Origin: Mesorhizobium liriopis
Lineage (GTDB): Bacteria > Pseudomonadota > Alphaproteobacteria > Rhizobiales > Rhizobiaceae
NCBI RefSeq assembly: GCF_024053505.1
Contig: NZ_JAMXQS010000007.1
Location: 1 to 64,000, forward strand
Length of the DNA stretch: 64,000 nucleotides
Reading direction: 5' to 3'
The notes under the pieces are model-generated. The model saw only the letters and a program-made list of their open reading frames with translations, searched no databases and was not told the DNA's origin. Numbering within the stretch: the first letter of the stretch is position 1; each line of letters opens with the position of its first letter. A program made the translations under genes and the position numbers. Below, in pieces: positions 1-64,000 of this stretch.

Positions 1-30
1 CCGCAGGTTCAAATCCTGCCCCCGCAACCA
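1..30 (+). tRNA. Initiator tRNA-fMet, 3' part only
   Basis: The window opens inside a tRNA. A T arm with a 5-bp stem (bases 3-7 and 15-19) and the loop TTCAAAT is followed by the 3' acceptor strand CCCCGCA, an A discriminator and an encoded CCA. The acceptor strand CCCCGCA-ACCA together with this T loop is the form found in bacterial initiator tRNAs, where base 72 is A and does not pair with C1. The anticodon and 5' half are outside the window, so the identity rests on this similarity alone. Known role: charged with methionine and then formylated, it starts translation. Confidence 0.8.
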
Positions 31-38
31 TGAACAAC

Positions 39-66
39 AAAACCCGCCAAACCCATGGCGGGTTTT
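39..66 (+). terminator. Rho-independent terminator after tRNA
   Basis: A perfect 10-bp stem, AAAACCCGCC pairing with GGCGGGTTTT, has an 8-nt loop and ends in a T run. It lies 8 nt after the tRNA CCA and is the clearest intrinsic terminator in the window. Confidence 0.88.
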
Positions 67-202
67 GCCGTTTGAGACATCCGAAACCCGCTCCAGAAAT
101 AACGGCAGGAGGAGGACGGGGGGCTAGTGGATTAGAAAAGGCGGAGGCGTCACAGGTGATCGTAACCCGCTCGATCTCACCATCGGCAGTGATCACGACG
201 CC

Positions 203-1441
203 ATGACTGCAAGCGAAATTGCCGTTCCATCGCCACCTGAAGCCAAGACGAGCACCTCTGCTCGCATTATCCTGGGTGCCAGTCTCGTACTGATCGCACT
301 CAATCTGCGCCCCTTGTTCTCAAGTGCATCGGCGCTGCTGCCGGAAATCCAGGCGCAGCTCGCCCTGTCATCGTTTGCCGCCAGCCTTTTGACGACATTG
401 CCGGTGGTCTGTCTCGGCTTGTTCTCGCCATTCGCCGCGCGGTTTGCGGGACGAATCGGTTCTGAGCGAACGATGCTCGTCGTGCTTGTCTTGCTTGCGA
501 TCGGCACATCTCTGCGAGGGCTCTCCTCCATATTCATGCTTTTCGTGGGGACAGCGCTCGCGGGCGCCTGCATCGCCATCGGTAATGTCCTTCTCCCAGC
601 CTTGGTGAAGCGCGATTTCCCGCATCGAACGGCCTTGATGACTGGGCTCTACACCATGGCACTCTGCGCAGGCGCAGCGAGTGCGGCCGGGTTGACGCTG
701 CCGCTCGAGCGCGCATTTGGCGGTTCGATGAATGCTGCCCTTGCAATCTGGGCACTTCCCGCGGCGGTCGTGGCCCTGATCTGGTTGCCCCAGGTCATTC
801 TTACGCGCGGCCAGACTGTTCGAACACGCTTCACGGTGTCGGGGCTCTGGCGCGATCGGCTCGCCTGGAACGTCACCCTCTTCATGGGTTTCCAATCAGC
901 TTTGGCCTATTGCGTCTTTGGCTGGCTCGTTCCGATCCTGCGCGAGCGCGGTCTGGACGGCGTGACCGCCGGAGCCGCCGTGTCGGTGTCCGTCATGGTT
1001 CAGGCTGCGTCGTGCCTCGTCGTTCCCCATCTCGCGATCAAGGGGCGAAATCAAAGCGCTCTCAACGTCGCCCTCTGCGTGATCGCGGTCGGGGCGTTGC
1101 TCGGACTTCTCTTCGCACCACTTTGGACGGTCTGGTTCTGGGCAGTGCTGCAAGGGATCGGTCAGGGCGGGCTCATCGCTGCGGCCATGACCGTGATCGT
1201 GCTGCGCTCGCGCGACTCCCATGTGGCATCGCATCTATCGGGCATGGCGCAATGTGTCGGCTATCTTCTGGCTGCGTCCGGTCCCCTGCTTGTCGGCTTC
1301 ATCCACAGTTGGACCGGAAGCTTCGCGGGCAGCGCTGTCCTGTTTGCCGTCCTTGGGTCGATCGCAGCGGTCAATGGCTGGCTTGCCGGCCGGCCGCATT
1401 ATGTCGGTGCTATTTCACGGCAAGCCGATGCTGTATCGTGA
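203..1441 (+). CDS. MFS transporter, CynX/NimT family
   Basis: The product is a 412-aa inner-membrane protein with about 12 hydrophobic segments. After a short polar N-terminus the first helix contains LNLRPLFSSASALLPEI, the pattern typical of the CynX/NimT (cyanate and 2-nitroimidazole transporter) branch of the major facilitator superfamily. The loop FAARFAGRIGSERT after the second helix fits the MFS signature position. Family members export or import small organic anions or drugs by proton-linked transport; the substrate here cannot be told. It stands alone, convergent with the L,D-transpeptidase gene. No clear Shine-Dalgarno sequence precedes the ATG. Confidence 0.85.
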   Translation: MTASEIAVPSPPEAKTSTSARIILGASLVLIALNLRPLFSSASALLPEIQAQLALSSFAASLLTTLPVVCLGLFSPFAARFAGRIGSERTMLVVLVLLAIGTSLRGLSSIFMLFVGTALAGACIAIGNVLLPALVKRDFPHRTALMTGLYTMALCAGAASAAGLTLPLERAFGGSMNAALAIWALPAAVVALIWLPQVILTRGQTVRTRFTVSGLWRDRLAWNVTLFMGFQSALAYCVFGWLVPILRERGLDGVTAGAAVSVSVMVQAASCLVVPHLAIKGRNQSALNVALCVIAVGALLGLLFAPLWTVWFWAVLQGIGQGGLIAAAMTVIVLRSRDSHVASHLSGMAQCVGYLLAASGPLLVGFIHSWTGSFAGSAVLFAVLGSIAAVNGWLAGRPHYVGAISRQADAVS

Positions 1442-1485
1442 GACCGAGGCGCGAACGCCTTCGGTCGTTCCCAGCCTCTCGGTCT
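1441..1485. terminator. Possible bidirectional hairpin between convergent genes
   Basis: AGACCGAG (1441-1448) pairs perfectly with CTCGGTCT (1478-1485) across a 29-nt loop. It overlaps the MFS stop codon and sits just before the 3' end of the opposing transpeptidase gene. There is no T tract and the loop is long, so a terminator role is only a guess. Confidence 0.3.
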
Positions 1486-1502
1486 AAGCGATACAGGTGC
1501 CT

Positions 1503-2537
1503 TTACTGCGCAAAGTGGACGGTCGCGATTTCGGGCTCGAGGAGATCGGCAAGCGTCGCGGCATCCCAGTTGGTCAGGCGCACGCAGCCATGGCTTTGCG
1601 TCTTGTCGATCTTGGATGGTTCGGGCGTGCCGTGGATCCCATAGGTCGGTTTCGACAGGTCGATCCAGATATTCCCCACCGGTCCGTTGGGACCGGGCGG
1701 GATATCGAGCACCTCGTCGTTCTTGCCCTGCTTGAAGTTCTTCTTCGGATTGTAGGTGTAGCCCGGATCGCGAACGATCTTGCCGACCTTCAACTCGCCT
1801 TCGGGTGATGGATTGTCTTCCGATCCGATGGTCGCCGGGAAGGCCGTGACGAGGTTGCCCGCACCGTCATAGGCGCGCAGCAAACCTTCGGATTTCACCA
1901 CCTCGACGCGCGTGACCTTGGCGGCCGGCTCGGTCGAAGGGTCCGCGACCGTGATCTCCGTGCCTGCTTTATCGAAATCGGCTTTCGGGTTGAGTGTCTT
2001 CAGCAGCGTTTCGTCCATATGAAAACGCTCGGCCAGCATCTCGCTCGGGCTCGTGAAGCCGAGATATTTCATTTCGGCGAGCTTGGCGTAATCGTTCGGA
2101 ATGCGTTTGGCGAAGCGCTGGTCGAGATCCTTTTTCGTGATCGTGTAAGTGATTATCGCAGGGCGTTGGTCCTTGAGCAGGGCGTCCCAAAGCGGCTGGT
2201 CGATTTGGCCATCGACGGGCAGCTTGTTCATTTCCTCGTAGGTCCGCACTGCCTTGATCAGATTGTCGCCTGGGTAGCCATCGATGACGCCTGGCGAAGC
2301 GTGCGCGCGATCAAGCAGAACCTGCAGGCGGACTAGCATCGGGTTCGGCTTCTTTTCTTCCTCGCTTTTGGGCGCTTCCGCCTTCGCATCCTTTGCCGGC
2401 TCGTTCTTGTCGGAGGTCAGGACCATGGCCGTGAACCCGGCTTCGTTGATGCTGTCCGCTGTCAGTGTGTCATCGGCCAGCGCGGGCGATGTGCCGGACA
2501 AGAGGAGAAGGCTGAAAGCGACAAGGGAGCGGTTCAC
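1503..2537 (-). CDS. L,D-transpeptidase (YkuD/ErfK family), secreted
   Basis: This 344-aa protein carries a signal peptide (to about residue 21, ending ALA-DD), an acidic/basic linker, a peptidoglycan-binding-like helical segment (around residues 65-120), a LysM-like stretch (about 160-200) and a C-terminal YkuD domain. The catalytic motif is SHGCVRL with the nucleophile Cys at residue 318, and an upstream HGT supplies the conserved histidine. Enzymes of this family make 3-3 cross-links in peptidoglycan or attach proteins to it in the periplasm. The start codon is GTG; no in-frame ATG lies near the signal peptide. Confidence 0.9.
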   Translation of the reverse strand: MNRSLVAFSLLLLSGTSPALADDTLTADSINEAGFTAMVLTSDKNEPAKDAKAEAPKSEEEKKPNPMLVRLQVLLDRAHASPGVIDGYPGDNLIKAVRTYEEMNKLPVDGQIDQPLWDALLKDQRPAIITYTITKKDLDQRFAKRIPNDYAKLAEMKYLGFTSPSEMLAERFHMDETLLKTLNPKADFDKAGTEITVADPSTEPAAKVTRVEVVKSEGLLRAYDGAGNLVTAFPATIGSEDNPSPEGELKVGKIVRDPGYTYNPKKNFKQGKNDEVLDIPPGPNGPVGNIWIDLSKPTYGIHGTPEPSKIDKTQSHGCVRLTNWDAATLADLLEPEIATVHFAQ

Positions 2538-2629
2538 GGCAGGCCTGAAGGAGCAGAAAAATCGGACGAGCTATCAGCGCGACAGAGCGCCATTTGTTCC
2601 CCGAACAGGCCGCCGAAACTGCGCTGGCG

Positions 2630-3025
2630 TCAGTCCGTCTCGTAGAGTTCCAGCGGCAGGCCGTCCGGGTCGGCGAAAAAGGTGAAGCGACGGCCGGTGT
2701 GCTCGTCGATGCGGATGGGCTCTACCGTGATGCCCGCCTCTTCCAGCGCGGCTCGGGCTGCCTCGATGTCCCTCACCCCGAATGCCAAGTGGCGCAGGCC
2801 TCGGGCTTCTGGATAGGAGGGACGCGCCGGGGCGTCGGGAAACGAGAACAGCTCGATCTGCGCCGAGCCCAGTGCCAGGTCGCATTTCCAGGATTGCCGT
2901 TCGGCGCGCCAGACTTCGCGAATGATGGGGAGGCCCAGAAGCTCGTGATAGAACCGTCGCGCGGCCGCGTAGTCCGAGGCGATGATCGCGACGTGATGGA
3001 TCGCTTCGAGTTTGAGGCCGGTCAT
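2630..3025 (-). CDS. VOC-family protein, YaeR/GloA2-like
   Basis: The 131-aa protein contains one vicinal-oxygen-chelate unit made of two beta-alpha-beta-beta-beta modules. The four expected metal-ligand positions are visible: His in AIHHVAII, Glu in QIELFSF, His in GLRHLAF and Glu in LPLELYE. The sequence closely follows E. coli YaeR (SMU1112c/YaeR type glyoxalase I-like metalloproteins), whose substrate is not established. A longer in-frame reading to 3112 exists, but ATG at 3025 has GGAG at the right distance and starts exactly where YaeR proteins start. It is divergent from recX. Confidence 0.88.
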   Translation of the reverse strand: MTGLKLEAIHHVAIIASDYAAARRFYHELLGLPIIREVWRAERQSWKCDLALGSAQIELFSFPDAPARPSYPEARGLRHLAFGVRDIEAARAALEEAGITVEPIRIDEHTGRRFTFFADPDGLPLELYETD

Positions 3026-3174
3026 CTTCGTCTCCACGAGCAGGGTTCGTTTCGGGTGTGCGTGGCTTCGCCTGCTTTTCCATGAGAGGAAACGGACGGC
3101 AACATGCTTCACATGCGTTGAGGCTCCGGCCCTTGAGACTGTTGCCCGTCGCCTTACACTCGAAACGGCGAAGA

Positions 3175-3753
3175 ATGGCGGCGCGGATGGGCGAAGCGGA
3201 CGACGAAGAGAAGGGGGCTGCGGCGATCACGGCGCGAATGCGCCAGTGGGCGCGGCGGTCGGCCATGGATTACCTATCCAAGCACGCATCGAGTTCGGAG
3301 AACCTGCGGAAAGTCATGCAGCGGCGTGCCCTCCGGCGTTTCCCCGAAGCGGGGCCGGAAGGGGCGGCATTGCTTGCACAGGAAGCACTCGACTTCTGCC
3401 GCGAGCACGCTTTCGTGGACGATCAGGCCTATGCCGAAATGAAAGTACGCTCGGGCGTGCGCAAGGGGCATTCACAGCGACGCATCGCGCTGACGCTCGC
3501 AACCAAAGGCGTGGAGCGCGAGGTTTCACATGAGGCGCTGAAGGCATCCGACGATCTGGCAGCCGCGGCGGCACTTGCGCGGCGCAGGCGCATGGGACCT
3601 TGGCGAAGGAATGAGCTCGATCCTGAAAGCCGGCGCAAGGAGATGGCGGCATTCGCGCGCAACGGCTTTTCGGGCGATGTCGCCTTCCGCGTCATGGATA
3701 TGAGCATCGAGGAGGCGGAAGACGCGATCGACGAGGCCGAGCGCAGTGCCTGA
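3175..3753 (+). CDS. recX: Regulatory protein RecX
   Basis: A 192-aa, helix-rich, basic protein. The core matches RecX: DYLSKHASSSENLRKVMQRR near the N-terminus, the FVDDQAYAEM signature, and the repeat of three-helix modules. RecX binds RecA filaments and limits RecA activity in recombination and SOS induction. recA is not in this window, which is common in Rhizobiales. The open frame extends back to 3058, but that would overlap the divergent VOC gene. ATG at 3175 or 3187 is more likely; neither has a strong ribosome site, so the exact start is uncertain. Confidence 0.82.
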   Translation: MAARMGEADDEEKGAAAITARMRQWARRSAMDYLSKHASSSENLRKVMQRRALRRFPEAGPEGAALLAQEALDFCREHAFVDDQAYAEMKVRSGVRKGHSQRRIALTLATKGVEREVSHEALKASDDLAAAAALARRRRMGPWRRNELDPESRRKEMAAFARNGFSGDVAFRVMDMSIEEAEDAIDEAERSA

Positions 3754-3779
3754 ATTCCAGGCGGCCCAGAAGGCCTTGC

Positions 3780-4016
3780 TCAGAAAGCCTTGAAAGTCAG
3801 TGTGGTGAAGCAGCGGGTGATGCCGGGTACGTTGGCGATGTTGTCGTTGACGAATTTGCCGATGTCGATCTCGTTCTCGACATAGACCTTGAGAAGCAGA
3901 TCGTATTCGCCGCTGGTGGAATAAAGCTCGGACGCCACCTCGCGCGCGTAGAGCTCGTCGGCCACCTCATAGGTCTTGCCGGGGCTGCATTGAAGCTGGA
4001 CGAAGATGGCGCGCAT
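3780..4016 (-). CDS. Stand-alone Lrp/AsnC ligand-binding (RAM) domain protein
   Basis: The product is only 78 aa and consists of the C-terminal RAM/AsnC ligand-binding domain of Lrp-family regulators. It starts MRAIFVQLQCSPGKT and has the characteristic GEYDLLLKVYV segment and the closing FTTLTFKAF strand. The helix-turn-helix half is absent, and no remnant of one lies upstream, so this is a natural single-domain form. Stand-alone RAM proteins bind amino acids or modulate full-length Lrp proteins; the role here is unknown. ATG at 4016 is preceded by GGAG; an in-frame start at 4052 lacks support. Confidence 0.82.
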   Translation of the reverse strand: MRAIFVQLQCSPGKTYEVADELYAREVASELYSTSGEYDLLLKVYVENEIDIGKFVNDNIANVPGITRCFTTLTFKAF

Positions 4017-4303
4017 ATCGAAACTCCGCTCGCTTCGAGGGGGTGGTCGCACCGCTCATACGGCAAACCCGCTTGAAGCGCGACCGTTTCCAGTGCTTGA
4101 CGCGGTCAATCTGTCACGGAAAAGTTGGCCCCTTCCGCGCGTTGACGGGCAACCAGCTATTTCTAAATGTTTTAAGGCCCGCGCGGCCTTGTTCGAACCC
4201 TTGCTTAACAAAGGTTGGCGTCCGGGCTCGGTGCCCGTGCCACTTTCGCGTGAATCAAGCTCGCGCCGAAGCAGCCTCGGGTGGGAAGAGAAAGGGACAA
4301 GAA

Positions 4304-4606
4304 ATGTCAGACCAAGGAAGAGAAGATCGTATCCGCTCTCGCGCCTACGGCAAGTGGGAGAGCGAAGGGCGTCAGGACGGCCATCATGACCGCCATTGGG
4401 ATGAGGCCTCGCGTGAGGTCGATGGCGAAGGCGATGGCCTGCCGGCGGATGCCACGCCTTCGGATGTGGCCCCTGCCAGCGAAACCGACGAAACGTCTCT
4501 CGATGCGGCCGGTGCAGTCGAGCGTGACGATGCACCTGCCAGAACGTCGAAATCCCGTTCAGCCAGAAAAGGCACCAACGGCATCGAAGCGGCTGGCCGT
4601 TCCTGA
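4304..4606 (+). CDS. DUF2934 family protein
   Basis: A 100-aa, very hydrophilic protein. Its first 35 residues contain the DUF2934 pattern RIRSRAYGKWESEGRQDG followed by HHDRHWDEASRE; the rest is acidic, Ala/Asp/Thr-rich and ends in a basic RSARKGTN segment, probably disordered. DUF2934 proteins are small and common in Rhizobiales, often near carbohydrate or stress genes, with no known function. The ATG has AGGGA 7 nt upstream. It is followed by a hairpin and then by the glgX operon, so it may be transcribed separately. Confidence 0.78.
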   Translation: MSDQGREDRIRSRAYGKWESEGRQDGHHDRHWDEASREVDGEGDGLPADATPSDVAPASETDETSLDAAGAVERDDAPARTSKSRSARKGTNGIEAAGRS

Positions 4607-4629
4607 ACGGAGGGCGTCATTCCATGAGC

Positions 4630-4651
4630 GCGGAGCCGGATGCGGCTCCGC
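4630..4651 (+). terminator. Hairpin after the DUF2934 gene
   Basis: GCGGAGCCG and CGGCTCCGC form a perfect 9-bp GC-rich stem with a GATG loop, 23 nt after the DUF2934 stop. No T run follows, so it may act as a weak terminator or mRNA 3' end protector. It separates this gene from the glgX operon. Confidence 0.55.
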
Positions 4652-4764
4652 AGCATTCTGCCGCAGGATAACCGATGCAACTTGATGGTGGGACTGGCCA
4701 TTCACACGGCGCGCCATAGTTCGGTGTGTATCCTCCCTCCTCGCAGGTTCCACGAAACAACCCC

Positions 4765-6852
4765 ATGACGAGTTCCAGATACCGTGTCTCGCACGGCTCT
4801 CCCTTTCCGCTTGGCGCGCATTGGGACGGCTCGGGCGTCAACTTTGCCCTCTTCTCGGCAAACGCCACCAAGGTCGAACTGTGCCTGTTCGACCAGACCG
4901 GCCGCCGCGAGATCGAGCGGATCGTTCTGCCCGAATACACGCATGAGGTCTGGCACGGCTATCTGCCGGATGTGCGCCCCGGCCAGCTCTACGGTTACCG
5001 CGTTCATGGCCCCTACGAGCCGCAGGCTGGACACCGCTTCAATCCGAACAAGCTCGTGCTCGACCCTTACGCGCTCGAACTGCGCGGCGACATGCGCTGG
5101 CATGACGCGGCCTTCGGCTACCGTATCGGTTCGAAGCAGGCGGATCTTTCGTTCGACAAGCGCGACTCCGCGCCGATCATGCCGAAATGCGTGGTGGTCG
5201 ATCCAGCCTATACCTGGGGGCAGGATATCCGCCCCAACACGCCATGGGCCGAGACGATCACCTATGAAGCCCATGTGAAGGGCATGACGGCACAGCGCGA
5301 GGAGCTGCCGCCGCAACTGCGCGGCACCTTTGCCGGCCTCGCCGACCCGAACGTGGTCGAGCATCTCGCCAAACTTGGCGTGACGGCCGTCGAACTGATG
5401 CCCGTGCAGTCCTTCTTCGACGATCGCTACCTCATCGAAAAGGGGCTGACGAACTATTGGGGCTACAACACGGTCGGCTTCTTTGCGCCGGCCACCCGCT
5501 TCATTTCGCCCGGCGGCGGCATTCACGAGTTCAAGCTCATGGTGCGGCGCCTGCATGAGGCGGGCATCGAGGTGATCCTCGACGTGGTTTACAACCACAC
5601 GGCCGAAGGCAACCAGATGGGGCCGACGTTGTCCTTCCGCGGCATCGACAATGCGAGCTATTACGTGCTCGCCGACGACCCGCGCTATTATTTCGAGACC
5701 ACCGGCTGCGGCAACAACCTGAACCTGACGCATGAGCGCGTGCTCATGATGGTCATGGATTCGCTGCGCTACTGGGTCGAGGAGTGCCACGTCGATGGCT
5801 TCCGCTTCGATCTCGCCTCGACGCTGGGGCGCGACCGCGACCAGTTCTCCAGCCACGCCGTCTTCCTCGACGCCGTGCGCCAGGACCCGGTGATGTCCAA
5901 GGTGAAACTGATCGCCGAGCCCTGGGATACGGGCCCCGGCGGCTATCAGGTCGGCAATTTCCCGCCCGGCTGGGCCGAATGGAACGACAAGTATCGCGAC
6001 ACCGTGCGCGGCTACTGGAAGGGCGAGGAGGGCTTGGCCCCCGATCTCGCAAGCAATCTGCTCGGCTCGGCCAATCTCTTCGACAAGCGCGGTCGCCGGC
6101 CTTGGGCCAGCGTCAACTTCGTCACCGCCCATGACGGCTTCACGCTGCTCGACGTCGTTTCCTTCAATGACAAGCACAATGAGGCGAACGGCGAGGACAA
6201 CAAGGACGGTCATTCGCACAATCTGAGCTGGAACTGCGGCGCGGAAGGCCTGACCGACGACCAGGGCATTCTCGATCTGCGCGACCGGATGCGGCGCAAC
6301 CTCATTGCCACGACGCTTCTGTCGCAAGGCACACCGATGCTCCTGATGGGGGATGAGGTCGGCCGTTCCCAGGGCGGCAACAACAATGCCTATGCCCAGG
6401 ACAACGAGATGAACTGGCTGAAATGGGAAGGCATCGGCGAACGCGACGAGGCTTTCCGCACTTTCGTGCAGAACGTGATCCGCATCCGCCGCGATCGCGA
6501 GCTCCTGCGCCAGCGCAAGTTCCTCCACGCCCAGCCGGTGGATGAGGAAGGCACGCTCGACGTGCAGTGGCTACGCCCAAGCGGCGAGCCGATGGAAGAT
6601 GGCGACTGGCAGAACCCGCATACGCGCTCCATGGCCGTGGCCTTGGCCGGGCCAGACGAGCGGATGCTGCTGCTTCTCAATGCCTATCATGAAAGCCTCG
6701 ACTTCCAGCTGCCGCAAGGCTTCGAGAATGGCTGGGTGAAGCTGATCGACACCGCGACGGGTGCTGCCCATGTGCGCCGGGGCGAGAAGGTCGAGGGCTC
6801 GACTTTCACCGTCGAGGGCCGAACGCTGATCCTGCTGGAGACCGTGAAGTGA
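4765..6852 (+). CDS. glgX: Glycogen debranching enzyme GlgX (TreX-like)
   Basis: A 695-aa GH13 enzyme. A CBM48-type N-terminal domain (SPFPLGAHWDGSGVNFALFS) precedes the barrel. The catalytic residues are visible: nucleophile Asp349 in FRFDLAS, acid/base Glu385 in IAEPWD and Asp457 in TAHDGFT. The enzyme hydrolyses alpha-1,6 branches of glycogen or limit dextrin, giving linear maltodextrins. Placed first in an operon with treZ, malQ and treY, it probably supplies linear chains for trehalose formation, the job TreX does elsewhere. ATG at 4765 begins at the family's usual N-terminus; an upstream in-frame start at 4726 adds 13 unlikely residues. The stop overlaps the treZ start as GTGA. Confidence 0.95.
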   Translation: MTSSRYRVSHGSPFPLGAHWDGSGVNFALFSANATKVELCLFDQTGRREIERIVLPEYTHEVWHGYLPDVRPGQLYGYRVHGPYEPQAGHRFNPNKLVLDPYALELRGDMRWHDAAFGYRIGSKQADLSFDKRDSAPIMPKCVVVDPAYTWGQDIRPNTPWAETITYEAHVKGMTAQREELPPQLRGTFAGLADPNVVEHLAKLGVTAVELMPVQSFFDDRYLIEKGLTNYWGYNTVGFFAPATRFISPGGGIHEFKLMVRRLHEAGIEVILDVVYNHTAEGNQMGPTLSFRGIDNASYYVLADDPRYYFETTGCGNNLNLTHERVLMMVMDSLRYWVEECHVDGFRFDLASTLGRDRDQFSSHAVFLDAVRQDPVMSKVKLIAEPWDTGPGGYQVGNFPPGWAEWNDKYRDTVRGYWKGEEGLAPDLASNLLGSANLFDKRGRRPWASVNFVTAHDGFTLLDVVSFNDKHNEANGEDNKDGHSHNLSWNCGAEGLTDDQGILDLRDRMRRNLIATTLLSQGTPMLLMGDEVGRSQGGNNNAYAQDNEMNWLKWEGIGERDEAFRTFVQNVIRIRRDRELLRQRKFLHAQPVDEEGTLDVQWLRPSGEPMEDGDWQNPHTRSMAVALAGPDERMLLLLNAYHESLDFQLPQGFENGWVKLIDTATGAAHVRRGEKVEGSTFTVEGRTLILLETVK

Positions 6853-8627
6853 GTTCTGCACGTCGCTACGAGCCGACATGGGGCGTCGAACTCCATGACG
6901 GCGACAAGGCACGCTTCCGCATCTGGGCGCCGGGCACGGAAGGCCTGTCGCTCAGGCTCGGCGGCGAAGACCGGGCAATGGATCGCGCGGATGACGGCTG
7001 GTTCACGCTCGACGCTTCTGATGTCTCCGCAGGCACCGCTTATGCCTTCGTCCTGCCCGACGGGCTCGTGGTGCCGGATCCGGCCTCACGGGCTCAGGAA
7101 GGGGATGTGCACGGGCCGTCAGTCGTCTGCGATCCTGACAGCTACCAGTGGCAGAACGCGGAATGGAAGGGGCGCCCCTGGGAAGAAACGGTGATCTCCG
7201 AAATCCATATCGGCACCTTCTCGCCCGCAGGCACGTTCCGGTCGGCGATCGAAAAGCTGCCGGAACTGGTGGAGGCCGGCATCACGGCGGTCGAGGTCAT
7301 GCCGATCGCGCAGTTCGGCGGCGAGCGGGGCTGGGGCTATGACGGCGTGTTGCTTTATGCGCCGCACCGCGCCTATGGCACGCCCGACGACTTCAAGGCT
7401 TTCGTCGATGCCGCTCACGGCCATGGGCTGATGGTTTTCCTCGACGTGATCTACAACCATTTCGGTCCGGACGGGAATTATCTGCCACGGCTCGCGCCGG
7501 ACTTCTTCCATCCCGAGCGCCACACGCCATGGGGGGCGGCCATCGCCTATGAGAAGACGCCGGTGCGGCGCTTCTTCATCGAGAACGTCCTTTACTGGTT
7601 GGACGAATTCAGACTGGATGGCTTGCGCTTCGATGCCGTGGATCACATCCGCGATGTGGAGTCCAAGCCCGATATCCTTACCGAAATGGCCCTGCGCGTG
7701 CGCGAGGTGTTTCCGGACCGGCCGATCCATCTGGCGACCGAGGACAACCGCAACATCACGAGCCTGCACGAGCGAGGGGAAGACGGTTCGGTGCCGCTGC
7801 ACACGGCGGAATGGAACGACGACTTTCACAACGCCGCGCATGTGGTCGCAAGCGGCGAGACGGACGGCTACTACGAGGATTTCGCCGACGATCCTATCGG
7901 TCACGTACGGCGCATCCTCGCTGAGGGGTTCGCCTATCAGGGCGAGCCCTCGCGACATGCCGACGGCGAAACGCGCGGCGTGCCGAGCGCACATCAGCCA
8001 CCGCAGGCTTTCGTGGATTTCCTGCAGAACCACGACCAGATCGGCAACCGCGCGATGGGCGATCGGCTGATCACCCTGTCGCCGGAGCCGCGCCTGCGCG
8101 TGCTGTCGGCCATCCTTCTGCTGTCGCCGCATATTCCGCTGCTCTTCATGGGAGAGGAGTGGGGCGAGACCAACCCGTTCTTCTTCTTCACCGATTTCCA
8201 CGGCCAACTGGCGGATGCGGTGCGGGAAGGGCGGCGCAACGAGTTTTCGAAGTTCAGCTCCTACGCCAAGGAGACGATCCCCGACCCGAACGACCGCGAC
8301 ACCTTCGAGCGCTCCAAGATCGACTGGCTGCATGCGGAAAGCGCGCGTGGCCAGGAATGGCGCACATGGACGAAGACGCTTCTCGCGTTGCGGCAAAAGC
8401 ATGTCGTGCCTGCCCTGAAACAGGCCGGCGGCCATGCGGGGCGGATGCTCGATTCCGGTGCTGAAGCGATCGCGGTGGACTGGACGCTCGGCAAGACCGT
8501 TCTTCGCTTGCGCGCACGCTTCGCGAAGGATGCCGCCCTGCCGGAGGCCGATGGCAAGACCGTCTTCGAATATGGCAGCGGCGACGACGCCTATGTCCGC
8601 GTGTCGGTCAGCGAAGGCGCAGCATGA
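6849..8627 (+). CDS. treZ: Maltooligosyltrehalose trehalohydrolase
   Basis: A 592-aa GH13 enzyme that releases trehalose from maltooligosyltrehalose in the cytoplasm. An N-terminal Ig-like CBM48 module (residues about 1-90, containing FRIWAPGTEGLSLRL) precedes the barrel. The catalytic set is Asp262 in LRFDAVDHI, Glu298 in ATEDNRN and Asp396 in QNHDQIGNR. The EDNRN sequence is specific to TreZ rather than GlgB. It starts at GTG inside the glgX stop (GTGA) and its own stop overlaps malQ (ATGA), so the three are translationally coupled. It works on the product of TreY, encoded two genes downstream. Confidence 0.95.
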   Translation: MSSARRYEPTWGVELHDGDKARFRIWAPGTEGLSLRLGGEDRAMDRADDGWFTLDASDVSAGTAYAFVLPDGLVVPDPASRAQEGDVHGPSVVCDPDSYQWQNAEWKGRPWEETVISEIHIGTFSPAGTFRSAIEKLPELVEAGITAVEVMPIAQFGGERGWGYDGVLLYAPHRAYGTPDDFKAFVDAAHGHGLMVFLDVIYNHFGPDGNYLPRLAPDFFHPERHTPWGAAIAYEKTPVRRFFIENVLYWLDEFRLDGLRFDAVDHIRDVESKPDILTEMALRVREVFPDRPIHLATEDNRNITSLHERGEDGSVPLHTAEWNDDFHNAAHVVASGETDGYYEDFADDPIGHVRRILAEGFAYQGEPSRHADGETRGVPSAHQPPQAFVDFLQNHDQIGNRAMGDRLITLSPEPRLRVLSAILLLSPHIPLLFMGEEWGETNPFFFFTDFHGQLADAVREGRRNEFSKFSSYAKETIPDPNDRDTFERSKIDWLHAESARGQEWRTWTKTLLALRQKHVVPALKQAGGHAGRMLDSGAEAIAVDWTLGKTVLRLRARFAKDAALPEADGKTVFEYGSGDDAYVRVSVSEGAA

Positions 8628-10489
8628 GCAAGAAACTCGCCCGCCTCGCGGAAAAGCTCGGCATCGCTTCCGACTATATCTCGATGACGAAGCAGCGCGT
8701 GGAGATCGACGATGACGGGCGGCGGCGCATGCTGGCCGCCCTGGAGGTCGATGCGAGTTCAAAGGAGGCGGTCGAGGCGGCGCTCGAGCGTTTCAAGGAC
8801 ACCAAGCCTCCGGTCATGAAGCCGGCGAAGAACAGCGCCTGCTATCTGCCGAAATGGCTCGAAGACAAGCCCGCCTGGGGCATTCCGGTGCAGCTCTACG
8901 AGCTGCGCTCTGGTCGCAACTGGGGCATCGGCGACTTCAAGGATCTCGCGGATTTCTGCCGTATCGCAGGCGCGCACGGCGCGGATTTCGTGGGCGTCAA
9001 CCCGCTGCATGCGCTGTTTCTGTCCGAGCCTGAACGCAACAGCCCGTTCTCGCCGTCGAGCCGGCTCTTCCTGAACCCGATCTACATCGCCGTGGATCGC
9101 TTGCCCGGCGGTGAGTTGCTGGAAGAAGAGCGCGACGAGTTCAATCGCCTGCGCGAGACCGCGCTGGTCGATTATCCCGGGGTCACCGCGCTCAAGCTGC
9201 GCGCCTTGCGCCGCGCCTGGGAAAAGGCGGATCGCAACGATCCCGCTCTGGAAGCTTTCCGCGACAAGGGCGACGAGGCGCTGGAGCGCCATGCGCTGTT
9301 CGACACGCTGGCGCTGCATCTTGCCCAAAGCGGCACGAAGGGCGGCTGGAAGACCTGGCCCGCCGAATACCAGAATCCGGAAAGCGAAGCGGTGAAACGC
9401 TTCGCGGAAGAACGCCGCGACGAGGTGATGTTTCACGTGTGGCTGCAATATCTTGCGCGCACGCAGCTCGAAGAAGCCGATGAGGCGGCCAAAGGGGCTG
9501 GCCTGCGGGTCGGCATCTATCTTGATTTCGCGGTGGGCGAGGCGCCCGACGGCTCGGCGACGTGGAGCAAGCCGAACCTTCTCGTTTCCGGCATGACCAT
9601 CGGCGCGCCGCCTGACATGTTCACGCTGCAAGGGCAGGACTGGGGCTTGGTGCCGATGTCGCCGCTTGCCATGCGCGAAGAGAATTTCGCGACATTCAAG
9701 GCCATCATGGAAGGACTGATGGCATCGGCCGGTGCGCTTCGCATCGACCATGCCATGGCGCTCTGGCAGCTCTTCTTCGTGCCGCAAGGTTTGACGCCCG
9801 CCGACGGCGCCTATCAGCGCTATCCGATCAGGGAGCTTCTGGCACTGCTCACGAAATCATCGCGCGAGAACGAGACGGTGGTGATCGGTGAGGACCTCGG
9901 CATCGTGCCGCCCGGCTTTCAGGACGTGATGGCCCAGAGCAACATCTTGTCCTACCGCATCCTTTATTTCGAGCAGACGGAAAAGGGCTTCAAACGGCCC
10001 AAGGAGTATCCTGCGAAGGCTCTCGCCTGTCTCGCGACACACGATCTGCCGACATGGCGGGGCTGGTGGAAGGCGGACGATACCGACCAGCGGCTGAAAG
10101 CGGGGTTGATCGACGAGAGCATCAACAAGCGCCAGCACAAGGAGCGTGCGAAAGAACGCAAGCGGCTGGTGAAGGCGCTGGCGGCGGAGAAGCTCTTGTC
10201 GAAATCCGACGAGGAAACGGCAAAGGCTGCGATCGAGGATTGGCGAGCGCCCTTGCCGGACGCGCTGGCTGTCGCCGTTCACCGCTACATGGCGCGCACT
10301 CCGAGCCTGCTTGCCGGCGCAAGGCTGGCCGATCTCGTGGGCGAGGCGGGTCCGACGAATGTGCCGGGCACCACGAACCAGTTTCCAAACTGGTCGCCCA
10401 AGCTCGACATCGCGATCGAGGACATGCCGGCACTGCCGCTGTTCAAGGCGATCACCGTGGCACTCGCCGCTGAACGCCCGCGTCGCTGA
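8624..10489 (+). CDS. malQ: 4-alpha-glucanotransferase (amylomaltase)
   Basis: A 621-aa GH77 enzyme that moves alpha-1,4-glucan segments between maltodextrins and releases glucose. Motifs: WGIPVQLYELRSGRNWGIGD early in the barrel, nucleophile Asp375 in LRIDHAMAL, acid/base Glu423 in IGEDLGIVP and Asp474 in THDLPTW. An N-terminal extension of roughly 80 residues, as in longer MalQ proteins, precedes the barrel. In this operon it can lengthen short maltodextrins so that TreY, which prefers longer chains, can use them. Start ATGA overlaps the treZ stop; 30 nt separate it from treY. Confidence 0.95.
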   Translation: MSKKLARLAEKLGIASDYISMTKQRVEIDDDGRRRMLAALEVDASSKEAVEAALERFKDTKPPVMKPAKNSACYLPKWLEDKPAWGIPVQLYELRSGRNWGIGDFKDLADFCRIAGAHGADFVGVNPLHALFLSEPERNSPFSPSSRLFLNPIYIAVDRLPGGELLEEERDEFNRLRETALVDYPGVTALKLRALRRAWEKADRNDPALEAFRDKGDEALERHALFDTLALHLAQSGTKGGWKTWPAEYQNPESEAVKRFAEERRDEVMFHVWLQYLARTQLEEADEAAKGAGLRVGIYLDFAVGEAPDGSATWSKPNLLVSGMTIGAPPDMFTLQGQDWGLVPMSPLAMREENFATFKAIMEGLMASAGALRIDHAMALWQLFFVPQGLTPADGAYQRYPIRELLALLTKSSRENETVVIGEDLGIVPPGFQDVMAQSNILSYRILYFEQTEKGFKRPKEYPAKALACLATHDLPTWRGWWKADDTDQRLKAGLIDESINKRQHKERAKERKRLVKALAAEKLLSKSDEETAKAAIEDWRAPLPDALAVAVHRYMARTPSLLAGARLADLVGEAGPTNVPGTTNQFPNWSPKLDIAIEDMPALPLFKAITVALAAERPRR

Positions 10490-10519
10490 ACTTTTCTCCC
10501 AAACCGCTGTTCGAGTGCC

Positions 10520-13093
10520 ATGACCCTGCCACGCGCCACTTATCGCCTTCAGTTCCGTGAAGGCATGACATTCGACCGGGCCGCGGGCCTGGTGCCCTAT
10601 CTCAAGACGCTCGGCATCAGCCACCTCTATGCCTCGCCGATCTATACGGCGCCCGAAGGCTCGACCCACGGCTATGACGTTGCCAACCACAACGAGATCG
10701 ACCCATCCTTGGGCGGGCGCAAGGGCTTCGACCGGCTGAGCGCGGCGCTGAAGGAAGCGGGGCTTGGCCTCGTGCTCGACATCGTGCCCAACCACATGGC
10801 GGCATCACTCGAGAATCCGTGGTGGCGCAGCGTGGTCGAGTGGGGGGCGGACAGCCCCTATGCGCACCATTTCGACATCAACTGGAAAGAGCGGCTGACG
10901 CTGCCGAACCTCGGCAAGACATTCGACGAGGCAGCGCAGGATGGTGAAATCAAGCTCGCCTTCGACGCACAAACCGGCGCGCTGGCGCTCGGCTATTACA
11001 GCACGCTGGTGCCGCTGCACCCGCGCACCTATGAGCAGGCCTTGGCGGCAATCGAGCATCCGCTGAAAAGCGAAATCCTCGATGCCGCGAAAACCGCTTC
11101 GCCGGATTCGGATCGCCTCCACGAGACGTTGCGCCGGCTCACCGCCGACGAAGCCTTCAAGGCCGAGCTGGAGAAGATTTCCGCCGATCCGAGCTTCCTG
11201 AAACAAATCCACGATGCGCAGCCTTGGAAGCTCTGCTTCTGGAAGGAAGCGCGCGAGCATCTGAGCTATCGCCGCTTCTTCGAGGTGACCGGTCTGGCCG
11301 GCGTGCGCGTGGAAGACGACAAGGTCTTCGACGACGTGCACCGGCTCACCCTTGAACTGGTGGACAATGGTCAAGTCGATGGCTTGCGCATCGATCATGT
11401 CGACGGCCTCGCCGACCCGCGCGCCTATCTCGCTCGCCTGCGCGGGAAGATCGGGCCTGAGACCTATCTCGTGGTCGAAAAGATTCTTGGCGAAGAGGAG
11501 CAACTGCCGAACGATTGGCCGATCGAAGGCACCACCGGCTACGAGTTCGCCGCGCGCATGCCGGAACTGTTCGTGGAGGGGGCCGGGCTTAAGGCGCTGG
11601 CGCATGCGCATGACGCGCTTCTCGGCCGTCACTTCGATCCTGAAGCAGAGGGCGCCAAGGCCAAGCGGCTGATGGTGACGCATAATTTCGCGACCGAGCT
11701 CAAGGGCCTCGCACGGATGGCTGCAGGTTTGAGCGATGGAAGATGGAGCGAAGAGGCCTTAGCGCAGGCCATTGCAGCGCTCATCGTCGCCTTTCCCACC
11801 TATCGCACCTATGGCGACAGGAATGGCATGCCCGAAAGCGACCAGCGTCTTTTGGCGGAGTCCGCCCAGAAGGCCGACAAGGCCGATCTTGATGCGCTGG
11901 GTTTCGTGCTGAAACAGCTGAACGAAGGCAAGGGTGACGAGGCCGGTGAGTTTCGCGTCCGCTTCCAGCAATTGACCGGGCCAGCCACCGCGAAATCGGT
12001 CGAGGACACGCTGTTCTACCGCGCCAATGCGTTGATCGCGATGAACGAGGTGGGCGGCGAACCGGAACAGGGCGTGGGATCGGTCGAGCGCTTCCACGAG
12101 GCGATGCTGGCGCATGCGCGGCGCCAGCCGCACGGCTTGCTCGGTTCCTCAACGCACGACACCAAGCGCGGCGAGGATGCCCGCGCGCGGCTCTACGCCT
12201 TGAGCGAGGCACCCGATGAGTGGGCGCAAGCGGTCGAGCGCTGGCGCGAGACGAACAAGAGCAAGGTCGAGACGCTCGAAAAGGGCGCGGCGCCCGAACC
12301 TGAAACCGAATGGCTGCTGTATCAGGCGCTGGCCGGCAGTTGGCCCGAAGACATCGATATATCCGACGAGGCCGCGCTCGAAGCCTTGTCGGAGCGCTTT
12401 GCGCAATATGTCGAGAAGGCGTTGCGCGAGGCGAAGCTGCGCACAGGCTGGAGCGATCCGGACGAGGCTTACGAGAATGCGGTAAAGGCCTATGCCGCCC
12501 ACCTGCTCGATCCGGCGAACGGCGCATTCCTTCAGGATTTCTCGAAGGCGCTCGCGCCCTTCGCGAAGACAGGAAAACGCAACAGTCTGGCACAGACCTT
12601 GATCAAGCTTACGGCGCCTGGCGTGCCTGATATCTATCAAGGCACGGAAGGTTGGGATTTGAGCCTTGTCGATCCGGACAACCGCCGCGCACCGGATTTC
12701 GATGCGCTCGCCCAGCGTCTCGAGAGCGTGAAGGATAAGGCTGTTGCCTGGGACCTCAGCGAGACCGGCAAGATGGCGCTGACGGCAGCCGTGCTCGCGC
12801 TTCGCGAAAAGGAGTCGGTTTTCTTCGAGCAGGCTTCATACAAAGTGCTCGATATCGAAGGGCCGGGCGCTGAGACGCTTGCAGGCTTCGTGCGCGAGCA
12901 TGAGGGCAAGGCACTGCTGCTGCTGGTTCCGCGCCTGACGTTGAAGGGTACGGACTGGTCCGAAACCGCGATCGTCACCTCTGCGCGTGCGTGGACGGAT
13001 GTCGAAACGGGGAAGGAGATGGCTCCCAGCGAGCGCTTGTCCGTGCGTGACGTTCTCGGCCAGCGGCAGGTCGCGCTTCTATGGAGCGAGTGA
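10520..13093 (+). CDS. treY: Maltooligosyltrehalose synthase
   Basis: An 857-aa GH13 intramolecular transglucosylase that turns the reducing-end alpha-1,4 bond of maltodextrins into the alpha,alpha-1,1 bond of trehalose. Motifs: ATYRLQFREGMTFD at the N-terminus, ISHLYASPIY, DIVPNHMA, Asp292 in LRIDHVDGL, Glu320 in VVEKILG and Asp547 in STHDTKRGED. The last is diagnostic of TreY. It closes the glgX-treZ-malQ-treY operon. With TreZ it makes trehalose, an osmo- and desiccation protectant, from glycogen-type glucan without UDP-glucose. Confidence 0.96.
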   Translation: MTLPRATYRLQFREGMTFDRAAGLVPYLKTLGISHLYASPIYTAPEGSTHGYDVANHNEIDPSLGGRKGFDRLSAALKEAGLGLVLDIVPNHMAASLENPWWRSVVEWGADSPYAHHFDINWKERLTLPNLGKTFDEAAQDGEIKLAFDAQTGALALGYYSTLVPLHPRTYEQALAAIEHPLKSEILDAAKTASPDSDRLHETLRRLTADEAFKAELEKISADPSFLKQIHDAQPWKLCFWKEAREHLSYRRFFEVTGLAGVRVEDDKVFDDVHRLTLELVDNGQVDGLRIDHVDGLADPRAYLARLRGKIGPETYLVVEKILGEEEQLPNDWPIEGTTGYEFAARMPELFVEGAGLKALAHAHDALLGRHFDPEAEGAKAKRLMVTHNFATELKGLARMAAGLSDGRWSEEALAQAIAALIVAFPTYRTYGDRNGMPESDQRLLAESAQKADKADLDALGFVLKQLNEGKGDEAGEFRVRFQQLTGPATAKSVEDTLFYRANALIAMNEVGGEPEQGVGSVERFHEAMLAHARRQPHGLLGSSTHDTKRGEDARARLYALSEAPDEWAQAVERWRETNKSKVETLEKGAAPEPETEWLLYQALAGSWPEDIDISDEAALEALSERFAQYVEKALREAKLRTGWSDPDEAYENAVKAYAAHLLDPANGAFLQDFSKALAPFAKTGKRNSLAQTLIKLTAPGVPDIYQGTEGWDLSLVDPDNRRAPDFDALAQRLESVKDKAVAWDLSETGKMALTAAVLALREKESVFFEQASYKVLDIEGPGAETLAGFVREHEGKALLLLVPRLTLKGTDWSETAIVTSARAWTDVETGKEMAPSERLSVRDVLGQRQVALLWSE

Positions 13094-13191
13094 GGACGCT
13101 CGGGCATCGGTGAGGGAGACGTCTCCGCTGCCTTTTCATTTCCTGCCACTTTGCATCGACGCTGCCTTTCTTCAAGGATAGAACGCGTCTC

Positions 13192-13962
13192 ATGTCACAG
13201 TGGTCACCCAACCAGTATCTGAAATTCGCCGACGAGCGCACGCGCCCGGCCTCTGATCTGCTCGCCCGGGTGCGGAGCGAGCGGGTCGAGACGGTGACCG
13301 ATCTGGGCTGCGGCCCGGGCAACTCGACGGAGCTTCTGGCAAGGCGCTTTCCTCACGCGCGCCTGTTCGGCATCGACACTTCGGCGGCGATGATCGAGGC
13401 GGCGCAAAAGCGCCTGCCGGATGCGCGGTTCGCGATGGAAGCCATTCAGGACTGGAGCCCGGACACGTCACAGGACCTGATCTTCGCCAATGCCTCGCTG
13501 CAATGGGTGCCGGGTCATGCAAGGCTCTTTCCGCGATTGGCCGGATTCCTGGCTGAGGGTGGGACCCTGGCGTTCCAGATTCCGGACAATCTCGATGCGC
13601 CGAGCCACACGACGATGAGCGAAGCCGCGCGTGATATCGGGCTCGGTGAAATCGTCAGCGCGGCCGAGGTGGAACGGACAAAAATCGCTTCCGCGAACGA
13701 CACTTACGCCATGCTCAAGCCTGTCTGCCGGCGGATCGATATCTGGCGCACGACCTATTATCACCCGCTGGCCGGACTCGACAGCATCGTTGAATGGCTG
13801 AAGGGCACGGGCTTGCTGCCCTACCTTTCGCGCATGGCGCCTGAGCGGCATGAGGATTTCCTCCAGGCCTATCGGCAAAGGCTCGTGCCGCATTTCCCGG
13901 AAATGGATGACGGCACGGTGCTGTTGCCGTTTCCGCGCCTCTTCATCGTCGCGGTGCGGTAG
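13192..13962 (+). CDS. tam: Trans-aconitate 2-methyltransferase
   Basis: A 256-aa class I SAM-dependent methyltransferase. The opening SQWSPNQYLKFADERTRPA and the SAM-binding motif DLGCGPGNSTELLA are characteristic of Tam, as is NASLQWVPGH. The enzyme methylates trans-aconitate, which otherwise inhibits aconitase and the TCA cycle. It is a single gene between treY and the convergent znuA. A weak AAGGA lies about 13 nt before the ATG. Confidence 0.92.
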   Translation: MSQWSPNQYLKFADERTRPASDLLARVRSERVETVTDLGCGPGNSTELLARRFPHARLFGIDTSAAMIEAAQKRLPDARFAMEAIQDWSPDTSQDLIFANASLQWVPGHARLFPRLAGFLAEGGTLAFQIPDNLDAPSHTTMSEAARDIGLGEIVSAAEVERTKIASANDTYAMLKPVCRRIDIWRTTYYHPLAGLDSIVEWLKGTGLLPYLSRMAPERHEDFLQAYRQRLVPHFPEMDDGTVLLPFPRLFIVAVR

Positions 13963-13982
13963 GCGCCGGTTGCCCGGCGCCT
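13961..13982. terminator. Hairpin between convergent tam and znuA
   Basis: AGGCGCCGG and CCGGCGCCT form a perfect 9-bp stem with a TTGC loop, overlapping the tam stop codon and ending 9 bases before the znuA 3' end. There is no T tract on either strand. As it sits in the only space between two convergent genes, a bidirectional termination role is likely. Confidence 0.6.
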
Positions 13983-13991
13983 CACTCTCAA

Positions 13992-14984
13992 TCAGCTACC
14001 GCTGACCGCACCTTTGATGGTCGTGATGTTGTGATGCATCATGTCGAGATAGGTCGAGGCCGGGCCATCGGGGCCTGAGAGCGCGTCCGAGTAAAGCTCG
14101 CCGCCGACCTTCAGGCCCGTTTCCGATGCGATCTGCTCGATCAGACGCGGATTGGTGATGTTCTCGACAAAGATTGCCGCAGCCTTGTCCTTGCGCACCT
14201 CCTCGATCAGCTTGGCGACATCGGCGGCCGACGGGTCGGCGTCGGTCGAGATGCCTTCGGGCGCGCGGAAGGTGATACCATAGGCGTTTTCGAAATAGCC
14301 GAACGCGTCATGGCTGGTGATGATGGTGCGCTTGGCCTCAGGGATCGAGGCGACCGTTTCCTTCACGTCCTTTTCCGCCGCGTCGAGCTTGGCATCATAG
14401 GCGGCGGCGTTCTGCTGGTAGGTCGCGCAACCGTCCTTGTCGGCCCCGCAGAACGCGTCCGCGATATTCTTCACATAGATGCGCGCATTGGCGATCGACT
14501 GGAAGGCGTGCGGGTCGGTATCGCCGTGATCGTGCCCATGAGCGTGGCCAGCTTCCTCATGAGAATGGTCGTGACCGGCTTCGCCTTCAGCATGATCGTG
14601 GCCTTTTTCGGCCTCTTCGCCTTCCGCGAACTCTTCCTTCATCTCGATCGGCGCCACACCTTGGGTGAGTTCCACCACAGGCGCCTTCGTGCCGCTCGTG
14701 TCGACGAGGCGCTGCAGGAAGCCCTCGAAGTGCAGGCCGTTGACGAGAATGACATCGGCCCGCGCCATGGCTTTCGCATCGGCCGGTTTGGGCTCGTAGA
14801 CATGGGCATCGCCATCCGGACCCACGAGGGTGGTGATGTTCACCCGGTCCCCGCCGACATTCTTGGCGAGATCGGCAATGATCGAGAAGCTCGCAACCAC
14901 GTCGAGCTTGTCCTGCGCGAAAGCTGTCAGTGGAGTAAATGTTATAACGCTCGCAAGGGCGGCGCGCTTGATGTGCTTGAGCAT
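13992..14984 (-). CDS. znuA: Zinc ABC transporter, periplasmic zinc-binding protein
   Basis: A 330-aa cluster A-I solute-binding protein with a signal peptide ending TAFAQD. Zinc ligands are visible as His in DGDAHVYEP, His in the DPHAF segment, His in TSHDAFGYF and a C-terminal Asp in YSDALSGPDG. Between the first two lies a long His/Asp/Glu-rich loop (many HDH and HGH repeats), the hallmark of ZnuA rather than manganese-binding proteins. It captures Zn2+ for ZnuB/ZnuC. The open frame begins at a TTG at 14993, but ATG at 14984 has AAGGA at suitable spacing. It lies 39 nt after znuB on the same strand, so znuC-znuB-znuA look like one operon. Confidence 0.95.
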   Translation of the reverse strand: MLKHIKRAALASVITFTPLTAFAQDKLDVVASFSIIADLAKNVGGDRVNITTLVGPDGDAHVYEPKPADAKAMARADVILVNGLHFEGFLQRLVDTSGTKAPVVELTQGVAPIEMKEEFAEGEEAEKGHDHAEGEAGHDHSHEEAGHAHGHDHGDTDPHAFQSIANARIYVKNIADAFCGADKDGCATYQQNAAAYDAKLDAAEKDVKETVASIPEAKRTIITSHDAFGYFENAYGITFRAPEGISTDADPSAADVAKLIEEVRKDKAAAIFVENITNPRLIEQIASETGLKVGGELYSDALSGPDGPASTYLDMMHHNITTIKGAVSGS

Positions 14985-15023
14985 GAGGAGCAATCCTTCT
15001 GCGTTTCGGTTGGAGAAGAGGGG

Positions 15024-15899
15024 TCAGGCCGCGCGGTGGCGCAAGCTTCGCGACCGGCGGCTGGGTAAACCGCGCGGACCGACGAGAACGGACAGAAGAT
15101 AGACCACGCCAGCCGACAGGATGATCGAGGGGCCGGACGGCAGCGACAAATGAAAGGACAGAAGCAGGCCGCTGATCACCGAGGCCGCGCCGACCAGGGT
15201 CGCGACCACGCACATGGATATGACCTGTCCGGTCCAGAAGCGGGCGGCGGCAGCCGGTAGCATCATCAGCCCCACCGACAAAAGCGTGCCGAGCGCCTGG
15301 AAGCCACCGACGAGGTTGAGCACGACGAGGCCCAGGAACACGAAATGCACCGGCGGCCCGAGTTTCGAGACCGAGCGCAAGAAGAGCGGATCGAGGCATT
15401 CTGCGATCAGCGCACGCCAGAAGACGAAGAGGCCGGCAAGCGTAACCGCGGTGATGCCGCCGATCAGACCGAGCGCCTCGTCGTTGAGTGCCAGCACGGT
15501 GCCGAACAGCACATGCATGAGATCGATGGGCGAGCCGCGCAAGGACACGATCAACACGCCAAGCGCGAGGCTGATCAGGTAGAAGGCCGCCATCGAGGCG
15601 TCCTCCTTCAGCACGGTCAGGCGTGAGACGGCGGCAGCACCGAGTGCGACAACCACGCCGGCAACGAGGCCACCGACCGTCATCGGCACGATTTCGAGGC
15701 CGTAGAGCAGGAAGCCGGCGGCAGCACCCGGCAGGATCGCATGCGCCATGGCGTCACCCGCCAGGCTCATGCGGCGCAGCATCAGAAACACCCCGACCGG
15801 ACAGGCGCTGAGGCAAAGGAGAAGCGCGCCGCCGAGTGCGCGCTGCATGAAGCCGAACTCGATGAAGGGCGCGAAGATGATGTCGTAGAGCGCATTCAT
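15024..15899 (-). CDS. znuB: Zinc ABC transporter permease
   Basis: A 291-aa inner-membrane protein of the ABC-3 family with about eight hydrophobic segments. The N-terminus FGFMQRALGG and the following LAGDAMAHAILPGAA loop are typical of ZnuB/MntB permeases. It forms the channel for Zn2+ import driven by ZnuC. ATG at 15899 follows GGAG by 7 nt and overlaps the znuC stop (GTGATG); a GTG one codon earlier is the alternative. Confidence 0.93.
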   Translation of the reverse strand: MNALYDIIFAPFIEFGFMQRALGGALLLCLSACPVGVFLMLRRMSLAGDAMAHAILPGAAAGFLLYGLEIVPMTVGGLVAGVVVALGAAAVSRLTVLKEDASMAAFYLISLALGVLIVSLRGSPIDLMHVLFGTVLALNDEALGLIGGITAVTLAGLFVFWRALIAECLDPLFLRSVSKLGPPVHFVFLGLVVLNLVGGFQALGTLLSVGLMMLPAAAARFWTGQVISMCVVATLVGAASVISGLLLSFHLSLPSGPSIILSAGVVYLLSVLVGPRGLPSRRSRSLRHRAA

Positions 15900-16708
15900 C
15901 ACGCGGCTCCGCGATGCTGGTGGGCATGATGGTGATGCTCGTGCGCGTGGTCATCGCGAGCATGATCGTGCGTATCACCCGGCGCACACCAGGGGGCGTT
16001 GTCGTCCCAGGCCTCATGGAAATGGAGGGCGAGCGCAAGATTGGCAGGGGTCAGCACCTGCGCGGTTGGACCCCAATTGACGAGACGGCGCGCAAGCAAC
16101 AGCGTTTGTGGGAAATGGGCGCGGACGAGTTCAAGATCGTGCGCGACGACCAGCACCGTGCGCTTCTCGGCATGCCACTGCTTGATGAGAGCGACGAGAT
16201 CCTCGACCGTCTTGTGATCGACCGCGTTGAAGGGTTCGTCGAGCAGGATCAGGTCGGCATCCTGCAACAGCACGCGGGCAAAAAGCGCGCGCTGCAGCTG
16301 GCCGCCCGACAGGGTATCGATGCCGCGCGTGGCGAAACCCTTGAGGCCGACAGCGGCAAGTGCTGCTTCGAGGCGGTCGCGATCTTCCGCCTTGTGGCGT
16401 CCGAGCAGGCCGCGACGCGGCCAGAGACCCAGCGAAACCAGATCGAAGACACGGGCGGGGAAGGAGCGGTCGAGTTCGGACTGTTGCGGCAGGTAGGCGA
16501 GGCGCATGGATGCAGGGCGCAGGATCGCGCCGTCCATCGGCTTCAGCACACCCACGATGCCCTTCAAAAGCGTGGACTTGCCTGAACCGTTGGCCCCGAC
16601 AATGGCCAGAAGCGAACCGGCCGGCACCGTTCCGGATAGGTGGTGAACAGCCGGATGGCGGTCATAGCCGAGCGTCAGGTCGCGAAAGGCGAGGCTTTGT
16701 TGGGACAT
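15899..16708 (-). CDS. znuC: Zinc ABC transporter ATP-binding protein with His-rich tail
   Basis: A 269-aa ABC ATPase. Walker A is GANGSGKST (Lys44), the signature is LSGGQLQRA and Walker B is LILLDEPF. After the ATPase core the last 35 or so residues are packed with His and Asp (HDHARDDHAHEHHHH), a metal-binding tail present in many ZnuC proteins. It powers zinc import with ZnuB and ZnuA. It is the first gene of the minus-strand operon and is divergent from zur, sharing the intergenic Zur-like palindrome. ATG at 16708 is preferred to the in-frame TTG before it. Confidence 0.95.
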   Translation of the reverse strand: MSQQSLAFRDLTLGYDRHPAVHHLSGTVPAGSLLAIVGANGSGKSTLLKGIVGVLKPMDGAILRPASMRLAYLPQQSELDRSFPARVFDLVSLGLWPRRGLLGRHKAEDRDRLEAALAAVGLKGFATRGIDTLSGGQLQRALFARVLLQDADLILLDEPFNAVDHKTVEDLVALIKQWHAEKRTVLVVAHDLELVRAHFPQTLLLARRLVNWGPTAQVLTPANLALALHFHEAWDDNAPWCAPGDTHDHARDDHAHEHHHHAHQHRGAA

Positions 16709-16763
16709 CAATTCGTCGCGAAAGAGCCGATGCGCGAAAGGCGCGTTCTTGAGCCTCTCTCTA

Positions 16764-16785
16764 TGTCATGTTATTACATCTGACA
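16764..16785. promoter_or_regulatory. Putative Zur operator between znuC and zur
   Basis: A 22-bp imperfect palindrome lies in the znuC/zur divergent gap. Its ends are TGTCA and TGACA and its centre is ATGTTATTACAT. The centre fits the ATGT-N-AT-N-ACAT core reported for alphaproteobacterial Zur sites. Zinc-loaded Zur bound here would repress znuCBA and possibly its own gene. The assignment comes from position and symmetry, not from binding data. Confidence 0.7.
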
Positions 16786-16816
16786 AGTTGGCGAAACCAA
16801 GACGGTGGGTAAAGAG

Positions 16817-17224
16817 ATGACGGAAGCGAAGGCGCTCACGAAAAACCAGACACTGGTGCTCGGTGCGCTTTCAGGCGCGAACGGGCCATTGAGCGCCTAT
16901 GACATCCTCGACCGGTTGCGCCCCGAAGGGTTGCGTTCGCCGCTCCAGATTTATCGTGCTTTGGCGCCGTTGGTCGAACAGGGACGCGTGCACCGGCTCG
17001 AAAGCCTGAACTCCTTCGTCGCCTGCGCGCATGACCATACGCATGGGCACCATTCCCATTCGCCGGTGGTGTTCGCGATATGCGAAACCTGCGGGCAGGT
17101 AACAGAATTTTCGGATGAAAAGGTCGCCCAGCAATTGAGGGGTTGGGCCAAGGATGTAGGGTTCAAAACGGGTAAGACGACTTTAGAACTGCGTGGGACG
17201 TGTAGGACGTGTCTGGCGGCTTGA
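16817..17224 (+). CDS. zur: Zinc uptake regulator, Fur family
   Basis: A 135-aa Fur-family repressor. A winged-helix N-terminal domain (NQTLVLGALSGANGPLSAYDILDRL, then the recognition region SPLQIYRAL) is followed by the dimerisation domain with a His-rich segment HDHTHGHHSH, the structural zinc pair CETC and a C-terminal CRTC. When zinc is plentiful it blocks the high-affinity importer. It is divergent from znuCBA. A GTG at 16805 is in frame, but ATG at 16817 has GGTGGG 7 nt upstream and gives the usual length. A small inverted repeat (GCCTGA/TCAGGC, 17229-17252) follows the stop. Confidence 0.93.
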   Translation: MTEAKALTKNQTLVLGALSGANGPLSAYDILDRLRPEGLRSPLQIYRALAPLVEQGRVHRLESLNSFVACAHDHTHGHHSHSPVVFAICETCGQVTEFSDEKVAQQLRGWAKDVGFKTGKTTLELRGTCRTCLAA

Positions 17225-17351
17225 AGACGCCTGAGCAGGCTTTAAATCAGGCCTGATTCCAAGCCGATCATCCGTCTGCCTGACCTTTTCGTGTTCTCGC
17301 TGGACGCCCCGTTCCCCCGTTCCATATCGCTCCCCAACGGGAGGAATGAGC

Positions 17352-18629
17352 ATGACATCGAAGCGATGGACGATGCCGGTCGCAGCATGCGCCGGACTGG
17401 TGGCGTTTGGATTGAGCCTGCCGGTTCTGGCGCAGGACAAGATCACGCTTACCTGGGGTGCGCACTACACGGATGCGCAGATGGCGCCGCTGACGGCATG
17501 CTTCCGCCGCTATGAGCAGGAAAACCCGACCATCACGATCCGCTACCAGCAGTCGGGTATCGAAGATTTTCTGCAGACCATCCTCACCTCGCGCATCGGC
17601 GGGACGAGCCCCGATATCTACAATGTCTATTCGATCTGGGGAAAGCAGCTGACGGATAGCGGCATCTTGGCCGAGCCGCCGAGCGACATCGCGGATTTCA
17701 TCGCGCAGAACTACGAGCCAACGACCGTGAAGGCTGCGACGCTGGACGATAAGGTTTGGGGCGTGCCAGCCGAAGTCAGCCTTTACATGCTGATCTACAA
17801 CAAGGCGCTGTTCGCGGAAGCGGGAATCGCGCAGCCGCCTTCCACTTGGGCCGAGGTGCTGGAGGATGCCAAGAAGATTGCCAAGCGCGATGCCGATGGC
17901 AAGGTGGTGACGGCCGGCTACGCTTTCGGACCCTCAGTGGCCAATGCCACCCACCCGTTCCGCACGCTGATGTTCTCGGCCGGGCTGCCGCTGTTGAAGG
18001 ACGATTTGATGTCCACCAATCTCGCCGATCCCAAGGCGGTCGAGATCCTGTCGGGCGAGGTGGAACTTTTCAAGCAAGGGCTCACCAGCCCCTCCAATGT
18101 GGTCAAGGATTTTCCTTCGAGCCGCAACGGGATGCAGATCACGGCGAACTGGTTCAAGCAGACGCTTCGCGAGGGCATGGGAGAGGATTTCCTCGACAAG
18201 GTCGGCGTGGCGCCTATCCCGGCCGGGCCGGACTGGAAGACCTATCAGTATTCGTTCTACCAGTCGGTGGACGCCAACAGCGCGCATCCAGAAGAGGCGT
18301 GGAAGCTGATCCGCTGGCTGAACTCGCCGCAGGCGACAGGCAAACGCTCCTGCGTGGGCGACATGCTGGTGGCTCTGGGCGGGTTGACGGCCAATAATGC
18401 GGATATCGCCGCAAGTGCCGAGGCGTTCGGCGACAGCTTCACCAAGCCCTATGTGGACGCGCTGCAAAGCGGGCGGGCTTTGTCGGAACCGCCGGTCGCG
18501 CAGACGGCCGAAGCGGATCGAGCCCTGCGCTCGGCTATCGAGGCCGCTTGGCTCGGGCAATTGTCGCCTGAGGACGCGCTGAAGAAGGCGGATGCCGAGA
18601 TCACGAATATTCTGGCGCTGCCGCAGTAA
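17352..18629 (+). CDS. ABC transporter substrate-binding protein, family 1 (orphan)
   Basis: A 425-aa secreted protein with a signal peptide ending PVLAQD and the fold of extracellular solute-binding protein family 1 (sugar type). Typical segments are DIYNVYSIWG, the hinge stretch KVWGVPAEVSLYMLIYNK and the C-terminal EEAWKLIRWL. Such proteins bring sugars or polyols to an inner-membrane permease. No permease or ATPase gene lies nearby: zur is upstream and recQ is convergent downstream. Either the partners are elsewhere or the protein has another role. Two ATGs are in frame; the one at 17352 has GGAGG at 7 nt. Confidence 0.87.
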   Translation: MTSKRWTMPVAACAGLVAFGLSLPVLAQDKITLTWGAHYTDAQMAPLTACFRRYEQENPTITIRYQQSGIEDFLQTILTSRIGGTSPDIYNVYSIWGKQLTDSGILAEPPSDIADFIAQNYEPTTVKAATLDDKVWGVPAEVSLYMLIYNKALFAEAGIAQPPSTWAEVLEDAKKIAKRDADGKVVTAGYAFGPSVANATHPFRTLMFSAGLPLLKDDLMSTNLADPKAVEILSGEVELFKQGLTSPSNVVKDFPSSRNGMQITANWFKQTLREGMGEDFLDKVGVAPIPAGPDWKTYQYSFYQSVDANSAHPEEAWKLIRWLNSPQATGKRSCVGDMLVALGGLTANNADIAASAEAFGDSFTKPYVDALQSGRALSEPPVAQTAEADRALRSAIEAAWLGQLSPEDALKKADAEITNILALPQ

Positions 18630-18673
18630 GGGGAAGTGGATGTTCGGGTTGGGGTTGTGCAGGTTGAGACGCT

Positions 18674-18817
18674 ACCCCCACCCCTTACCCCTCCCCACAG
18701 GTGGGACGGGGACATGCGCGTAGAGCTGTAGCCTTGGAGCTTGACGCCAAGCTTCGAGAATTCGATGCGGCTTCGGTGTCTCCCTCCCACCTGTGGGGAG
18801 GGGTAAGGGGTGGGGGT
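18674..18817. repeat. 33-bp perfect inverted repeat with 78-bp spacer
   Basis: The arm at 18674-18706, beginning ACCCCCACCCCTTACCCC, is the exact reverse complement of 18785-18817, ending TAAGGGGTGGGGGT. The 78-bp spacer holds no gene. The element fills the gap between the convergent solute-binding protein gene and recQ. A shorter, diverged member of the same family is at 21336-21396. Each arm could pair into a very stable RNA hairpin on both transcripts, so a bidirectional terminator-like role is possible. It looks like a dispersed intergenic palindrome rather than an insertion sequence. Confidence 0.85.
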
Positions 18818-18858
18818 GACATCTCCGTTTTCGCCAACACCGAGAGATTCACACCATC

Positions 18859-20658
18859 TCACCCCGCCCGCAAAATCTCGACGAACCGTTCCCCATACCG
18901 CTCGAGCTTGGTCTGTCCGACCCCATTCAGCGCCGCGAGTTCCCTCAGCGTCGTCGCGCCCGCGCGGACCATGTCGACCAAGGTGCGATCGTGGAAGATC
19001 ACGTAGGGCGGCACGTTCTGTTCGCGGGCGATGGCCATGCGCTCGGCCTTGAGGCGTTTCAGAAGCTCGTTGTCGGCTTCGTCGTCGAGCACGGCGTCGG
19101 TGCGGACGGCTGACTTGCGCTTCGGCTTGGGCCGCGCATCGATGCGCAATTCGAGACTTTGGCGCTCGCGCAGGAAAGTGGCGCCGGCATCCGTCAGGCG
19201 AAGCGCGCCATAGGCATCGGAATCCGCTTCGACCAAGCCGTGCACCATCAGCTGGCGAAGCACGCCACGCCATTCGCGGTCGCTGTGGTCCTTGCCGATG
19301 CCGAAGGTGCTCAGCTGGTCGTGACCCAGGCGCTTGATGCGCTCGTCGTCCGTGCCCAGCAGCACATTGATCACATAGACCGCGCCGAAGCGCTCACCGG
19401 TGCGATAGATGCAGGACAGAAGCTTTTGGGCTGCCACCGTGCCGTCAAAGGTTTCGGGCGGCTCGAGACAGGTGTCGCAATTGTTGCAGGGCTCGCAGGC
19501 GTCGCCGAAATAGGCGAGCAGGGTCTGGCGGCGGCAACGGGGCGCTTCGCAATAGGAGAGCAGCAGTTCGAGCTTGGTGCGCTCGACGCGCTTCTGCTCT
19601 TCGGGGCCCTCGCCATCGTCGATCATGCCGCGTAACTGCACGACATCGTTGATGCCATAGACCATCCAGGCGGTGGCGGGCAGGCCGTCGCGGCCGGCAC
19701 GTCCGGTTTCCTGATAATAGGCCTCGATGTTCTTGGGCAGGTCGAGATGGGCGACGAAGCGCACGTCCGGCTTGTTGATGCCCATGCCGAAGGCGACAGT
19801 CGCCACCATCACCACGCCCTCGTCATTGAGGAAGCGGCGCTGGTTGCCGGCGCGCACATGGTGCTCCAGCCCCGCATGATAGGGCAGCGCGTCGAAACCC
19901 TTGGAGCGCAGCCATTCGGCCGTGTCCTCGACGCGGCGGCGCGACAGGCAGTAAACGATGCCGCTCTCACCCTGTTTGCGGGTTTCGAGGAAGCGCAGAA
20001 GCTGGGTGCGTGGGTTTTCCTTCAGCCCGACGCCGTAAAAGATGTTGGGGCGGTCGAAGCTGCCGGTGAAAAGCTTCGGCAGCGAAAGCTTCTCCACGAT
20101 GTCGGCGCGTGTCGGCCCATCGGCGGTCGCCGTGACTGCGATGCAGGGCACATGGGGAAAGCGCTCGCGAAGTGCCGAGAGCTCGCGATATTCGGGGCGG
20201 AAGTCGTGGCCCCATTGCGAGATGCAGTGCGCTTCGTCGATGGCGAAAAGCGCGATCTCGATGCGCTCGAGGCTGTCGAGGAAGCCGCCGAGCATCAGGC
20301 GCTCGGGCGCGACATAGAGAAGGTCGAGCTCGCCGGCGCGCAACGCCTCGCGCGTCTGGCGCTGCTCGTCTTGCGGCACGGCGGAGTGCAGCGCCGCGGC
20401 ACGCACGCCGAGTTGGCGCAGCGCGGCCACCTGATCGTCCATCAGCGCGATCAGCGGCGACACGACGATCCCTACCCCTGAGCGGCAAAGGGCGGGGATC
20501 TGATAGCACAGCGACTTGCCCGAGCCGGTCGGCATCAAGACGCAGCAGGAGCCGCCCTCCGTCACATGAGTGATGATGTTTTCCTGCTGCCCGCGAAATT
20601 CTGCGTAACCGAAAGTTTCGGTCAGCACCGTGCGCGGGTCGGAATGGGGCTTGGGCAT
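18859..20658 (-). CDS. recQ: ATP-dependent DNA helicase RecQ
   Basis: A 599-aa superfamily 2 helicase that unwinds DNA 3' to 5' in recombination and fork repair. In order: Walker [13 protein letters not shown] (Lys48), DEAH box at about residue 141 followed by the RecQ aromatic loop [12 protein letters not shown], helicase motif [14 protein letters not shown], an RQC zinc-binding segment with spaced cysteines (CEAPRCRR then [10 protein letters not shown]), a winged helix, and a C-terminal HRDC domain (about residues 530-599). The length matches bacterial RecQ. The gene is single and convergent with the solute-binding protein gene. Confidence 0.96.
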
Positions 20659-20815
20659 GGTGCGGGAAATGGCGGGCGTCTCGAAAAACAGGCAGGCGGG
20701 AAAGGGTGCGGATTAACCCTTTCTTCATTTTGGAGCCAAGTCACAAAGGCAGGAGTGAAACTGGTTTATAGGCAGGCCGTATCGCTTTCCAAAGGAAAAC
20801 CAAGGAGGCATTTCC

Positions 20816-21010
20816 ATGAACGACGACATGCCGCGCCCCGAAACCTGGGTTTCGATCGCAGCCGAAAGCGGCGAATTCTTCGTCCATGTCCGGGAGGGCG
20901 AGAGCCGCGACCGGTATGGGCCCTACCAGACGAACCGGGAGGCGACGCTCAAGGCGCGCAGCGAGTCCGAACGACTGGGGCTCGATCGCCGCCAAGCACT
21001 TGCGGTCTGA
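20816..21010 (+). CDS. Small hypothetical protein (64 aa)
   Basis: An excellent ribosome site (AAGGAGG, 7 nt before the ATG) starts a 64-aa soluble protein. The first half has alternating strand-like pattern (TWVSIAAESGEFFVHVREG) followed by DRYGPYQTNREATLKARSESERLG, which resembles a small beta-beta-alpha fold with a charged helix. I do not recognise the family. There is no signal peptide, membrane segment or cysteine. It is a single gene downstream of the divergent recQ. Confidence 0.65.
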   Translation: MNDDMPRPETWVSIAAESGEFFVHVREGESRDRYGPYQTNREATLKARSESERLGLDRRQALAV

Positions 21011-21164
21011 GGACCCGCTTTACCATTCTCTTTTTCATGCAACCTGAGAATGCAACCATTGGCTGTTGTCGCGATTGGAAACGACAGGGAGATGTTTGCA
21101 GGCGGCGGTGATGCGCAGGATCTATCCACCGGAACGACCGGAATTCGCGGTTCAGGAGAGTTGC

Positions 21165-21314
21165 ATGGATGCGCTCGAACCGGCTTTCGAGCAACTGATC
21201 GACCGTGCCGTTCTGGCGGGCTGGCCGCGGGAGATGGTGATCGTCGCGCTTGTCGGGCTGGCGCAGGGGGGATTGGGGAAGCGGAGCGTGGCCGTATTGA
21301 ACGAGACGGCGTGA
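21165..21314 (+). CDS. Small hypothetical protein (49 aa)
   Basis: AGGAG lies 5-6 nt before the ATG at 21165. The 49-aa product begins MDALEPAFEQLIDRAVLAGW and is predicted largely helical (FEQLIDRAVLAGWPREMVIVALVGLAQGG), with a mildly hydrophobic middle. An in-frame ATG at 21108 would add 19 residues but has no ribosome site. I do not recognise a family. Its 3' end is followed by the compact palindromic repeat and the convergent TPR gene of the cellulose operon. Confidence 0.55.
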   Translation: MDALEPAFEQLIDRAVLAGWPREMVIVALVGLAQGGLGKRSVAVLNETA

Positions 21315-21335
21315 ATTTGCCGGATCGTCAAGGCG

Positions 21336-21396
21336 CCGCCCTTACCCCGCCCATGACCTTTCCCTACCTCGGGGAAAAGTTAGGGGCGGGGGTGAC
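21336..21396. repeat. Compact palindromic G/C-rich repeat, relative of 18674-18817
   Basis: CCGCCCTTACCCCGCCC (21336-21352) and the segment 21366-21396 ending TTAGGGGCGGGGGTGAC match the left and right arms of the longer inverted repeat at 18674-18817 with a few substitutions. The spacer is only 13 bp. Like the first copy it lies between convergent genes, here the 49-aa gene and the TPR gene that ends the cellulose operon. Confidence 0.65.
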
Positions 21397-21442
21397 GTTC
21401 ACACTCATCCAAGCCTTTGACGTCGCTCTTGGAGTCTCACGC

Positions 21443-23923
21443 TCAGCGCGGCAGCTGCCCTGCTCCTCGCTCGGCCCGGCGCTCTCTGACCAGTAAAAGT
21501 CCACGCCTCGCATTCTCGGAGCCGGATGCGGCTGCAGCGCCGAAGATTTGTTCGGCATCGTTGAAGCGATTGAGGCCCAGAAGCGCGTAGCCGCGCAGCG
21601 CCATCAGGCCGACATCTTCCGGCATCAGGCGCGAGCGCTCATCGAGGGCGATCAGGGTCTCGTTGTAGCGCTTCGCCTGGAAGGCGTCGTTGGCGCGCGC
21701 AGCGAGAAGTGCGATCTGAAGCTCGGTCGAGCGTTGCTGGCTCTGGCGCGACTTGGACGCCGAGAGTGCCGCCTTGTTGATCAGGCCCGCCTGCATATAG
21801 GCCAAGCTCTGGCCATAGGCCGCGTCTTCCTTGTCTTTCGCGTTGCGGGTCATCAAGCCCCGCTCGAAGGCCTCACCCGCTTCCAGTGGACGCTTGAGAT
21901 TGAGCAGGCACCAGCCGCGCTGAAGGGCCGCGCGGGGCGAAAGCAGGTTGGGATCGACCGTGTTCGAGCAGCCGCGCGCCGAAACGCGTGAGCCGGTCGA
22001 TGTGTTGTTCTGGGCGACCACGACTTCTTCGCGCGTCGCGGGCCGGGCCGGTGCGCTTTCGTCTGCCGTGATGCGCGGCGCGCGTTCGGCACGTTGGGGG
22101 ACGGTTTCCTGTTCGGGTGCCGTCTGCACTTGAGCGAATTGCTGCACGCGGTTGTAGGCGGGCGTCGCCGGTTGGATTTCGGAATAGGCGGCAAGCGTCG
22201 TGCCGTAGCGTGACGGATCGGGCTCGGGTGCGGCCTGCGCATAGCGCTGCGGCACGGATGGGATCGCATCGGTGCGCTGGTCGGCTGAGCCCGTGCTCTG
22301 CTGCTGTTGCGGCGTGTATTGCTGCGGCTGGGGCGCATATTGCGGCTGCACGCGCTGCTGTTGCGGCTGCGGCTGCTGGGTCGCACCTTGCGGGCCGAAC
22401 TGGCGGGGAATCGCGCTTTGCGCGGGCTGGCCCTGTTGCGGCTGGGGCTGGCCCACGGTTGCGATACGGTCCGAGCGCCCGGCCCAGAGCCGCTGCATCT
22501 GGGTCACGCCCTGCTTGTTGTTCAGCTTCCAGAACATCAAGGTCAGGCCATAGGCCGATGGCTCGTCGCCGGGCTTCCAGCCGAGCGCCGTTTCGAACCA
22601 TTGCTGCGCAGTCGGGAACTGGTTGAGCGCATCGGCATACCAGCCGAACTGCTGGGCGGCGGCGGCATCACGCACCTTGCCGACTTCCGCTGCGATGCGC
22701 GCCAAACGATCGGGCGCCAGTTCGAGCGGGGGCACGATGGCGAGCATGTTGGCCACGGCCGCCATATAGGTCTTTTGCGTGTCCTCGTTCTCGTCGCGCC
22801 ACTTGTAGAGCACGTCCTCGGCATCCGGCGACTTGCCGAGCGCGATCTGGGCCAGCGCGAGGCCCTGGCTCGCCTGCGCGCTGTCTTCCGCCTGGCGAGC
22901 CTGCGTGAACCAGCGCTCGGCATCCTGCGGTTTGTCGCGAACGATGTTGTACCAGCCGAGCAGCAATGCATCGGATGGCTGCTTCTTGTCCTGGGCCAAC
23001 TCTTGTACGCGGTCCAGATCTGCCTGTGCAACCTCGGCCTTGGGGTCTTCGCCACCCTTGCCGACACTCTGGCGCGCAAGATCGTCGCGGATGGAATCGA
23101 ACTCGCCCACCCCTTGCGGCGACTTCTTCTCAAGGGCCAGCAACTGGTTGAATTCATCGCGCGGCAACACGGCCAGCGCCTTTTGTACGGTCGCCAGCCG
23201 TTGCGGGCCTTCGTCCCCGCAGGATTGCAGCACGTAGCGATAGGCATCGAGCGCGCGGCTCGCGCGGTCTGTCTTGCCGAACGCTTCGGCCACGCGCCAC
23301 AAAACGTCGAGATCGCCGCAGGTGAGCAGGCTCGGCGTGGTCGAGGCCTGGCGGATCACCGTGTCATATTGCTTGAGGTCGGAGGCATTGATGATGCGCT
23401 CGCGCGCTTCGGCCACCGCCAAACGATCGAGCAGGTCGGCCGGCACCTCCCAGCCCGGTTCCTCGGCCTGCCGGTCGGAGATGGCCTTGCGCACCTCGGC
23501 GATCTTGTTCTCCGAATAAAGCTTCCACATCGCGTCGAGCTTGGCGTCGCGCTGAACGGGAACGGCGAGCGGATCGGCGGGCGGTGTCCAATTGGGGTAG
23601 AGCGCACGCAGCCGCGCGATCTCGGCTTCGAGGCGCTTGGTGTCGCCCTGCTGGGCGAAATAGCGCAACGCGGATTCGTCGACTTCCGGCTGCGGCTGCG
23701 CTTGAGCCTGCGTTGGGGGCTGATCCTGCGCGGGCAGGGGGGCGACGCTCGAGGGCGCCGGGCTGGCGGCGGCCGGCGGCTGTGGCACGGTGCTGCTGTT
23801 CGATTGGGAACCGCTGGTTGAGGCGGGCGGCGTCGAAACCTGGGCGATGGACGCGAAGCGGCCGCCGCTCGAATAAAGCAGAACGGCCGTGCCGAGCAGA
23901 AGGACGGCGATTCTCTGGTTCAT
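21443..23923 (-). CDS. TPR protein of the cellulose operon (BcsK/BcsC-TPR type)
   Basis: An 826-aa exported protein: an N-terminal signal or anchor segment, a Pro/Ala/Ser linker (to about residue 75), many helical tetratricopeptide-type repeats, a Gln/Pro-rich spacer at about residues 490-545, then more TPR-like repeats to the end. It lacks the C-terminal beta-barrel domain that BcsC uses as outer-membrane pore. In operons of the Agrobacterium type a TPR protein called BcsK takes this place, and this gene fits that position. It probably scaffolds the periplasmic part of the synthase. An in-frame extension upstream of the signal peptide is an artefact of overlapping bcsZ. ATG at 23923 has GGGGA 6 nt upstream and overlaps the bcsZ stop. 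Confidence 0.75.
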   Translation of the reverse strand: MNQRIAVLLLGTAVLLYSSGGRFASIAQVSTPPASTSGSQSNSSTVPQPPAAASPAPSSVAPLPAQDQPPTQAQAQPQPEVDESALRYFAQQGDTKRLEAEIARLRALYPNWTPPADPLAVPVQRDAKLDAMWKLYSENKIAEVRKAISDRQAEEPGWEVPADLLDRLAVAEARERIINASDLKQYDTVIRQASTTPSLLTCGDLDVLWRVAEAFGKTDRASRALDAYRYVLQSCGDEGPQRLATVQKALAVLPRDEFNQLLALEKKSPQGVGEFDSIRDDLARQSVGKGGEDPKAEVAQADLDRVQELAQDKKQPSDALLLGWYNIVRDKPQDAERWFTQARQAEDSAQASQGLALAQIALGKSPDAEDVLYKWRDENEDTQKTYMAAVANMLAIVPPLELAPDRLARIAAEVGKVRDAAAAQQFGWYADALNQFPTAQQWFETALGWKPGDEPSAYGLTLMFWKLNNKQGVTQMQRLWAGRSDRIATVGQPQPQQGQPAQSAIPRQFGPQGATQQPQPQQQRVQPQYAPQPQQYTPQQQQSTGSADQRTDAIPSVPQRYAQAAPEPDPSRYGTTLAAYSEIQPATPAYNRVQQFAQVQTAPEQETVPQRAERAPRITADESAPARPATREEVVVAQNNTSTGSRVSARGCSNTVDPNLLSPRAALQRGWCLLNLKRPLEAGEAFERGLMTRNAKDKEDAAYGQSLAYMQAGLINKAALSASKSRQSQQRSTELQIALLAARANDAFQAKRYNETLIALDERSRLMPEDVGLMALRGYALLGLNRFNDAEQIFGAAAASGSENARRGLLLVRERRAERGAGQLPR

Positions 23924-24963
23924 AAGCATTCCCCGTGCCTGCGCGCCACGAATGACAGCGCGAGAAGCTGGAGGGTGGACGGATAATAATTGGTCGGCTG
24001 GAAAGTCTTGAGTTCGTTCGGGATCGGCGTGCGGTCGAGCACGCAGGCGCCCATGGCCAGGATCATGCGATAACCGGGATCGCTCAAGACATCCTTGGTG
24101 ACATTCGTCAAAAGAACGGTGCGCGGGTTGCCCTGTCCGTCGGTCATGCCTTTCAGAAGCGGTTCCAGCGTCTTGCGGTCGTCGATGCCGGCACGCATCA
24201 GGTAGAGCGGAATGCGGATCGCGTTGTAGCCGAACTCGGCAGGAAAGCCGTCGGCGGGTTTGGGCTCGCCGTTGAGCGAAAGCCAGTCGGGCGGCATCTG
24301 TGCATTGCCGAGCTTGATGTCGCGCGCCAGCCCCAGCCCCGCGCTGCGCAATGCCTGCCAATCGACGTTCGGCGCGAGGTTGGACAGAACCGGGAAGGCT
24401 TCGAACACCCAATAGGAGATGTTGATCACCGGACCATCCGTGCGGTCCTTGGCGCCGAAGCCGTTCGCGGCAGGCAGGATGAGGACCTCTTTTCCATCGC
24501 GCAGAAGGGCTGCGCGACCGATGGCGTCCGCGATGCCCTTGCCGGCGTCGAGCAGGTCCTGACGACGCCAGCTTTCGCCGGCCAGCCCCAGCGCATAGGC
24601 GATCAGCATGTCGCCATCCGTCGCATTGTTGGGGTCGGTCACATGCGGATTGGCGTTGGGCTCCCACTTCCAAACGGCCAGCCCGTCGTCGCGAAGCAGA
24701 AGCTCGGTCTTGGTGAAACTCCAGATCAGGTCGAAATCGGCACGTGCGCCCGCGAGATAGGCGAGCAGCAGGCCGTAACCCTGACCCTCGCTATGGCTGA
24801 TATTGCCGTTGGCATCATCCACGATGCGGCCCGAGCCATCGAGGAACTTGGCCTTGTAGGCGTTCCAATCCGCGGACGAGATGGCATTGTTCTGCGCATA
24901 GGCAGCACCGATGCCGGAAATCAACGCGGCGCCCAAGGCCAATATGCGCAGAAATGCTTTCAC
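23920..24963 (-). CDS. bcsZ: Periplasmic endo-1,4-beta-glucanase, GH8
   Basis: A 347-aa secreted cellulase with a signal peptide ending AAYAQN. The GH8 signatures are visible: the catalytic acid Glu in SHSEGQGYGLLLAYL and the substrate-binding aspartate in ATDGDMLIAYAL. BcsZ trims or edits nascent cellulose in the periplasm and affects how much polymer is exported. The GTG start overlaps the bcsB stop and its own stop overlaps the downstream TPR gene, showing tight translational coupling in the bcsA-bcsB-bcsZ-TPR series. Confidence 0.95.
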   Translation of the reverse strand: MKAFLRILALGAALISGIGAAYAQNNAISSADWNAYKAKFLDGSGRIVDDANGNISHSEGQGYGLLLAYLAGARADFDLIWSFTKTELLLRDDGLAVWKWEPNANPHVTDPNNATDGDMLIAYALGLAGESWRRQDLLDAGKGIADAIGRAALLRDGKEVLILPAANGFGAKDRTDGPVINISYWVFEAFPVLSNLAPNVDWQALRSAGLGLARDIKLGNAQMPPDWLSLNGEPKPADGFPAEFGYNAIRIPLYLMRAGIDDRKTLEPLLKGMTDGQGNPRTVLLTNVTKDVLSDPGYRMILAMGACVLDRTPIPNELKTFQPTNYYPSTLQLLALSFVARRHGECL

Positions 24964-27443
24964 CGATCTCTCCCAAGAGCCGACAGCATAATGCTCGTAG
25001 CAAGCCCGAGGATGACCGCGAGACCGGCAAGCGCGCCCGAATAGGCGAGGACGTTGGCGGAAAGCCAGTTGGCCGCGATCAGGCGATAGTTCGAAAGAGC
25101 GGCCGGCTGTGGGTCCGACAGGTTGAATTGACCGACCGGGATTTGGGACAGCCGGTTGTTGGACGGGTTATAGGTGGTGATATGGCCGCCGATTTCGGCC
25201 CAACTCGCGCCGCGCGCGACCGCGTTGACGCCATCCGCGAGCATGGCTGCACTCGGTGCCGTCACCACGGTCCAGGTCGCAGTGCCGCTCGGGCTCGGGT
25301 TCTGCGCCACAACCAGGCTGGCATCGCCCCCTGGCGTAAACACCTCGGACGCTGCAGGCCGGATCCGCAGGGTGTCGAGCGAGATATCGAAATTGCGCTC
25401 CAGCCAGTCCTGGAATGACGAAACCTGGCCGCGCCAGTCGCTGCCGCGCAACTGGTCGCGCCAGCGCTCGAAGGTGGCATCCGTGTTGTCGGGCGCCTGC
25501 GGCTGTTCCCCGCTCTGGCTCCATCCCGTGCGGCTCGTCTCGGAGATGCCGACCTGGGAAAGGATTTCCGGGGCGATCGAAGCAATGGGGCCGACGAAAA
25601 GCGCATTGCGGTCGCTCGCTGCAGCGGGCGATGCATTGAGGTCGATATTGACAGGCCGCCCGGCAGCGACCGACATGCGGCCGAGAACCGTCGCAGCTGC
25701 CGAAAAGCTGGCAGGGTCGGCGCGGTCGAACAGAACAGGTACCGGATGGTCGGAGCGGCCGTAAGGCGCACCGGTCCCCCCCGTGGCTGAAAGGTTCGGC
25801 CGCTGCGTGATGCGGGCATAATCCGGCATCACCCATTCGGAACTGTCGAAGAGAACGAAACGGCTGCCAGGCAGGGCCGTGGTGCCCGGTGCGCAGAGAT
25901 TATCGGCTTCGGTCAGCAGGATCGCCTCGAACGCGACCGTGTTCACGCCCGGCCTGAAATGCGTCATCGGCACCTTGATGGGCAGATGGCGCAGGATCGA
26001 GCCGCCGGTGTTGGTGATCGGCAGGGTCGAGGCGATCGAACCGTTCACGTAGATGTCGATGTGGGAGCCCGGCTGCACGTCGGGACTGTAGGCCGCATCG
26101 AGCAGAATTCGCGCTTCACCATAGGATTGGGCGTAGAAGTCCGATGGCACGCCGACCGTGAATTCGGTGCGAAAGCGGCGCCCCGAGAATTCTTGGGTGG
26201 CGACGCCAAGATCGGCGAAGCGGACATTGCTTCGCGTGAACAGCATGGGCGGTTCAGGCGTGCGCCACGATCGCGTGGCGATCACGGTACGCTGAACATC
26301 ACGACTGCGGTCGAGCGGGGTGAGAAGGCTTTCCACCGCTCCGTTGATGGCGTTCCAGTTGGGACCGGAGATCACAAGGGTCGAAGGGCCGAAGGTCTTG
26401 TCTTCGATCAGCCCCGCCACGCCGTCGATGTCGCTTCCCAAAGGCAGGCGTTCGACAAGCCCAGCGAGTTCTTGGGGTGTTCCCATCAGCACGTTGAGCG
26501 AACCAGGGCCTGGCTTGGGCGCTGTGCGCGCCGAGATCGCGACCGACTGGTTGGGCATGTCGGCGGTCAGGGCCAAGGCTTCCGAAAGACGGAGGGCGGG
26601 TGCGGCCGTTGCCGGCTGCGCGAGACCCGGCACGACGAGATTGAAGCGCGTACGACCGTCGGCATCCACGCCGATCGCGCGCAGGTCGTCGAGCGAAGAA
26701 AGCTTGATGGCCTCGGGGGACGAGAAATCGATGAACGTGCGCGCCGGGTCGATCTGGGTCCAGAGTTCGTAGGTGGACTGGATCGTGCAGTCGGTGCGGT
26801 GGCGCTGGGTTGCCACGAACTCGATATCGTTCCAGCCGGGCTTCAGGCTGTTGGACGGCAGCGAAAAGGACTGTTCCTTGACGTTGGAGGATGATGAGAT
26901 GGGCTCATCCACAAGCTTCTGGCCGTTGATGTGCATTTCGAGGCGGGACGCCTCGGGCGCGACCACCACGGCGTTCTGATAGGCAAGCCGCAACCGTGCT
27001 TCGGATGCGGCCTGAACCGGCGTGAGGTAGATCGACCACGCGCGGCGGCTGTTTTCACCCGACAGAGTGAAGTCGTCGAAGGGAAGAAGGTAGCGGCGCG
27101 TGAGCGTGGGGTCGCCGACATTGAGCGGCGCGCCGGTGCTGGTGCCGTCCACGCTTGTGCCGTTCGCCGGCTGTTCGGTCTCGCCCGTTTGCGTGGGCGC
27201 AGGGGGCGCTTCGTCCTGTGCCGTCGGATCGGGCGTTGCAGGGCTCGGCTGGGGTGCTGCCGGCTGCGCAGGGGTCGGCTGGGCAGGAGTCGGTTGCGGT
27301 GCTGCGCGCGGCGCTGGTGCAGGCGTGCCGGCAGGCCGCTCGGTGCCCATGTCGAAGGGAGCGGCCGGTTGCGCGGCATCCTGCGCGGCTGCGGCGTTCA
27401 GGAGAACGAGAAGAGCGGTGGCGGAAAGAAGCAGCGATCTCAC
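24960..27443 (-). CDS. bcsB: Cellulose synthase regulatory subunit BcsB
   Basis: An 827-aa periplasmic subunit anchored in the inner membrane. It has a signal peptide ending NAAAAQD, a long Pro/Ala/Gln-rich linker (about residues 25-110), two carbohydrate-binding/flavodoxin-like repeats (for example PFDDFTLSGENS and the later GVPSDFYAQSYGEARILLDAAYSPD) and a single C-terminal transmembrane helix (about 795-822). BcsB guides the glucan from the BcsA channel into the periplasm and is required for activity. The GTG start overlaps the bcsA stop. The linker is unusually rich in proline and alanine. Confidence 0.94.
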   Translation of the reverse strand: MRSLLLSATALLVLLNAAAAQDAAQPAAPFDMGTERPAGTPAPAPRAAPQPTPAQPTPAQPAAPQPSPATPDPTAQDEAPPAPTQTGETEQPANGTSVDGTSTGAPLNVGDPTLTRRYLLPFDDFTLSGENSRRAWSIYLTPVQAASEARLRLAYQNAVVVAPEASRLEMHINGQKLVDEPISSSSNVKEQSFSLPSNSLKPGWNDIEFVATQRHRTDCTIQSTYELWTQIDPARTFIDFSSPEAIKLSSLDDLRAIGVDADGRTRFNLVVPGLAQPATAAPALRLSEALALTADMPNQSVAISARTAPKPGPGSLNVLMGTPQELAGLVERLPLGSDIDGVAGLIEDKTFGPSTLVISGPNWNAINGAVESLLTPLDRSRDVQRTVIATRSWRTPEPPMLFTRSNVRFADLGVATQEFSGRRFRTEFTVGVPSDFYAQSYGEARILLDAAYSPDVQPGSHIDIYVNGSIASTLPITNTGGSILRHLPIKVPMTHFRPGVNTVAFEAILLTEADNLCAPGTTALPGSRFVLFDSSEWVMPDYARITQRPNLSATGGTGAPYGRSDHPVPVLFDRADPASFSAAATVLGRMSVAAGRPVNIDLNASPAAASDRNALFVGPIASIAPEILSQVGISETSRTGWSQSGEQPQAPDNTDATFERWRDQLRGSDWRGQVSSFQDWLERNFDISLDTLRIRPAASEVFTPGGDASLVVAQNPSPSGTATWTVVTAPSAAMLADGVNAVARGASWAEIGGHITTYNPSNNRLSQIPVGQFNLSDPQPAALSNYRLIAANWLSANVLAYSGALAGLAVILGLATSIMLSALGRDR

Positions 27444-29644
27444 AGCGTGCTCTCCGCGATGCGGGCTTCCACAGCCTCGTTGCCGCCGCGCGTGCGGGCC
27501 GCGCGCCAGAGATAGACCAGTCCGCGATAGGTCTGGAACAGAGCCATACGGAAGAAGCGGATCGTTCCCATCAGCAGGCCGGGATTACCGCGTCGCGACA
27601 GCTGGAACTGCGTCCACTGGTTGGAATTGGCGAAGATCAGGTCGGCCACGAAGCGATGGTGGTCGGGAATGGAGGGCCGATAGCGGCAGCCGATGAAACC
27701 GCCATCGGGCGTGCGCTCGAAATTGCGGATCAGGATCGGCAGGCCGCCTTCGCGCTTTTCGGCGAAGGTCTGGAACTGCAGCTCGCCCATCATGTCCTGG
27801 GTGAGTTCCGGCAGCTGGCCGAAGACCTGGACGCGTGCGCCATGGACGGACACGTCCTCGATGGTCGCCTGGAAGCTCTGCTCGCCGATCTGGAAGCGGG
27901 CACGGCGGCTGACCTTGACGCGGCGCGTCGCGGCGCGTTCGCCGCGCTCGGACACGACGCCCAGCGCACAGCCCGCCATCACGAGGTTGAGCAGGTTCCA
28001 GGCACCCACCACCAGCGTCACATCGGCCTTGTAGGGCTCGTGATAAACGCGCCATGCGGTGACGAAGACGGCCGCGAGCAGAATGAAGAAGATGATGAAG
28101 AAGGGTGCGGCGATCTCCGAGAGACGGCTTTTGGCGATCGACTCGTCCTTGGCGGTCACCTTGAAGGTGGGCTTGCGCGGGTTGAGGATCACCGAGATCA
28201 CGGCCGGCAAAAGGTGGATCGTCTGAACATATTCGTAGAGTTCCGAGATCCACGGCCAGCGGAACTGCCCGTAAAGGTAGTTCTGCATGATCAGGTTCAC
28301 GAGCATGTAGCTCAGCGTATAGGCCATGAACTCGCCGCCCGAGGCGGTGAAGATCTCAAGATCGAAGAACAGGTAGAAAAGTGGGGCGACCAGGAAGATC
28401 GCGCGCGGAAAGGGAAACAGCCAGAACAGCGTCGAGGACATATAGCATAGGCGCTGCGGCAGCTGGAGCCCACGCTTGAGCGGAGGAAACCGGAAGCGCA
28501 GGATCTGCAGCATGCCTTGCGCCCAGCGCGAACGCTGGCCGATGAAGGAGGCGAAGGTCGCAGGCTGGAGGCCGGCGATCAGCGGCTTGTCGACGTAAAG
28601 CGAGTGCCAGCCGCGACCATGCAGTTCAAGCGCGGTTTCGCAGTCCTCGGTGATCGAGATGCCTGAGAAGCCGCCGGTTTCCATGAGTGCCGCGCGGCGC
28701 AGCACAGCTGCCGAGCCGCAGAAGAAGGCAGCGTTCCACTTGTCGAGGCCACGCTGGATGACGCCGTAGAACATCTCGTTCTCCGACGGCATCTTCTCGA
28801 AGGTCTGGAGGTTGCGCTCGACCGGATCGGGGTTGAGGAAGAAGTGCGGCGTCTGAACGAGAAAGAGCTTCGGGTCGTCCTTGAAGTAGCCGACCGTTTC
28901 GGTGAGGAAGTCGCGTGCGGGTGCGTGGTCGGCGTCGAACACCACGATCAGCTCGCCGGTGGACTGCGCCAGCGCATTGTTCATGTTGCCGGCCTTGGCG
29001 TGCTCGTTGCGCTCGCGCGTGAGGTAACGGCAGTCGAGATCGGCGGCGAGCTGCTGGAGCTCGGCATGGCGGCGCTCGGCGCGGTTGGCCTCGGCCACCT
29101 TGTCGGCATTGCGCTTCTGCGCCGTGCCGCCATCGTCGAGCAGCCAGACGGTGAACTTGTCGGCCGGATAGTCCATCGCCTTGGCGGCGGCCAGCGTGTT
29201 GGCGAGAAGTTCGGCATCCTCATTATAGGTCGGCACGAAGACGTCGACGGTGGGCAGCTGGTCGCGCGGGCCGATATTGGCCGAGCGCGAGGGGCGCGGC
29301 GGCAGGGGGGCTGCCACCACGAACAGGCTGAGCGCCAGCATGAGCACGCTGTACATCTCGGCCAGATAAAGCAGGAAGCCGGGAATGAAGTTCTCGGGCT
29401 GGTTGAAGGGCGGCAGCGTCGAGGTCGTGCGCCAATAGACGTAGCGCAGCACGATGGCCGTGCCGAAGGCGAGCGAGATCAGGCGGAACACGCCTTCGGG
29501 CCGCAACAGCTTCAACAGCATCATGCAAAGCACGATCGAAACGCCGGTGATGAGCTGGCCCTGAATGTTGATGGGCAGGGTGATCAAGGCAATCACGAAT
29601 GCCGCGATCATGGCCCAGACGAGGAGGATGAGAGCCTTTTTCAT
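27440..29644 (-). CDS. bcsA: Cellulose synthase catalytic subunit BcsA with PilZ domain
   Basis: A 734-aa processive GT2 enzyme in the inner membrane that polymerises UDP-glucose. Four N-terminal hydrophobic helices precede the glycosyltransferase domain with Asp170-Asp171 (LLDDGG), Asp237/Asp239 (FDADHA), Thr332-Glu-Asp (TED) and Gln370-Trp374 (QRSRW). More helices and a C-terminal PilZ domain follow, with an RxxxR-type segment (RAATR) and DVSVHG at about 597-602, so it should be activated by c-di-GMP. ATG at 29644 starts right before the first helix; the frame's upstream part lacks support. bcsN lies 240 nt upstream on the same strand; that gap may hold a separate promoter. Confidence 0.96.
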   Translation of the reverse strand: MKKALILLVWAMIAAFVIALITLPINIQGQLITGVSIVLCMMLLKLLRPEGVFRLISLAFGTAIVLRYVYWRTTSTLPPFNQPENFIPGFLLYLAEMYSVLMLALSLFVVAAPLPPRPSRSANIGPRDQLPTVDVFVPTYNEDAELLANTLAAAKAMDYPADKFTVWLLDDGGTAQKRNADKVAEANRAERRHAELQQLAADLDCRYLTRERNEHAKAGNMNNALAQSTGELIVVFDADHAPARDFLTETVGYFKDDPKLFLVQTPHFFLNPDPVERNLQTFEKMPSENEMFYGVIQRGLDKWNAAFFCGSAAVLRRAALMETGGFSGISITEDCETALELHGRGWHSLYVDKPLIAGLQPATFASFIGQRSRWAQGMLQILRFRFPPLKRGLQLPQRLCYMSSTLFWLFPFPRAIFLVAPLFYLFFDLEIFTASGGEFMAYTLSYMLVNLIMQNYLYGQFRWPWISELYEYVQTIHLLPAVISVILNPRKPTFKVTAKDESIAKSRLSEIAAPFFIIFFILLAAVFVTAWRVYHEPYKADVTLVVGAWNLLNLVMAGCALGVVSERGERAATRRVKVSRRARFQIGEQSFQATIEDVSVHGARVQVFGQLPELTQDMMGELQFQTFAEKREGGLPILIRNFERTPDGGFIGCRYRPSIPDHHRFVADLIFANSNQWTQFQLSRRGNPGLLMGTIRFFRMALFQTYRGLVYLWRAARTRGGNEAVEARIAESTL

Positions 29645-29884
29645 GCCGAGACAGCCTTCATGTCCGCCGGGCATGGGGCGTGTGGTTCCCATGCGCCGAT
29701 CACTTCAAGCCGGCCGGCTTGTCTCTGTTCCCAAACAAGACCTGCCTGGAACCAGTCAAACGCGACCTGGCTCCAAGTATAAGCAGAAGTCCCCTGCCGA
29801 AGCATGAAGCTCAATGATCGGGATACGGGGACAGATACCATGGAGTTTCGCGGATACTTAAAGAAGCGTTAAGCCGAGCATGGC

Positions 29885-30958
29885 TCAGTTTCGTGACGGG
29901 GCTGAGGGATCTGGCGGCGAACCGGCGGGCGGCGGCGGAACAACTGTGCCGGATGCGGGAGCTGTCAGCGCGGGCGCAGGCGCCAACGGAACCTGTCTAA
30001 CCGGCTGAACGAACTCAAGCGACTGGCGCGGGCTTTGCTGGGCCGGCACCGCGCGCACCGGTTGCTGGCCGGGGGGCGGCGGAACCAGCGGGCCGATCGG
30101 CTGCGGAATGGGCTGCGGCTCGACCATCACGGCGGGCGCGGTGGTCTCGGTCCGCACGGCAGCTCGTGACACGCGGCGGGGAGCACTGCTTCTCGGGCGG
30201 GCGGGTGCGGCCGGCGCTACGTTGTTGAAGCCCGTTTCGCCTGTCGGATAGATCGCACTGCCCGGACGGCCCAAGCCCACCGCTGGCGGCAGGGTCGCGC
30301 CATAAGGGTTCCAGTGACGGTCGCGATAGAAGGCGTTCAGCGTGAAATTATACATCAGGCCGAGCAGGTTCGCCTCGCTCGAGCCGGCGCGGCACACCCG
30401 CATGCGGATGCGGATGGCGCCTTTCTCGCGAAACAACGTACGCGTCGAATTGGTCGATGACAGGGTCTGCCAGGCATACATGCACAGATCGCCGCCGCGC
30501 GTGCGGCCCATCGCATAGCCGAACGGGCCATAGCGGTTCTGCACATAGAAGGGCGACAGGTTCATCTTGACGCCGGGAATGGCGCTGCGCGCTTCCGAGC
30601 GCCATTTCAGGTCGGTGCGGAAGCCCTCGGCCACACCGTTCTGGGAACCGAAGCGCGCATCGCGCGGCCCGAAAAGCTGCACCAGAATATAGTTCTGGCC
30701 CGGCACGGCTGCGTCGGTTTCGAGATAGATGCGCTGCTCAACCGTGTTGGCGAGTTGCTCCTGCGTGACCGACGTGATGGTCGGTCCGCCCGGATCGGGC
30801 ATGGCAAAGGCGGTCTCGTTGGAAACGGTCTGCAGTCCGGAGGTGGTCTCGATCGGCACGGGCGAGGCGCAGCCTGCAAGGCCCATGAACAAGCCGAAGC
30901 AGCCCGCCCAAAGGGGTGCGAGCCGGAAAGCGGCGTCTCTTTTTTCAGACCAAGGCAC
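29885..30958 (-). CDS. bcsN: Cellulose biosynthesis protein BcsN, lipoprotein
   Basis: A 357-aa protein with a lipoprotein signal (GLAGCASP), a conserved BcsN body (about residues 40-230, with ILVQLFGPRDARF and YGPFGYAMGR) and a Pro/Gln/Arg-rich C-terminal tail of over 100 residues. BcsN occurs in cellulose operons of Agrobacterium-type alphaproteobacteria; its role is undefined but it is probably envelope-located. The frame opens with TTG at 30967, too near AGAAGG to be used; GTG at 30958 sits 10 nt from that site and is my choice. First gene of the cellulose cluster, divergent from imuA. Confidence 0.88.
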   Translation of the reverse strand: MPWSEKRDAAFRLAPLWAGCFGLFMGLAGCASPVPIETTSGLQTVSNETAFAMPDPGGPTITSVTQEQLANTVEQRIYLETDAAVPGQNYILVQLFGPRDARFGSQNGVAEGFRTDLKWRSEARSAIPGVKMNLSPFYVQNRYGPFGYAMGRTRGGDLCMYAWQTLSSTNSTRTLFREKGAIRIRMRVCRAGSSEANLLGLMYNFTLNAFYRDRHWNPYGATLPPAVGLGRPGSAIYPTGETGFNNVAPAAPARPRSSAPRRVSRAAVRTETTAPAVMVEPQPIPQPIGPLVPPPPGQQPVRAVPAQQSPRQSLEFVQPVRQVPLAPAPALTAPASGTVVPPPPAGSPPDPSAPSRN

Positions 30959-31196
30959 TATGCTCAAGCCTTCTCGTGGCAGTGGGCGTTGCTGCTTAGG
31001 GCAACTCGGTTAGGAGCCAAGGGTTAAGACTTGCAACTTGCGCGAAGCGGGAGTGTCGGAAACGTTCCGCAAGGGCAAGCATTTTCGTGAAACTGGTTTC
31101 CGTTTGATTGCCTGTGTTGCATGCATCCAACACAGGTGGATAACAAGAAAAAATTCCTCTCGGTTCTTGACTCTCCGAAGCGCTGTGGAATTTATA

Positions 31197-31211
31197 GAAC
31201 ATAACAAGAAC
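31197..31211 (+). promoter_or_regulatory. LexA (SOS) box upstream of imuA
   Basis: GAAC, seven bases, GAAC is the complement of the GTTC-N7-GTTC direct-repeat LexA box known from alphaproteobacteria. It lies 25 bases before the imuA start in the 277-bp bcsN/imuA gap. LexA is therefore expected to repress imuA-imuB-dnaE2 until DNA damage. Whether it also touches the divergent bcsN promoter is open. Confidence 0.85.
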
Positions 31212-31235
31212 TCGTGATCCGGAGAGACGACCGTC

Positions 31236-32249
31236 ATGGCCCCCGCCACGGCGCATGACGCCGTTTTTGCCTTGCGTCGGGAAATCGCCCGCATCGAAGG
31301 ACGGATCGCCGAGACGCTCGATGGGTCGGGCGTCTTGCATCGGTCATGCGAAGAGCCGGACGCCATTCCGCATGGCACGGTGCTCAGGCGCGAGGGCAGG
31401 GCGGATGCGCTGCTTCGCTTGCAAACCGGCGTGGAGCGGTTCGACGCGGCACTGCATGGCGGCGTGCCTTTTGCCGGTTTGACGGAAATCCACGGGGCTG
31501 CGAGCCGCGATGCGGGCGCCGTGCTGGGCTTTACGCTCGCGCTTCTTGGGGCTTCCTCGCGTGTGAATGGCGCAGCGAAACCGCTGCTCTGGATCGGCAC
31601 CAAGGACGGTGTCGCCGAGGCGGGCTTGCCTTATCTCGCCGGGCTCTACCGGCTTTACGGCATTGGGCCCGAGCATCTCATCCTGTCACGGGGCGACCGC
31701 GCGGCGGATGCCTTGTGGATCGCGGGTGAAGCGGCTGGCTTGCCGAGCTTGGGTGCTGTGCTGATCGAACTGCGCGGCAGCCCGTCCGCGCTCGATCTCA
31801 ACGCCACGCGGCGCCTTCAGGTGCGAGCACGGGAAGCCGGGCGCCCGGTTCTGCTGCTTCGCCAGAACGCTGTCTCCGAACCCACTGCCGCGCCCACCCG
31901 CCTCCATGTCGCGCCCGCACCCTCGGCTTTACGCGAGACGCTGGCCGGGCCGCTCGACGGCACCGTCGGCTACCCGGCCTGGCGCGTGAGCTTGAGCAAA
32001 AGCGCCAACGGCGCCGCACCGTCTGACTTCACACTGGAATGGAACTTCGATGCCAACAGTTTCCGAGAGCGAACCGAGCGGGAAACGGCGCTTCCTGGCG
32101 CTCTGGTTTCCGTATCTCGCGGTGGAGCGGATCAGGCGCGCCCAGATGGGGCCGAACTGGCGCAAACACGAAGCGAACCTGCCGCCCTTGGTCACGAGCC
32201 GGCGCGAGGCGAACGCCCAGCGCATCGCGTCCTGCGACAGGCGGGCTGA
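31236..32249 (+). CDS. imuA: Translesion mutagenesis accessory protein ImuA
   Basis: A 337-aa RecA/SulA-like protein. The central part GVPFAGLTEIHGAASRDAG, with LGFTLALLG following, is the typical ImuA core; WRVSLSKSANG and TLEWNF near residue 265 mark the usual family end. It works with ImuB and DnaE2 in damage-induced mutagenesis. The frame runs 200 nt into imuB, giving about 70 extra residues ([13 protein letters not shown] onward, then an Ala/Arg/Pro-rich run); such a long overlap is unusual. The ATG follows GGAGAG and a LexA box. Confidence 0.9.
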   Translation: MAPATAHDAVFALRREIARIEGRIAETLDGSGVLHRSCEEPDAIPHGTVLRREGRADALLRLQTGVERFDAALHGGVPFAGLTEIHGAASRDAGAVLGFTLALLGASSRVNGAAKPLLWIGTKDGVAEAGLPYLAGLYRLYGIGPEHLILSRGDRAADALWIAGEAAGLPSLGAVLIELRGSPSALDLNATRRLQVRAREAGRPVLLLRQNAVSEPTAAPTRLHVAPAPSALRETLAGPLDGTVGYPAWRVSLSKSANGAAPSDFTLEWNFDANSFRERTERETALPGALVSVSRGGADQARPDGAELAQTRSEPAALGHEPARGERPAHRVLRQAG

Positions 32250-33738
32250 AGCTCTGGGCCTGCGCCCCGGCACCGGTATCGCCGATGCGCGTGCGCGCCA
32301 TCCTGAGCTCGTCGTCGAGCCGGAAGACACTCACGCCGACCGCCATCTGCTTCTGACATTGGCCGACTGGTGCGACCGCTACACGCCTTTGGTCGGGCTC
32401 GATGAGCCGGACGGGCTTTTTCTCGATATTTCCGGCTGCGCACATCTGTTCGGCGGTGAGGAGGCCATGCGAACGGATGCCCTGGCGCGGCTCGCACGAC
32501 AGGGTTTCGAGGCCCGCGCCGGGCTTGCCTCGACGCCCGGTGCCGCTTGGGCGCTGGTTCGCTACGGCTCGGAAGCGATGCAAAGCCGAGGCATCGCGCA
32601 GGCTGAGGAGCGCCAAGCGCTTGCCGCCATGCCGCTCGGTGCGCTTAGGCTCGAGGCGCAGGCGCGCCAGGGGCTCGAAAGCGTTGGGCTGAAAACGGTG
32701 GGCGTGGTGGCGGATGCACCCCGCGCGCCGCTCGCGCGCCGTTTCGGCACGGCCTTGATCGCGCGGCTCGATCAGGCCTTTGGCGCTTCGGACGAGGCCA
32801 TCTCGCCGCGCTTTGCACCGGCTCCCCTATCGGCCGAACGCCATCTGTTCGATCCGCTCCAGGAGCCGGACAGAATCGAGGAGCTTTGCGGCCATCTCGC
32901 CGTCACCCTGCGCCCCGACCTCGAGCGCCAGGGGCTCGGCGTGCTCGAACTGGAACTGGCGCTGTTTCGTGTCGATGGCGTGGTGAGCCGTGTCCGCATC
33001 GCGCTGTCGCGGCCGACGCGTGAGCCTGCCGTGATCCGCCGCATCTGCCGCGAAAAGCTGAGCGCCTTGGGCAATGCGCTCGAACCCGGCTACGGTTTCG
33101 ACCTCGTGCGCCTGTCGGTGACGGCGAGCGCGCCTTTTGAAACGCCGCAAACGAGTTTGGTTGCGGAAAGCCGCAAGGGCGACGAGGCCGCAATCGCGCT
33201 TCTCGCCGACCGCATCACCGCACGGCTCGGCGAAAGCACGGTGCGCCAGCCGACTTTACGCGACACGCACTGGCCCGAGCGCGCGGTGGGCTTCGTGCCC
33301 TTCGGCCGGCTCGACGGCACGCCATCCGACAACCTCGCCATCCCTGCGCGCCCGATGCGCCGCCACCCCGTTCGTCCCATCTATCTTTTCGCGCCGCCCG
33401 AGCGCATCGAGGTGACGGCGGCCGAAGTGCCCGAAGGGCCGCCCCGCCAGTTCCGCTGGCGCCGCGTGACGACCCGCGTGGTGCGCTCCGAAGGCCCCGA
33501 ACGCCTTGCCCCCGAATGGTGGCTCGACCCACAGCCGTGGGACCCGCCACTGATCGATCCCAAGACCGAGGAGACGCAGGAAAGCGATCTCGGCTGGACC
33601 GGCCAGAAGGCGATCATGCGCGACTATTTCCGCATCGAGGACGAAGACGGCCGCCGCTACTGGCTGTTCCGGCAGGGTCTCTACGGCACCGGTCCTAACG
33701 GCGTGCCGCGCTGGTTCCTGCATGGGCTTTTCGCATGA
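32050..33738 (+). CDS. imuB: ImuB, inactive-type Y-family polymerase
   Basis: A 562-aa Y-family polymerase relative. After a short N-terminus comes [19 protein letters not shown], typical of ImuB, then the palm and fingers region ([20 protein letters not shown]), little-finger region, and a C-terminal segment [22 protein letters not shown]. ImuB lacks the usual catalytic acidic triad and acts as a hub that ties DnaE2 to the sliding clamp. It begins inside the 3' part of imuA in another frame, and ends with an ATGA overlap with dnaE2. Confidence 0.92.
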
Positions 33739-36700
33739 CGGAGAACGTCATCGCGCTGCCGGTTAGCGAGGCGCGTGAGAGAAAGGCCGAGACGGAAATC
33801 GCCTATGCCGAGTTCGGCATGCGCTCGAGTTTTTCTTTTCTGGAAGGCGCGTCCAAGCCTGAGGAAATGATGCAGGCATCCGGCGAACTGGGCTTTCACG
33901 CTGTGGGTCTTGCCGATCGCAACACGGTGGCCGGCGTGGTACGGGCCTGGGGCCAGATCAAGGTTCTTCACGCCAAGGCCGACAAAGAGCGCAGGGAGGG
34001 GGCAACGGATGTCGGAACCCCTCCCTTTTACCATCCCGGCGTCAGACTGGTTTTCGCCGATGGCACGCCCGACATCCTTGCCTATCCGCGCGACCGGACC
34101 GGCTGGGGTCATCTCTGCCGGATGCTGACCGAGGCCAACTTCGCCGGCGAAAAGGGCGCGCCCCGGCTTTTGCGCGAAGGGCTCCTGCGCTGGGGAAGGA
34201 ACCTGTCGCTGATCGTTCTGCCCGATCTCGATAAGGCCGAAGTCGCTCTGCCTCTTCTGCGTGAGTTTTGCTCAGCCTTCGGCCGAGCCGTGCGTGTCGG
34301 GACCGCGCCACTTTATTGCGGTGAAGATCAGTTCCGTTTCGCACAGGCTTCAGTTCTCGCACAGGCGGCTGGCCTGCCGATGATGGCGGTGGGCGATGCA
34401 CTCTATCATATGCCATTTCGCCGTCCGCTTCAGGATGTGGTGACGGCCATTCGTCACAAGACCACGGTCGCCCGGGCTGGCTTCGCGCTGGAAGGCAATG
34501 CCGAGCGTTTTCTGAAACCTCCCTCCGAGATGAAGCGGCTTTTTTATCGATACCCTGAGGCCATCGCGGAAACGATCCGATTCACAAGTGAACTCGGCTT
34601 TTGTTTAAGTGAATTGCACCACAACTATCCTGATGAGCCGACCCGTGACGGGGCCACTGCCCAAGAGGAACTGGAGCGTCTGACTTGGGAAGGTGCAGCC
34701 AAGCGCTGGCCCAGAGAAATCCCGCCCAAGCACCGCAAAACCATCCTGCACGAATTCGCGCTGGTCCGTGAAAAGGAATATGCCCGCTACTTCCTGACCG
34801 TGCACGACATCATGCGCTTCGCCCGCGACGAGGCCGGTATCCTGTGTCAGGGTCGGGGGTCGGCTGCGAACTCGGTGATCTGCTATTGTCTCGGTATCAC
34901 CGATGTGAACCCGGATCTCGGCACCTGCCTTTTTGAGCGTTTTATCTCCCGCGAGCGTGATGAGCCGCCCGATATCGATGTCGATTTCGAGCACGAGCAC
35001 CGCGAGAAGGTGATCCAGTACATCTACCGGAAGTATCGGGAGAAGCACACGGCGCTCGCCTGTGCCGTGATTTCCTATCGCCCGCGCTCGGCCCTGCGCG
35101 AGGTCGGCAAGGCGCTTGGCTTCACCGACGATGCACTTTCGGCTCTTTCAGGCGTCACTTGGCGCTGGAAGGGCACGGCACTGGACGAGACGGAGGCGAA
35201 TGGCGCAGGTCTCAAGATGGGTGATCCCGAAACCACGCGGCTTTTTGCACTCGCCAATTCGATCATTGAGCACCCCCGCCACCTGTCCCAGCATGTCGGT
35301 GGGTTCGTCATCACCAAGGACCGGCTCGACGAGATCGTGCCCATCGTCAAAACGGCGATGGAGGATCGCAAGATGGTGGAGTGGGACAAGGACGATCTCG
35401 ACGCCGTCCAGCTCCTCAAGGTCGATATACTCGCGCTCGGCATGTTGAGCTGCCTGCAGCGCTGCTTTGGATTGCTCAAAGCCCATTACGGCATGGACCT
35501 GACGCTTGCCGCGATCACGGAACGCCAAACAGAAGAACCTGCCGTCTATGCCATGATCCAGCGTGCCGACACGCTCGGCGTGTTCCAAATCGAAAGCCGC
35601 GCGCAGATGTCGATGCTGCCGCGGCTGAAGCCGAAACAGTTCTATGATCTGGTGATCGAAGTTGCCATCGTGCGGCCCGGTCCGATTCAGGGCGAGATGG
35701 TGCATCCTTACCTGCGGCGGCGGGAAGGCAAAGAGCCGGTCGAGTATCATCAGCCACAGCTCGAAGCCATTCTGGGCCGAACCTACGGCGTGCCGCTCTT
35801 TCAGGAGCAGGCCATGCGAATTGCCATCGAGTGCGCCAAGTTCACACCGGGCGAAGCCGATGAACTGCGCCGCTCGATGGCGACGTTCCGTCGAACCGGT
35901 ACCATCAAATATCATGAAGAGCGCATGATCGCAGGCATGGTTAAGAACGGCTATCCGGAAGAATTCGCCAAGCGCTGCTTCGCCCAGATCAGAGGCTTCG
36001 GCGAATACGGCTTTCCCGAATCTCACGCCGCATCCTTCGCGCTGCTTGTCTATGCCTCCTGCTGGTTCAAAGCCTGGTACCCGGACGTGTTCTGCGCGGC
36101 GATCCTGAACTCGCAGCCGATGGGCTTCTATGCACCCGCCCAGCTCGTGCGCGATGCGCGGGAGCATGGGGTCGAGGTGCGCGTGGTGGATGTCAATCAT
36201 TCCCTCTGGGATTGCACGCTTGAGGACGATGCGGGCGCCTATCGCTTCGATCCTACGCAGATTGCCAAGCGCCATGCGGAGATGCGCGACACGATCCGCA
36301 GCCGTTATGCGGTGCGGCTCGGTTTTCGCCTCGTCAAAGGCTTGCGCGAGGAGGATATGACGGCCCTCGCCGCCGCGCGGGGAGAGGGCTACGACTCCGT
36401 GCGGGACGTCTGGTTGCGTACGCGCCTTTCCGCTTCGGTGATCCGGCGTCTGGCTGAAGCCGATGCCTTCCGTTCGCTGGGGCTCGACCGGCGCGAGGCG
36501 CTTTGGGCCGCGCAAGCGCTCGATCCGGGCTCGGCCACCGAACGCCTGCCGCTCTTCGATAGCACCAAGACAGGCTTTCGCGAGCATGAGCCGGAAACCA
36601 GGCTGCCGCCCATGCCGCTGGGGGCGCATGTGGTGCACGATTATCGGGCCATGGCACTTTCGTTGAAGGCCCATCCTGTCTTGTTCTTACGTTCCCGCCT

Positions 36701-37136
36701 TGTCCAGGCGCGTGTGATGCCCTCGGCGAGACTGGCCGATACTCCCAGCAACCGGCGCGTTTCGGTGGCTGGTCTCGTGCTGGTGCGCCAGCGGCCGGGC
36801 TCGGCCAAGGGCGTGATCTTCATGACGCTCGAAGACGAGACCGGCGTGGCGAACATCATCGTCTGGAAAAAATGCTTCGAGCTTCACCGCGCCGTCGTGC
36901 TCGGTGCCCGCTTCGTGCGGGTGGAGGGACGGTTGCAAAGTCAGTCGGGCGTGATCCATGTCGTGGCCGAAAGAATCACTGACCTGTCATCCTGGCTCGG
37001 CCTGCTCGCCGAAGAAGGGCCGACCATTAAGACGCTGACCCGCGCGGACGAGATCGGTCACCAGAAGGGCAGCATGGATATGAACCATGTGGAGCCCGTG
37101 CGGCGGGTGATGCCGAAGGGGCGGAATTTTCATTGA
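33735..37136 (+). CDS. dnaE2: Error-prone DNA polymerase DnaE2 (ImuC)
   Basis: A 1133-aa C-family polymerase. An N-terminal PHP domain ([30 protein letters not shown]) is followed by the palm with catalytic aspartates in DIDVDF (Asp413, Asp415, Asp417), the finger region ([15 protein letters not shown]), a helix-hairpin-helix segment and a C-terminal OB fold ([29 protein letters not shown]). DnaE2 replicates across lesions with ImuA and ImuB and causes induced mutations. It is shorter than replicative DnaE1, as expected. ATGA overlap with imuB shows coupling. A β-clamp-like LPLF segment lies at about residue 937. Confidence 0.96.
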
Positions 37137-37182
37137 GGGTGGGTTGCTTATCGTTGATGACGCAATGCTCGCGAGCAGAACT

Positions 37183-37383
37183 CTATCCCTCGTCCTCCAA
37201 CGTCCGCGCTTCGGACGGCAGCAGAACCGGAATGCCATCACGCACCGGGTAAGCCAGTCGCGCGCTTCTCGACACCAGTTCGCTGCGTACGCCGTCCCAT
37301 TCCAGCCGCCCCTTGGTCAGCGGGCAGACGAGCAGTTCCAGAAGCCTTGGATCGATGCGTGACTGTTCGGAGATGCGGCTCAT
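37183..37383 (-). CDS. Trm112 family protein
   Basis: A 66-aa protein containing [22 protein letters not shown] and [20 protein letters not shown], the Trm112/UPF0434 pattern. Eukaryotic Trm112 activates methyltransferases; the bacterial role is not settled. Only one of the usual cysteines (VCPL) is present. ATG at 37383 has AGGGTG upstream; a GTG nine bases earlier is less likely. It lies 10 nt after the Lon-domain gene on the same strand, probably co-transcribed. Confidence 0.88.
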
Positions 37384-37393
37384 GGGACGCACC

Positions 37394-38065
37394 CTATTGC
37401 AGGCTGGTGGAAAAGTCCTCGTTTTCGCGGGCGAGCGCGATCTCGGTGATGGCGATCAGGGTTTCGGCGCGCGCCTTCAAATCAGGGGCTTCGAGAAGCG
37501 CCTGTTTCTCGGCTGGCCCGTAAGGCGCCATCATGGCGAGCGCATTGACCAGGGTCGCCGTTTCCGCGCGGCTCACGCTGTCCCAGTCGGCCTGAAGATC
37601 GTTCGATTCGAGATAGGCACGAAACGCCTTCAAGAGAGCCGCGCGATCGACTTCATTGGCGCGCGCATCCTCGCCGAGATCGGTGGCGAAGGGCACCGGC
37701 TTCACGAGCCGGAACGGCGTTCTCACCGGGAGTTCCTCGGCAATGCGGAAGCGGCACAGGCCGCCGAGCGAGATCAGGTAGCGCCCATCACCTGTTTCCG
37801 TCAGCGAGATGATGCGACCGAGACAACCCACCGCACAGAGCTCGGGCTCGCCGTCCCGACGCAGCTTGCCGTCGAGCGCCGGCTGGATCATGCCGATCAG
37901 CCGCGAGCTGCCCATCGCTTCGTCCACCATCTGCAGGTAGCGCGGCTCGAAGATGTTGAGCGGCATGCGTCCGCCGGGGAGAAGGAGTGCGGCCGAAAGC
38001 GGAAAGACCGCCACCGTTTCCGGCAGGTCTGAAAGCTTGCGGTAATGGGCGTTTCCCGCCTGCAA
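37394..38065 (-). CDS. LON N-terminal (PUA-like) domain protein
   Basis: A 223-aa protein that matches only the N-terminal substrate-binding domain of Lon protease, with [31 protein letters not shown] split over the first 55 residues and no ATPase or peptidase part. Such stand-alone LON-N proteins are common in alphaproteobacteria; the function is unknown. The start is TTG at 38065, supported by GTGGAG four bases upstream and by the family N-terminus QAGNAHYR. Confidence 0.85.
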
Positions 38066-38214
38066 TGAACTCCACTCCCCTAGAGACGCGGCACCGACAA
38101 AAACCTTGCCGGCGCAAGATCCCGGGGCTTCATGAGCCCAAGGTGCATCAGGTTCCTAACTTGGCGCGCAGGCGTCTAATCTCAAGGTCACGAAACGTCA
38201 CGCTCTTCACATGT

Positions 38215-39180
38215 CTAGGAGAACAGGAGCGAGGAAAGCCTGCGACGGGCGGAAAGCGTTGCCGGGTCAGTCGGGCCCCAGGCCTCGAAGAAGCGCAGAA
38301 GCTGGGCGCGTGCGCCGTCCTCGTTCCAGGTGCGGTCGGCTTTGACGATGCTGAGCAGGCTTTCGGCTGCGTCCGCGCGGTTGCCGAGCGCATTCTGGAT
38401 CATGGCCAAATCGAAACGCGCCTGATGATCGTTCGGATCGGCAGCCAGTCGCCGCTGAAGTGCTGCCGGATCACCCAGCTTGGCAGCTTCCTCGGCCAGC
38501 GCCATCTTGGCCTTGAGCGAGGCCAGTGCGGCATTGTCACCCTTGCCCTCGGGCGCCATGGCGAGCACTTCCTGTGCGGCTTCGGCGTCGCCTGCATCGT
38601 AGAGAATGCCGGCAAGGCCTGCGATGGCGTCGAGATTGTCGGGGGCCTGGCTGAGCACGGCGTCGAACAGCTGCATGGCCGTTTGCAGGTCGCCCTGCGC
38701 CTGCGCCTCCTGGGCGGCCTTGATGGCGTCGCCAAGCTCGGGATCAGGACCGTTGCCGGCCACGCGCGCAATGAATTCCTTGATCTGGCTTTCAGGCACC
38801 GCGCCCATGAAGCCGTCCACCGGCTGGCCGTTCTTGAAGGCGATCACGGCAGGAATCGACTGGATGCCCAACTGCCCCGCGATCGATGGGTGCTCGTCGA
38901 TGTTCATCTTGACGAGCCGGACGCGTCCGCCTGCTTCCGCCACCGCCTTTTCGAGCGCGGGCGCCAACTGTTTGCAAGGGCCGCACCAAGGTGCCCAGAA
39001 ATCCACCAGAACCGGCTGACGGCGCGATTCCTGAATGACATCGGCCGCAAAGCCTGCCGTTGTCACATCCTTGACGGACTGTGTCGCCGCTGGCGTGGAA
39101 GCTTCGCCGAAAAGACCGGCGGTCGGGCTTGGCTGCTGTGCTGCAGGCTGGTTGCCGAAAAGCAGGCTCTTGTCACTCAT
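38215..39180 (-). CDS. ybbN: Thioredoxin-TPR protein, YbbN/CnoX-like
   Basis: A 321-aa cytoplasmic protein. A thioredoxin domain (about residues 35-145) with active site WCGPC (Cys66 and Cys69) is joined to C-terminal TPR-type helical repeats (about 165-300). This fits YbbN/CnoX, a chaperone-holdase of the GroEL/DnaK network under oxidative stress. Unlike E. coli YbbN, whose site is SxxC, both cysteines are kept, so disulfide exchange is plausible. It is followed by the LON-N and Trm112 genes on the same strand, a grouping often seen in Rhizobiales. Confidence 0.9.
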   Translation of the reverse strand: MSDKSLLFGNQPAAQQPSPTAGLFGEASTPAATQSVKDVTTAGFAADVIQESRRQPVLVDFWAPWCGPCKQLAPALEKAVAEAGGRVRLVKMNIDEHPSIAGQLGIQSIPAVIAFKNGQPVDGFMGAVPESQIKEFIARVAGNGPDPELGDAIKAAQEAQAQGDLQTAMQLFDAVLSQAPDNLDAIAGLAGILYDAGDAEAAQEVLAMAPEGKGDNAALASLKAKMALAEEAAKLGDPAALQRRLAADPNDHQARFDLAMIQNALGNRADAAESLLSIVKADRTWNEDGARAQLLRFFEAWGPTDPATLSARRRLSSLLFS

Positions 39181-39240
39181 CGGTTTCGTCCTCGGCTTTC
39201 AGCTTGCGGGCTTGGATTCGCTTGGGGCGGCATGTGGCGA

Positions 39241-39738
39241 TCAGCTGTCGAGTTTCAAGATCGTGACAGGGTGGCCGGTGGCCTCGGCGAAGCGCTGGAG
39301 ATCGGCGGACCTGATCGTCGTCGTCGCCTCGTTGGAAAGCGGATGGCAGTTCACGGTCTCGCTTTCGGCCAGTGTCGCGTCGAGGAAGAAGCGCACGCGG
39401 TGGGCCTCGTCATTGATCAGGCCGAACGCGGACACCGCACCCGGAATGACGCCGAGCAGTTCCATCAGCGCTTCCGGTTTGCCGAAGGACACGCGGCTGG
39501 CCGCACCGATCACGTGGTGGATGCTTTTCAGATCCACCACCGCTTCCTCTTCCACGGTGAGAAGAAAGAAGTTGTCCTTCTTGTCCTTGAGAAACAGGTT
39601 CTTGGTGTGCGCGCCGGAGATCGTGCCGCGCAGGGCTTGCGAATCGGCCACCGTGAAAAGCGGCGGATGCTCGGTCGTTTTCGTCTCGATCCCTAAGCTT
39701 TGGAGAAAACGGAAAAGCTCGTCGGGTGTTTTCGGCAT
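39241..39738 (-). CDS. YbaK/ProX-type aminoacyl-tRNA deacylase
   Basis: A 165-aa protein of the YbaK/ProRS-associated domain family, starting KTPDELFRFLQSLGIETKTTEHPPLFTV and containing GAHTKNLFLKDKK and the GxxxP-like loop GVIPGAVSAFGL. The sequence resembles ProXp-ala/PrdX, which clears Ala mischarged onto tRNA-Pro in trans. The exact specificity cannot be told. 60 nt separate it from the YbbN-like gene downstream on the same strand. Confidence 0.88.
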   Translation of the reverse strand: MPKTPDELFRFLQSLGIETKTTEHPPLFTVADSQALRGTISGAHTKNLFLKDKKDNFFLLTVEEEAVVDLKSIHHVIGAASRVSFGKPEALMELLGVIPGAVSAFGLINDEAHRVRFFLDATLAESETVNCHPLSNEATTTIRSADLQRFAEATGHPVTILKLDS

Positions 39739-39925
39739 GGCCTGACTGTCTCTCGCACCTCGGTCGGCCGAGGCTTTAGCGCCGAAGCGAGGCCGCGAAC
39801 AAGCATCTCTTCACGGGCCTGCCGATGCGTCATACGCTTCATTCGAAAAGGCCCATCAGTTTCCTGTTGCAATCCCGAAGCGGTTCGGCCATAGAGGCCT
39901 CACTTGCGGCGAACGAGCCGCGCGA

Positions 39926-40000
39926 GCGGGTGTAGCTCAGGGGTAGAGCACAACCTTGCCAAGGTTGGGGTCGAGGGTTCGAATCCCTTCGCCCGCTCCA
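39926..40000 (+). tRNA. tRNA-Gly (GCC)
   Basis: A 75-nt tRNA with acceptor GCGGGTG, D arm with GCTC pairing to GAGC, anticodon loop CTTGCCAAG flanked by a 5-bp stem (anticodon GCC, glycine), T arm with loop TTCGAAT, and encoded CCA. All cloverleaf stems pair, with one G-T in the T stem. No terminator is evident downstream. Confidence 0.97.
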
Positions 40001-40146
40001 AATTTTCCAACCATCTCTGTTTCCGGCATGACGGTCTTCGGACCGTCGCTGGTGCTTTTGCGATGTATTCCGGTGGGCGTTGCGCAGGCGCGAACCGGCT
40101 TATCGCCGATTTACATGCTTTGGTTAGAGCACGAATGCTGAGCCCA

Positions 40147-40851
40147 TCAGCCGGGCGTGACCGTGTAGCGCAAATGCACGGCGCCGTGATCGAGCTTTTC
40201 GACACCGGCAAGCGAGAGCCTGCTCTTTCCCTTCAATCCGCCCTCGAAGGCGGCGATACCGTCGACATCGAGCCCGCCATCGAGAGCCGGCGCAATCACC
40301 ACGCTGAACTCATCGACCAGGCCCGCCGCCAGAAACGAGCCGTTGATGCCGGCCCCGCCTTCGAGAAGCAGGGTTTCGATCCCGAATTCTTTCTTCAAGG
40401 TTGCAAGGGCTTCTGAAAGGTCGATCTCGGGCTCCGGTGACACGATGTATGAGATGCCATCATCTGCAAGCTCCGCGAGATGCGTGTCCGCGATTTCGCC
40501 GCCGAGCAAAACGATGACCGGATCGCCGCCGATATCGGGCTTGGCGAAATGCACCTTGCCCGAAGGATCGAGCGCGATCGCATAGGTTTCCGCATCGGGC
40601 ACGGCAACGTGGAGCGGGCGCTCGACCGAGCCGGCTTGTGCCGGCGCATGCGGCTCGCCTTTCGCCATTTCCGCCATGGTCACGCGCCCGACGATCCAGG
40701 CATCGGCATTGAAGCCGTCGTGGATGGTCTCGTAGATCCCGCTCCAATCCTTCACCACGCCGTCGGGGCTCTCCGTATAGCGGCTGGGATGCAGACGGCC
40801 GTCGATCGAGGACGTCATGTGGCAGATGATGGTCGGGCGCGTTTGCGGCAT
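40147..40851 (-). CDS. RibD C-terminal domain / dihydrofolate reductase family protein
   Basis: A 234-aa protein with the reductase fold of the RibD C-terminal domain: TIICHMTSSIDGRL near the N-terminus, NADAWIVGRVTMAE, and LLLEGGAGINGSFLAAGLVDEFSV for the NADPH-binding part. Family members reduce pterin or riboflavin precursors, but many lone copies have unknown substrates. The deaminase half of RibD is absent. ATG at 40851 has GGAAAG upstream; the frame's longer N-terminus lacks support. Confidence 0.88.
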   Translation of the reverse strand: MPQTRPTIICHMTSSIDGRLHPSRYTESPDGVVKDWSGIYETIHDGFNADAWIVGRVTMAEMAKGEPHAPAQAGSVERPLHVAVPDAETYAIALDPSGKVHFAKPDIGGDPVIVLLGGEIADTHLAELADDGISYIVSPEPEIDLSEALATLKKEFGIETLLLEGGAGINGSFLAAGLVDEFSVVIAPALDGGLDVDGIAAFEGGLKGKSRLSLAGVEKLDHGAVHLRYTVTPG

Positions 40852-41249
40852 GATGTGCTTTCCAAGATCGACGGGTCTCGCGGCACCCATGGCCCACGAG
40901 GCGAGGGAGGGCAGCGGACCGTCGCTTCGCCTCATCCCAATGCGGAACAGATTGAGCGGATGCTCTCGCTTTCAAGGCTGATGCCGTCCAGCCACGCTTG
41001 AGACCTGGCCGCCGGCCGATGACGGAAAAGCGATCTGCCGTCAGGGGAGCCATTACAGCGAATAGGCGTTCTGTAGCTCCCGTATGGAGGAGTGTCGCGT
41101 GTCGAAAATATCGTGGGTCGTCGAACTCGCGACGTCCGGATGAGGCTCATGCGGCCTGCTCTGGCTGAACCGTCGAACCCGCACGGTTCGCCAAACCGAT
41201 CTCAATTCCAGCGTCAACCGATCTTGTCAGCCAGCCGAAAGGGTCAGCC
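40852..41249. other. 398-bp gap between divergent genes
   Basis: This gap separates the RibD-like gene (minus) and the catalase-like gene (plus) and should carry both promoters. I see no RNA gene. The one notable item is a 14-codon reading frame at 41099-41143 starting with GTG after a strong GGAGGAG ribosome site (product begins MSKISWVVELATSG, then stops). It could be a leader peptide or a remnant of a lost small gene. Confidence 0.5.
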
Positions 41250-42332
41250 ATGGCATCCTCAACCCCTGTTCGCTTTTCCCCTTCGGTCGAGGAGATCATG
41301 CCCGACGAGCGCGAAACCATTGAAGAGCTGAACAAGGCTTTCGACGAAATTCTGGAAACCACCTCCAAGGACTACGGCCATGCGGTGCGCTCGGTTCATG
41401 CCAAGGCACATGGTATTCTGGAAGGCACGCTGAGGATCGGCGAGAATCTGCCTCCGGAACTCGCTCAGGGGATTTTCGCCAAGCCTGGCGAGCACAAGGT
41501 CTATCTGCGCATCTCCACCAATGCCGGCGACATCCTCGAAGACGCGATCTCGCTGCCGCGCGGGGTTTCGATCAAGGTGCTCGACGTGGAAGGCGAGCGC
41601 CTGCCGGATGCGGAAGGCACGACGCAGGACTTCATCATGGTCAACGGTCCGGTCTTCCAGGCCAAGACCGCAGACAAGTTTCTCGGCAACCTGAAGCTTC
41701 TGGCGAAAACCACCGATGTGGCCGAAGGCGGCAAGAAGGTGATGTCCTCGGTGCTCCGTGGCGTTAACACGGCGCTTTCGGCGGTCGGCATCGAAAGCAC
41801 GGTGGTCCAGTCGCTGGGCGGCGCGCCGAACGTCGATCCGCTCGGCGAGACCTATTACAGCGTCACCCCGTTCCGCTTCGGCGACTACATCGCGAAGTTC
41901 AGCCTGAAGCCCGTTTCGCCCGATCTGACGGCACTCTCCGGCAAGGAAATCGATGCGAGCGGTCGCCCCGATGCCATTCGCGAAACCGTGCAAGAGGAGA
42001 TGAAGGGCATCGTCGGCGTCTGGGAGTTCCGCGTGCAGCTATGCCGGGATCTGGAAAAACAGCCGGTCGAAGACCCGACGGTCGAGTGGAAGGAAGACGA
42101 GGCGCCCTTCCAGACAGTGGGCACGATCACCGTCGGCCATCAGGACAGCTGGGACCCGCAGCGCGTGCAAAAGGTGGACGAGGAGATGCGCTTCAGCATC
42201 TGGACGGGCATCACGGCGCATCAACCGCTCGGCAATATCAACCGAGCACGCAAGGATCCGTATCGTCACTCGGCGAACTTCCGCCAACGCTTCAACGGCT
42301 GTCCGATCCACGAGCCGTCGGCACGCGCGTAA
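41250..42332 (+). CDS. Catalase-like heme protein (SrpA/Y4iL type)
   Basis: A 360-aa protein of the catalase superfamily, shorter than classical clade catalases. Early HAVRSVHAKAHG contains the distal His position, LRISTNAGDILED follows, and the C-terminal part has RQRFNGCPIHEP. It resembles the Y4iL-like catalase subgroup of rhizobia, whose enzymatic activity (peroxidase, catalase or other) is poorly known. AAGGG precedes the ATG. A strong hairpin follows the stop. Confidence 0.87.
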   Translation: MASSTPVRFSPSVEEIMPDERETIEELNKAFDEILETTSKDYGHAVRSVHAKAHGILEGTLRIGENLPPELAQGIFAKPGEHKVYLRISTNAGDILEDAISLPRGVSIKVLDVEGERLPDAEGTTQDFIMVNGPVFQAKTADKFLGNLKLLAKTTDVAEGGKKVMSSVLRGVNTALSAVGIESTVVQSLGGAPNVDPLGETYYSVTPFRFGDYIAKFSLKPVSPDLTALSGKEIDASGRPDAIRETVQEEMKGIVGVWEFRVQLCRDLEKQPVEDPTVEWKEDEAPFQTVGTITVGHQDSWDPQRVQKVDEEMRFSIWTGITAHQPLGNINRARKDPYRHSANFRQRFNGCPIHEPSARA

Positions 42333-42374
42333 CAGGGCAGGTCGTTCTGCAAAGAGCAATCTTGACCTTGACTT

Positions 42375-42402
42375 GACGGGGATCAATCGAATGATCCCCG
42401 TC
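42375..42402 (+). terminator. Hairpin after the catalase-like gene
   Basis: GACGGGGATCA and TGATCCCCGTC form a perfect 11-bp stem with a 6-nt loop, 43 bases after the catalase stop and 23 bases before the yghU start. The following bases are only weakly T-rich. It is the best candidate for transcript separation between the two stress-type genes. Confidence 0.65.
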
Positions 42403-42424
42403 TTCGCAGACACAGAGAACTCTC

Positions 42425-43336
42425 ATGACCGACAACAAATTCCCGCCTGAAAACAACCTTCCGGCCGGCTATGTGCCGCCGACTGTCTGGTCGCCGGAAA
42501 CCAAGAGCGGCGGGCAGTTCGCGAGCATCAATCGCCCTGTCGCCGGGCCGACGCATGAGAAGGTGCTGCCGGTCGGCAAGCATCCGCTGCAGCTCTACTC
42601 GCTGGGCACGCCCAATGGCGTCAAAGTGACGATCTTGCTGGAAGAGCTGCTCGCGGCCGGACATACGGACGCCGAATACGATGCCTGGCTGATCAAGATC
42701 GGCGATGGCGACCAGTTCGGCTCGGGCTTCGTCGAGGTCAATCCGAACTCCAAGATCCCGGCCCTTCTCGACCGCGCGCCCAAGGGGGAAGGCGAGGCGG
42801 TGCGGGTGTTCGAGTCGGGTTCGATCCTCGTCTATCTGGCAGAGAAATTCGGCGCCTTTCTGTCGAACGACCTGCGCACGCGTACCGAGACGCTGAACTG
42901 GCTGTTCTGGCAGATGGGCTCCGCTCCCTTCGTCGGCGGTGGGTTCGGTCATTTCTTCGCCTATGCGCCGGTCAAGATCGAATATGCGATCAACCGCTAT
43001 GCGATGGAGGCCAAGCGACAGCTCGACGTGCTCGACCGCCATCTGGCGAGCCATGAATATCTGGCGGGCAGCGAATATTCGATCGCCGACATGGCGGTGT
43101 GGCCCTGGTATGGGCTGCTCGCCGCGAACGAGTCCTATCCCGATGCCGGCACCTTCCTTGCGACCGAAGGCTACACCCATTTGCAGCGCTGGCAGAAGCT
43201 CATTGGCGAACGGCCCGCGGTGAAGCGCGGGCGGATGGTCAATCGCACTTCGGGCGAGCCGTCCTCGCAACTGCGCGAGCGCCACGATGCATCGGACTTC
43301 GAAACCAGAACGGAAGACAAGATCGGCGGCGCCTGA
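42425..43336 (+). CDS. yghU: Glutathione-dependent disulfide-bond oxidoreductase YghU
   Basis: A 303-aa glutathione S-transferase family protein of the Nu class. The N-terminal extension (PPTVWSPETKSGGQFASINRP) and the thioredoxin domain with LGTPNGVKVTILLEEL are characteristic; a C-terminal all-helical domain contains SEYSIADMAVWPWYG. Nu-class members have disulfide reductase and peroxidase activity with two glutathiones in the active site. Last plus-strand gene here, convergent with bluB six bases away. Confidence 0.92.
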   Translation: MTDNKFPPENNLPAGYVPPTVWSPETKSGGQFASINRPVAGPTHEKVLPVGKHPLQLYSLGTPNGVKVTILLEELLAAGHTDAEYDAWLIKIGDGDQFGSGFVEVNPNSKIPALLDRAPKGEGEAVRVFESGSILVYLAEKFGAFLSNDLRTRTETLNWLFWQMGSAPFVGGGFGHFFAYAPVKIEYAINRYAMEAKRQLDVLDRHLASHEYLAGSEYSIADMAVWPWYGLLAANESYPDAGTFLATEGYTHLQRWQKLIGERPAVKRGRMVNRTSGEPSSQLRERHDASDFETRTEDKIGGA

Positions 43337-43342
43337 GCGCCA

Positions 43343-43966
43343 TCACACGACCTCCCAACTTGTCTGGCAGTTTTGCTGCCAGCCGTTGCGATGAAGGAGC
43401 GGCTGGCTGTCGTTATGTTGCGGCCAGCCGATGCAGAGGTAAAGGCTGAACCGCCAGTCTGCGGGCACGGCGAAGAGTTGTGCCATCGCCTCCGGGTCGA
43501 GGATCGACACCATGCCCACGCCCAGGCCATAGGAGCGGGCGACGAGGTTGAGGTTCTGCACCGCCATCGCCGTGCTGTGTTCGAGCGTTTGCGGGACCGA
43601 GCGACGCCCGAGGCCTGCACCCTCCTGCGGGTCCTGCGCGGTGAAGATCGCGAGTTGGACCGGTGCGATCTCGATGCCTTCAAGCTTGAGGCTTTGGTAG
43701 TGCGCGAGTTGTGCACCCTGGTAAGCCGATGCGGCCCTGTGGTTCGCCTCGCCGAAGATCGCGCGAACGGCCTGCCTGTGTTTTGCGCTTTCCACGCTGA
43801 GCACCCGCCAAGGCCGCGAGTTGCCGACGGACGGCGCCAGGTCCATGGCGCAACGCAAATCCTCCACCAATGCGTCGGGCACCGGATCGGGCAGGAAATG
43901 GCGGACGTCGCGCCGCCATTCCAGCAGCCGAAACAGGGCAGAACGTTCGGCATCAGTGAATTGCAT
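43343..43966 (-). CDS. bluB: 5,6-dimethylbenzimidazole synthase BluB
   Basis: A 207-aa nitroreductase-fold flavoenzyme that cuts FMNH2 with oxygen to give the lower ligand of vitamin B12. Motifs typical of BluB: RRDVRHFLPDPVPD, APSVGNSRPWR, and the C-terminal LGVGMVSILDP with YLCIGWP. No other cobalamin gene and no cobalamin riboswitch are visible around it. It lies 90 bases downstream of the GGDEF/EAL gene on the same strand and may or may not share its transcript. Confidence 0.92.
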   Translation of the reverse strand: MQFTDAERSALFRLLEWRRDVRHFLPDPVPDALVEDLRCAMDLAPSVGNSRPWRVLSVESAKHRQAVRAIFGEANHRAASAYQGAQLAHYQSLKLEGIEIAPVQLAIFTAQDPQEGAGLGRRSVPQTLEHSTAMAVQNLNLVARSYGLGVGMVSILDPEAMAQLFAVPADWRFSLYLCIGWPQHNDSQPLLHRNGWQQNCQTSWEVV

Positions 43967-44056
43967 CGCGCGGAATGAAGGCTCTTGGGTCGAGCCTGCT
44001 TCTTAATCTGATTCCGGGCAACAGAAGGGCCGGCAACACGCCATGCGATGGCGCTT

Positions 44057-46849
44057 TCAGCCCAGGAGGCGCGGGGCGATCTTGTTGCTCTCTTCGTTCC
44101 CGGGCATCACGAAGTCGCTCAGTCTCCTGCGTGGGTGGCCCAGGAGGAAGCCTTGCGCCTCGCGGCAGCCCGCAGCGCGCACCAGTGTCAGCTGGTCTTC
44201 CGTTTCCACGCCTTCCGCCGTGGTGTCGAGACCGAGCTGGTCGGCGAGCCGCACGATGGTGGACACGATCGCCGCCGAATTCGGATGCGTGGTCATCTCC
44301 CGCACGAATGACTGGTCGATCTTGATCTTGCTGAAGGGAAACGAACGCAGATAGCCCAGTGCCGAATAGCCGGTGCCGAAATCGTCCAGCGCGATCTTGA
44401 TGCCTTCATCATGGAAGCGGCGCAGCAGTTGCGCCACGCGGTCGCTGTCGGCGAGGAGGGCTGATTCCGTGATTTCAAGCTCAAGCCGGCTCGGCGGCAT
44501 GCCCGAATGCTTGAGCGCATCCATCACGGTCGTGAATATCCCGTCCGAGCGCATCTGCACCGGCGAAAGATTGACCGCGATCCTGAGCGGCACGCTCATC
44601 TGGCTCGCTTCGAGGCAGGCTTGCGCCAGTACATAAGCCCCGATCTCCTCGATCAGGCCGGTTTCCTCGGCGAGCGGCACGAAATCCGCAGGGCTGACGC
44701 GTCCACGCTCGGGGTGGTCCCAGCGGGCAAGCGCTTCAAAGGCCACCGGTGCGTTTGTCTTGAGGTCGAAGACCGGCTGGTATTCGACCACGATTTCCTG
44801 TCGCAGAATCGACTGCTGAAGGTCCTGCGCGAGGTCGTGGCGATGCAGAAGGCGGGTTTCCACAGCCGGGTCGAAGAAGCGGCAGGTGCCGCGCCCGGCG
44901 CCTTTCGCCTCGTAAAGCGCCATATCGGCCATGCGCAACAAAGTGTCGGCATCGTGCGCGAGCTTGTTGGCGATCATGATGCCGACGCTCGCGCCGATGG
45001 TGACGGGCCGCCCCTTCAGGCGGAAGGGTCGCGACAAGCTGGCAACGATCTTCTCGCCCAGCCGGCGCGACTGAAACACCGGCTCGGCGAACAGGCAGGC
45101 GATCGCGAATTCGTCGCCGCCGAGTCGCGCGACCAGGCCGCTTTCACCCACGCAGGCCTCGAGCCGCCTCGCGACCTCGCGCAGGAGCATGTCGCCCACG
45201 GGATGGCCGAGCGTGTCGTTGACCTCCTTGAAGCGGTCGAGATCGAGATAAAGCAGTGCCAGCGTGCCCGAGCCGCCGAGCTCGGAGGCGAGCGCCATGC
45301 GGTCGAGCTCGGTGCGAAACAGCGCGCGGTTGGTCAGGCCGGTCAACGGGTCGTGATGGGCAAGGAAGCGGATCTGGCGCTCCTGCTCGATCAGAACCGC
45401 GTTGCGCGCTTCCGCCTCGCGATGGGCGCGCTCGGCTTCCAGTCTTGCTGCTTCGAGGGCGGCCTGAGCCTGTTTCAGCGGTGTGATGTCGGTGCGGATA
45501 CCGACCCATTCGCCGGCTTCGGTGCGTCGCTCCTTGGCCAGGAGCCAGCGTCCGTCGGCCAAGCGATATTCGAGCGAGCCCTCGGCCTTGCGATGCCAGT
45601 TCAGCAGATCGCCGATCCAGTGGTCGCGGTCGGCCTCATCTTCGCGGTGATAACGGCCGTCTCGCGCGGCGTCCCGCACCATGTCCTCGAATGAGGTGCC
45701 GGGAACGAAAAGCTCGCCGGTTTGCAAGAAGAGGTCGCGAAACTTCGCATTGGACATGATCAGCCGGTCATCGGCGTCCCACATGGCAAAACCGTCGGAC
45801 ATCGCATCGATGGCGTTTTCGAGCGTGCGGCGGGCGCGCATGCGTTCCTGTTCCAGCTGCTCGCGGCGGCGCAGGGCCGCGAGCAGGCCACCGGCCGACG
45901 CGAGCATCAAAAGCTCGGCAAGGGAAACGAGCATCAGGAGCCGGTCCTGATCCTGACGCCAGTCCGCCATGGTTACGGACGCATCGGCTACGACCTCCAC
46001 AATCACATCGTCGTAAAGCGTGGTTCGCGTCGTGCTGAAGGAAGACGACCCGTCGGATGGTTCGGCTGCCTGCTTCCCCATGGCGAGTTCGTCATGGGGA
46101 AGGCTTGCGAGCAACGTCTTGTTCGGGCGCTCGAGACGGATTTGAAGCGTCGGGCTTCCGGCCGCCTCGAGCAGAAGCCGGGTCAGGCGCGCCGCCGGCA
46201 CTTCCGCGGCGGCCCAGAACGGCTGATTGCCGGAAAGGGATACCGGGCGCACGAGATAAAGCGACCATTCACCGGTTTGCGGGTTGCGCACCGGTCCCAT
46301 CAGACGCGAACGGCCGCCCAACCGTTCACCATCACCCGCGCCTGGAGCAATGCCGATCGCTTGGCCGAGCGGGCGCGAACGGCCCGATGCCCAGACCGTG
46401 CCGTCGGGCGACAGAAGAACGAGATCGCGAAAAACAAGGCTTTGCGCGTTGAAGCCCTGTAAAAGCCGCGACGCCGTTTCCGAGCTTGCAGCCGCTCCGT
46501 TCGAGCCCGCCGCTGCGAAGAGGTCAGGCAGGCTCGCCAGCACGCTGTCGATCTGAAGCAACTGGCGGTTCACCGTGCTTTCGATGATGGTCGCGGTGCG
46601 GGCAAGCGAATTCTCCGCAGTGGAACGCGCCATCTGCCAGCTGCGCTGAAGCAAAAGGGCCGAGGTGCCGATCAGCCCCGCTGAGAGAATTGCGGTGACA
46701 ATCACGACGGCAGTGACGAGGCGAGCGCGGAACCCGGTCAGGAATCGACGAGCCAAGCGAATGGGGAGAGACAATGCGGCGTGAAGCGGGCGCTGCCGCA
46801 TCTGACCACCGGTCCTGTTGCCGAATCTATTGCTTTCCTTTCGCGTCAT
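44057..46849 (-). CDS. Membrane PAS-GGDEF-EAL protein (c-di-GMP synthesis/breakdown)
   Basis: A 930-aa inner-membrane enzyme. In order: TM helix (about 44-67), a periplasmic sensor region of about 230 residues, second TM (about 300-325), PAS-like domain (SDGFAMWDADDRLI), coiled coil (QAALEAARLEAERA), GGDEF domain with intact GGDEF at 577-581, and EAL domain with EALARW at 705, plus NLSPVQM, EITESAL, DDFGTGYSALG and KIDQSFV. Both c-di-GMP synthesis and hydrolysis motifs are complete; no RxxD inhibitory site precedes GGDEF. The ATG at 46849 overlaps the stop of the DctP-like gene (ATGA), so the two are coupled and the binding protein probably acts on the periplasmic region. Confidence 0.9.
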   Translation of the reverse strand: MTRKESNRFGNRTGGQMRQRPLHAALSLPIRLARRFLTGFRARLVTAVVIVTAILSAGLIGTSALLLQRSWQMARSTAENSLARTATIIESTVNRQLLQIDSVLASLPDLFAAAGSNGAAASSETASRLLQGFNAQSLVFRDLVLLSPDGTVWASGRSRPLGQAIGIAPGAGDGERLGGRSRLMGPVRNPQTGEWSLYLVRPVSLSGNQPFWAAAEVPAARLTRLLLEAAGSPTLQIRLERPNKTLLASLPHDELAMGKQAAEPSDGSSSFSTTRTTLYDDVIVEVVADASVTMADWRQDQDRLLMLVSLAELLMLASAGGLLAALRRREQLEQERMRARRTLENAIDAMSDGFAMWDADDRLIMSNAKFRDLFLQTGELFVPGTSFEDMVRDAARDGRYHREDEADRDHWIGDLLNWHRKAEGSLEYRLADGRWLLAKERRTEAGEWVGIRTDITPLKQAQAALEAARLEAERAHREAEARNAVLIEQERQIRFLAHHDPLTGLTNRALFRTELDRMALASELGGSGTLALLYLDLDRFKEVNDTLGHPVGDMLLREVARRLEACVGESGLVARLGGDEFAIACLFAEPVFQSRRLGEKIVASLSRPFRLKGRPVTIGASVGIMIANKLAHDADTLLRMADMALYEAKGAGRGTCRFFDPAVETRLLHRHDLAQDLQQSILRQEIVVEYQPVFDLKTNAPVAFEALARWDHPERGRVSPADFVPLAEETGLIEEIGAYVLAQACLEASQMSVPLRIAVNLSPVQMRSDGIFTTVMDALKHSGMPPSRLELEITESALLADSDRVAQLLRRFHDEGIKIALDDFGTGYSALGYLRSFPFSKIKIDQSFVREMTTHPNSAAIVSTIVRLADQLGLDTTAEGVETEDQLTLVRAAGCREAQGFLLGHPRRRLSDFVMPGNEESNKIAPRLLG

Positions 46850-47922
46850 CGCGTTGGAACCTTCGATCCCACCACCGGTGCGATGTACCGGTTCCACGAT
46901 GTGCCGCAAGAGGATCCGCAGCGATCCAGCCAACGCGGAAGCAGGACTTCAGCCAACAGTCTTTCCCTCTCCCGTTCATCTTCCGCTTTTCGTGGAACGA
47001 TCAGCATATGCGCCAGGCCTGCGGGGTCTTCGCAGGCCGTGGTGTTCAAGGCGCATTCGAAAGGCAGTGCCGTTTCTCTGGCGGCCGCATCCCAGATGCG
47101 GCTTTCGAGATCCGAAAGCCCGCGCAGTATGGTGTCGCGCCTGTCGGCCTGGATCTTGCGCCAGGCACCGTGATTGGCGGCAAAAAGCGAAATGCCCCAG
47201 CTCAACGCCATCGCATGCATATGCGAGGCGAGCTGCGTCACGCCGATCTGCCTGCCGCTCGACGCGCTGGTGATCACGCAATCCACTACATCGGCCTGAA
47301 AGGCTTCGCGTAGTTCGGCGAAGGGAATCACCACGCCGACCGCGCCCAGGCCTGATACGAAGTCGGACTGGGACGCCGAAGAGGTTCGAATCCGTCGTCC
47401 GCGCAAGTCCTCGAAAGAGGAGAAAGGTGTTCGGCAGAGCATGACCTGCGCCGGGTAGGTATAAACTGCCAGCAGTTCGGCATCGTAACGGTCGGACAGG
47501 ATCTCGCTCAAGCGAGGCCGAAAGGCTGCCACCACGCGCCGCAACGTGGCAATGTCCGGATTGAGGCCGGGCAGATCGACCGCCGCGAGTTCCGGCTCAT
47601 CGGCAGATGCGACCGCCGCCAGTACGGTGGCAAAAGGCACGACGCCCAGCCGCAACAACGGCAGCAGATCCTCGCTGCTCAAACCGCTCCGGTCGAATGG
47701 AGCGATGGTCGCACGGATGCTGCCGTCGGACAGGTGTTCGATCTCACGGGTCCAGAACGGCTCCTCGAATTCGCGATACTGTGCGACTGCACCCAGGCCG
47801 CCGACGATCTTGAGCTCGAGCGCTTCATGCGCGCGCGCGCCAGTCACGAGCAGCAGCAGCGCGCAGATCGCGAACAGGCCTCTTTCGAATCGCAGGCCGC
47901 TGAATGGCGGTCGGTGGAACAC
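46846..47922 (-). CDS. Periplasmic DctP-like binding protein coupled to GGDEF/EAL
   Basis: A 358-aa exported protein with a hydrophobic signal segment (FAICALLLLVTGARA). The body matches the TRAP-transporter DctP solute-binding fold, clearest at FEDLRGRRIRTSSASQSDF and the following GVVIPFAELREAFQADVVDC, with the conserved arginine that binds carboxylates at RIR. No TRAP membrane genes (dctQ/dctM) are present. Instead the next gene is a membrane GGDEF/EAL enzyme starting inside this stop codon. A sensor role for a small organic acid is therefore inferred. The start is GTG at 47922 with no good ribosome site; it could be wrong. Confidence 0.82.
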   Translation of the reverse strand: MFHRPPFSGLRFERGLFAICALLLLVTGARAHEALELKIVGGLGAVAQYREFEEPFWTREIEHLSDGSIRATIAPFDRSGLSSEDLLPLLRLGVVPFATVLAAVASADEPELAAVDLPGLNPDIATLRRVVAAFRPRLSEILSDRYDAELLAVYTYPAQVMLCRTPFSSFEDLRGRRIRTSSASQSDFVSGLGAVGVVIPFAELREAFQADVVDCVITSASSGRQIGVTQLASHMHAMALSWGISLFAANHGAWRKIQADRRDTILRGLSDLESRIWDAAARETALPFECALNTTACEDPAGLAHMLIVPRKAEDERERERLLAEVLLPRWLDRCGSSCGTSWNRYIAPVVGSKVPTR

Positions 47923-47980
47923 TAAGATCTGCCTGTGGCTAAAAACTCCGCGCCCGACCTGACCGCAAAAACTTTAAGAA

Positions 47981-47999
47981 GAACGAAAGCCGTTCGTTC
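47981..47999. promoter_or_regulatory. Palindrome in the gap upstream of soxB
   Basis: GAACGAA and TTCGTTC flank a 5-base centre, forming a perfect 19-bp inverted repeat. It lies between the divergent DctP-like gene (59 bases away) and soxB (105 bases away). The symmetry suits a dimeric repressor such as a TetR or GntR protein. It does not fit the alphaproteobacterial LexA direct repeat. Confidence 0.45.
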
Positions 48000-48103
48000 A
48001 ACTTGAACCCCGGACTGCGAGATGATCACGCCGCATTGACTTCCGCTGGCTGTCCGGCGACGAACCTATGAGCAATGGGGCGAGACAGCATGATAGGTCG
48101 GGC

Positions 48104-49354
48104 GTGAAGCGCTATTCGGCATGGGAACTGGTTCGCGAAGGCCTGCGCGACCACAAAGGCTGGCAGCCGGCCTGGCGCGATGCGACCCCCAAATCCTCCT
48201 ACGACGCCGTGATCGTGGGCGGCGGCGGGCATGGGCTCGCGACCGCCTATTATCTTGCCAAGAACCACAACATCACGCGGGTGGCGGTGATCGAGAAGGG
48301 TTGGCTCGGCGGCGGCAATACGGGGCGCAACACGTCCACGATCCGCTCCAACTACTTCTATCCCGAAAGTGTGGCGCTCTACGATTTCGCGCTGAAACTC
48401 TATGAAGGGCTGGGGCGCGAGCTCAACTACAACATCATGCTGTCGCAGCGCGGCGTGGTGACGGTGGCGCATTCGGAAGCCGAGATGGAAATCGCAGCGC
48501 GCACCGTGAACGCGATGCAGATCAACGGCACGGATGCCGAACTGCTCGACCGCCACGACGTGCTCAAACGCGCGCCGCTGTTGAACGACAGCCCGCAAGC
48601 GCGCTTCCCGATCTTCGGCGGCTCGTGGCAGGGCCGCGCGGGCGTCGCACGCCACGATGCGGTGGCGTGGGGCTATGCGCGCGGGGCCAGCGATCTCGGC
48701 ATCGACATCATCCAGAACTGCGAGGTCGCGGGCTTCCTCATCGAGAACGGACGTTGCCGGGGCGTGGAAACGTCGAGGGGCACGATCCGGGCGGACAATG
48801 TCGGGCTGACGGTGGCGGGCAGTTCCTCGGTGCTCGCGAACCTCGCCGGGTTCGAACTGCCGATGCGCACCTATTCGCTGCAGGCCATGGTGTCGGAGCC
48901 GATCAAGCCGGTACTCGATACGGTGGTGCTTTATCTCGGCACGGGCACTTACCTCTTCCAATCGGACAAGGGCGAGATCGTCGTCGGCGGCGGCATCGAC
49001 CGCACGCCGTCCTATGCCCAGCGCGGCAATCCGCCGGTGCAGACGCAGGTGATTTCGGGCCTGCTCGAAATGTTTCCGTCTTTCGGTCAGTTGAGGATGC
49101 TGCGGCAATGGGCAGGAGCCGTGGATGTGGTGCCCGATTCCTCGCCGATCATCGGACCTTCCCCCGTGCCGGGCCTTTATCTCAATTGCGGCTGGGGCAC
49201 GGGCGGGTTCAAGTCGATCCCGGCCGGCGGCTGGCTGCTCGCGCACCTGATCGCCAATGGCAGCCATCATGAGATCAGCCGTCCCTTCGATCTCGACCGC
49301 TTCCGCACCGGCCGCCTGATCGACGAGGCGGCGGGGTCGGGCATCGCGCATTGA
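48104..49354 (+). CDS. soxB: Sarcosine oxidase beta subunit
   Basis: A 416-aa FAD/FMN-binding subunit of the cytoplasmic heterotetrameric sarcosine oxidase, which oxidises sarcosine to glycine and, with tetrahydrofolate, 5,10-methylene-THF. N-terminal KRYSAWELVREGLRDHKGW is typical of SoxB; the Rossmann motif VIVGGGGHGLATAYYL follows; the segment VARHDAVAWGYARGA corresponds to the region with the covalent FMN histidine. GTG at 48104 gives the family length; an in-frame ATG at 48068 adds 12 residues and is the alternative. Confidence 0.94.
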   Translation: MKRYSAWELVREGLRDHKGWQPAWRDATPKSSYDAVIVGGGGHGLATAYYLAKNHNITRVAVIEKGWLGGGNTGRNTSTIRSNYFYPESVALYDFALKLYEGLGRELNYNIMLSQRGVVTVAHSEAEMEIAARTVNAMQINGTDAELLDRHDVLKRAPLLNDSPQARFPIFGGSWQGRAGVARHDAVAWGYARGASDLGIDIIQNCEVAGFLIENGRCRGVETSRGTIRADNVGLTVAGSSSVLANLAGFELPMRTYSLQAMVSEPIKPVLDTVVLYLGTGTYLFQSDKGEIVVGGGIDRTPSYAQRGNPPVQTQVISGLLEMFPSFGQLRMLRQWAGAVDVVPDSSPIIGPSPVPGLYLNCGWGTGGFKSIPAGGWLLAHLIANGSHHEISRPFDLDRFRTGRLIDEAAGSGIAH

Positions 49355-49358
49355 AGCC

Positions 49359-49395
49359 TGATCCCGAAAAGTTGCAGACTTTTCGGATAAGATCA
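49359..49395. repeat. Rhizobiales dispersed palindrome inside the sox operon
   Basis: A perfect 9-bp stem, CCGAAAAGT and ACTTTTCGG (49364-49372 and 49378-49386), is enclosed by outer TGATC and GATCA, followed by GC. This pattern closely resembles the short intergenic palindrome scattered through Mesorhizobium and related genomes. It lies in the 63-bp soxB-soxD gap and could act as an RNA hairpin that changes the ratio of subunits. Confidence 0.7.
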
Positions 49396-49417
49396 TGCGC
49401 CCTTGAGAGAACAGACT

Positions 49418-49774
49418 ATGCAGATTTTTCCCTGTCCGTTCTGCGGTTCGCGCGACGAGACCGAATTCACCTTCGGTGGTGAGGCCGGCAAGGTGCGCCC
49501 TGCACCCGCAGATGCCGTGTCGCCGGAAGACTGGTCGCGCTTTCTCCATCTTCATCCCAATCCGCGCGGGGCCGTGCGCGAGATATGGCGGCACGACACC
49601 TGCGGTGAGTTCTTTCTGATGGAGCGGGATACGCTGACGCATCGGGTTTCAGCCACGCATTCCCTGCGCGAGGAAGGCGCGCAGGCATCCTCGGCCTCCG
49701 TGCCGCACCAGGGCGAAAGCTTCGGCACGCTGACGCCGGGCGTCGAAACAGGAACCAGCGAGGCCGGCCTGTGA
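49418..49774 (+). CDS. soxD: Sarcosine oxidase delta subunit
   Basis: A 118-aa zinc-binding subunit. The N-terminus FPCPFCGSRDETEF and a later HDTCGEFFLMERD supply the Cys, Cys, His, Cys ligands. The last 30 or so residues (Ser/Gly/Thr-rich, SVPHQGESFGTL) extend beyond the conserved core. The ATG has GAGAGA upstream; the stop overlaps soxA as GTGA. Confidence 0.93.
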   Translation: MQIFPCPFCGSRDETEFTFGGEAGKVRPAPADAVSPEDWSRFLHLHPNPRGAVREIWRHDTCGEFFLMERDTLTHRVSATHSLREEGAQASSASVPHQGESFGTLTPGVETGTSEAGL

Positions 49775-52572
49775 CATCGCGGCGTTTGGGTGAAATCGGC
49801 CCGCTTTCCTTTTCCTTCGACGGCAAGCCCTATCGCGGGCGTGATGGCGATACGCTCGCCTCAGCACTTCTCGCCAATGGCGTGCGCCTGGTCGGGCGAT
49901 CGTTCAAATATCACCGCCCGCGAGGGGTATGGGGTTTTGGGGCGGAAGAGCCCAATGCGCTGTTCGACGTGACGGAAAACGGCAAGACCACGCCCAATCT
50001 GCGCGGAACGACCGAACTCTTACGCGATGGCATGGCCCTCCGCTCGGTGAATGCGGCACCTACCGCCGCAAGCGATCGCTATGGCGCGCTCGACCGGCTC
50101 GCGCGCTTCCTGCCCGCCGGCTTCTACTACAAGACCTTTCTGTGGCCCGACTGGCACCGTTTCGAGCCGAGCATCCGCAACATGGCTGGACTGGGCCGGC
50201 TGGACGGGGCGCATCAGCCGGCGGCCGAGGTGGCGACGGTCAGTGCGCAGTGCGATAGGCTGGTGATCGGTGCGGGGCCGGCCGGGCTCACGGCCGCGCG
50301 GGCAGCGGCGGGTCTTGGCTCGGTCATGCTGGTGGACGACCGCGTCCTGCCCGGCGGCTCGCTGCTTTGGTGCGAAGCGGAGGTCGAGGGACGGGCGGGG
50401 CCGGACTGGGCGCGCTCTATCACGGACGATCTGCAGGCGGGGGGCCACACGGTCCTGTCCCGCGCCACCGCATACGGCATCTACGACCACAACCTCGTCG
50501 CCATCTGGGAGCGCCGCGAAAACCTGCCCGACCGGGTCTGGCGCGTGCGGGCCAAGGAGATCGTGGTCGCAACCGGTGCCATCGAGCGGCCGCTCGTCTT
50601 CGCCGACAATGACCGGCCCGGCGTGATGTCGGCCGAAGCAGGGCTCTATTACCTCAAACGGCACGATGTGCTGGTGGGCGAGCGCGTCGCGGTCTTCACC
50701 AACAATGACAGCGCCTATCGCACGGCCGGTGAACTGGCACGGGCAGGCGCCCGCGTGATCCTGGCCGACACCCGTCGTCAGGCTGGTGTCGTCGCGCCCG
50801 AAGGCGTCGAGTTGCGCATGGGAGCATCGGTCGAGGCCGTTTATGGCGCGCGTGGGGTCGAAGCGGTTTCCATGGACAAACGGCGCCGCGAGGCGGATGC
50901 GGTTCTGGTGTCGGGCGGCTTCACGCCCACAGTCCACCTGTTCTGCCAGAACAAGGGCAAGCTGCACTACGACGAGAAGCTCGGCGCACTGGTGCCGCGC
51001 GAGCCGGTGGAAGGCATGCGCGTGGTGGGTGCCGCGAACGGCGCATTCGGGCTCGATGCCGCCTTGAGCGATGGCGCCGGCGAGGAAGCGCTGGGCGAAA
51101 CCTACGGCATCGCACCGCTCTGGCCGAAATCGTCGGGCAAGAGCCGCCAATGGATCGACTTTCAGAACGACGTGACGCTGAAGGACGTGGAACTCGCCGC
51201 GCGCGAGAACTTCCGTTCGGTCGAGCACCTCAAGCGCTACACCACGCTCGGCATGGCGACCGACCAGGGTAAGACCTCGAACATGAACGGCTTGGCCGCC
51301 ATGGCTGCGATCACGGGGCAGGGGATCGAGGCGACGGGCACAACGACCTACCGCCCGCCCTTCACGCCGGTGCCGCTCACCGCCATTGCAGGCCGCAGGC
51401 GTGGTGAGCTTTTCAACCCTGTGCGGCGCCTCCCACTCGAAGCGCGGCATCGTGCGGCGGGTGCCACCTTCCGCGAATATGGCGGCTGGCTGCGTCCGGC
51501 CTGGTTCGGCGAGGGCACCAAGGACGAGGCCGTGCGCCGGGAGGCTGAGCGGGCACGCGAAACCGTCGCCATTCTCGACGGCTCGCCGCTCGGCAAGATC
51601 GAGGTCATGGGGCCGGATGCCGGGCGGCTCGCGGATTTCAACTCCTACAACACGCTTTCGACGCTAAAGCCTTGCCGCATCCGCTACGGCTTCATGCTGA
51701 CCGAAAGTGGCGTGGTCTATGATGACGGCGTGTCGCTGAAAGTGGCGGACGACCATTATCTGGTGTCGTGCTCGTCGGGCCATGTCGCGGGCGTTTATGC
51801 GCGGCTCGAAGAATGGCGGCAGGACGGGTTCGATCCGGGGCGCGTCTTCGTCCACAACGCCACGCCGCAGTGGGCGACGCTGACGGCGAGCGGCCCGCGT
51901 GCCAAGGCCTTGGTCGAGGCGCTGAGCCTCGGCGTCGATCTGAGTGATGAAGCCCTGCCGCATATGGCGTTTGCGCAAGGCCGCTTCGGTGCCGTGCCTG
52001 CGCGCGTAGCGCGGGTGAGCTTCACCGGCGACCGATCCTATGAAATCTCGGTGCCGTCCAGGGCGGCCGGCGCGTTGCTCGATGCCATGCTGGAAGCAGG
52101 CCGTCCGCTCGATGCCGGGCTGATGGGCTCGGAAGCGCTTCTGCTGCTGCGCGCCGAAAAGGGCTATCTCATCGCCGGCAAGGACACGGACGGCACGACC
52201 ATGCCGCATGACCTTGGCGTGTCGGGGCCGCGGAGCAAGCGCAAAGACGAATTCATGGGCAAGCGCTCGCTCTTCACTGAAGAAGCCGAGCGCGAGAACC
52301 GTCAGCAATTCGTCGGGCTCGAAGCCGAGACCTTATTGCCGACCGGTGCACACGGCGTTGAGCGCGTGAGCGAGAAGCGGCGCTCGATCGGCTTCGTAAC
52401 GTCGAGCTACCAGAGCCCGACGCTCAAGCGGCCCATCGCGCTCGGGCTGATCGAGCGGGGTTTGAGCCGGGTTGGTGAAGAGATCGAGCTGGTTCATCTC
52501 GGGCAGACGTTCCGCGCGCGTATTTCCACGCCTTGCGCCTTCGATCCGGAAGGAGTGCGCCTCAATGCTTGA
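49771..52572 (+). CDS. soxA: Sarcosine oxidase alpha subunit
   Basis: A 933-aa multi-domain subunit. A small N-terminal ferredoxin-like domain without cluster cysteines (FDGKPYRGRDGDTLASALL) is followed by an NAD/FAD domain (VIGAGPAGLTAARAAAGLG), a long central part and a C-terminal GcvT-like aminomethyltransferase domain (VYARLEEWRQDGFDPG through GAHGVERVSEKRRSIGFVT), which uses tetrahydrofolate. GTG start in the soxD stop; ATG of soxG lies inside its last codons. No folD, purU or glyA follows, unlike in some relatives. Confidence 0.94.
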   Translation: MTSRRLGEIGPLSFSFDGKPYRGRDGDTLASALLANGVRLVGRSFKYHRPRGVWGFGAEEPNALFDVTENGKTTPNLRGTTELLRDGMALRSVNAAPTAASDRYGALDRLARFLPAGFYYKTFLWPDWHRFEPSIRNMAGLGRLDGAHQPAAEVATVSAQCDRLVIGAGPAGLTAARAAAGLGSVMLVDDRVLPGGSLLWCEAEVEGRAGPDWARSITDDLQAGGHTVLSRATAYGIYDHNLVAIWERRENLPDRVWRVRAKEIVVATGAIERPLVFADNDRPGVMSAEAGLYYLKRHDVLVGERVAVFTNNDSAYRTAGELARAGARVILADTRRQAGVVAPEGVELRMGASVEAVYGARGVEAVSMDKRRREADAVLVSGGFTPTVHLFCQNKGKLHYDEKLGALVPREPVEGMRVVGAANGAFGLDAALSDGAGEEALGETYGIAPLWPKSSGKSRQWIDFQNDVTLKDVELAARENFRSVEHLKRYTTLGMATDQGKTSNMNGLAAMAAITGQGIEATGTTTYRPPFTPVPLTAIAGRRRGELFNPVRRLPLEARHRAAGATFREYGGWLRPAWFGEGTKDEAVRREAERARETVAILDGSPLGKIEVMGPDAGRLADFNSYNTLSTLKPCRIRYGFMLTESGVVYDDGVSLKVADDHYLVSCSSGHVAGVYARLEEWRQDGFDPGRVFVHNATPQWATLTASGPRAKALVEALSLGVDLSDEALPHMAFAQGRFGAVPARVARVSFTGDRSYEISVPSRAAGALLDAMLEAGRPLDAGLMGSEALLLLRAEKGYLIAGKDTDGTTMPHDLGVSGPRSKRKDEFMGKRSLFTEEAERENRQQFVGLEAETLLPTGAHGVERVSEKRRSIGFVTSSYQSPTLKRPIALGLIERGLSRVGEEIELVHLGQTFRARISTPCAFDPEGVRLNA

Positions 52573-53095
52573 CCGCCCGAGCGACAAGGAATTGCAGAGC
52601 AAGTGGTCGCCCACGCCTGATTGGCTCAGGGCCGCAATCATCCGTGGTGATTGGTCAGCGCACGCAGTACGGGGCTTGGGCCAGACGCTGGTGAGCGGTG
52701 ATCTGGTGAAGGCGCGGGAAGCCCTGGCACCGGGCGCGAGCGAGGTCGGGCTTTGGGATGAGACGGGTGCCTTGCCGGTTCAGGTGCGGATTGGCCGCGA
52801 CCGGGCGCTTTTCGTGACGGAAAACCCACTCGGGACTGAGAGCGGCTGGCGCGACGGGTTCGCGGTGAGCAGTGCCGATGATCTCTGGCTGGTGATCGAT
52901 CTCGAAGGCGAGGGCGTGCGCGAAGTTTTGCGAGAGGGCACGGCGGCCGATCTGGATGGCGGGAGCGCATCCGCTTCAGTGCTTTTTGCCGGCGTCCCCG
53001 CGCTGCTCTACCGGTTCGAGGGGCGAACGCGGCTGCATGTGGAGGCACCGCTTGGGGCTTATCTCTGGCGGTGGTTGGAGACGCGGGTGGGGTAA
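52565..53095 (+). CDS. soxG: Sarcosine oxidase gamma subunit
   Basis: A 176-aa subunit of the sarcosine oxidase complex. Gamma subunits diverge strongly; this one is recognised by position after soxA, by size and by the C-terminal AGVPALLYRFEGRTRLHVEAPLGAYLWRWLE, typical of SoxG. It starts at ATG overlapping the soxA stop by 8 bases. It ends the soxBDAG operon; the next gene is on the other strand. Confidence 0.88.
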   Translation: MLDRPSDKELQSKWSPTPDWLRAAIIRGDWSAHAVRGLGQTLVSGDLVKAREALAPGASEVGLWDETGALPVQVRIGRDRALFVTENPLGTESGWRDGFAVSSADDLWLVIDLEGEGVREVLREGTAADLDGGSASASVLFAGVPALLYRFEGRTRLHVEAPLGAYLWRWLETRVG

Positions 53096-53227
53096 CGGGG
53101 GCCACACCTTACCTCATCATCGAACCTTGGCGGCTTGGAAAAATTCTCAAAGAACGAGGTGCGGGTGAAGTGGCCGTCCTATCGACTTTTCCAGCAAGCG
53201 AGATGGACAGAATTCAGCGTCTGACCC

Positions 53228-54409
53228 TTAAAGCACCGACACGATCGCCGCTGCCACCTCGTCCAGCCGATCTCCCGGCAGTCCCGCCACGTTGATGCGG
53301 CTGTCATCCACCATGTAGATCGCATGTTCGGTGCGCAGCCGGGCGACCTGTTCGGGTGTGAGACCCAACCGCGAGAACATGCCGCGATGGCGCGCGACGA
53401 AGTCGAAGTGGTCGGAATTCGATTTGAGGCGAAGCGCATCGGCCAAGCCCACACGGAGGTCGAGCATCCGCGTGCGCATGGATTCCAGTTCGCTCTTCCA
53501 GTCCGCCGTCAGCGCGGCGTCTTCGAGAACGATGCGCACGGCCGCGGCACCATGGTCCGGCGGCATGGAATAGGAGCCGCGCGCCACGCCCATCAACTGG
53601 CCGGCTGCAATCGTCGCTTCCTTCTCGTTGCGCGCCATGAGCATCGCGGCACCCACGCGGTCGCGGTAAACGGCGAAGTTTTTCGAGCACGAGGCGGCAA
53701 CGACCATTTCAGGCACGTGGGCCGCGACCGTACGCAGGCCGGCGGCATCTTCTTCGAGCCCATCGCCGAAACCCTGATAAGCGATGTCGATGAAGGGGAA
53801 GAGGTTTCGTGTCGCCAGCAGTTGCGCAATCCGTTCCCACTGCGCCCCATTGAGGTTGGCACCCGTCGGGTTGTGGCAGCAGCCGTGCAGTAGGACGATG
53901 TCGCCGGGTGCGGCAGTTTCGAGTGCTGCGACCATCGCCTCGAAGCTGACCGTGCCGGTCTCGGCATCGAAATAGGGATAGGTTTTGATGGTCAGCCGTG
54001 CTGCCTGCATCATGGGAACGTGGTTGGGCCAGGTCGGATCGGAAATCCAGATCGTGGCATCGGGCTTTGCCCGCTTCAGGAGCTCGGCCAGAATGCGCAA
54101 CGCGCCCGAGCCGCCCGGCGCCTGCACCGTGCGGATGCGCGACACGTCGAAGCCTTCCCCGAACGCAAGCGTGGTCATCGCATGGTTGAAGCCGGTATCG
54201 CCGGCGAGCCCGAGATAGCTCTTGCTGTTCTGCTCCATCAAGAGCCGCTCTTCTGCCTGACGCAAGGCACGCATGACCGGCGTCTGGCCGGTGTCGTCCT
54301 TGTAGACGCCGACACCCAGATCGACTTTGTTCTCCCGCGCATCCTCACGGAGCATGCCGATCAGGGCCAGGATCTTGTCGGGTTTGGCGGCTTCAAGCGT
54401 TTCGAACAT
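53228..54409 (-). CDS. Aromatic amino acid / aspartate-type aminotransferase
   Basis: A 393-aa PLP enzyme of fold type I, subfamily I-alpha (AspC/TyrB). The N-terminus FETLEAAKPDKILALIG, substrate region GGSGALRILAELL, HNPTGANL and the PLP lysine in SCSKNFAVYRDRVG (Lys243) are clear; the C-terminal Arg lies in HRGMFSRLGLTPEQ. It transfers amino groups between aromatic amino acids or aspartate and 2-oxoglutarate; the preferred substrate is not certain. ATG at 54409 has GAGGAG upstream, and the frame's extra N-terminal residues lack support. Confidence 0.92.
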   Translation of the reverse strand: MFETLEAAKPDKILALIGMLREDARENKVDLGVGVYKDDTGQTPVMRALRQAEERLLMEQNSKSYLGLAGDTGFNHAMTTLAFGEGFDVSRIRTVQAPGGSGALRILAELLKRAKPDATIWISDPTWPNHVPMMQAARLTIKTYPYFDAETGTVSFEAMVAALETAAPGDIVLLHGCCHNPTGANLNGAQWERIAQLLATRNLFPFIDIAYQGFGDGLEEDAAGLRTVAAHVPEMVVAASCSKNFAVYRDRVGAAMLMARNEKEATIAAGQLMGVARGSYSMPPDHGAAAVRIVLEDAALTADWKSELESMRTRMLDLRVGLADALRLKSNSDHFDFVARHRGMFSRLGLTPEQVARLRTEHAIYMVDDSRINVAGLPGDRLDEVAAAIVSVL

Positions 54410-54811
54410 CGGCGAACTCCTCGGGATCGCGCCTGCCATAGACGCACTGCGTCACCCCGCCAAGAGGATCGAGCTTTTCGATCGAGGAAGACGCGTTCTT
54501 CCGCGTCCCGCGATGGCGGAGCCAGCTTGGTGTGGCACGCATGCACCAATGCCGCTCTGCGCTCGCTTGCGACCTTTTGCCGGCTCGCCGGTATTAAGAT
54601 TTCGGTAACTATCCGGTGGAACCATCGAAGGAGCCTAAAGAATGGGCGCGCCTCAAGAAGAGGCAGCCGACTTCGGGAACACGCTTCGGTTCGAGTGCAC
54701 GGAAATATCCGGCAGGCGGGTCGAGGAAACAACAAGACGGGCCGATGTGCCGAGGGCGCATCCTGATCCCAGGCAGGATGCTTCTCAGCCCGAAGGCCGA
54801 GGGGACATTCC
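54410..54811. other. 402-bp gap upstream of the 94-aa gene
   Basis: This gap lies between divergent genes and should carry the aminotransferase promoter and that of the small downstream gene. A perfect AAGGAG ribosome site precedes an ATG at 54642, opening an 89-codon frame that runs past the start of the 94-aa gene. Its composition (Arg/Pro/Asp-rich, no clear fold) does not look like a real protein, so I do not call it a gene, but translation from it is possible. No RNA gene is evident. Confidence 0.5.
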
Positions 54812-55096
54812 ATGTGGAAGATCAATATTCAGGACGATTTGCGCATCAGCTTTCCCGCCCGTGATGCGGCCTTCTCCGAGGGCGTCGAGATCGGCATGCT
54901 GGCGACGCTGATGAGCATGGGCAAGACGGAGTTCTCGCGCGTGGTTTCCGCGCGCGGCCTCGAACAGGCAAGGCGGCTTGGCGAGAAGCTCGGTTACCAT
55001 CTCGTGGAAAGCGAGCCGACCGAGCAGGGTTTCGTGCGCCTCACCTTCCGCGACCGCACCCAGCGCGCCAGGCTCAAGCTCGTCGCGGCCGGCTAG
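54812..55096 (+). CDS. Small hypothetical protein (94 aa)
   Basis: A soluble 94-aa protein, no signal peptide or cysteine. It reads WKINIQDDLRISFPARDAA, then a helical stretch VEIGMLATLMSMGKTEFSRVV, then SARGLEQARRLGEKLGY and a basic end. Mixed alpha/beta composition with an amphipathic helix suggests a real small fold. I do not recognise a family. GGGGA lies 5 nt before the ATG. A weak GGCTGCC/GGCAGTC hairpin follows the stop. Confidence 0.7.
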   Translation: MWKINIQDDLRISFPARDAAFSEGVEIGMLATLMSMGKTEFSRVVSARGLEQARRLGEKLGYHLVESEPTEQGFVRLTFRDRTQRARLKLVAAG

Positions 55097-55669
55097 GCTT
55101 TCCGGCTGACGCAACGGCTGCCCTTTCGGCAGTCTAAATCCATCGGGCGAGCCGGTTTTGCTTTGCCGCCTGCCCGTTGCGAGAGTGTAAAAAAATTATT
55201 GCCGCGGTCCGGGCAGAGCAACTTGCCCGGAAAACAAGGACTTCGTCTCGGGGAGGTGTTGCACGGATGCTTCAGCACCCTCTTTCCACCCTTTTTGCGG
55301 CCTTGTGGCGAGACTCGCGGCGAATAAACTGACTGCGAATCAGCCGGCCATTCGGGGGGCAGGGCGGAGTGCATGCGAACCGTCCGCGTGAGAGCGCGAT
55401 GGAAGCCTGCAGTCACGTTCAGGCGCAGGGGAGTAGGCCTTGCGCTTTTGCCGAACGGGCCGGGCGTTTCTTGCGGCGTATGCGCCGGCACCTCGGAGAG
55501 GGGCTGTCCGGCGTTCTCGTGAAGTCAATCGGACGTTTACCGCACCGCTGCCATCGCGATGGCTGGCGGGCAACGTCTTTCGTCGGCCTTTCGTGAGGTA
55601 TGCGAAGGGTCTTGAGTTGCGTCTCGTTGAGGATTCTCAAGGACCTGAGCCGAAGCACCGACCAAACAC
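55097..55669. other. 573-bp gap upstream of visN
   Basis: No convincing gene lies here, although several overlapping frames are open. It is the longest non-coding stretch in the window and precedes the flagellar master regulators, so a long leader or several promoters are likely. Items seen: a perfect 8-bp hairpin TCCGGGCA/TGCCCGGA (55208-55231, 8-nt loop) and, just before it, a run of seven A. On the minus strand this would read as a hairpin followed 12 bases later by seven T, so a minus-strand small RNA end is possible but unproven. Confidence 0.5.
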
Positions 55670-56557
55670 ATGCCTTTGCCTTCCTCCAAACCTCGATCCG
55701 CGAACAAGGCCTCACCCAAGGCGGATGTTGTTCGCGTGGAATCCACCGAGCAAAGGAGCGAGACAGAAGCTTTTCAGGCCGGCGACGCAGAGTTCGGAAC
55801 GGCGGTGATCGGCGCGCTGATGTCGGCCGCGCCCATCCTGTCTTCGATGACCAGCCCGATCGAATTGCAGGATGTGTCGGGCCTTGCCATGCGCCTGCGT
55901 TCGCGCGGCGATCTCACGGCCTTCCTGACCGAGCTCGCGGGCTCGGTCGGTGCGGAAAGCTACATGCTTCTGGCCGTGCCGCAGGGACGCGCGGCAAGCG
56001 AGGCGCGTATCCTCTCGTCCAACTGGGTGTTCGACGTGATCGAACTGCTCGGTCACGGGCTGATCCAGCGGATCGCCGCGAGCCACTGGTCGGCCATGCC
56101 CGGCGTCGAGGCCCAGCCGATCCTTGCCGCCGGCAGCTTCGACAGCGAAGGCGTGGTGAACGGCGAAGAGGCGCGGCTTCTCGACGTGCTCGGCCATGGC
56201 GAATTGTGGTCGCTCAGGGTCAATGTCGGCCGCCGCCGCTTCTTTCTTTTCCTTTCGCATCCCGTGCCGGGCCGCATCATGCGCGAGCAACTGGTCGAGG
56301 CTCAGATGGAGTGCGGCTATGCGCTGTCACGCATGCCGGGCCTGCTTCTCGCCGCGGCGTCCGAGGACCCACTGTCAGACCGTGAGCGCGAATGCCTGCT
56401 CTGGGTCAGCGAAGGCAAGACCACGGAAGATGTGGCGATGATCCTCGGCGTGTCGGGCAACACGGTCAGCTCCTATATCACCCATGCCATCCGCAAGCTC
56501 GGCGCGCTGAACCGGCCGATGGCCATCGCCAGCGCCATCCGGAGCGGCATCATTTGA
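55670..56557 (+). CDS. visN: LuxR-family flagellar master regulator VisN
   Basis: A LuxR-type regulator of up to 295 aa. A ligand-binding-like N-terminal domain is followed by a C-terminal helix-turn-helix: LSDRERECLLWVSEGKTTEDVA then LGVSGNTVSSYITHAIRKLG. With VisR it forms the VisN-VisR regulator at the top of the flagellar cascade in Sinorhizobium and Agrobacterium; VisR follows directly. The N-terminus is uncertain: neither ATG 55670 nor in-frame GTG 55736 or ATG 55820 has a strong ribosome site; the last gives 245 aa, close to known VisN. Its stop overlaps the visR TTG start. Confidence 0.88.
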   Translation: MPLPSSKPRSANKASPKADVVRVESTEQRSETEAFQAGDAEFGTAVIGALMSAAPILSSMTSPIELQDVSGLAMRLRSRGDLTAFLTELAGSVGAESYMLLAVPQGRAASEARILSSNWVFDVIELLGHGLIQRIAASHWSAMPGVEAQPILAAGSFDSEGVVNGEEARLLDVLGHGELWSLRVNVGRRRFFLFLSHPVPGRIMREQLVEAQMECGYALSRMPGLLLAAASEDPLSDRERECLLWVSEGKTTEDVAMILGVSGNTVSSYITHAIRKLGALNRPMAIASAIRSGII

Positions 56558-57267
56558 GCGCGGCGAAGAAGAAAGCGCCCGCCCGCGAGCGGTCGATCGA
56601 CCCGGCCACCATCACCGAGGCAAGAGCGCGGTTGTTCGAGGCGGCACGTGCCGTCGATGCAGAGGGATTCGCGGCCTTCGCCGTTTCCGCGACCGCCGAG
56701 CGCCAGCTCAATCTGCGGCTCGACAGCGGCAATCCGTCGGCCGCGCAGTTTCTTTCCGGCTTTCCCCCTCACCTCGCCAGCGAGGGCGCGCGGCATGCCC
56801 AGGCGTCCGGCGCCGCCTTCTGGTGGTCGGCCGGCTCGCTCGACGGGCGGGAGATCATCGCCTCGCATTGGGCATTGCACAGCGCCTGGAGCGGGTTGCC
56901 GCAGCCGGGCGTGGGTCTGCCTTGTGCCACGGAAAGCGGGCAATGTGGGCTCGTCCTGTTCTGGGGAACCGGCCTTCATGTGGGAAGCGGGCGCGAACTG
57001 GCCAAGCTTCACGCTCTGGCTTCGGCGGTCTTCCTGTCAGTGGCGGCAGGCCGGCAGAAAAGCGAAAAACTGCCCCACATTTCCAAGCGTGAGCTCGAAT
57101 GCCTCAAGCTCACGGCCAAAGGGCTGACCAGCGACGAGATCGCCGTGCAGCTCGCGCTTTCCGTGCATACCACCAACCAGTATCTCGGCAGTGCCTCGGA
57201 AAAGCTCGACGCCGTCAACCGCATCCATGCCGTCGCAAAAGCCTTGCGAAGCGGCATGATCGACTGA
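56554..57267 (+). CDS. visR: LuxR-family flagellar master regulator VisR
   Basis: A 237-aa partner of VisN: N-terminal sensory domain (about residues 20-155) and C-terminal LuxR helix-turn-helix with ISKRELECLKLTAKGLTSDE and ALSVHTTNQYLGSASEKL. VisNR activates rem and class II flagellar genes in Rhizobiales. The frame opens further upstream inside visN, but TTG at 56554, overlapping the visN stop (TTGA) and preceded by GGAG 8 nt upstream, gives the proper size; a start at an internal ATG is possible only far inside. Confidence 0.88.
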   Translation: MSAAKKKAPARERSIDPATITEARARLFEAARAVDAEGFAAFAVSATAERQLNLRLDSGNPSAAQFLSGFPPHLASEGARHAQASGAAFWWSAGSLDGREIIASHWALHSAWSGLPQPGVGLPCATESGQCGLVLFWGTGLHVGSGRELAKLHALASAVFLSVAAGRQKSEKLPHISKRELECLKLTAKGLTSDEIAVQLALSVHTTNQYLGSASEKLDAVNRIHAVAKALRSGMID

Positions 57268-57409
57268 TCTCGACTGCGGCGACAGCACCGATCATCGCGA
57301 ACGCGGCAGCGCAAGCGGGCGTTAAGCATGGCACTCGGTTCATGCTGCACCTGCTCACTTCGTTAACTCGTGGAACCTAGCGTGAAACGCATCGCATATC
57401 GAGTGTTGC

Positions 57410-57895
57410 ATGCCTTTCCGCCTCCTTGCCCTTACTTCGGCCATTGCTCTCGGTCTCGCTTCGCTATCCGCTCCCGCAAGCGGTGGCGCACCGATCCTCG
57501 TTCTGGGCGGGACGGCGGCCAAGCCTGCACAGGCGCTCGATCTGGCCGGGCTCGATGCGATGCCCCAGACGAGCTTCGAGACGAACACGCCGTGGCATAA
57601 GGGACCGGTTACATTCTCCGGTGTGCTCCTGAAGGATTATCTGGCGACGCTCGGTGCGCATGGCACCCGGGTGCAATTGATCGCGCTCAACGACTACACG
57701 GTGGAAGCGCCGGTCGATGAACTCGTGGAAGGCGGCGCTCTTCTGGCGACACGGCAGAACGGGCAGCCTATGCCGGTCAGCGAGAAAGGGCCGGTCTTTC
57801 TGCTGTTTCCGTTCGACAGCCGTAAGGAATTGCAGCACCAGACCTATTACAGCCGCTCGGTCTGGCAGCTCAGCGAGATCGACATTCTCGAATGA
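57410..57895 (+). CDS. pruR: PruR-like periplasmic pterin-binding protein
   Basis: A 161-aa exported protein with a signal peptide (to about residue 24, APASG). The mature part has a reduced molybdopterin-oxidoreductase (SUOX) fold: TFSGVLLKDYLATLGAHG, then IALNDYTVEAPVDEL, GPVFLLFPFD and C-terminal YYSRSVWQLSEIDI. Residues for molybdenum are lacking and the length is about a third of true oxidoreductases. Its stop overlaps the next gene, a membrane GGDEF/EAL enzyme (ATGA). This is the arrangement of pruR-dcpA in Agrobacterium, where pterin-loaded PruR controls DcpA from the periplasm. I infer the same here; pterin binding itself is not visible in the sequence. Confidence 0.75.
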   Translation: MPFRLLALTSAIALGLASLSAPASGGAPILVLGGTAAKPAQALDLAGLDAMPQTSFETNTPWHKGPVTFSGVLLKDYLATLGAHGTRVQLIALNDYTVEAPVDELVEGGALLATRQNGQPMPVSEKGPVFLLFPFDSRKELQHQTYYSRSVWQLSEIDILE

Positions 57896-59817
57896 GTCTG
57901 CCTGCCGATCAGGAACCGTTCAGAGGCTTTCGCCGTCTGCGCATCGGGCTCATGACGGTCACCGTATCGCTTGCGATCATGGCGGTCGCCTGCTCCGTTC
58001 TGGCTGTCGGTTATCAGCAGCGCATCATTCAGGCCTCGCGCTACAACAACACCTTCGATTTCGGTCAGATGTCGGCGGAACTCCTGCGTTTCCAGTTGTC
58101 GCTGGCGCAGGTCACAGCGGGCGGCAGCGGCAGTGACGTCTCGCTGCGCTACGGGATTCTGCTCAACCGTCTCGATATCATCACAGCGAACGAAACGCTC
58201 GACGCCATCGACCATGATGGGTTGATCGCTCGCCTCCAGAGCACCGTCCGAAGAATGGGCCGGCTCGCCAACGACGTTCCCAGCGTGGTTGAAGCACACG
58301 CAGCAGGCGAAGAGCTGCGACCCTTCACGCGGCCCATCCTCCAGTTCGTCTCGCTGTCTCACGCTCAAGCCGGTGACGACGTGCTCGACAACCAGCGGCG
58401 GTTGTGGACGGTTTTCGCGGCCTTGTGTGGCGTGACACTCGCGCTGGTCCTGTTCGGTGCCGCACTGATCGCCTTCGTTTTCCGTCAGAACCTGCGGCTG
58501 ACCCGCGTGTTGCGCACCGATGCGCTGACGGGCATCGCCAATCGCTTCGCCTTCAGCGCGAAACTGCGCAAAGTCGCCGAAGGCCAGCGGGCCATCGTGA
58601 TTGCCGGTGTCGATCACTTCAAATCGCTCAACGACACGCTGGGCCATGAAGCGGGGGACCGGCTGCTGCTGGCGCTTTCGGAACGCCTGAAAGACGCTAC
58701 GGCCGATGCTGCGATGCTTGCGCGCGTCGGCGGCGACGAGTTCGCCCTGCTTTATGCAGGCCCCGGCGCGCTCGAGATGGCACAAGCCGCAAGCGCGCGA
58801 ATGCTCGCTGCGATGCACGAACCGTTCTCGCTCGAAGGCCGTTCCTTACGCGCGAACATCACGCTCGGCATGAGCGCAACTGCGCTCGATGGCGCGGGCT
58901 CGTCACTCTCGCTCTTCAAGGAAGCCGATATCGCGCTCGCCGCAGGCAAGAAGGATGCGCGGGCCAGGGCCACGCTGTTCCACCCTGATATGAAGCAGAG
59001 CTTCGAACGCCGCCAGAAGCTCAAGGCCGACCTGCGAGACGCCATTGCTCGCGGCGAACTGTTTCTGCTCTTCCAGCCGATCGTCAACATCGTGAGCGGA
59101 CGAACGCGCGGCTTCGAGGCCCTTCTGCGCTGGCATCACCCGGAATTCGGCCTGATTTCGCCGGTGGAGTTCATCCCGATCGCAGAGGAAGACAACCAGA
59201 TCGTGGTGATCGGTCGGTGGGTGATCGCGGAGGCCTGCAAACAGGCCGCGCTTTGGCCCGGCGACATCTTCGTCTCGGTCAACGTGTCGGCGCGGCAACT
59301 CGCGGATTCAGGTCTCGCCACCCATTTCCGCGACTGCCTCGCAGACAACGCTGTCGGCTACCGCCGCATGACGGTGGAGATCACGGAATCGACGCTGATC
59401 GAGAACGACGATGTGGCGCTCGGCGTGCTTCACGAGCTGCGCGCGATGGGCTGCCGCATCGCGCTCGACGATTTCGGCACGGGCTATGCGTCGCTCAGCT
59501 ATCTGCGGCGCTTCCCCTTCGACAAGCTCAAGATCGACAAGTCCTTTCTGCACGGCAGCGCCATGGCAGAGGACAGGGCAGCAATCATCGGCATGATCTG
59601 TGCGCTTGCCCAGCGCCTGGGCCTCGAAGTGGTGGGTGAAGGAATCGAGACGGAGGAGCAGCGATTGATCCTCGCGCAAACAGGTTGCGCGCTCGGTCAG
59701 GGCTACCTTTTCGATAAGCCGCTGTCGCCCCTCGACGGGACGGCTCGTCTCATGCAGGAGGCCACTGTGAGAGGCGGCATGAGCCTGCCGAAGCAACCCG
59801 CACGAGCGGTCGCCTGA
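57892..59817 (+). CDS. dcpA: DcpA-like membrane GGDEF-EAL protein
   Basis: A 641-aa inner-membrane enzyme: TM helix (about 18-41), a periplasmic region of about 130 residues, TM helix (about 174-198), GGDEF domain (GGDEF at 280-284) and EAL domain (EALLRW from 409, with NVSARQL, EITESTLIEN, DDFGTGYASLSYL and KIDKSFL). Both active sites are intact; no RxxD inhibitory site is seen. In Agrobacterium, DcpA switches between c-di-GMP synthesis and breakdown, with PruR favouring breakdown and so low attachment. The start ATGA overlaps pruR. It lies between visNR and the flagellar switch genes. Confidence 0.85.
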   Translation: MSLPADQEPFRGFRRLRIGLMTVTVSLAIMAVACSVLAVGYQQRIIQASRYNNTFDFGQMSAELLRFQLSLAQVTAGGSGSDVSLRYGILLNRLDIITANETLDAIDHDGLIARLQSTVRRMGRLANDVPSVVEAHAAGEELRPFTRPILQFVSLSHAQAGDDVLDNQRRLWTVFAALCGVTLALVLFGAALIAFVFRQNLRLTRVLRTDALTGIANRFAFSAKLRKVAEGQRAIVIAGVDHFKSLNDTLGHEAGDRLLLALSERLKDATADAAMLARVGGDEFALLYAGPGALEMAQAASARMLAAMHEPFSLEGRSLRANITLGMSATALDGAGSSLSLFKEADIALAAGKKDARARATLFHPDMKQSFERRQKLKADLRDAIARGELFLLFQPIVNIVSGRTRGFEALLRWHHPEFGLISPVEFIPIAEEDNQIVVIGRWVIAEACKQAALWPGDIFVSVNVSARQLADSGLATHFRDCLADNAVGYRRMTVEITESTLIENDDVALGVLHELRAMGCRIALDDFGTGYASLSYLRRFPFDKLKIDKSFLHGSAMAEDRAAIIGMICALAQRLGLEVVGEGIETEEQRLILAQTGCALGQGYLFDKPLSPLDGTARLMQEATVRGGMSLPKQPARAVA

Positions 59818-59848
59818 AACTCAGAACCTGTCTGCGTCGGACATCCGC

Positions 59849-60283
59849 TTAAAAGGAAACCGGCTCCTCGCGCCGGATCATCGCGTCTTCCAGCGCGCGC
59901 TCCAGAAAGTCCGTGTTGCGTTCCGGCTCGGCATGGGATTTAGCGAAGGTCACGTAGTTGAGCTCGACGCTGGCGCGCTCGGCTTCCAGTGTCAGCGCAA
60001 ACCAGACTGTCGCGCCGCGCAGATGCAGTTCGAGGTCGAGCACGATCTTGGGCCGTGTGTCCCAGTCGAGATGCACTTCCCCCGCATGTCCCAAGCGCAG
60101 CGCGCCGGGCAGGAAGAACAGCTCGGAGGCCGACGAGACGAGATCCGCGAGGCTGGCGAACTGTTCCAAGCGGACGAAGGCAACATAGTCGGCCGCGTCC
60201 ACGAGGCGCAGTTCGGCCACGACCGGGGCAATAGCCTTGGCCACGATCCTCTCGCGAGCGCCCGAGTGGGATTGCCGGATCAT
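59849..60283 (-). CDS. Hypothetical protein coupled to flhB
   Basis: A 144-aa soluble protein. It starts MIRQSHSGARERIVAKAIAP and has an alternating beta pattern later (VHLDWDTRPKIVLDLELHLRGATVWFALTLEAERASVELNYV in successive strands). No motif is recognised. The ATG overlaps the flhB stop (ATGA), so it is the last gene of the motA-fliM-fliN-fliG-flhB transcript. The same position is filled by a small unknown gene in related rhizobia, suggesting a flagellar role. Confidence 0.75.
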   Translation of the reverse strand: MIRQSHSGARERIVAKAIAPVVAELRLVDAADYVAFVRLEQFASLADLVSSASELFFLPGALRLGHAGEVHLDWDTRPKIVLDLELHLRGATVWFALTLEAERASVELNYVTFAKSHAEPERNTDFLERALEDAMIRREEPVSF

Positions 60284-61365
60284 GCGCGTCCTCCGCCTCC
60301 AGAACCCTTTTTGGCATAGACGATGCGGACGAGTTCCGCGACCGCCTGATAGAATTGAGGCGGGATCACGCTATCGACCGAAACTTGTTTGTACATGGAA
60401 CGCGCGAGCGCCACTTCCTCGAAGACGGGGATGCCGTTCTGGGCCGCGATCTCCCGGATCTTGAGTGCGAGCAGGTCTTGGCCCTTGGCGACCACGACAG
60501 GCGCGTCGTTTTCCTCGCGCACATAGCGCAGCGCAATCGAGAAGTGGGTCGGGTTGGCGATGACGAGCGTGGCCTTGGGCACCGATGCGATCATGCGCCG
60601 TCGCGCGCGGTCGCGCTGCATGGAGCGGATGCGGCCCTTGACGATGGGATCGCCTTCGGATTGCTTGAACTCGTCCTTGATCTCCTGCTTGGTCATGCGC
60701 AGCTCACTCTTCCAGTGATAGCGCGTCCAGACGAAATCGGCGGCCGCGATCAGGCCCGTGGTGAGGGTTAGCGAAACCAGCACGCGTGTGGCGATGCCGA
60801 GAACCGTGTGGCCGAAGGCATCGGCTGGTGAGATCGAGCCCGACAGGAGCTGCGGCACCACGCCGTCGAGCGAGAGGTAGACGACCACGAAGGCCAGTCC
60901 GACCTTGGCGACCGATTTCGCGAATTCGACGAAGCCCTGGGTGCCGAAGAGCCGCTTCCAGCCGGCGGCAGGCGACACGCGCGACCATTGCGGACGGATG
61001 CGCTCGCCCACCATTTGCGGGCTGTGCTGCACGAGCGTCGCGCCGATGCCGGCAATGATCAGAAACAAAAAGAGCAGGCCGACCGTGCGCCCGCATTCGG
61101 CGGCGATGATGCCGAGCAATGTTTCGAGGTCGCGCTCGCTTTCGAGCGGCCATTCCTCGGGGCTTTCGAGGAAGCGGCCAAGAAACAGGCTCAGATCGGT
61201 CACCGACTGGCCCAGAAAGAACAGCGTGAAGACCAGAACCGCGCCGAAGGAGGCGACGATCGCGGTTTCGCGGGAATGGGGCAGGTTGCCCTTTTCCACT
61301 GCGTCACGGATCTTCTTCTCCGTGGGCTCTTCTGTTTTGCTGTCCTTGTCCGCGCTCTCGCTCAC
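60280..61365 (-). CDS. flhB: Flagellar export protein FlhB
   Basis: A 361-aa integral membrane component of the flagellar type III export apparatus. A charged N-terminus (SADKDSKTEEPTEKKIRDA) is followed by four TM segments and a cytoplasmic domain with the self-cleavage motif NPTH at about residues 269-272 in VIANPTHFSIALRY. Cleavage between Asn and Pro switches export from hook to filament substrates. 19 nt separate it from fliG; the unknown 144-aa gene overlaps its stop. Confidence 0.96.
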   Translation of the reverse strand: MSESADKDSKTEEPTEKKIRDAVEKGNLPHSRETAIVASFGAVLVFTLFFLGQSVTDLSLFLGRFLESPEEWPLESERDLETLLGIIAAECGRTVGLLFLFLIIAGIGATLVQHSPQMVGERIRPQWSRVSPAAGWKRLFGTQGFVEFAKSVAKVGLAFVVVYLSLDGVVPQLLSGSISPADAFGHTVLGIATRVLVSLTLTTGLIAAADFVWTRYHWKSELRMTKQEIKDEFKQSEGDPIVKGRIRSMQRDRARRRMIASVPKATLVIANPTHFSIALRYVREENDAPVVVAKGQDLLALKIREIAAQNGIPVFEEVALARSMYKQVSVDSVIPPQFYQAVAELVRIVYAKKGSGGGGRA

Positions 61366-61384
61366 GATGAGCCGCCTCTAGGTC

Positions 61385-62401
61385 TCAAGCGGCCGCGGGC
61401 GTCGCGGACGGCAGTTCGAACGCGCCTTCATTGGCCATGCGGATAGCCGTCGAGGCGATAGTGCGGCGGGCACGAACGATGTCGGCCGGGTTGATGCTGT
61501 CGCCCCCTTGCGCCAGCTCGGCCTCGATCATGCGACGCGCACGGGCGCCCATCGCGGACAGGACTGCTTCCACGAGGCCGGCGCCGGCATTGCGCAGGGC
61601 AAGCGTGACGAGTTCGGCGGAAATGTCGTCGAACAGCGCCACGCGTGCCTTCTGCGTGAGATTGACGATATCCTCGAAGGAGAACAGACGGGCGCGGATC
61701 GCGGCGAGATCGGGGGTGCCGGCCTCCTCCAGGTCCTGCATCACTTCGTCCAGGACGGTCTTGTCCATCTCGTTCAGGACGCTCGCGACCTTGATCTGGG
61801 CGACCGAGCTGTCGCGCGCGCCGCCTTCTGCTTCGAGCCTGCGGCGCAAGCTGTTCTCGATCAGCGCGAGACCGGCCGGCGCGATGTTGCCCATGCCGAT
61901 CATGCGCTGAACGACTTCCGCGCGCGCCGGCTTTTCCAGGGCAAGCAGGGCAGCGGATGCCGCGGCCGGCGCGAGGTTCGACAGGATCACGGCTGCGACC
62001 TGCGGATGCTCCGCCTCGATCAGGGTGGCCACGCGCGCGGGCGCCAGCTTCTCGATATCGGGCCAGACGGGAGGCAGGTCGACCGGGCCCATCTCACCCG
62101 ACGAGAAGCCCATCAGGGCGTTCATCTCGTCGGATGAAAGCGTTTCGCTGAACAGCGAGTCCATCTCATCAGCCGAATCGAGCAGGCCCGCGCCTTCCGT
62201 GAATTCCACCTCGAATTCACCGACGATACGTTCGAGATCGCTTTGCGGCACGGCGCGCAATTCGCGCGCGGCCTCGATCAGCGCCTTCAGCTCATCCTGC
62301 TTGAAGAACTTCAACAGACGGCTCGCCGTGGGCTTGCCCATCGCCACCAGGATCACGGCGGCCTTCTGGGTTCGCGACAGGGATTGGGCGGTAACCGTCA
62401 T
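61385..62401 (-). CDS. fliG: Flagellar motor switch protein FliG
   Basis: A 338-aa cytoplasmic rotor protein. N-terminal FliG_N (SRTQKAAVILVAMGKPTASRLLKFF), middle domain with the EHPQ motif (IEAEHPQVAAVILSNL) and C-terminal domain that faces MotA (charged helix ARRMIEAELAQGG). It transmits torque from the stator to the MS ring. It lies 22 nt after fliN and before flhB in one operon. Confidence 0.96.
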   Translation of the reverse strand: MTVTAQSLSRTQKAAVILVAMGKPTASRLLKFFKQDELKALIEAARELRAVPQSDLERIVGEFEVEFTEGAGLLDSADEMDSLFSETLSSDEMNALMGFSSGEMGPVDLPPVWPDIEKLAPARVATLIEAEHPQVAAVILSNLAPAAASAALLALEKPARAEVVQRMIGMGNIAPAGLALIENSLRRRLEAEGGARDSSVAQIKVASVLNEMDKTVLDEVMQDLEEAGTPDLAAIRARLFSFEDIVNLTQKARVALFDDISAELVTLALRNAGAGLVEAVLSAMGARARRMIEAELAQGGDSINPADIVRARRTIASTAIRMANEGAFELPSATPAAA

Positions 62402-62423
62402 GGATGAAGGGTCCGGAAAAGCG

Positions 62424-62843
62424 TCAGGCCGAGGGTTGCGCCGAGACGATCTCGGTCAGGCGAATGCCGAAACGCGACGGGTCATGGTCGAGCACGGTGA
62501 TCTCGCCGCGCGCCACATGGCGGCCATTCACCATTACATCCACCGGCTCGCCGATGCGGCGGTCGAGCGCCACCGTGGAGCCCTTGCCGAGCGCCATCAG
62601 TTCGGACACCGACATCTCGGTCGAGCCCAGCACGATCTGCACCTCGACCGGGATGTTCATGATGACGTTGCCGGATCGCGCGGCGGTGGCACCCAGCGGC
62701 GGCGGAGGCGGAGGGGGCGCGAACTGGTTATCCTCGGCGCTCATCGCGCCCTGAAGGGCTGCCATGGCACTGTCGAGGTCTTCCGCTTCCCCGAATTCCC
62801 CACCCAGCATGTCTGCGAACGGGGCTTGCGCTTGCGGCATCAT
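62424..62843 (-). CDS. fliN: Flagellar motor switch protein FliN
   Basis: A 139-aa protein with a Pro/Ala-rich N-terminal half (several consecutive prolines) and a C-terminal SpoA domain: [23 protein letters not shown] and [21 protein letters not shown]. FliN forms the C-ring base and helps bind CheY-P. The frame has TTG at 62849 (close to GGAG) and ATGs at 62843 and 62840; the ATG at 62843 is used here, but the TTG has better spacing. Confidence 0.93.
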
Positions 62844-62864
62844 GGACAATCGAACTCCGAAGGA

Positions 62865-63839
62865 TCAGGCGAAAGGAAAAGGGGAGGCGGCGGGCGGCGC
62901 CACCAGCGTTTCGAGAAAGTCCTGCGCGTCGCTGAACGGCTCGTTGACGCGCAAGGTGTAGTTGTCGCCCAAACGGCCGAACTCGCAGGAGAACAGAGCC
63001 TTGCCCCGGGCCGAAATCTTGGCCGAGGAAGGGCCCAAAGCGTCGATGGGCACCACCACGCCCGGCGCGAACTCGGCGACCGCGCCGAGCGTCAAGCGGC
63101 CGAGCGGCATGGTGGCTTCGAGCGTGACCGAGGAACGCATCAGCTCCTCCTCGATGCGCGAGCCCCAGTCGGCTTCGGCACCGCCTTGCGCATCGGGGCG
63201 CTTCAGCACCAGGCGCTGCGGCAGGAAAAGGGCCACGCTGCCGCCGGAACCGAACTGGAAGACGAGGCGGACCGCAGGCCCGTCGCGCAGGGCCTCGCGG
63301 GCCATGGGCGTGCCGCAGAGTGGGAGCCCGAGCGGGCGGGCGAGCCGGAAGGCCGCGCCTGCCGCATCGAGCGCATCGGCCAGCGTTTCGAAGAGGAGGC
63401 CCGCCACATCGAGTTCGATCGCCGTCGGCTCGCGCGTGAGGGGCACGGCCGGCTTGGTGGGATCGGCACCGAAGAGGAGTGCGACGAGCAGGCCGAGCGC
63501 CTCGGCGTCGAGCGCCAGCACGGCATGTTCGGTGGACTGCGCGACGGAAGCCACCAGCATCGTCGCCCCCGCATCGGATGGCCTTGCATGGGCCAGGCGT
63601 GCGATCAAACAGTCGCCCGGCTCGATTTCGGCGGCAACACCGAAGCGGTTTTCGAAGCTCGTGCGAAACGCAGCCGCCAAAGCCTCGCTCAAGCCGTGCG
63701 CGGCGTCGAGCACGGCATCCGGCTCCCCCGTGTCGCCGGTCAGGCGCTCGAGAATATAGGCGCGCATCGCAGCCGGCGAGGAAAGGTCGGCGGGACCTTC
63801 CCCGTGCGGCTCGCCCGATATGGGGTTGACCGAAGCCAT
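62865..63839 (-). CDS. fliM: Flagellar motor switch protein FliM
   Basis: A 324-aa C-ring protein. The middle FliM domain is diverged (LVASVAQSTEHAVLALDAEALG, ALLFGADPTKPAVPLTREPTA) and the C-terminal SpoA domain contains SSVTLEATMPLGRLTLGAVAEF. The usual N-terminal CheY-binding peptide is not evident, in line with the divergent rhizobial FliM. It lies between motA and fliN on the same strand. Confidence 0.93.
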   Translation of the reverse strand: MASVNPISGEPHGEGPADLSSPAAMRAYILERLTGDTGEPDAVLDAAHGLSEALAAAFRTSFENRFGVAAEIEPGDCLIARLAHARPSDAGATMLVASVAQSTEHAVLALDAEALGLLVALLFGADPTKPAVPLTREPTAIELDVAGLLFETLADALDAAGAAFRLARPLGLPLCGTPMAREALRDGPAVRLVFQFGSGGSVALFLPQRLVLKRPDAQGGAEADWGSRIEEELMRSSVTLEATMPLGRLTLGAVAEFAPGVVVPIDALGPSSAKISARGKALFSCEFGRLGDNYTLRVNEPFSDAQDFLETLVAPPAASPFPFA

Positions 63840-63844
63840 GGTGG

Positions 63845-64000
63845 TCAGGCGGCCTTGGCCGGCGTGTTCATGGTGCTCTGCTCGACCGCATCGATCGAAG
63901 GCCGCTCATAGGCCGAGATCGTCTTGCGGCCGAACTCGATGGCGACCTGCGGCAGCGAGCCGTTCATGTGGGCGAGCAGCGTCTGCTTCACGATCACATA
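63845..64000 (-). CDS. motA: Flagellar stator protein MotA, 3' end only
   Basis: The last 51 codons of a gene that enters from beyond the window end. Translated: [20 protein letters not shown], then [20 protein letters not shown] and a short tail before TGA at 63845. [13 protein letters not shown] is characteristic of the rhizobial MotA C-terminus. MotA with MotB forms the proton-driven stator. The stop lies 5 bases before the fliM ATG. Confidence 0.92.

Follow-up and report, generated by a model that had tools for sequence, protein, structure and literature searches.

A DctP-like binding protein and a dCache-GGDEF-EAL receptor form a conserved gene pair and a candidate two-part periplasmic sensor

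Gene pair and domain organization

The window, a stretch of 64,000 nucleotides from Mesorhizobium liriopis (contig NZ_JAMXQS010000007.1), contains two overlapping genes for a DctP-like solute-binding protein and a membrane receptor with c-di-GMP output domains (Table 1). The stop codon of the first (TGA, 46848-46846) overlaps the start codon of the second (ATG, 46849-46847).

Table 1. Features of the DctP-receptor locus in the window
Feature	Position	Strand	Basis
DctP-like secreted solute-binding protein, 358 aa	46846..47922	-	ORF; signal peptide by eye, residues 1-31
Membrane receptor/enzyme dCache-PAS-GGDEF-EAL, 930 aa	44057..46849	-	ORF and Pfam
ATGA overlap, DctP stop / enzyme start	46846..46849	-	Sequence
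Predicted periplasmic dCache sensor domain, residues about 70-299	45953..46642	-	Model; 3LIF; profile A4
PAS_7, residues 347-462	45464..45811	-	Pfam, 63.3 bits
GGDEF domain, residues 497-654, GGDEF at 577	44888..45361	-	Pfam, 135.5 bits; motifs
EAL domain, residues 675-906, EAL at 705	44132..44827	-	Pfam, 241.9 bits; motifs

The DctP-like protein scores 47.2 bits against Pfam DctP (PF03480, cut-off 23.4) and 63.1 bits against NCBIfam TRAP_S1 (cut-off 50); with NCBIfam TIGR00787 (dctP) it reaches 38.5 bits, below the cut-off of 175. By eye, the signal peptide would be cleaved between ARA and HEA. The AlphaFold model has a mean pLDDT of 93.5 and is closest to 2PFY and 2PFZ (Z 34, 16-20% identity), so that profile and fold both place the protein in DctP / family 7. 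R179 is present throughout an alignment of 84 signalling-group rows (at least two of them duplicates, since G141 and L066 are one genome, as are G627 and L082, and six with a truncated or unseen receptor) and 36 TRAP-linked rows (one duplicate, L008/L181), from which L117 was dropped for a DctP match split over two frames. The arginine and the nearest structures, which bind pyroglutamate, suggest a small carboxylate as ligand; the first-pass annotation had proposed an organic acid, and it is the fold and this invariant residue that speak for it. Six invariant cysteines were considered as a special redox-sensing feature and rejected, as four are also found in all 36 TRAP-linked rows and the other two in 20 of them.

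For the sensor region of the receptor, Pfam dCache_1 gives 23.6 bits, below its cut-off of 45. Despite this score the model, with a mean pLDDT of 88.8 in this region, clearly points to a dCache domain: residues 72-299 match 3LIF with Z 18.4 and an rmsd of 3.4 over 215 residues, long helices flank the domain on both sides, and the fold is that of a tandem Cache domain. On the output domains the motifs GGDEF, EALARW, NLSP, EITES, DDFGTG, KIKID and AEGVE were read, while no RxxD I-site was found ahead of GGDEF in the window receptor. By these intact GGDEF and EAL motifs the receptor is a predicted dual c-di-GMP enzyme. In related loci, 15 of 54 partners lack part of the EAL motif set used in the motif count, but of eight that were re-read, five have ECL or EGL and keep the glutamate, L066 has AEGIE, and L053 and L083 miss one later motif as written.

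Generally, these features agree with the first-pass annotation, which had called both ORFs with this strand, length and position, their ATGA overlap, a secreted protein of the DctP fold and an enzyme with a large periplasmic region, PAS and intact GGDEF and EAL domains. It had also noted that dctQ and dctM are missing beside the DctP gene, and indeed tblastn detects no DctQ or DctM match within 1.5 kb on either side (locus L004). A PruR-DcpA pair that it placed about 10 kb away is present at 57410-57895 and 57892-59817, and the first of these genes matches Oxidored_molyb.

Neighbours of the pair in related genomes

Eighty related loci were gathered by DctP similarity only, 77 through peptide patterns and three through tblastn, a set in which divergent DctPs are missed. 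As no receptor criterion entered this choice, the count of neighbours is unbiased by the receptor. The same receptor sensor domain lies directly downstream of DctP in 74 of the 80 loci; in one of the remaining six the contig ends at the DctP gene, and five lower-scoring loci of Acetobacteraceae/Roseomonadaceae have no receptor. Among 397 Hyphomicrobiales genomes the DctP profile scores split at a gap, with eight at 464 bits or more and the rest at 400 bits or less. All eight above the gap, including that of the window genome, adjoin a receptor, and the four matches next below it are TRAP-linked. Similarly, all three DctPs above the gap in a Pseudomonadota sample of 398 genomes (window genome again included) are paired, and 16 of the 18 matches listed below it, at 275-388 bits, are TRAP-linked. 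The samples overlap, the window genome being present in all of them, and the 400-genome searches scored at most five first-look candidates per genome and can miss matches; the pair occurs in at least nine of the 397 Hyphomicrobiales genomes, once (G412) with only a shortened DctP ahead of the receptor. Whether the pair is confined to the window genome was a check set by the first-pass annotation, and these counts answer that it is not.

Starting from the receptor, its N-terminal part as a single-sequence query found no match among 60 relatives outside its own genome, and profile A4 was needed. Hyphomicrobiales matches to this profile of 92-114 bits have no DctP upstream in any of the 21 loci read. 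The G601 receptor (192 bits, GGDEF-EAL) lacks a DctP in the 1.5 kb before it and may work alone there. Taken together, the neighbour counts put the pairing beyond chance, and a binding-protein gene is conserved beside a membrane receptor gene, as in solute-binding-protein-dependent receptors. A 4-nt overlap is found in 53 of 72 related pairs, a proportion favoured by the script, which chose start codons near the DctP stop, in a table that leaves out the four unpaired loci L108, L110, L113 and L114. None of the 76 loci in which both ORFs were assigned has a DctP-receptor fusion. A third conserved gene that might hint at the ligand was sought in the flanks of 91 loci; apart from the pair and its overlapping frames, the window region has nothing in common with the others. 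In 15 of these loci, from both classes, there is a group with TctC-type binding proteins among its members, at varying places and strands; the window lacks it.

The output of the receptor is not constant: of the 74 paired loci, 56 have GGDEF/EAL domains and 13 a hybrid histidine kinase; in five, close to a contig end, the receptor is only partly visible. GGDEF/EAL and histidine kinase loci are interleaved on the tree. In Comamonadaceae, Acetobacteraceae/Roseomonadaceae and Hyphomicrobiales alike, DctP and the sensor domain remain neighbours as the output changes. That a histidine kinase can be the alternative output is not visible from the window sequence alone.

In the flanks examined, none of the 80 related loci has a DctQ or DctM match. 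The best DctP matches from 60 relatives (28-34%) seemed at first to contradict this, as they are TRAP-linked, but the tree sets them outside the paired branch. Of the first 14 of these matches (L005-L018) 13 are TRAP-linked, and the flank of L011 has no DctQ/M; L018 and L011 were left out of one tree for their long branches. Hence, in line with the earlier proposal, DctPs of the paired branch do not lie beside dctQ or dctM, while the next most similar DctPs mostly do, and the DctP-like protein is probably an outside sensor and not part of a transporter.

Proposed mechanism and alternatives

We consider it quite probable that the two genes together encode one sensor, each supplying half of it. 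Once exported, the DctP-like protein would bind a small carboxylate in its cleft and close. The closed form may then dock on the receptor's dCache domain and shift the balance between GGDEF (synthesis) and EAL (breakdown), and with it cellular c-di-GMP; in relatives, the same two-part input of DctP and dCache would drive a hybrid histidine kinase. Of the earlier claim of control from the periplasm, sensing there is well supported by the gene pairing, while docking on dCache and the direction of control are our inference. It is likely, if slightly less so, that this DctP branch has left transport altogether to become a dedicated sensor subunit, giving one carboxylate-sensing input for either c-di-GMP enzymes or histidine kinases in Alpha- and Betaproteobacteria, and that a TorS-like kinase (G740) recruited a DctP a second time, independently.

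The dCache domain might instead bind the ligand itself, with DctP as a collector or buffer, or as an inhibitor that is released when loaded and not an activator that docks when loaded. Judging by PDB entry titles, small ligands are often bound by dCache domains, and the G601 receptor is a family member without an adjoining DctP. The sensor domain is however poorly conserved, with four invariant positions in 21 rows against 28 in 20 rows of the DctP-like family, as expected if DctP recognises the ligand, and we regard this alternative as unlikely. Less likely still, the DctP-like protein would be an orphan TRAP solute receptor whose DctQM permease is encoded at another site, its place next to the receptor gene being a matter of operon convenience. 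The protein has the full DctP fold and keeps the arginine of its TRAP-linked relatives, and DctM genes are present in 10 of 11 genomes with the pair. However, besides the lack of DctQ/DctM at the 80 loci, both DctM genes of the window genome lie near DctPs of their own, and in G382, a genome rated 100% complete, the pair is present, DctM has no match and the only DctP match is the paired one. Moreover, the tryptophan found at window position 228 in all 36 TRAP-linked rows is replaced by leucine, valine or isoleucine in all 84 signalling-group rows.

It is very improbable that the pair is kept only by shared operon inheritance, with two proteins acting apart. Distances of DctP correlate with those of GGDEF-EAL (0.76) as well as with those of the sensor domain (0.75), a pattern that shared inheritance could produce by itself; as a contact test it does not discriminate the sensor from the output domain and was discarded. 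Against such mere co-inheritance stands the exchange of the output while DctP and the sensor remain adjacent across families.

In the two annotated records inspected, members of this branch are named 'TRAP transporter substrate-binding protein'. This annotation points to uptake, while the evidence points to signalling. To our knowledge, the signals of most c-di-GMP enzymes are unknown, and the pair offers a defined, testable input for such enzymes in Variovorax, Acidovorax and Rhodoferax. Dozens of genomes in which one input is joined to either output would make it possible to ask by what means a dCache domain is driven by a binding protein, and if the ligand is constant across outputs.

Comparison with known systems

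In LuxP-LuxQ and TorT-TorS the periplasmic domain of a kinase is the docking site for a binding protein, and LuxQ has a tandem PAS/Cache-like domain. LuxP and TorT differ from the protein described here in belonging to binding-protein families other than DctP and in having kinase outputs only. NspS, too, belongs to a family other than DctP. Kinases activated by binding proteins are a known general kind (PMC9602780, PMC11113362, both in excerpt). The locus had been put forward as an undescribed signalling system; we found no description of a DctP-dCache pair in the open-licence literature, but the scheme of a solute-binding-protein-dependent receptor is known, and the pair is a variant of it with DctP.

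The nearest solved folds, Bordetella pertussis DctP7 and DctP6 (2PFY, 2PFZ), are, by their entry titles, extracytoplasmic solute receptors binding pyroglutamate, and no signalling partner is mentioned for them in the excerpts consulted. In Bordetella BctC-BctE, a binding protein of a secondary transporter for citrate also acts in signalling (PMC5812351, in excerpt); BctC, a TctC protein, continues to work with its transporter, while no transporter genes lie beside the DctP-like protein. NspS-MbaA of Vibrio cholerae and Sinorhizobium meliloti combines a periplasmic solute-binding protein, which senses polyamines, with a membrane c-di-GMP enzyme (PMC9993111, in excerpt). The present pair shares this partnership but uses the DctP family and can have a histidine kinase as output; no NspS-type identity was found for the DctP-like protein, for which Pfam gives only DctP and the nearest folds listed are DctP-type. 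PruR-DcpA and PruR-DTB of Agrobacterium tumefaciens and others are two-gene operons with the secreted binding protein first, followed by a c-di-GMP or sensor-kinase receptor; PruR, about 170 aa long, is SUOX-like and binds pterin, and the DcpA-type periplasmic domain carries a WX7E motif (PMC13259868, in excerpt). The DctP-like protein has no Oxidored_molyb match and hence no sign of a PruR-like SUOX fold. Common to both systems is a constant input pair with either c-di-GMP domains or a kinase as output, while here the sensor is a 358-aa DctP and the receptor domain, by its predicted fold, a dCache.

The gene pair and its surroundings in the window

In agreement with the first-pass annotation, the sequence shows an ATGA overlap joining the gene of the DctP-like secreted protein to that of the 930-aa receptor downstream, and the expected Pfam domains of the latter, PAS, GGDEF and EAL, are found. 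On motif reading the receptor has both the GGDEF and the EAL motifs but no RxxD site before GGDEF, unlike 53 of 54 partners (loci L036-L118), which keep it; among seven Hyphomicrobiales partners read, those of L167 and L168 also lack it.

Structural models were good for both proteins, with a mean pLDDT of 93.5 for the DctP-like protein and 88.8 for receptor residues 1-345. The former is predicted to adopt a complete DctP fold, nearest to Bordetella pertussis DctP7 and DctP6 (2PFY and 2PFZ; Z 34, rmsd 2.4-2.6 over 300 residues), which were solved with pyroglutamate. The periplasmic part of the receptor, where Pfam gives a sub-threshold dCache_1 match, is modelled as a dCache domain (3LIF; Z 18.4, rmsd 3.4 over 215 residues).

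The window also holds, as annotated, a PruR-DcpA pair, which gives it two c-di-GMP enzymes that have secreted partners. The neighbouring sarcosine-oxidase-like genes are not common to other related loci in a flank comparison of 91 loci. In the same 91 loci, TctC-type binding-protein genes recur in 15 flanks at varying places (e.g. L035, L050, L110), possibly by chance, given how common these genes are in the groups concerned. In L047, L081, L087 and L091, DctP is preceded on its own strand by GGDEF and EAL matches.

Coordinates of the gene pair, its neighbours and selected related loci
Feature	Location	Positions	Strand	Remarks
DctP-like secreted protein, 358 aa	window	46846-47922	minus	Pfam DctP; first gene of the pair
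Receptor/enzyme, 930 aa	window	44057-46849	minus	Pfam PAS_7, GGDEF, EAL; second gene
PruR-DcpA pair	window	57410-59817	plus	Oxidored_molyb-type protein, 161 aa, then GGDEF-EAL enzyme, 641 aa; 4-nt overlap
Sarcosine-oxidase-like genes	window	48068-52572	plus	DAO protein; GCV_T/SO_alpha_A3 protein; divergent from the pair
360-aa ORF	window	41250-42332	plus	without Pfam match at 1e-5; glutathione-transferase-like gene comes next
Shortened DctP gene, 214 aa	genome G412, locus L164	4319-4963		ahead of full-length receptor ORF
Pair with extra GGDEF gene	Variovorax paradoxus, locus L036	3013-8989		extra gene ahead of the pair, 1-nt overlap
DctP (376 bits) and large TorS-like hybrid kinase	genome G740, locus L210	4532-9813		kinase directly follows; read by eye

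Occurrence of the pair and the question of transport

The best tblastn matches in plasmid records were three Comamonadaceae/Variovorax proteins of 42-45% identity, each followed by a GGDEF-EAL gene, and among the next, the four examined, of 30-36% identity, adjoin TRAP permease genes. Together with 77 loci from a pattern scan of genome contigs using a DctP alignment, the three plasmid loci gave 80 loci. A homologous receptor with GGDEF/EAL is present in 56 of these and one with a histidine kinase in 13, the kinases being PAS_7-HisKA-HATPase-receiver proteins except in L072, where the reading frame ends after HisKA. In five loci the sensor domain is seen in part near a contig end, and in one the contig ends at the DctP gene. 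The receptor is absent from the remaining five, from Acetobacteraceae/Roseomonadaceae (DctP scores 362-407); these loci (L108, L110, L112, L113, L114) have no TRAP match nearby either. Most named genomes with the pair in the pattern scan are Comamonadaceae or other Burkholderiales.

Wider searches, scoring up to five candidates per genome, covered 397 Hyphomicrobiales and 398 Pseudomonadota genomes. In Hyphomicrobiales, the DctP profile gave eight matches at 464-531 bits, the next not before 400, and all eight, the window's included, adjoin a receptor, bearing out the adjacency that the first-pass annotation had proposed to score. A ninth genome, G412, has a receptor after a shortened DctP, and GGDEF and EAL occur in every one of the nine receptors. 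The four DctP matches just under the gap all adjoin DctQM, and none of 21 receptor-like loci read below the receptor score gap (between 207 and 114 bits) has an upstream DctP. The pair is thus real and patchily distributed, with 9 occurrences among the 397 Hyphomicrobiales genomes. Within the window's family, a search with a single sequence gave no receptor match in any of 36 other genera; the window's own genus is represented by this genome alone among the genomes covered. All three Pseudomonadota DctPs above the gap, one being the window's, are paired; among 18 listed below it, 16 have TRAP genes as neighbours, one has a TorS-like kinase and one lies at a contig end. One Pseudomonadota genome, G601, has a family receptor (192 bits, GGDEF-EAL; L194/L211) with no DctP within 1.5 kb upstream.

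An alternative is that the window protein serves transport. DctM genes are present in the window genome, which has two, and in nine other pair-holding genomes searched, G382 being the exception. In G382 (completeness 100, contamination 2), no DctM match was found and the sole DctP match is the paired one. The window genome's DctM genes (contigs C5 and C17) each have another DctP nearby, on the opposite strand on C17, which leaves the window DctP surplus. With no DctM match in G382, this makes transport by the window protein unlikely. The flanking sequence available around the DctP gene contains no DctQ or DctM match in any of the 80 loci.

DctP phylogeny and exchange of output domains

In a tree of 99 DctPs (the window's, those of the 80 loci, 17 TRAP-linked proteins and that of locus L011), the 81 search-branch proteins split from the other 18 with a support of 99. 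A larger tree sets 35 TRAP-linked proteins together with the TorS-linked protein apart by a branch with a support of 99 (65 for the 35 alone); judging by label counts, the five receptor-less DctPs seem to fall inside the signalling group. On the tree of 99, GGDEF-EAL partners are intermingled with kinase partners: at least six changes of the EAL label and seven of the HK label are needed, of which well-supported branches force four and three. The output was thus swapped on more than one occasion without separating DctP from the sensor domain. The DctP of G740 groups with TRAP-linked proteins and was hence apparently recruited to signalling independently.

Proposed mechanism and relation to known systems

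R179 is kept in 84/84 signalling-group and 36/36 TRAP-linked rows of the alignment, and DctP7 and DctP6 have an Arg at the equivalent position; in the DctP family the carboxylate is bound by such an Arg. The DctP-like protein, once loaded, probably docks on the dCache domain of the receptor, and docking would shift the balance of c-di-GMP synthesis and breakdown. DctP is much more conserved than the sensor domain, with 28 invariant positions in 20 rows vs 4 in 21 rows and a mean identity of 60% vs 42% (51 GGDEF-EAL pairs), as expected if signal recognition were seated in DctP. Against docking, however, DctP distances track those of the output domain (0.76) and the sensor domain (0.75) equally closely, and both a family receptor without DctP and DctPs without a receptor exist.

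Binding proteins acting on c-di-GMP enzymes are already known from NspS-MbaA (PMC9993111) and likewise from PruR-DcpA, for which a review also describes kinases replacing c-di-GMP domains (PMC13259868). Among members of the binding-protein clan occurring as domains inside such enzymes, SBP_bac_3 was the only one to have been studied, according to a review on c-di-GMP sensing (PMC8846402), and a census found 13 of 22 binding-protein families acting on receptors (PMC9602780). In searches of the open-licence literature on DctP or TRAP binding proteins in combination with c-di-GMP enzymes or kinases, no paper was recognised as describing this pair.
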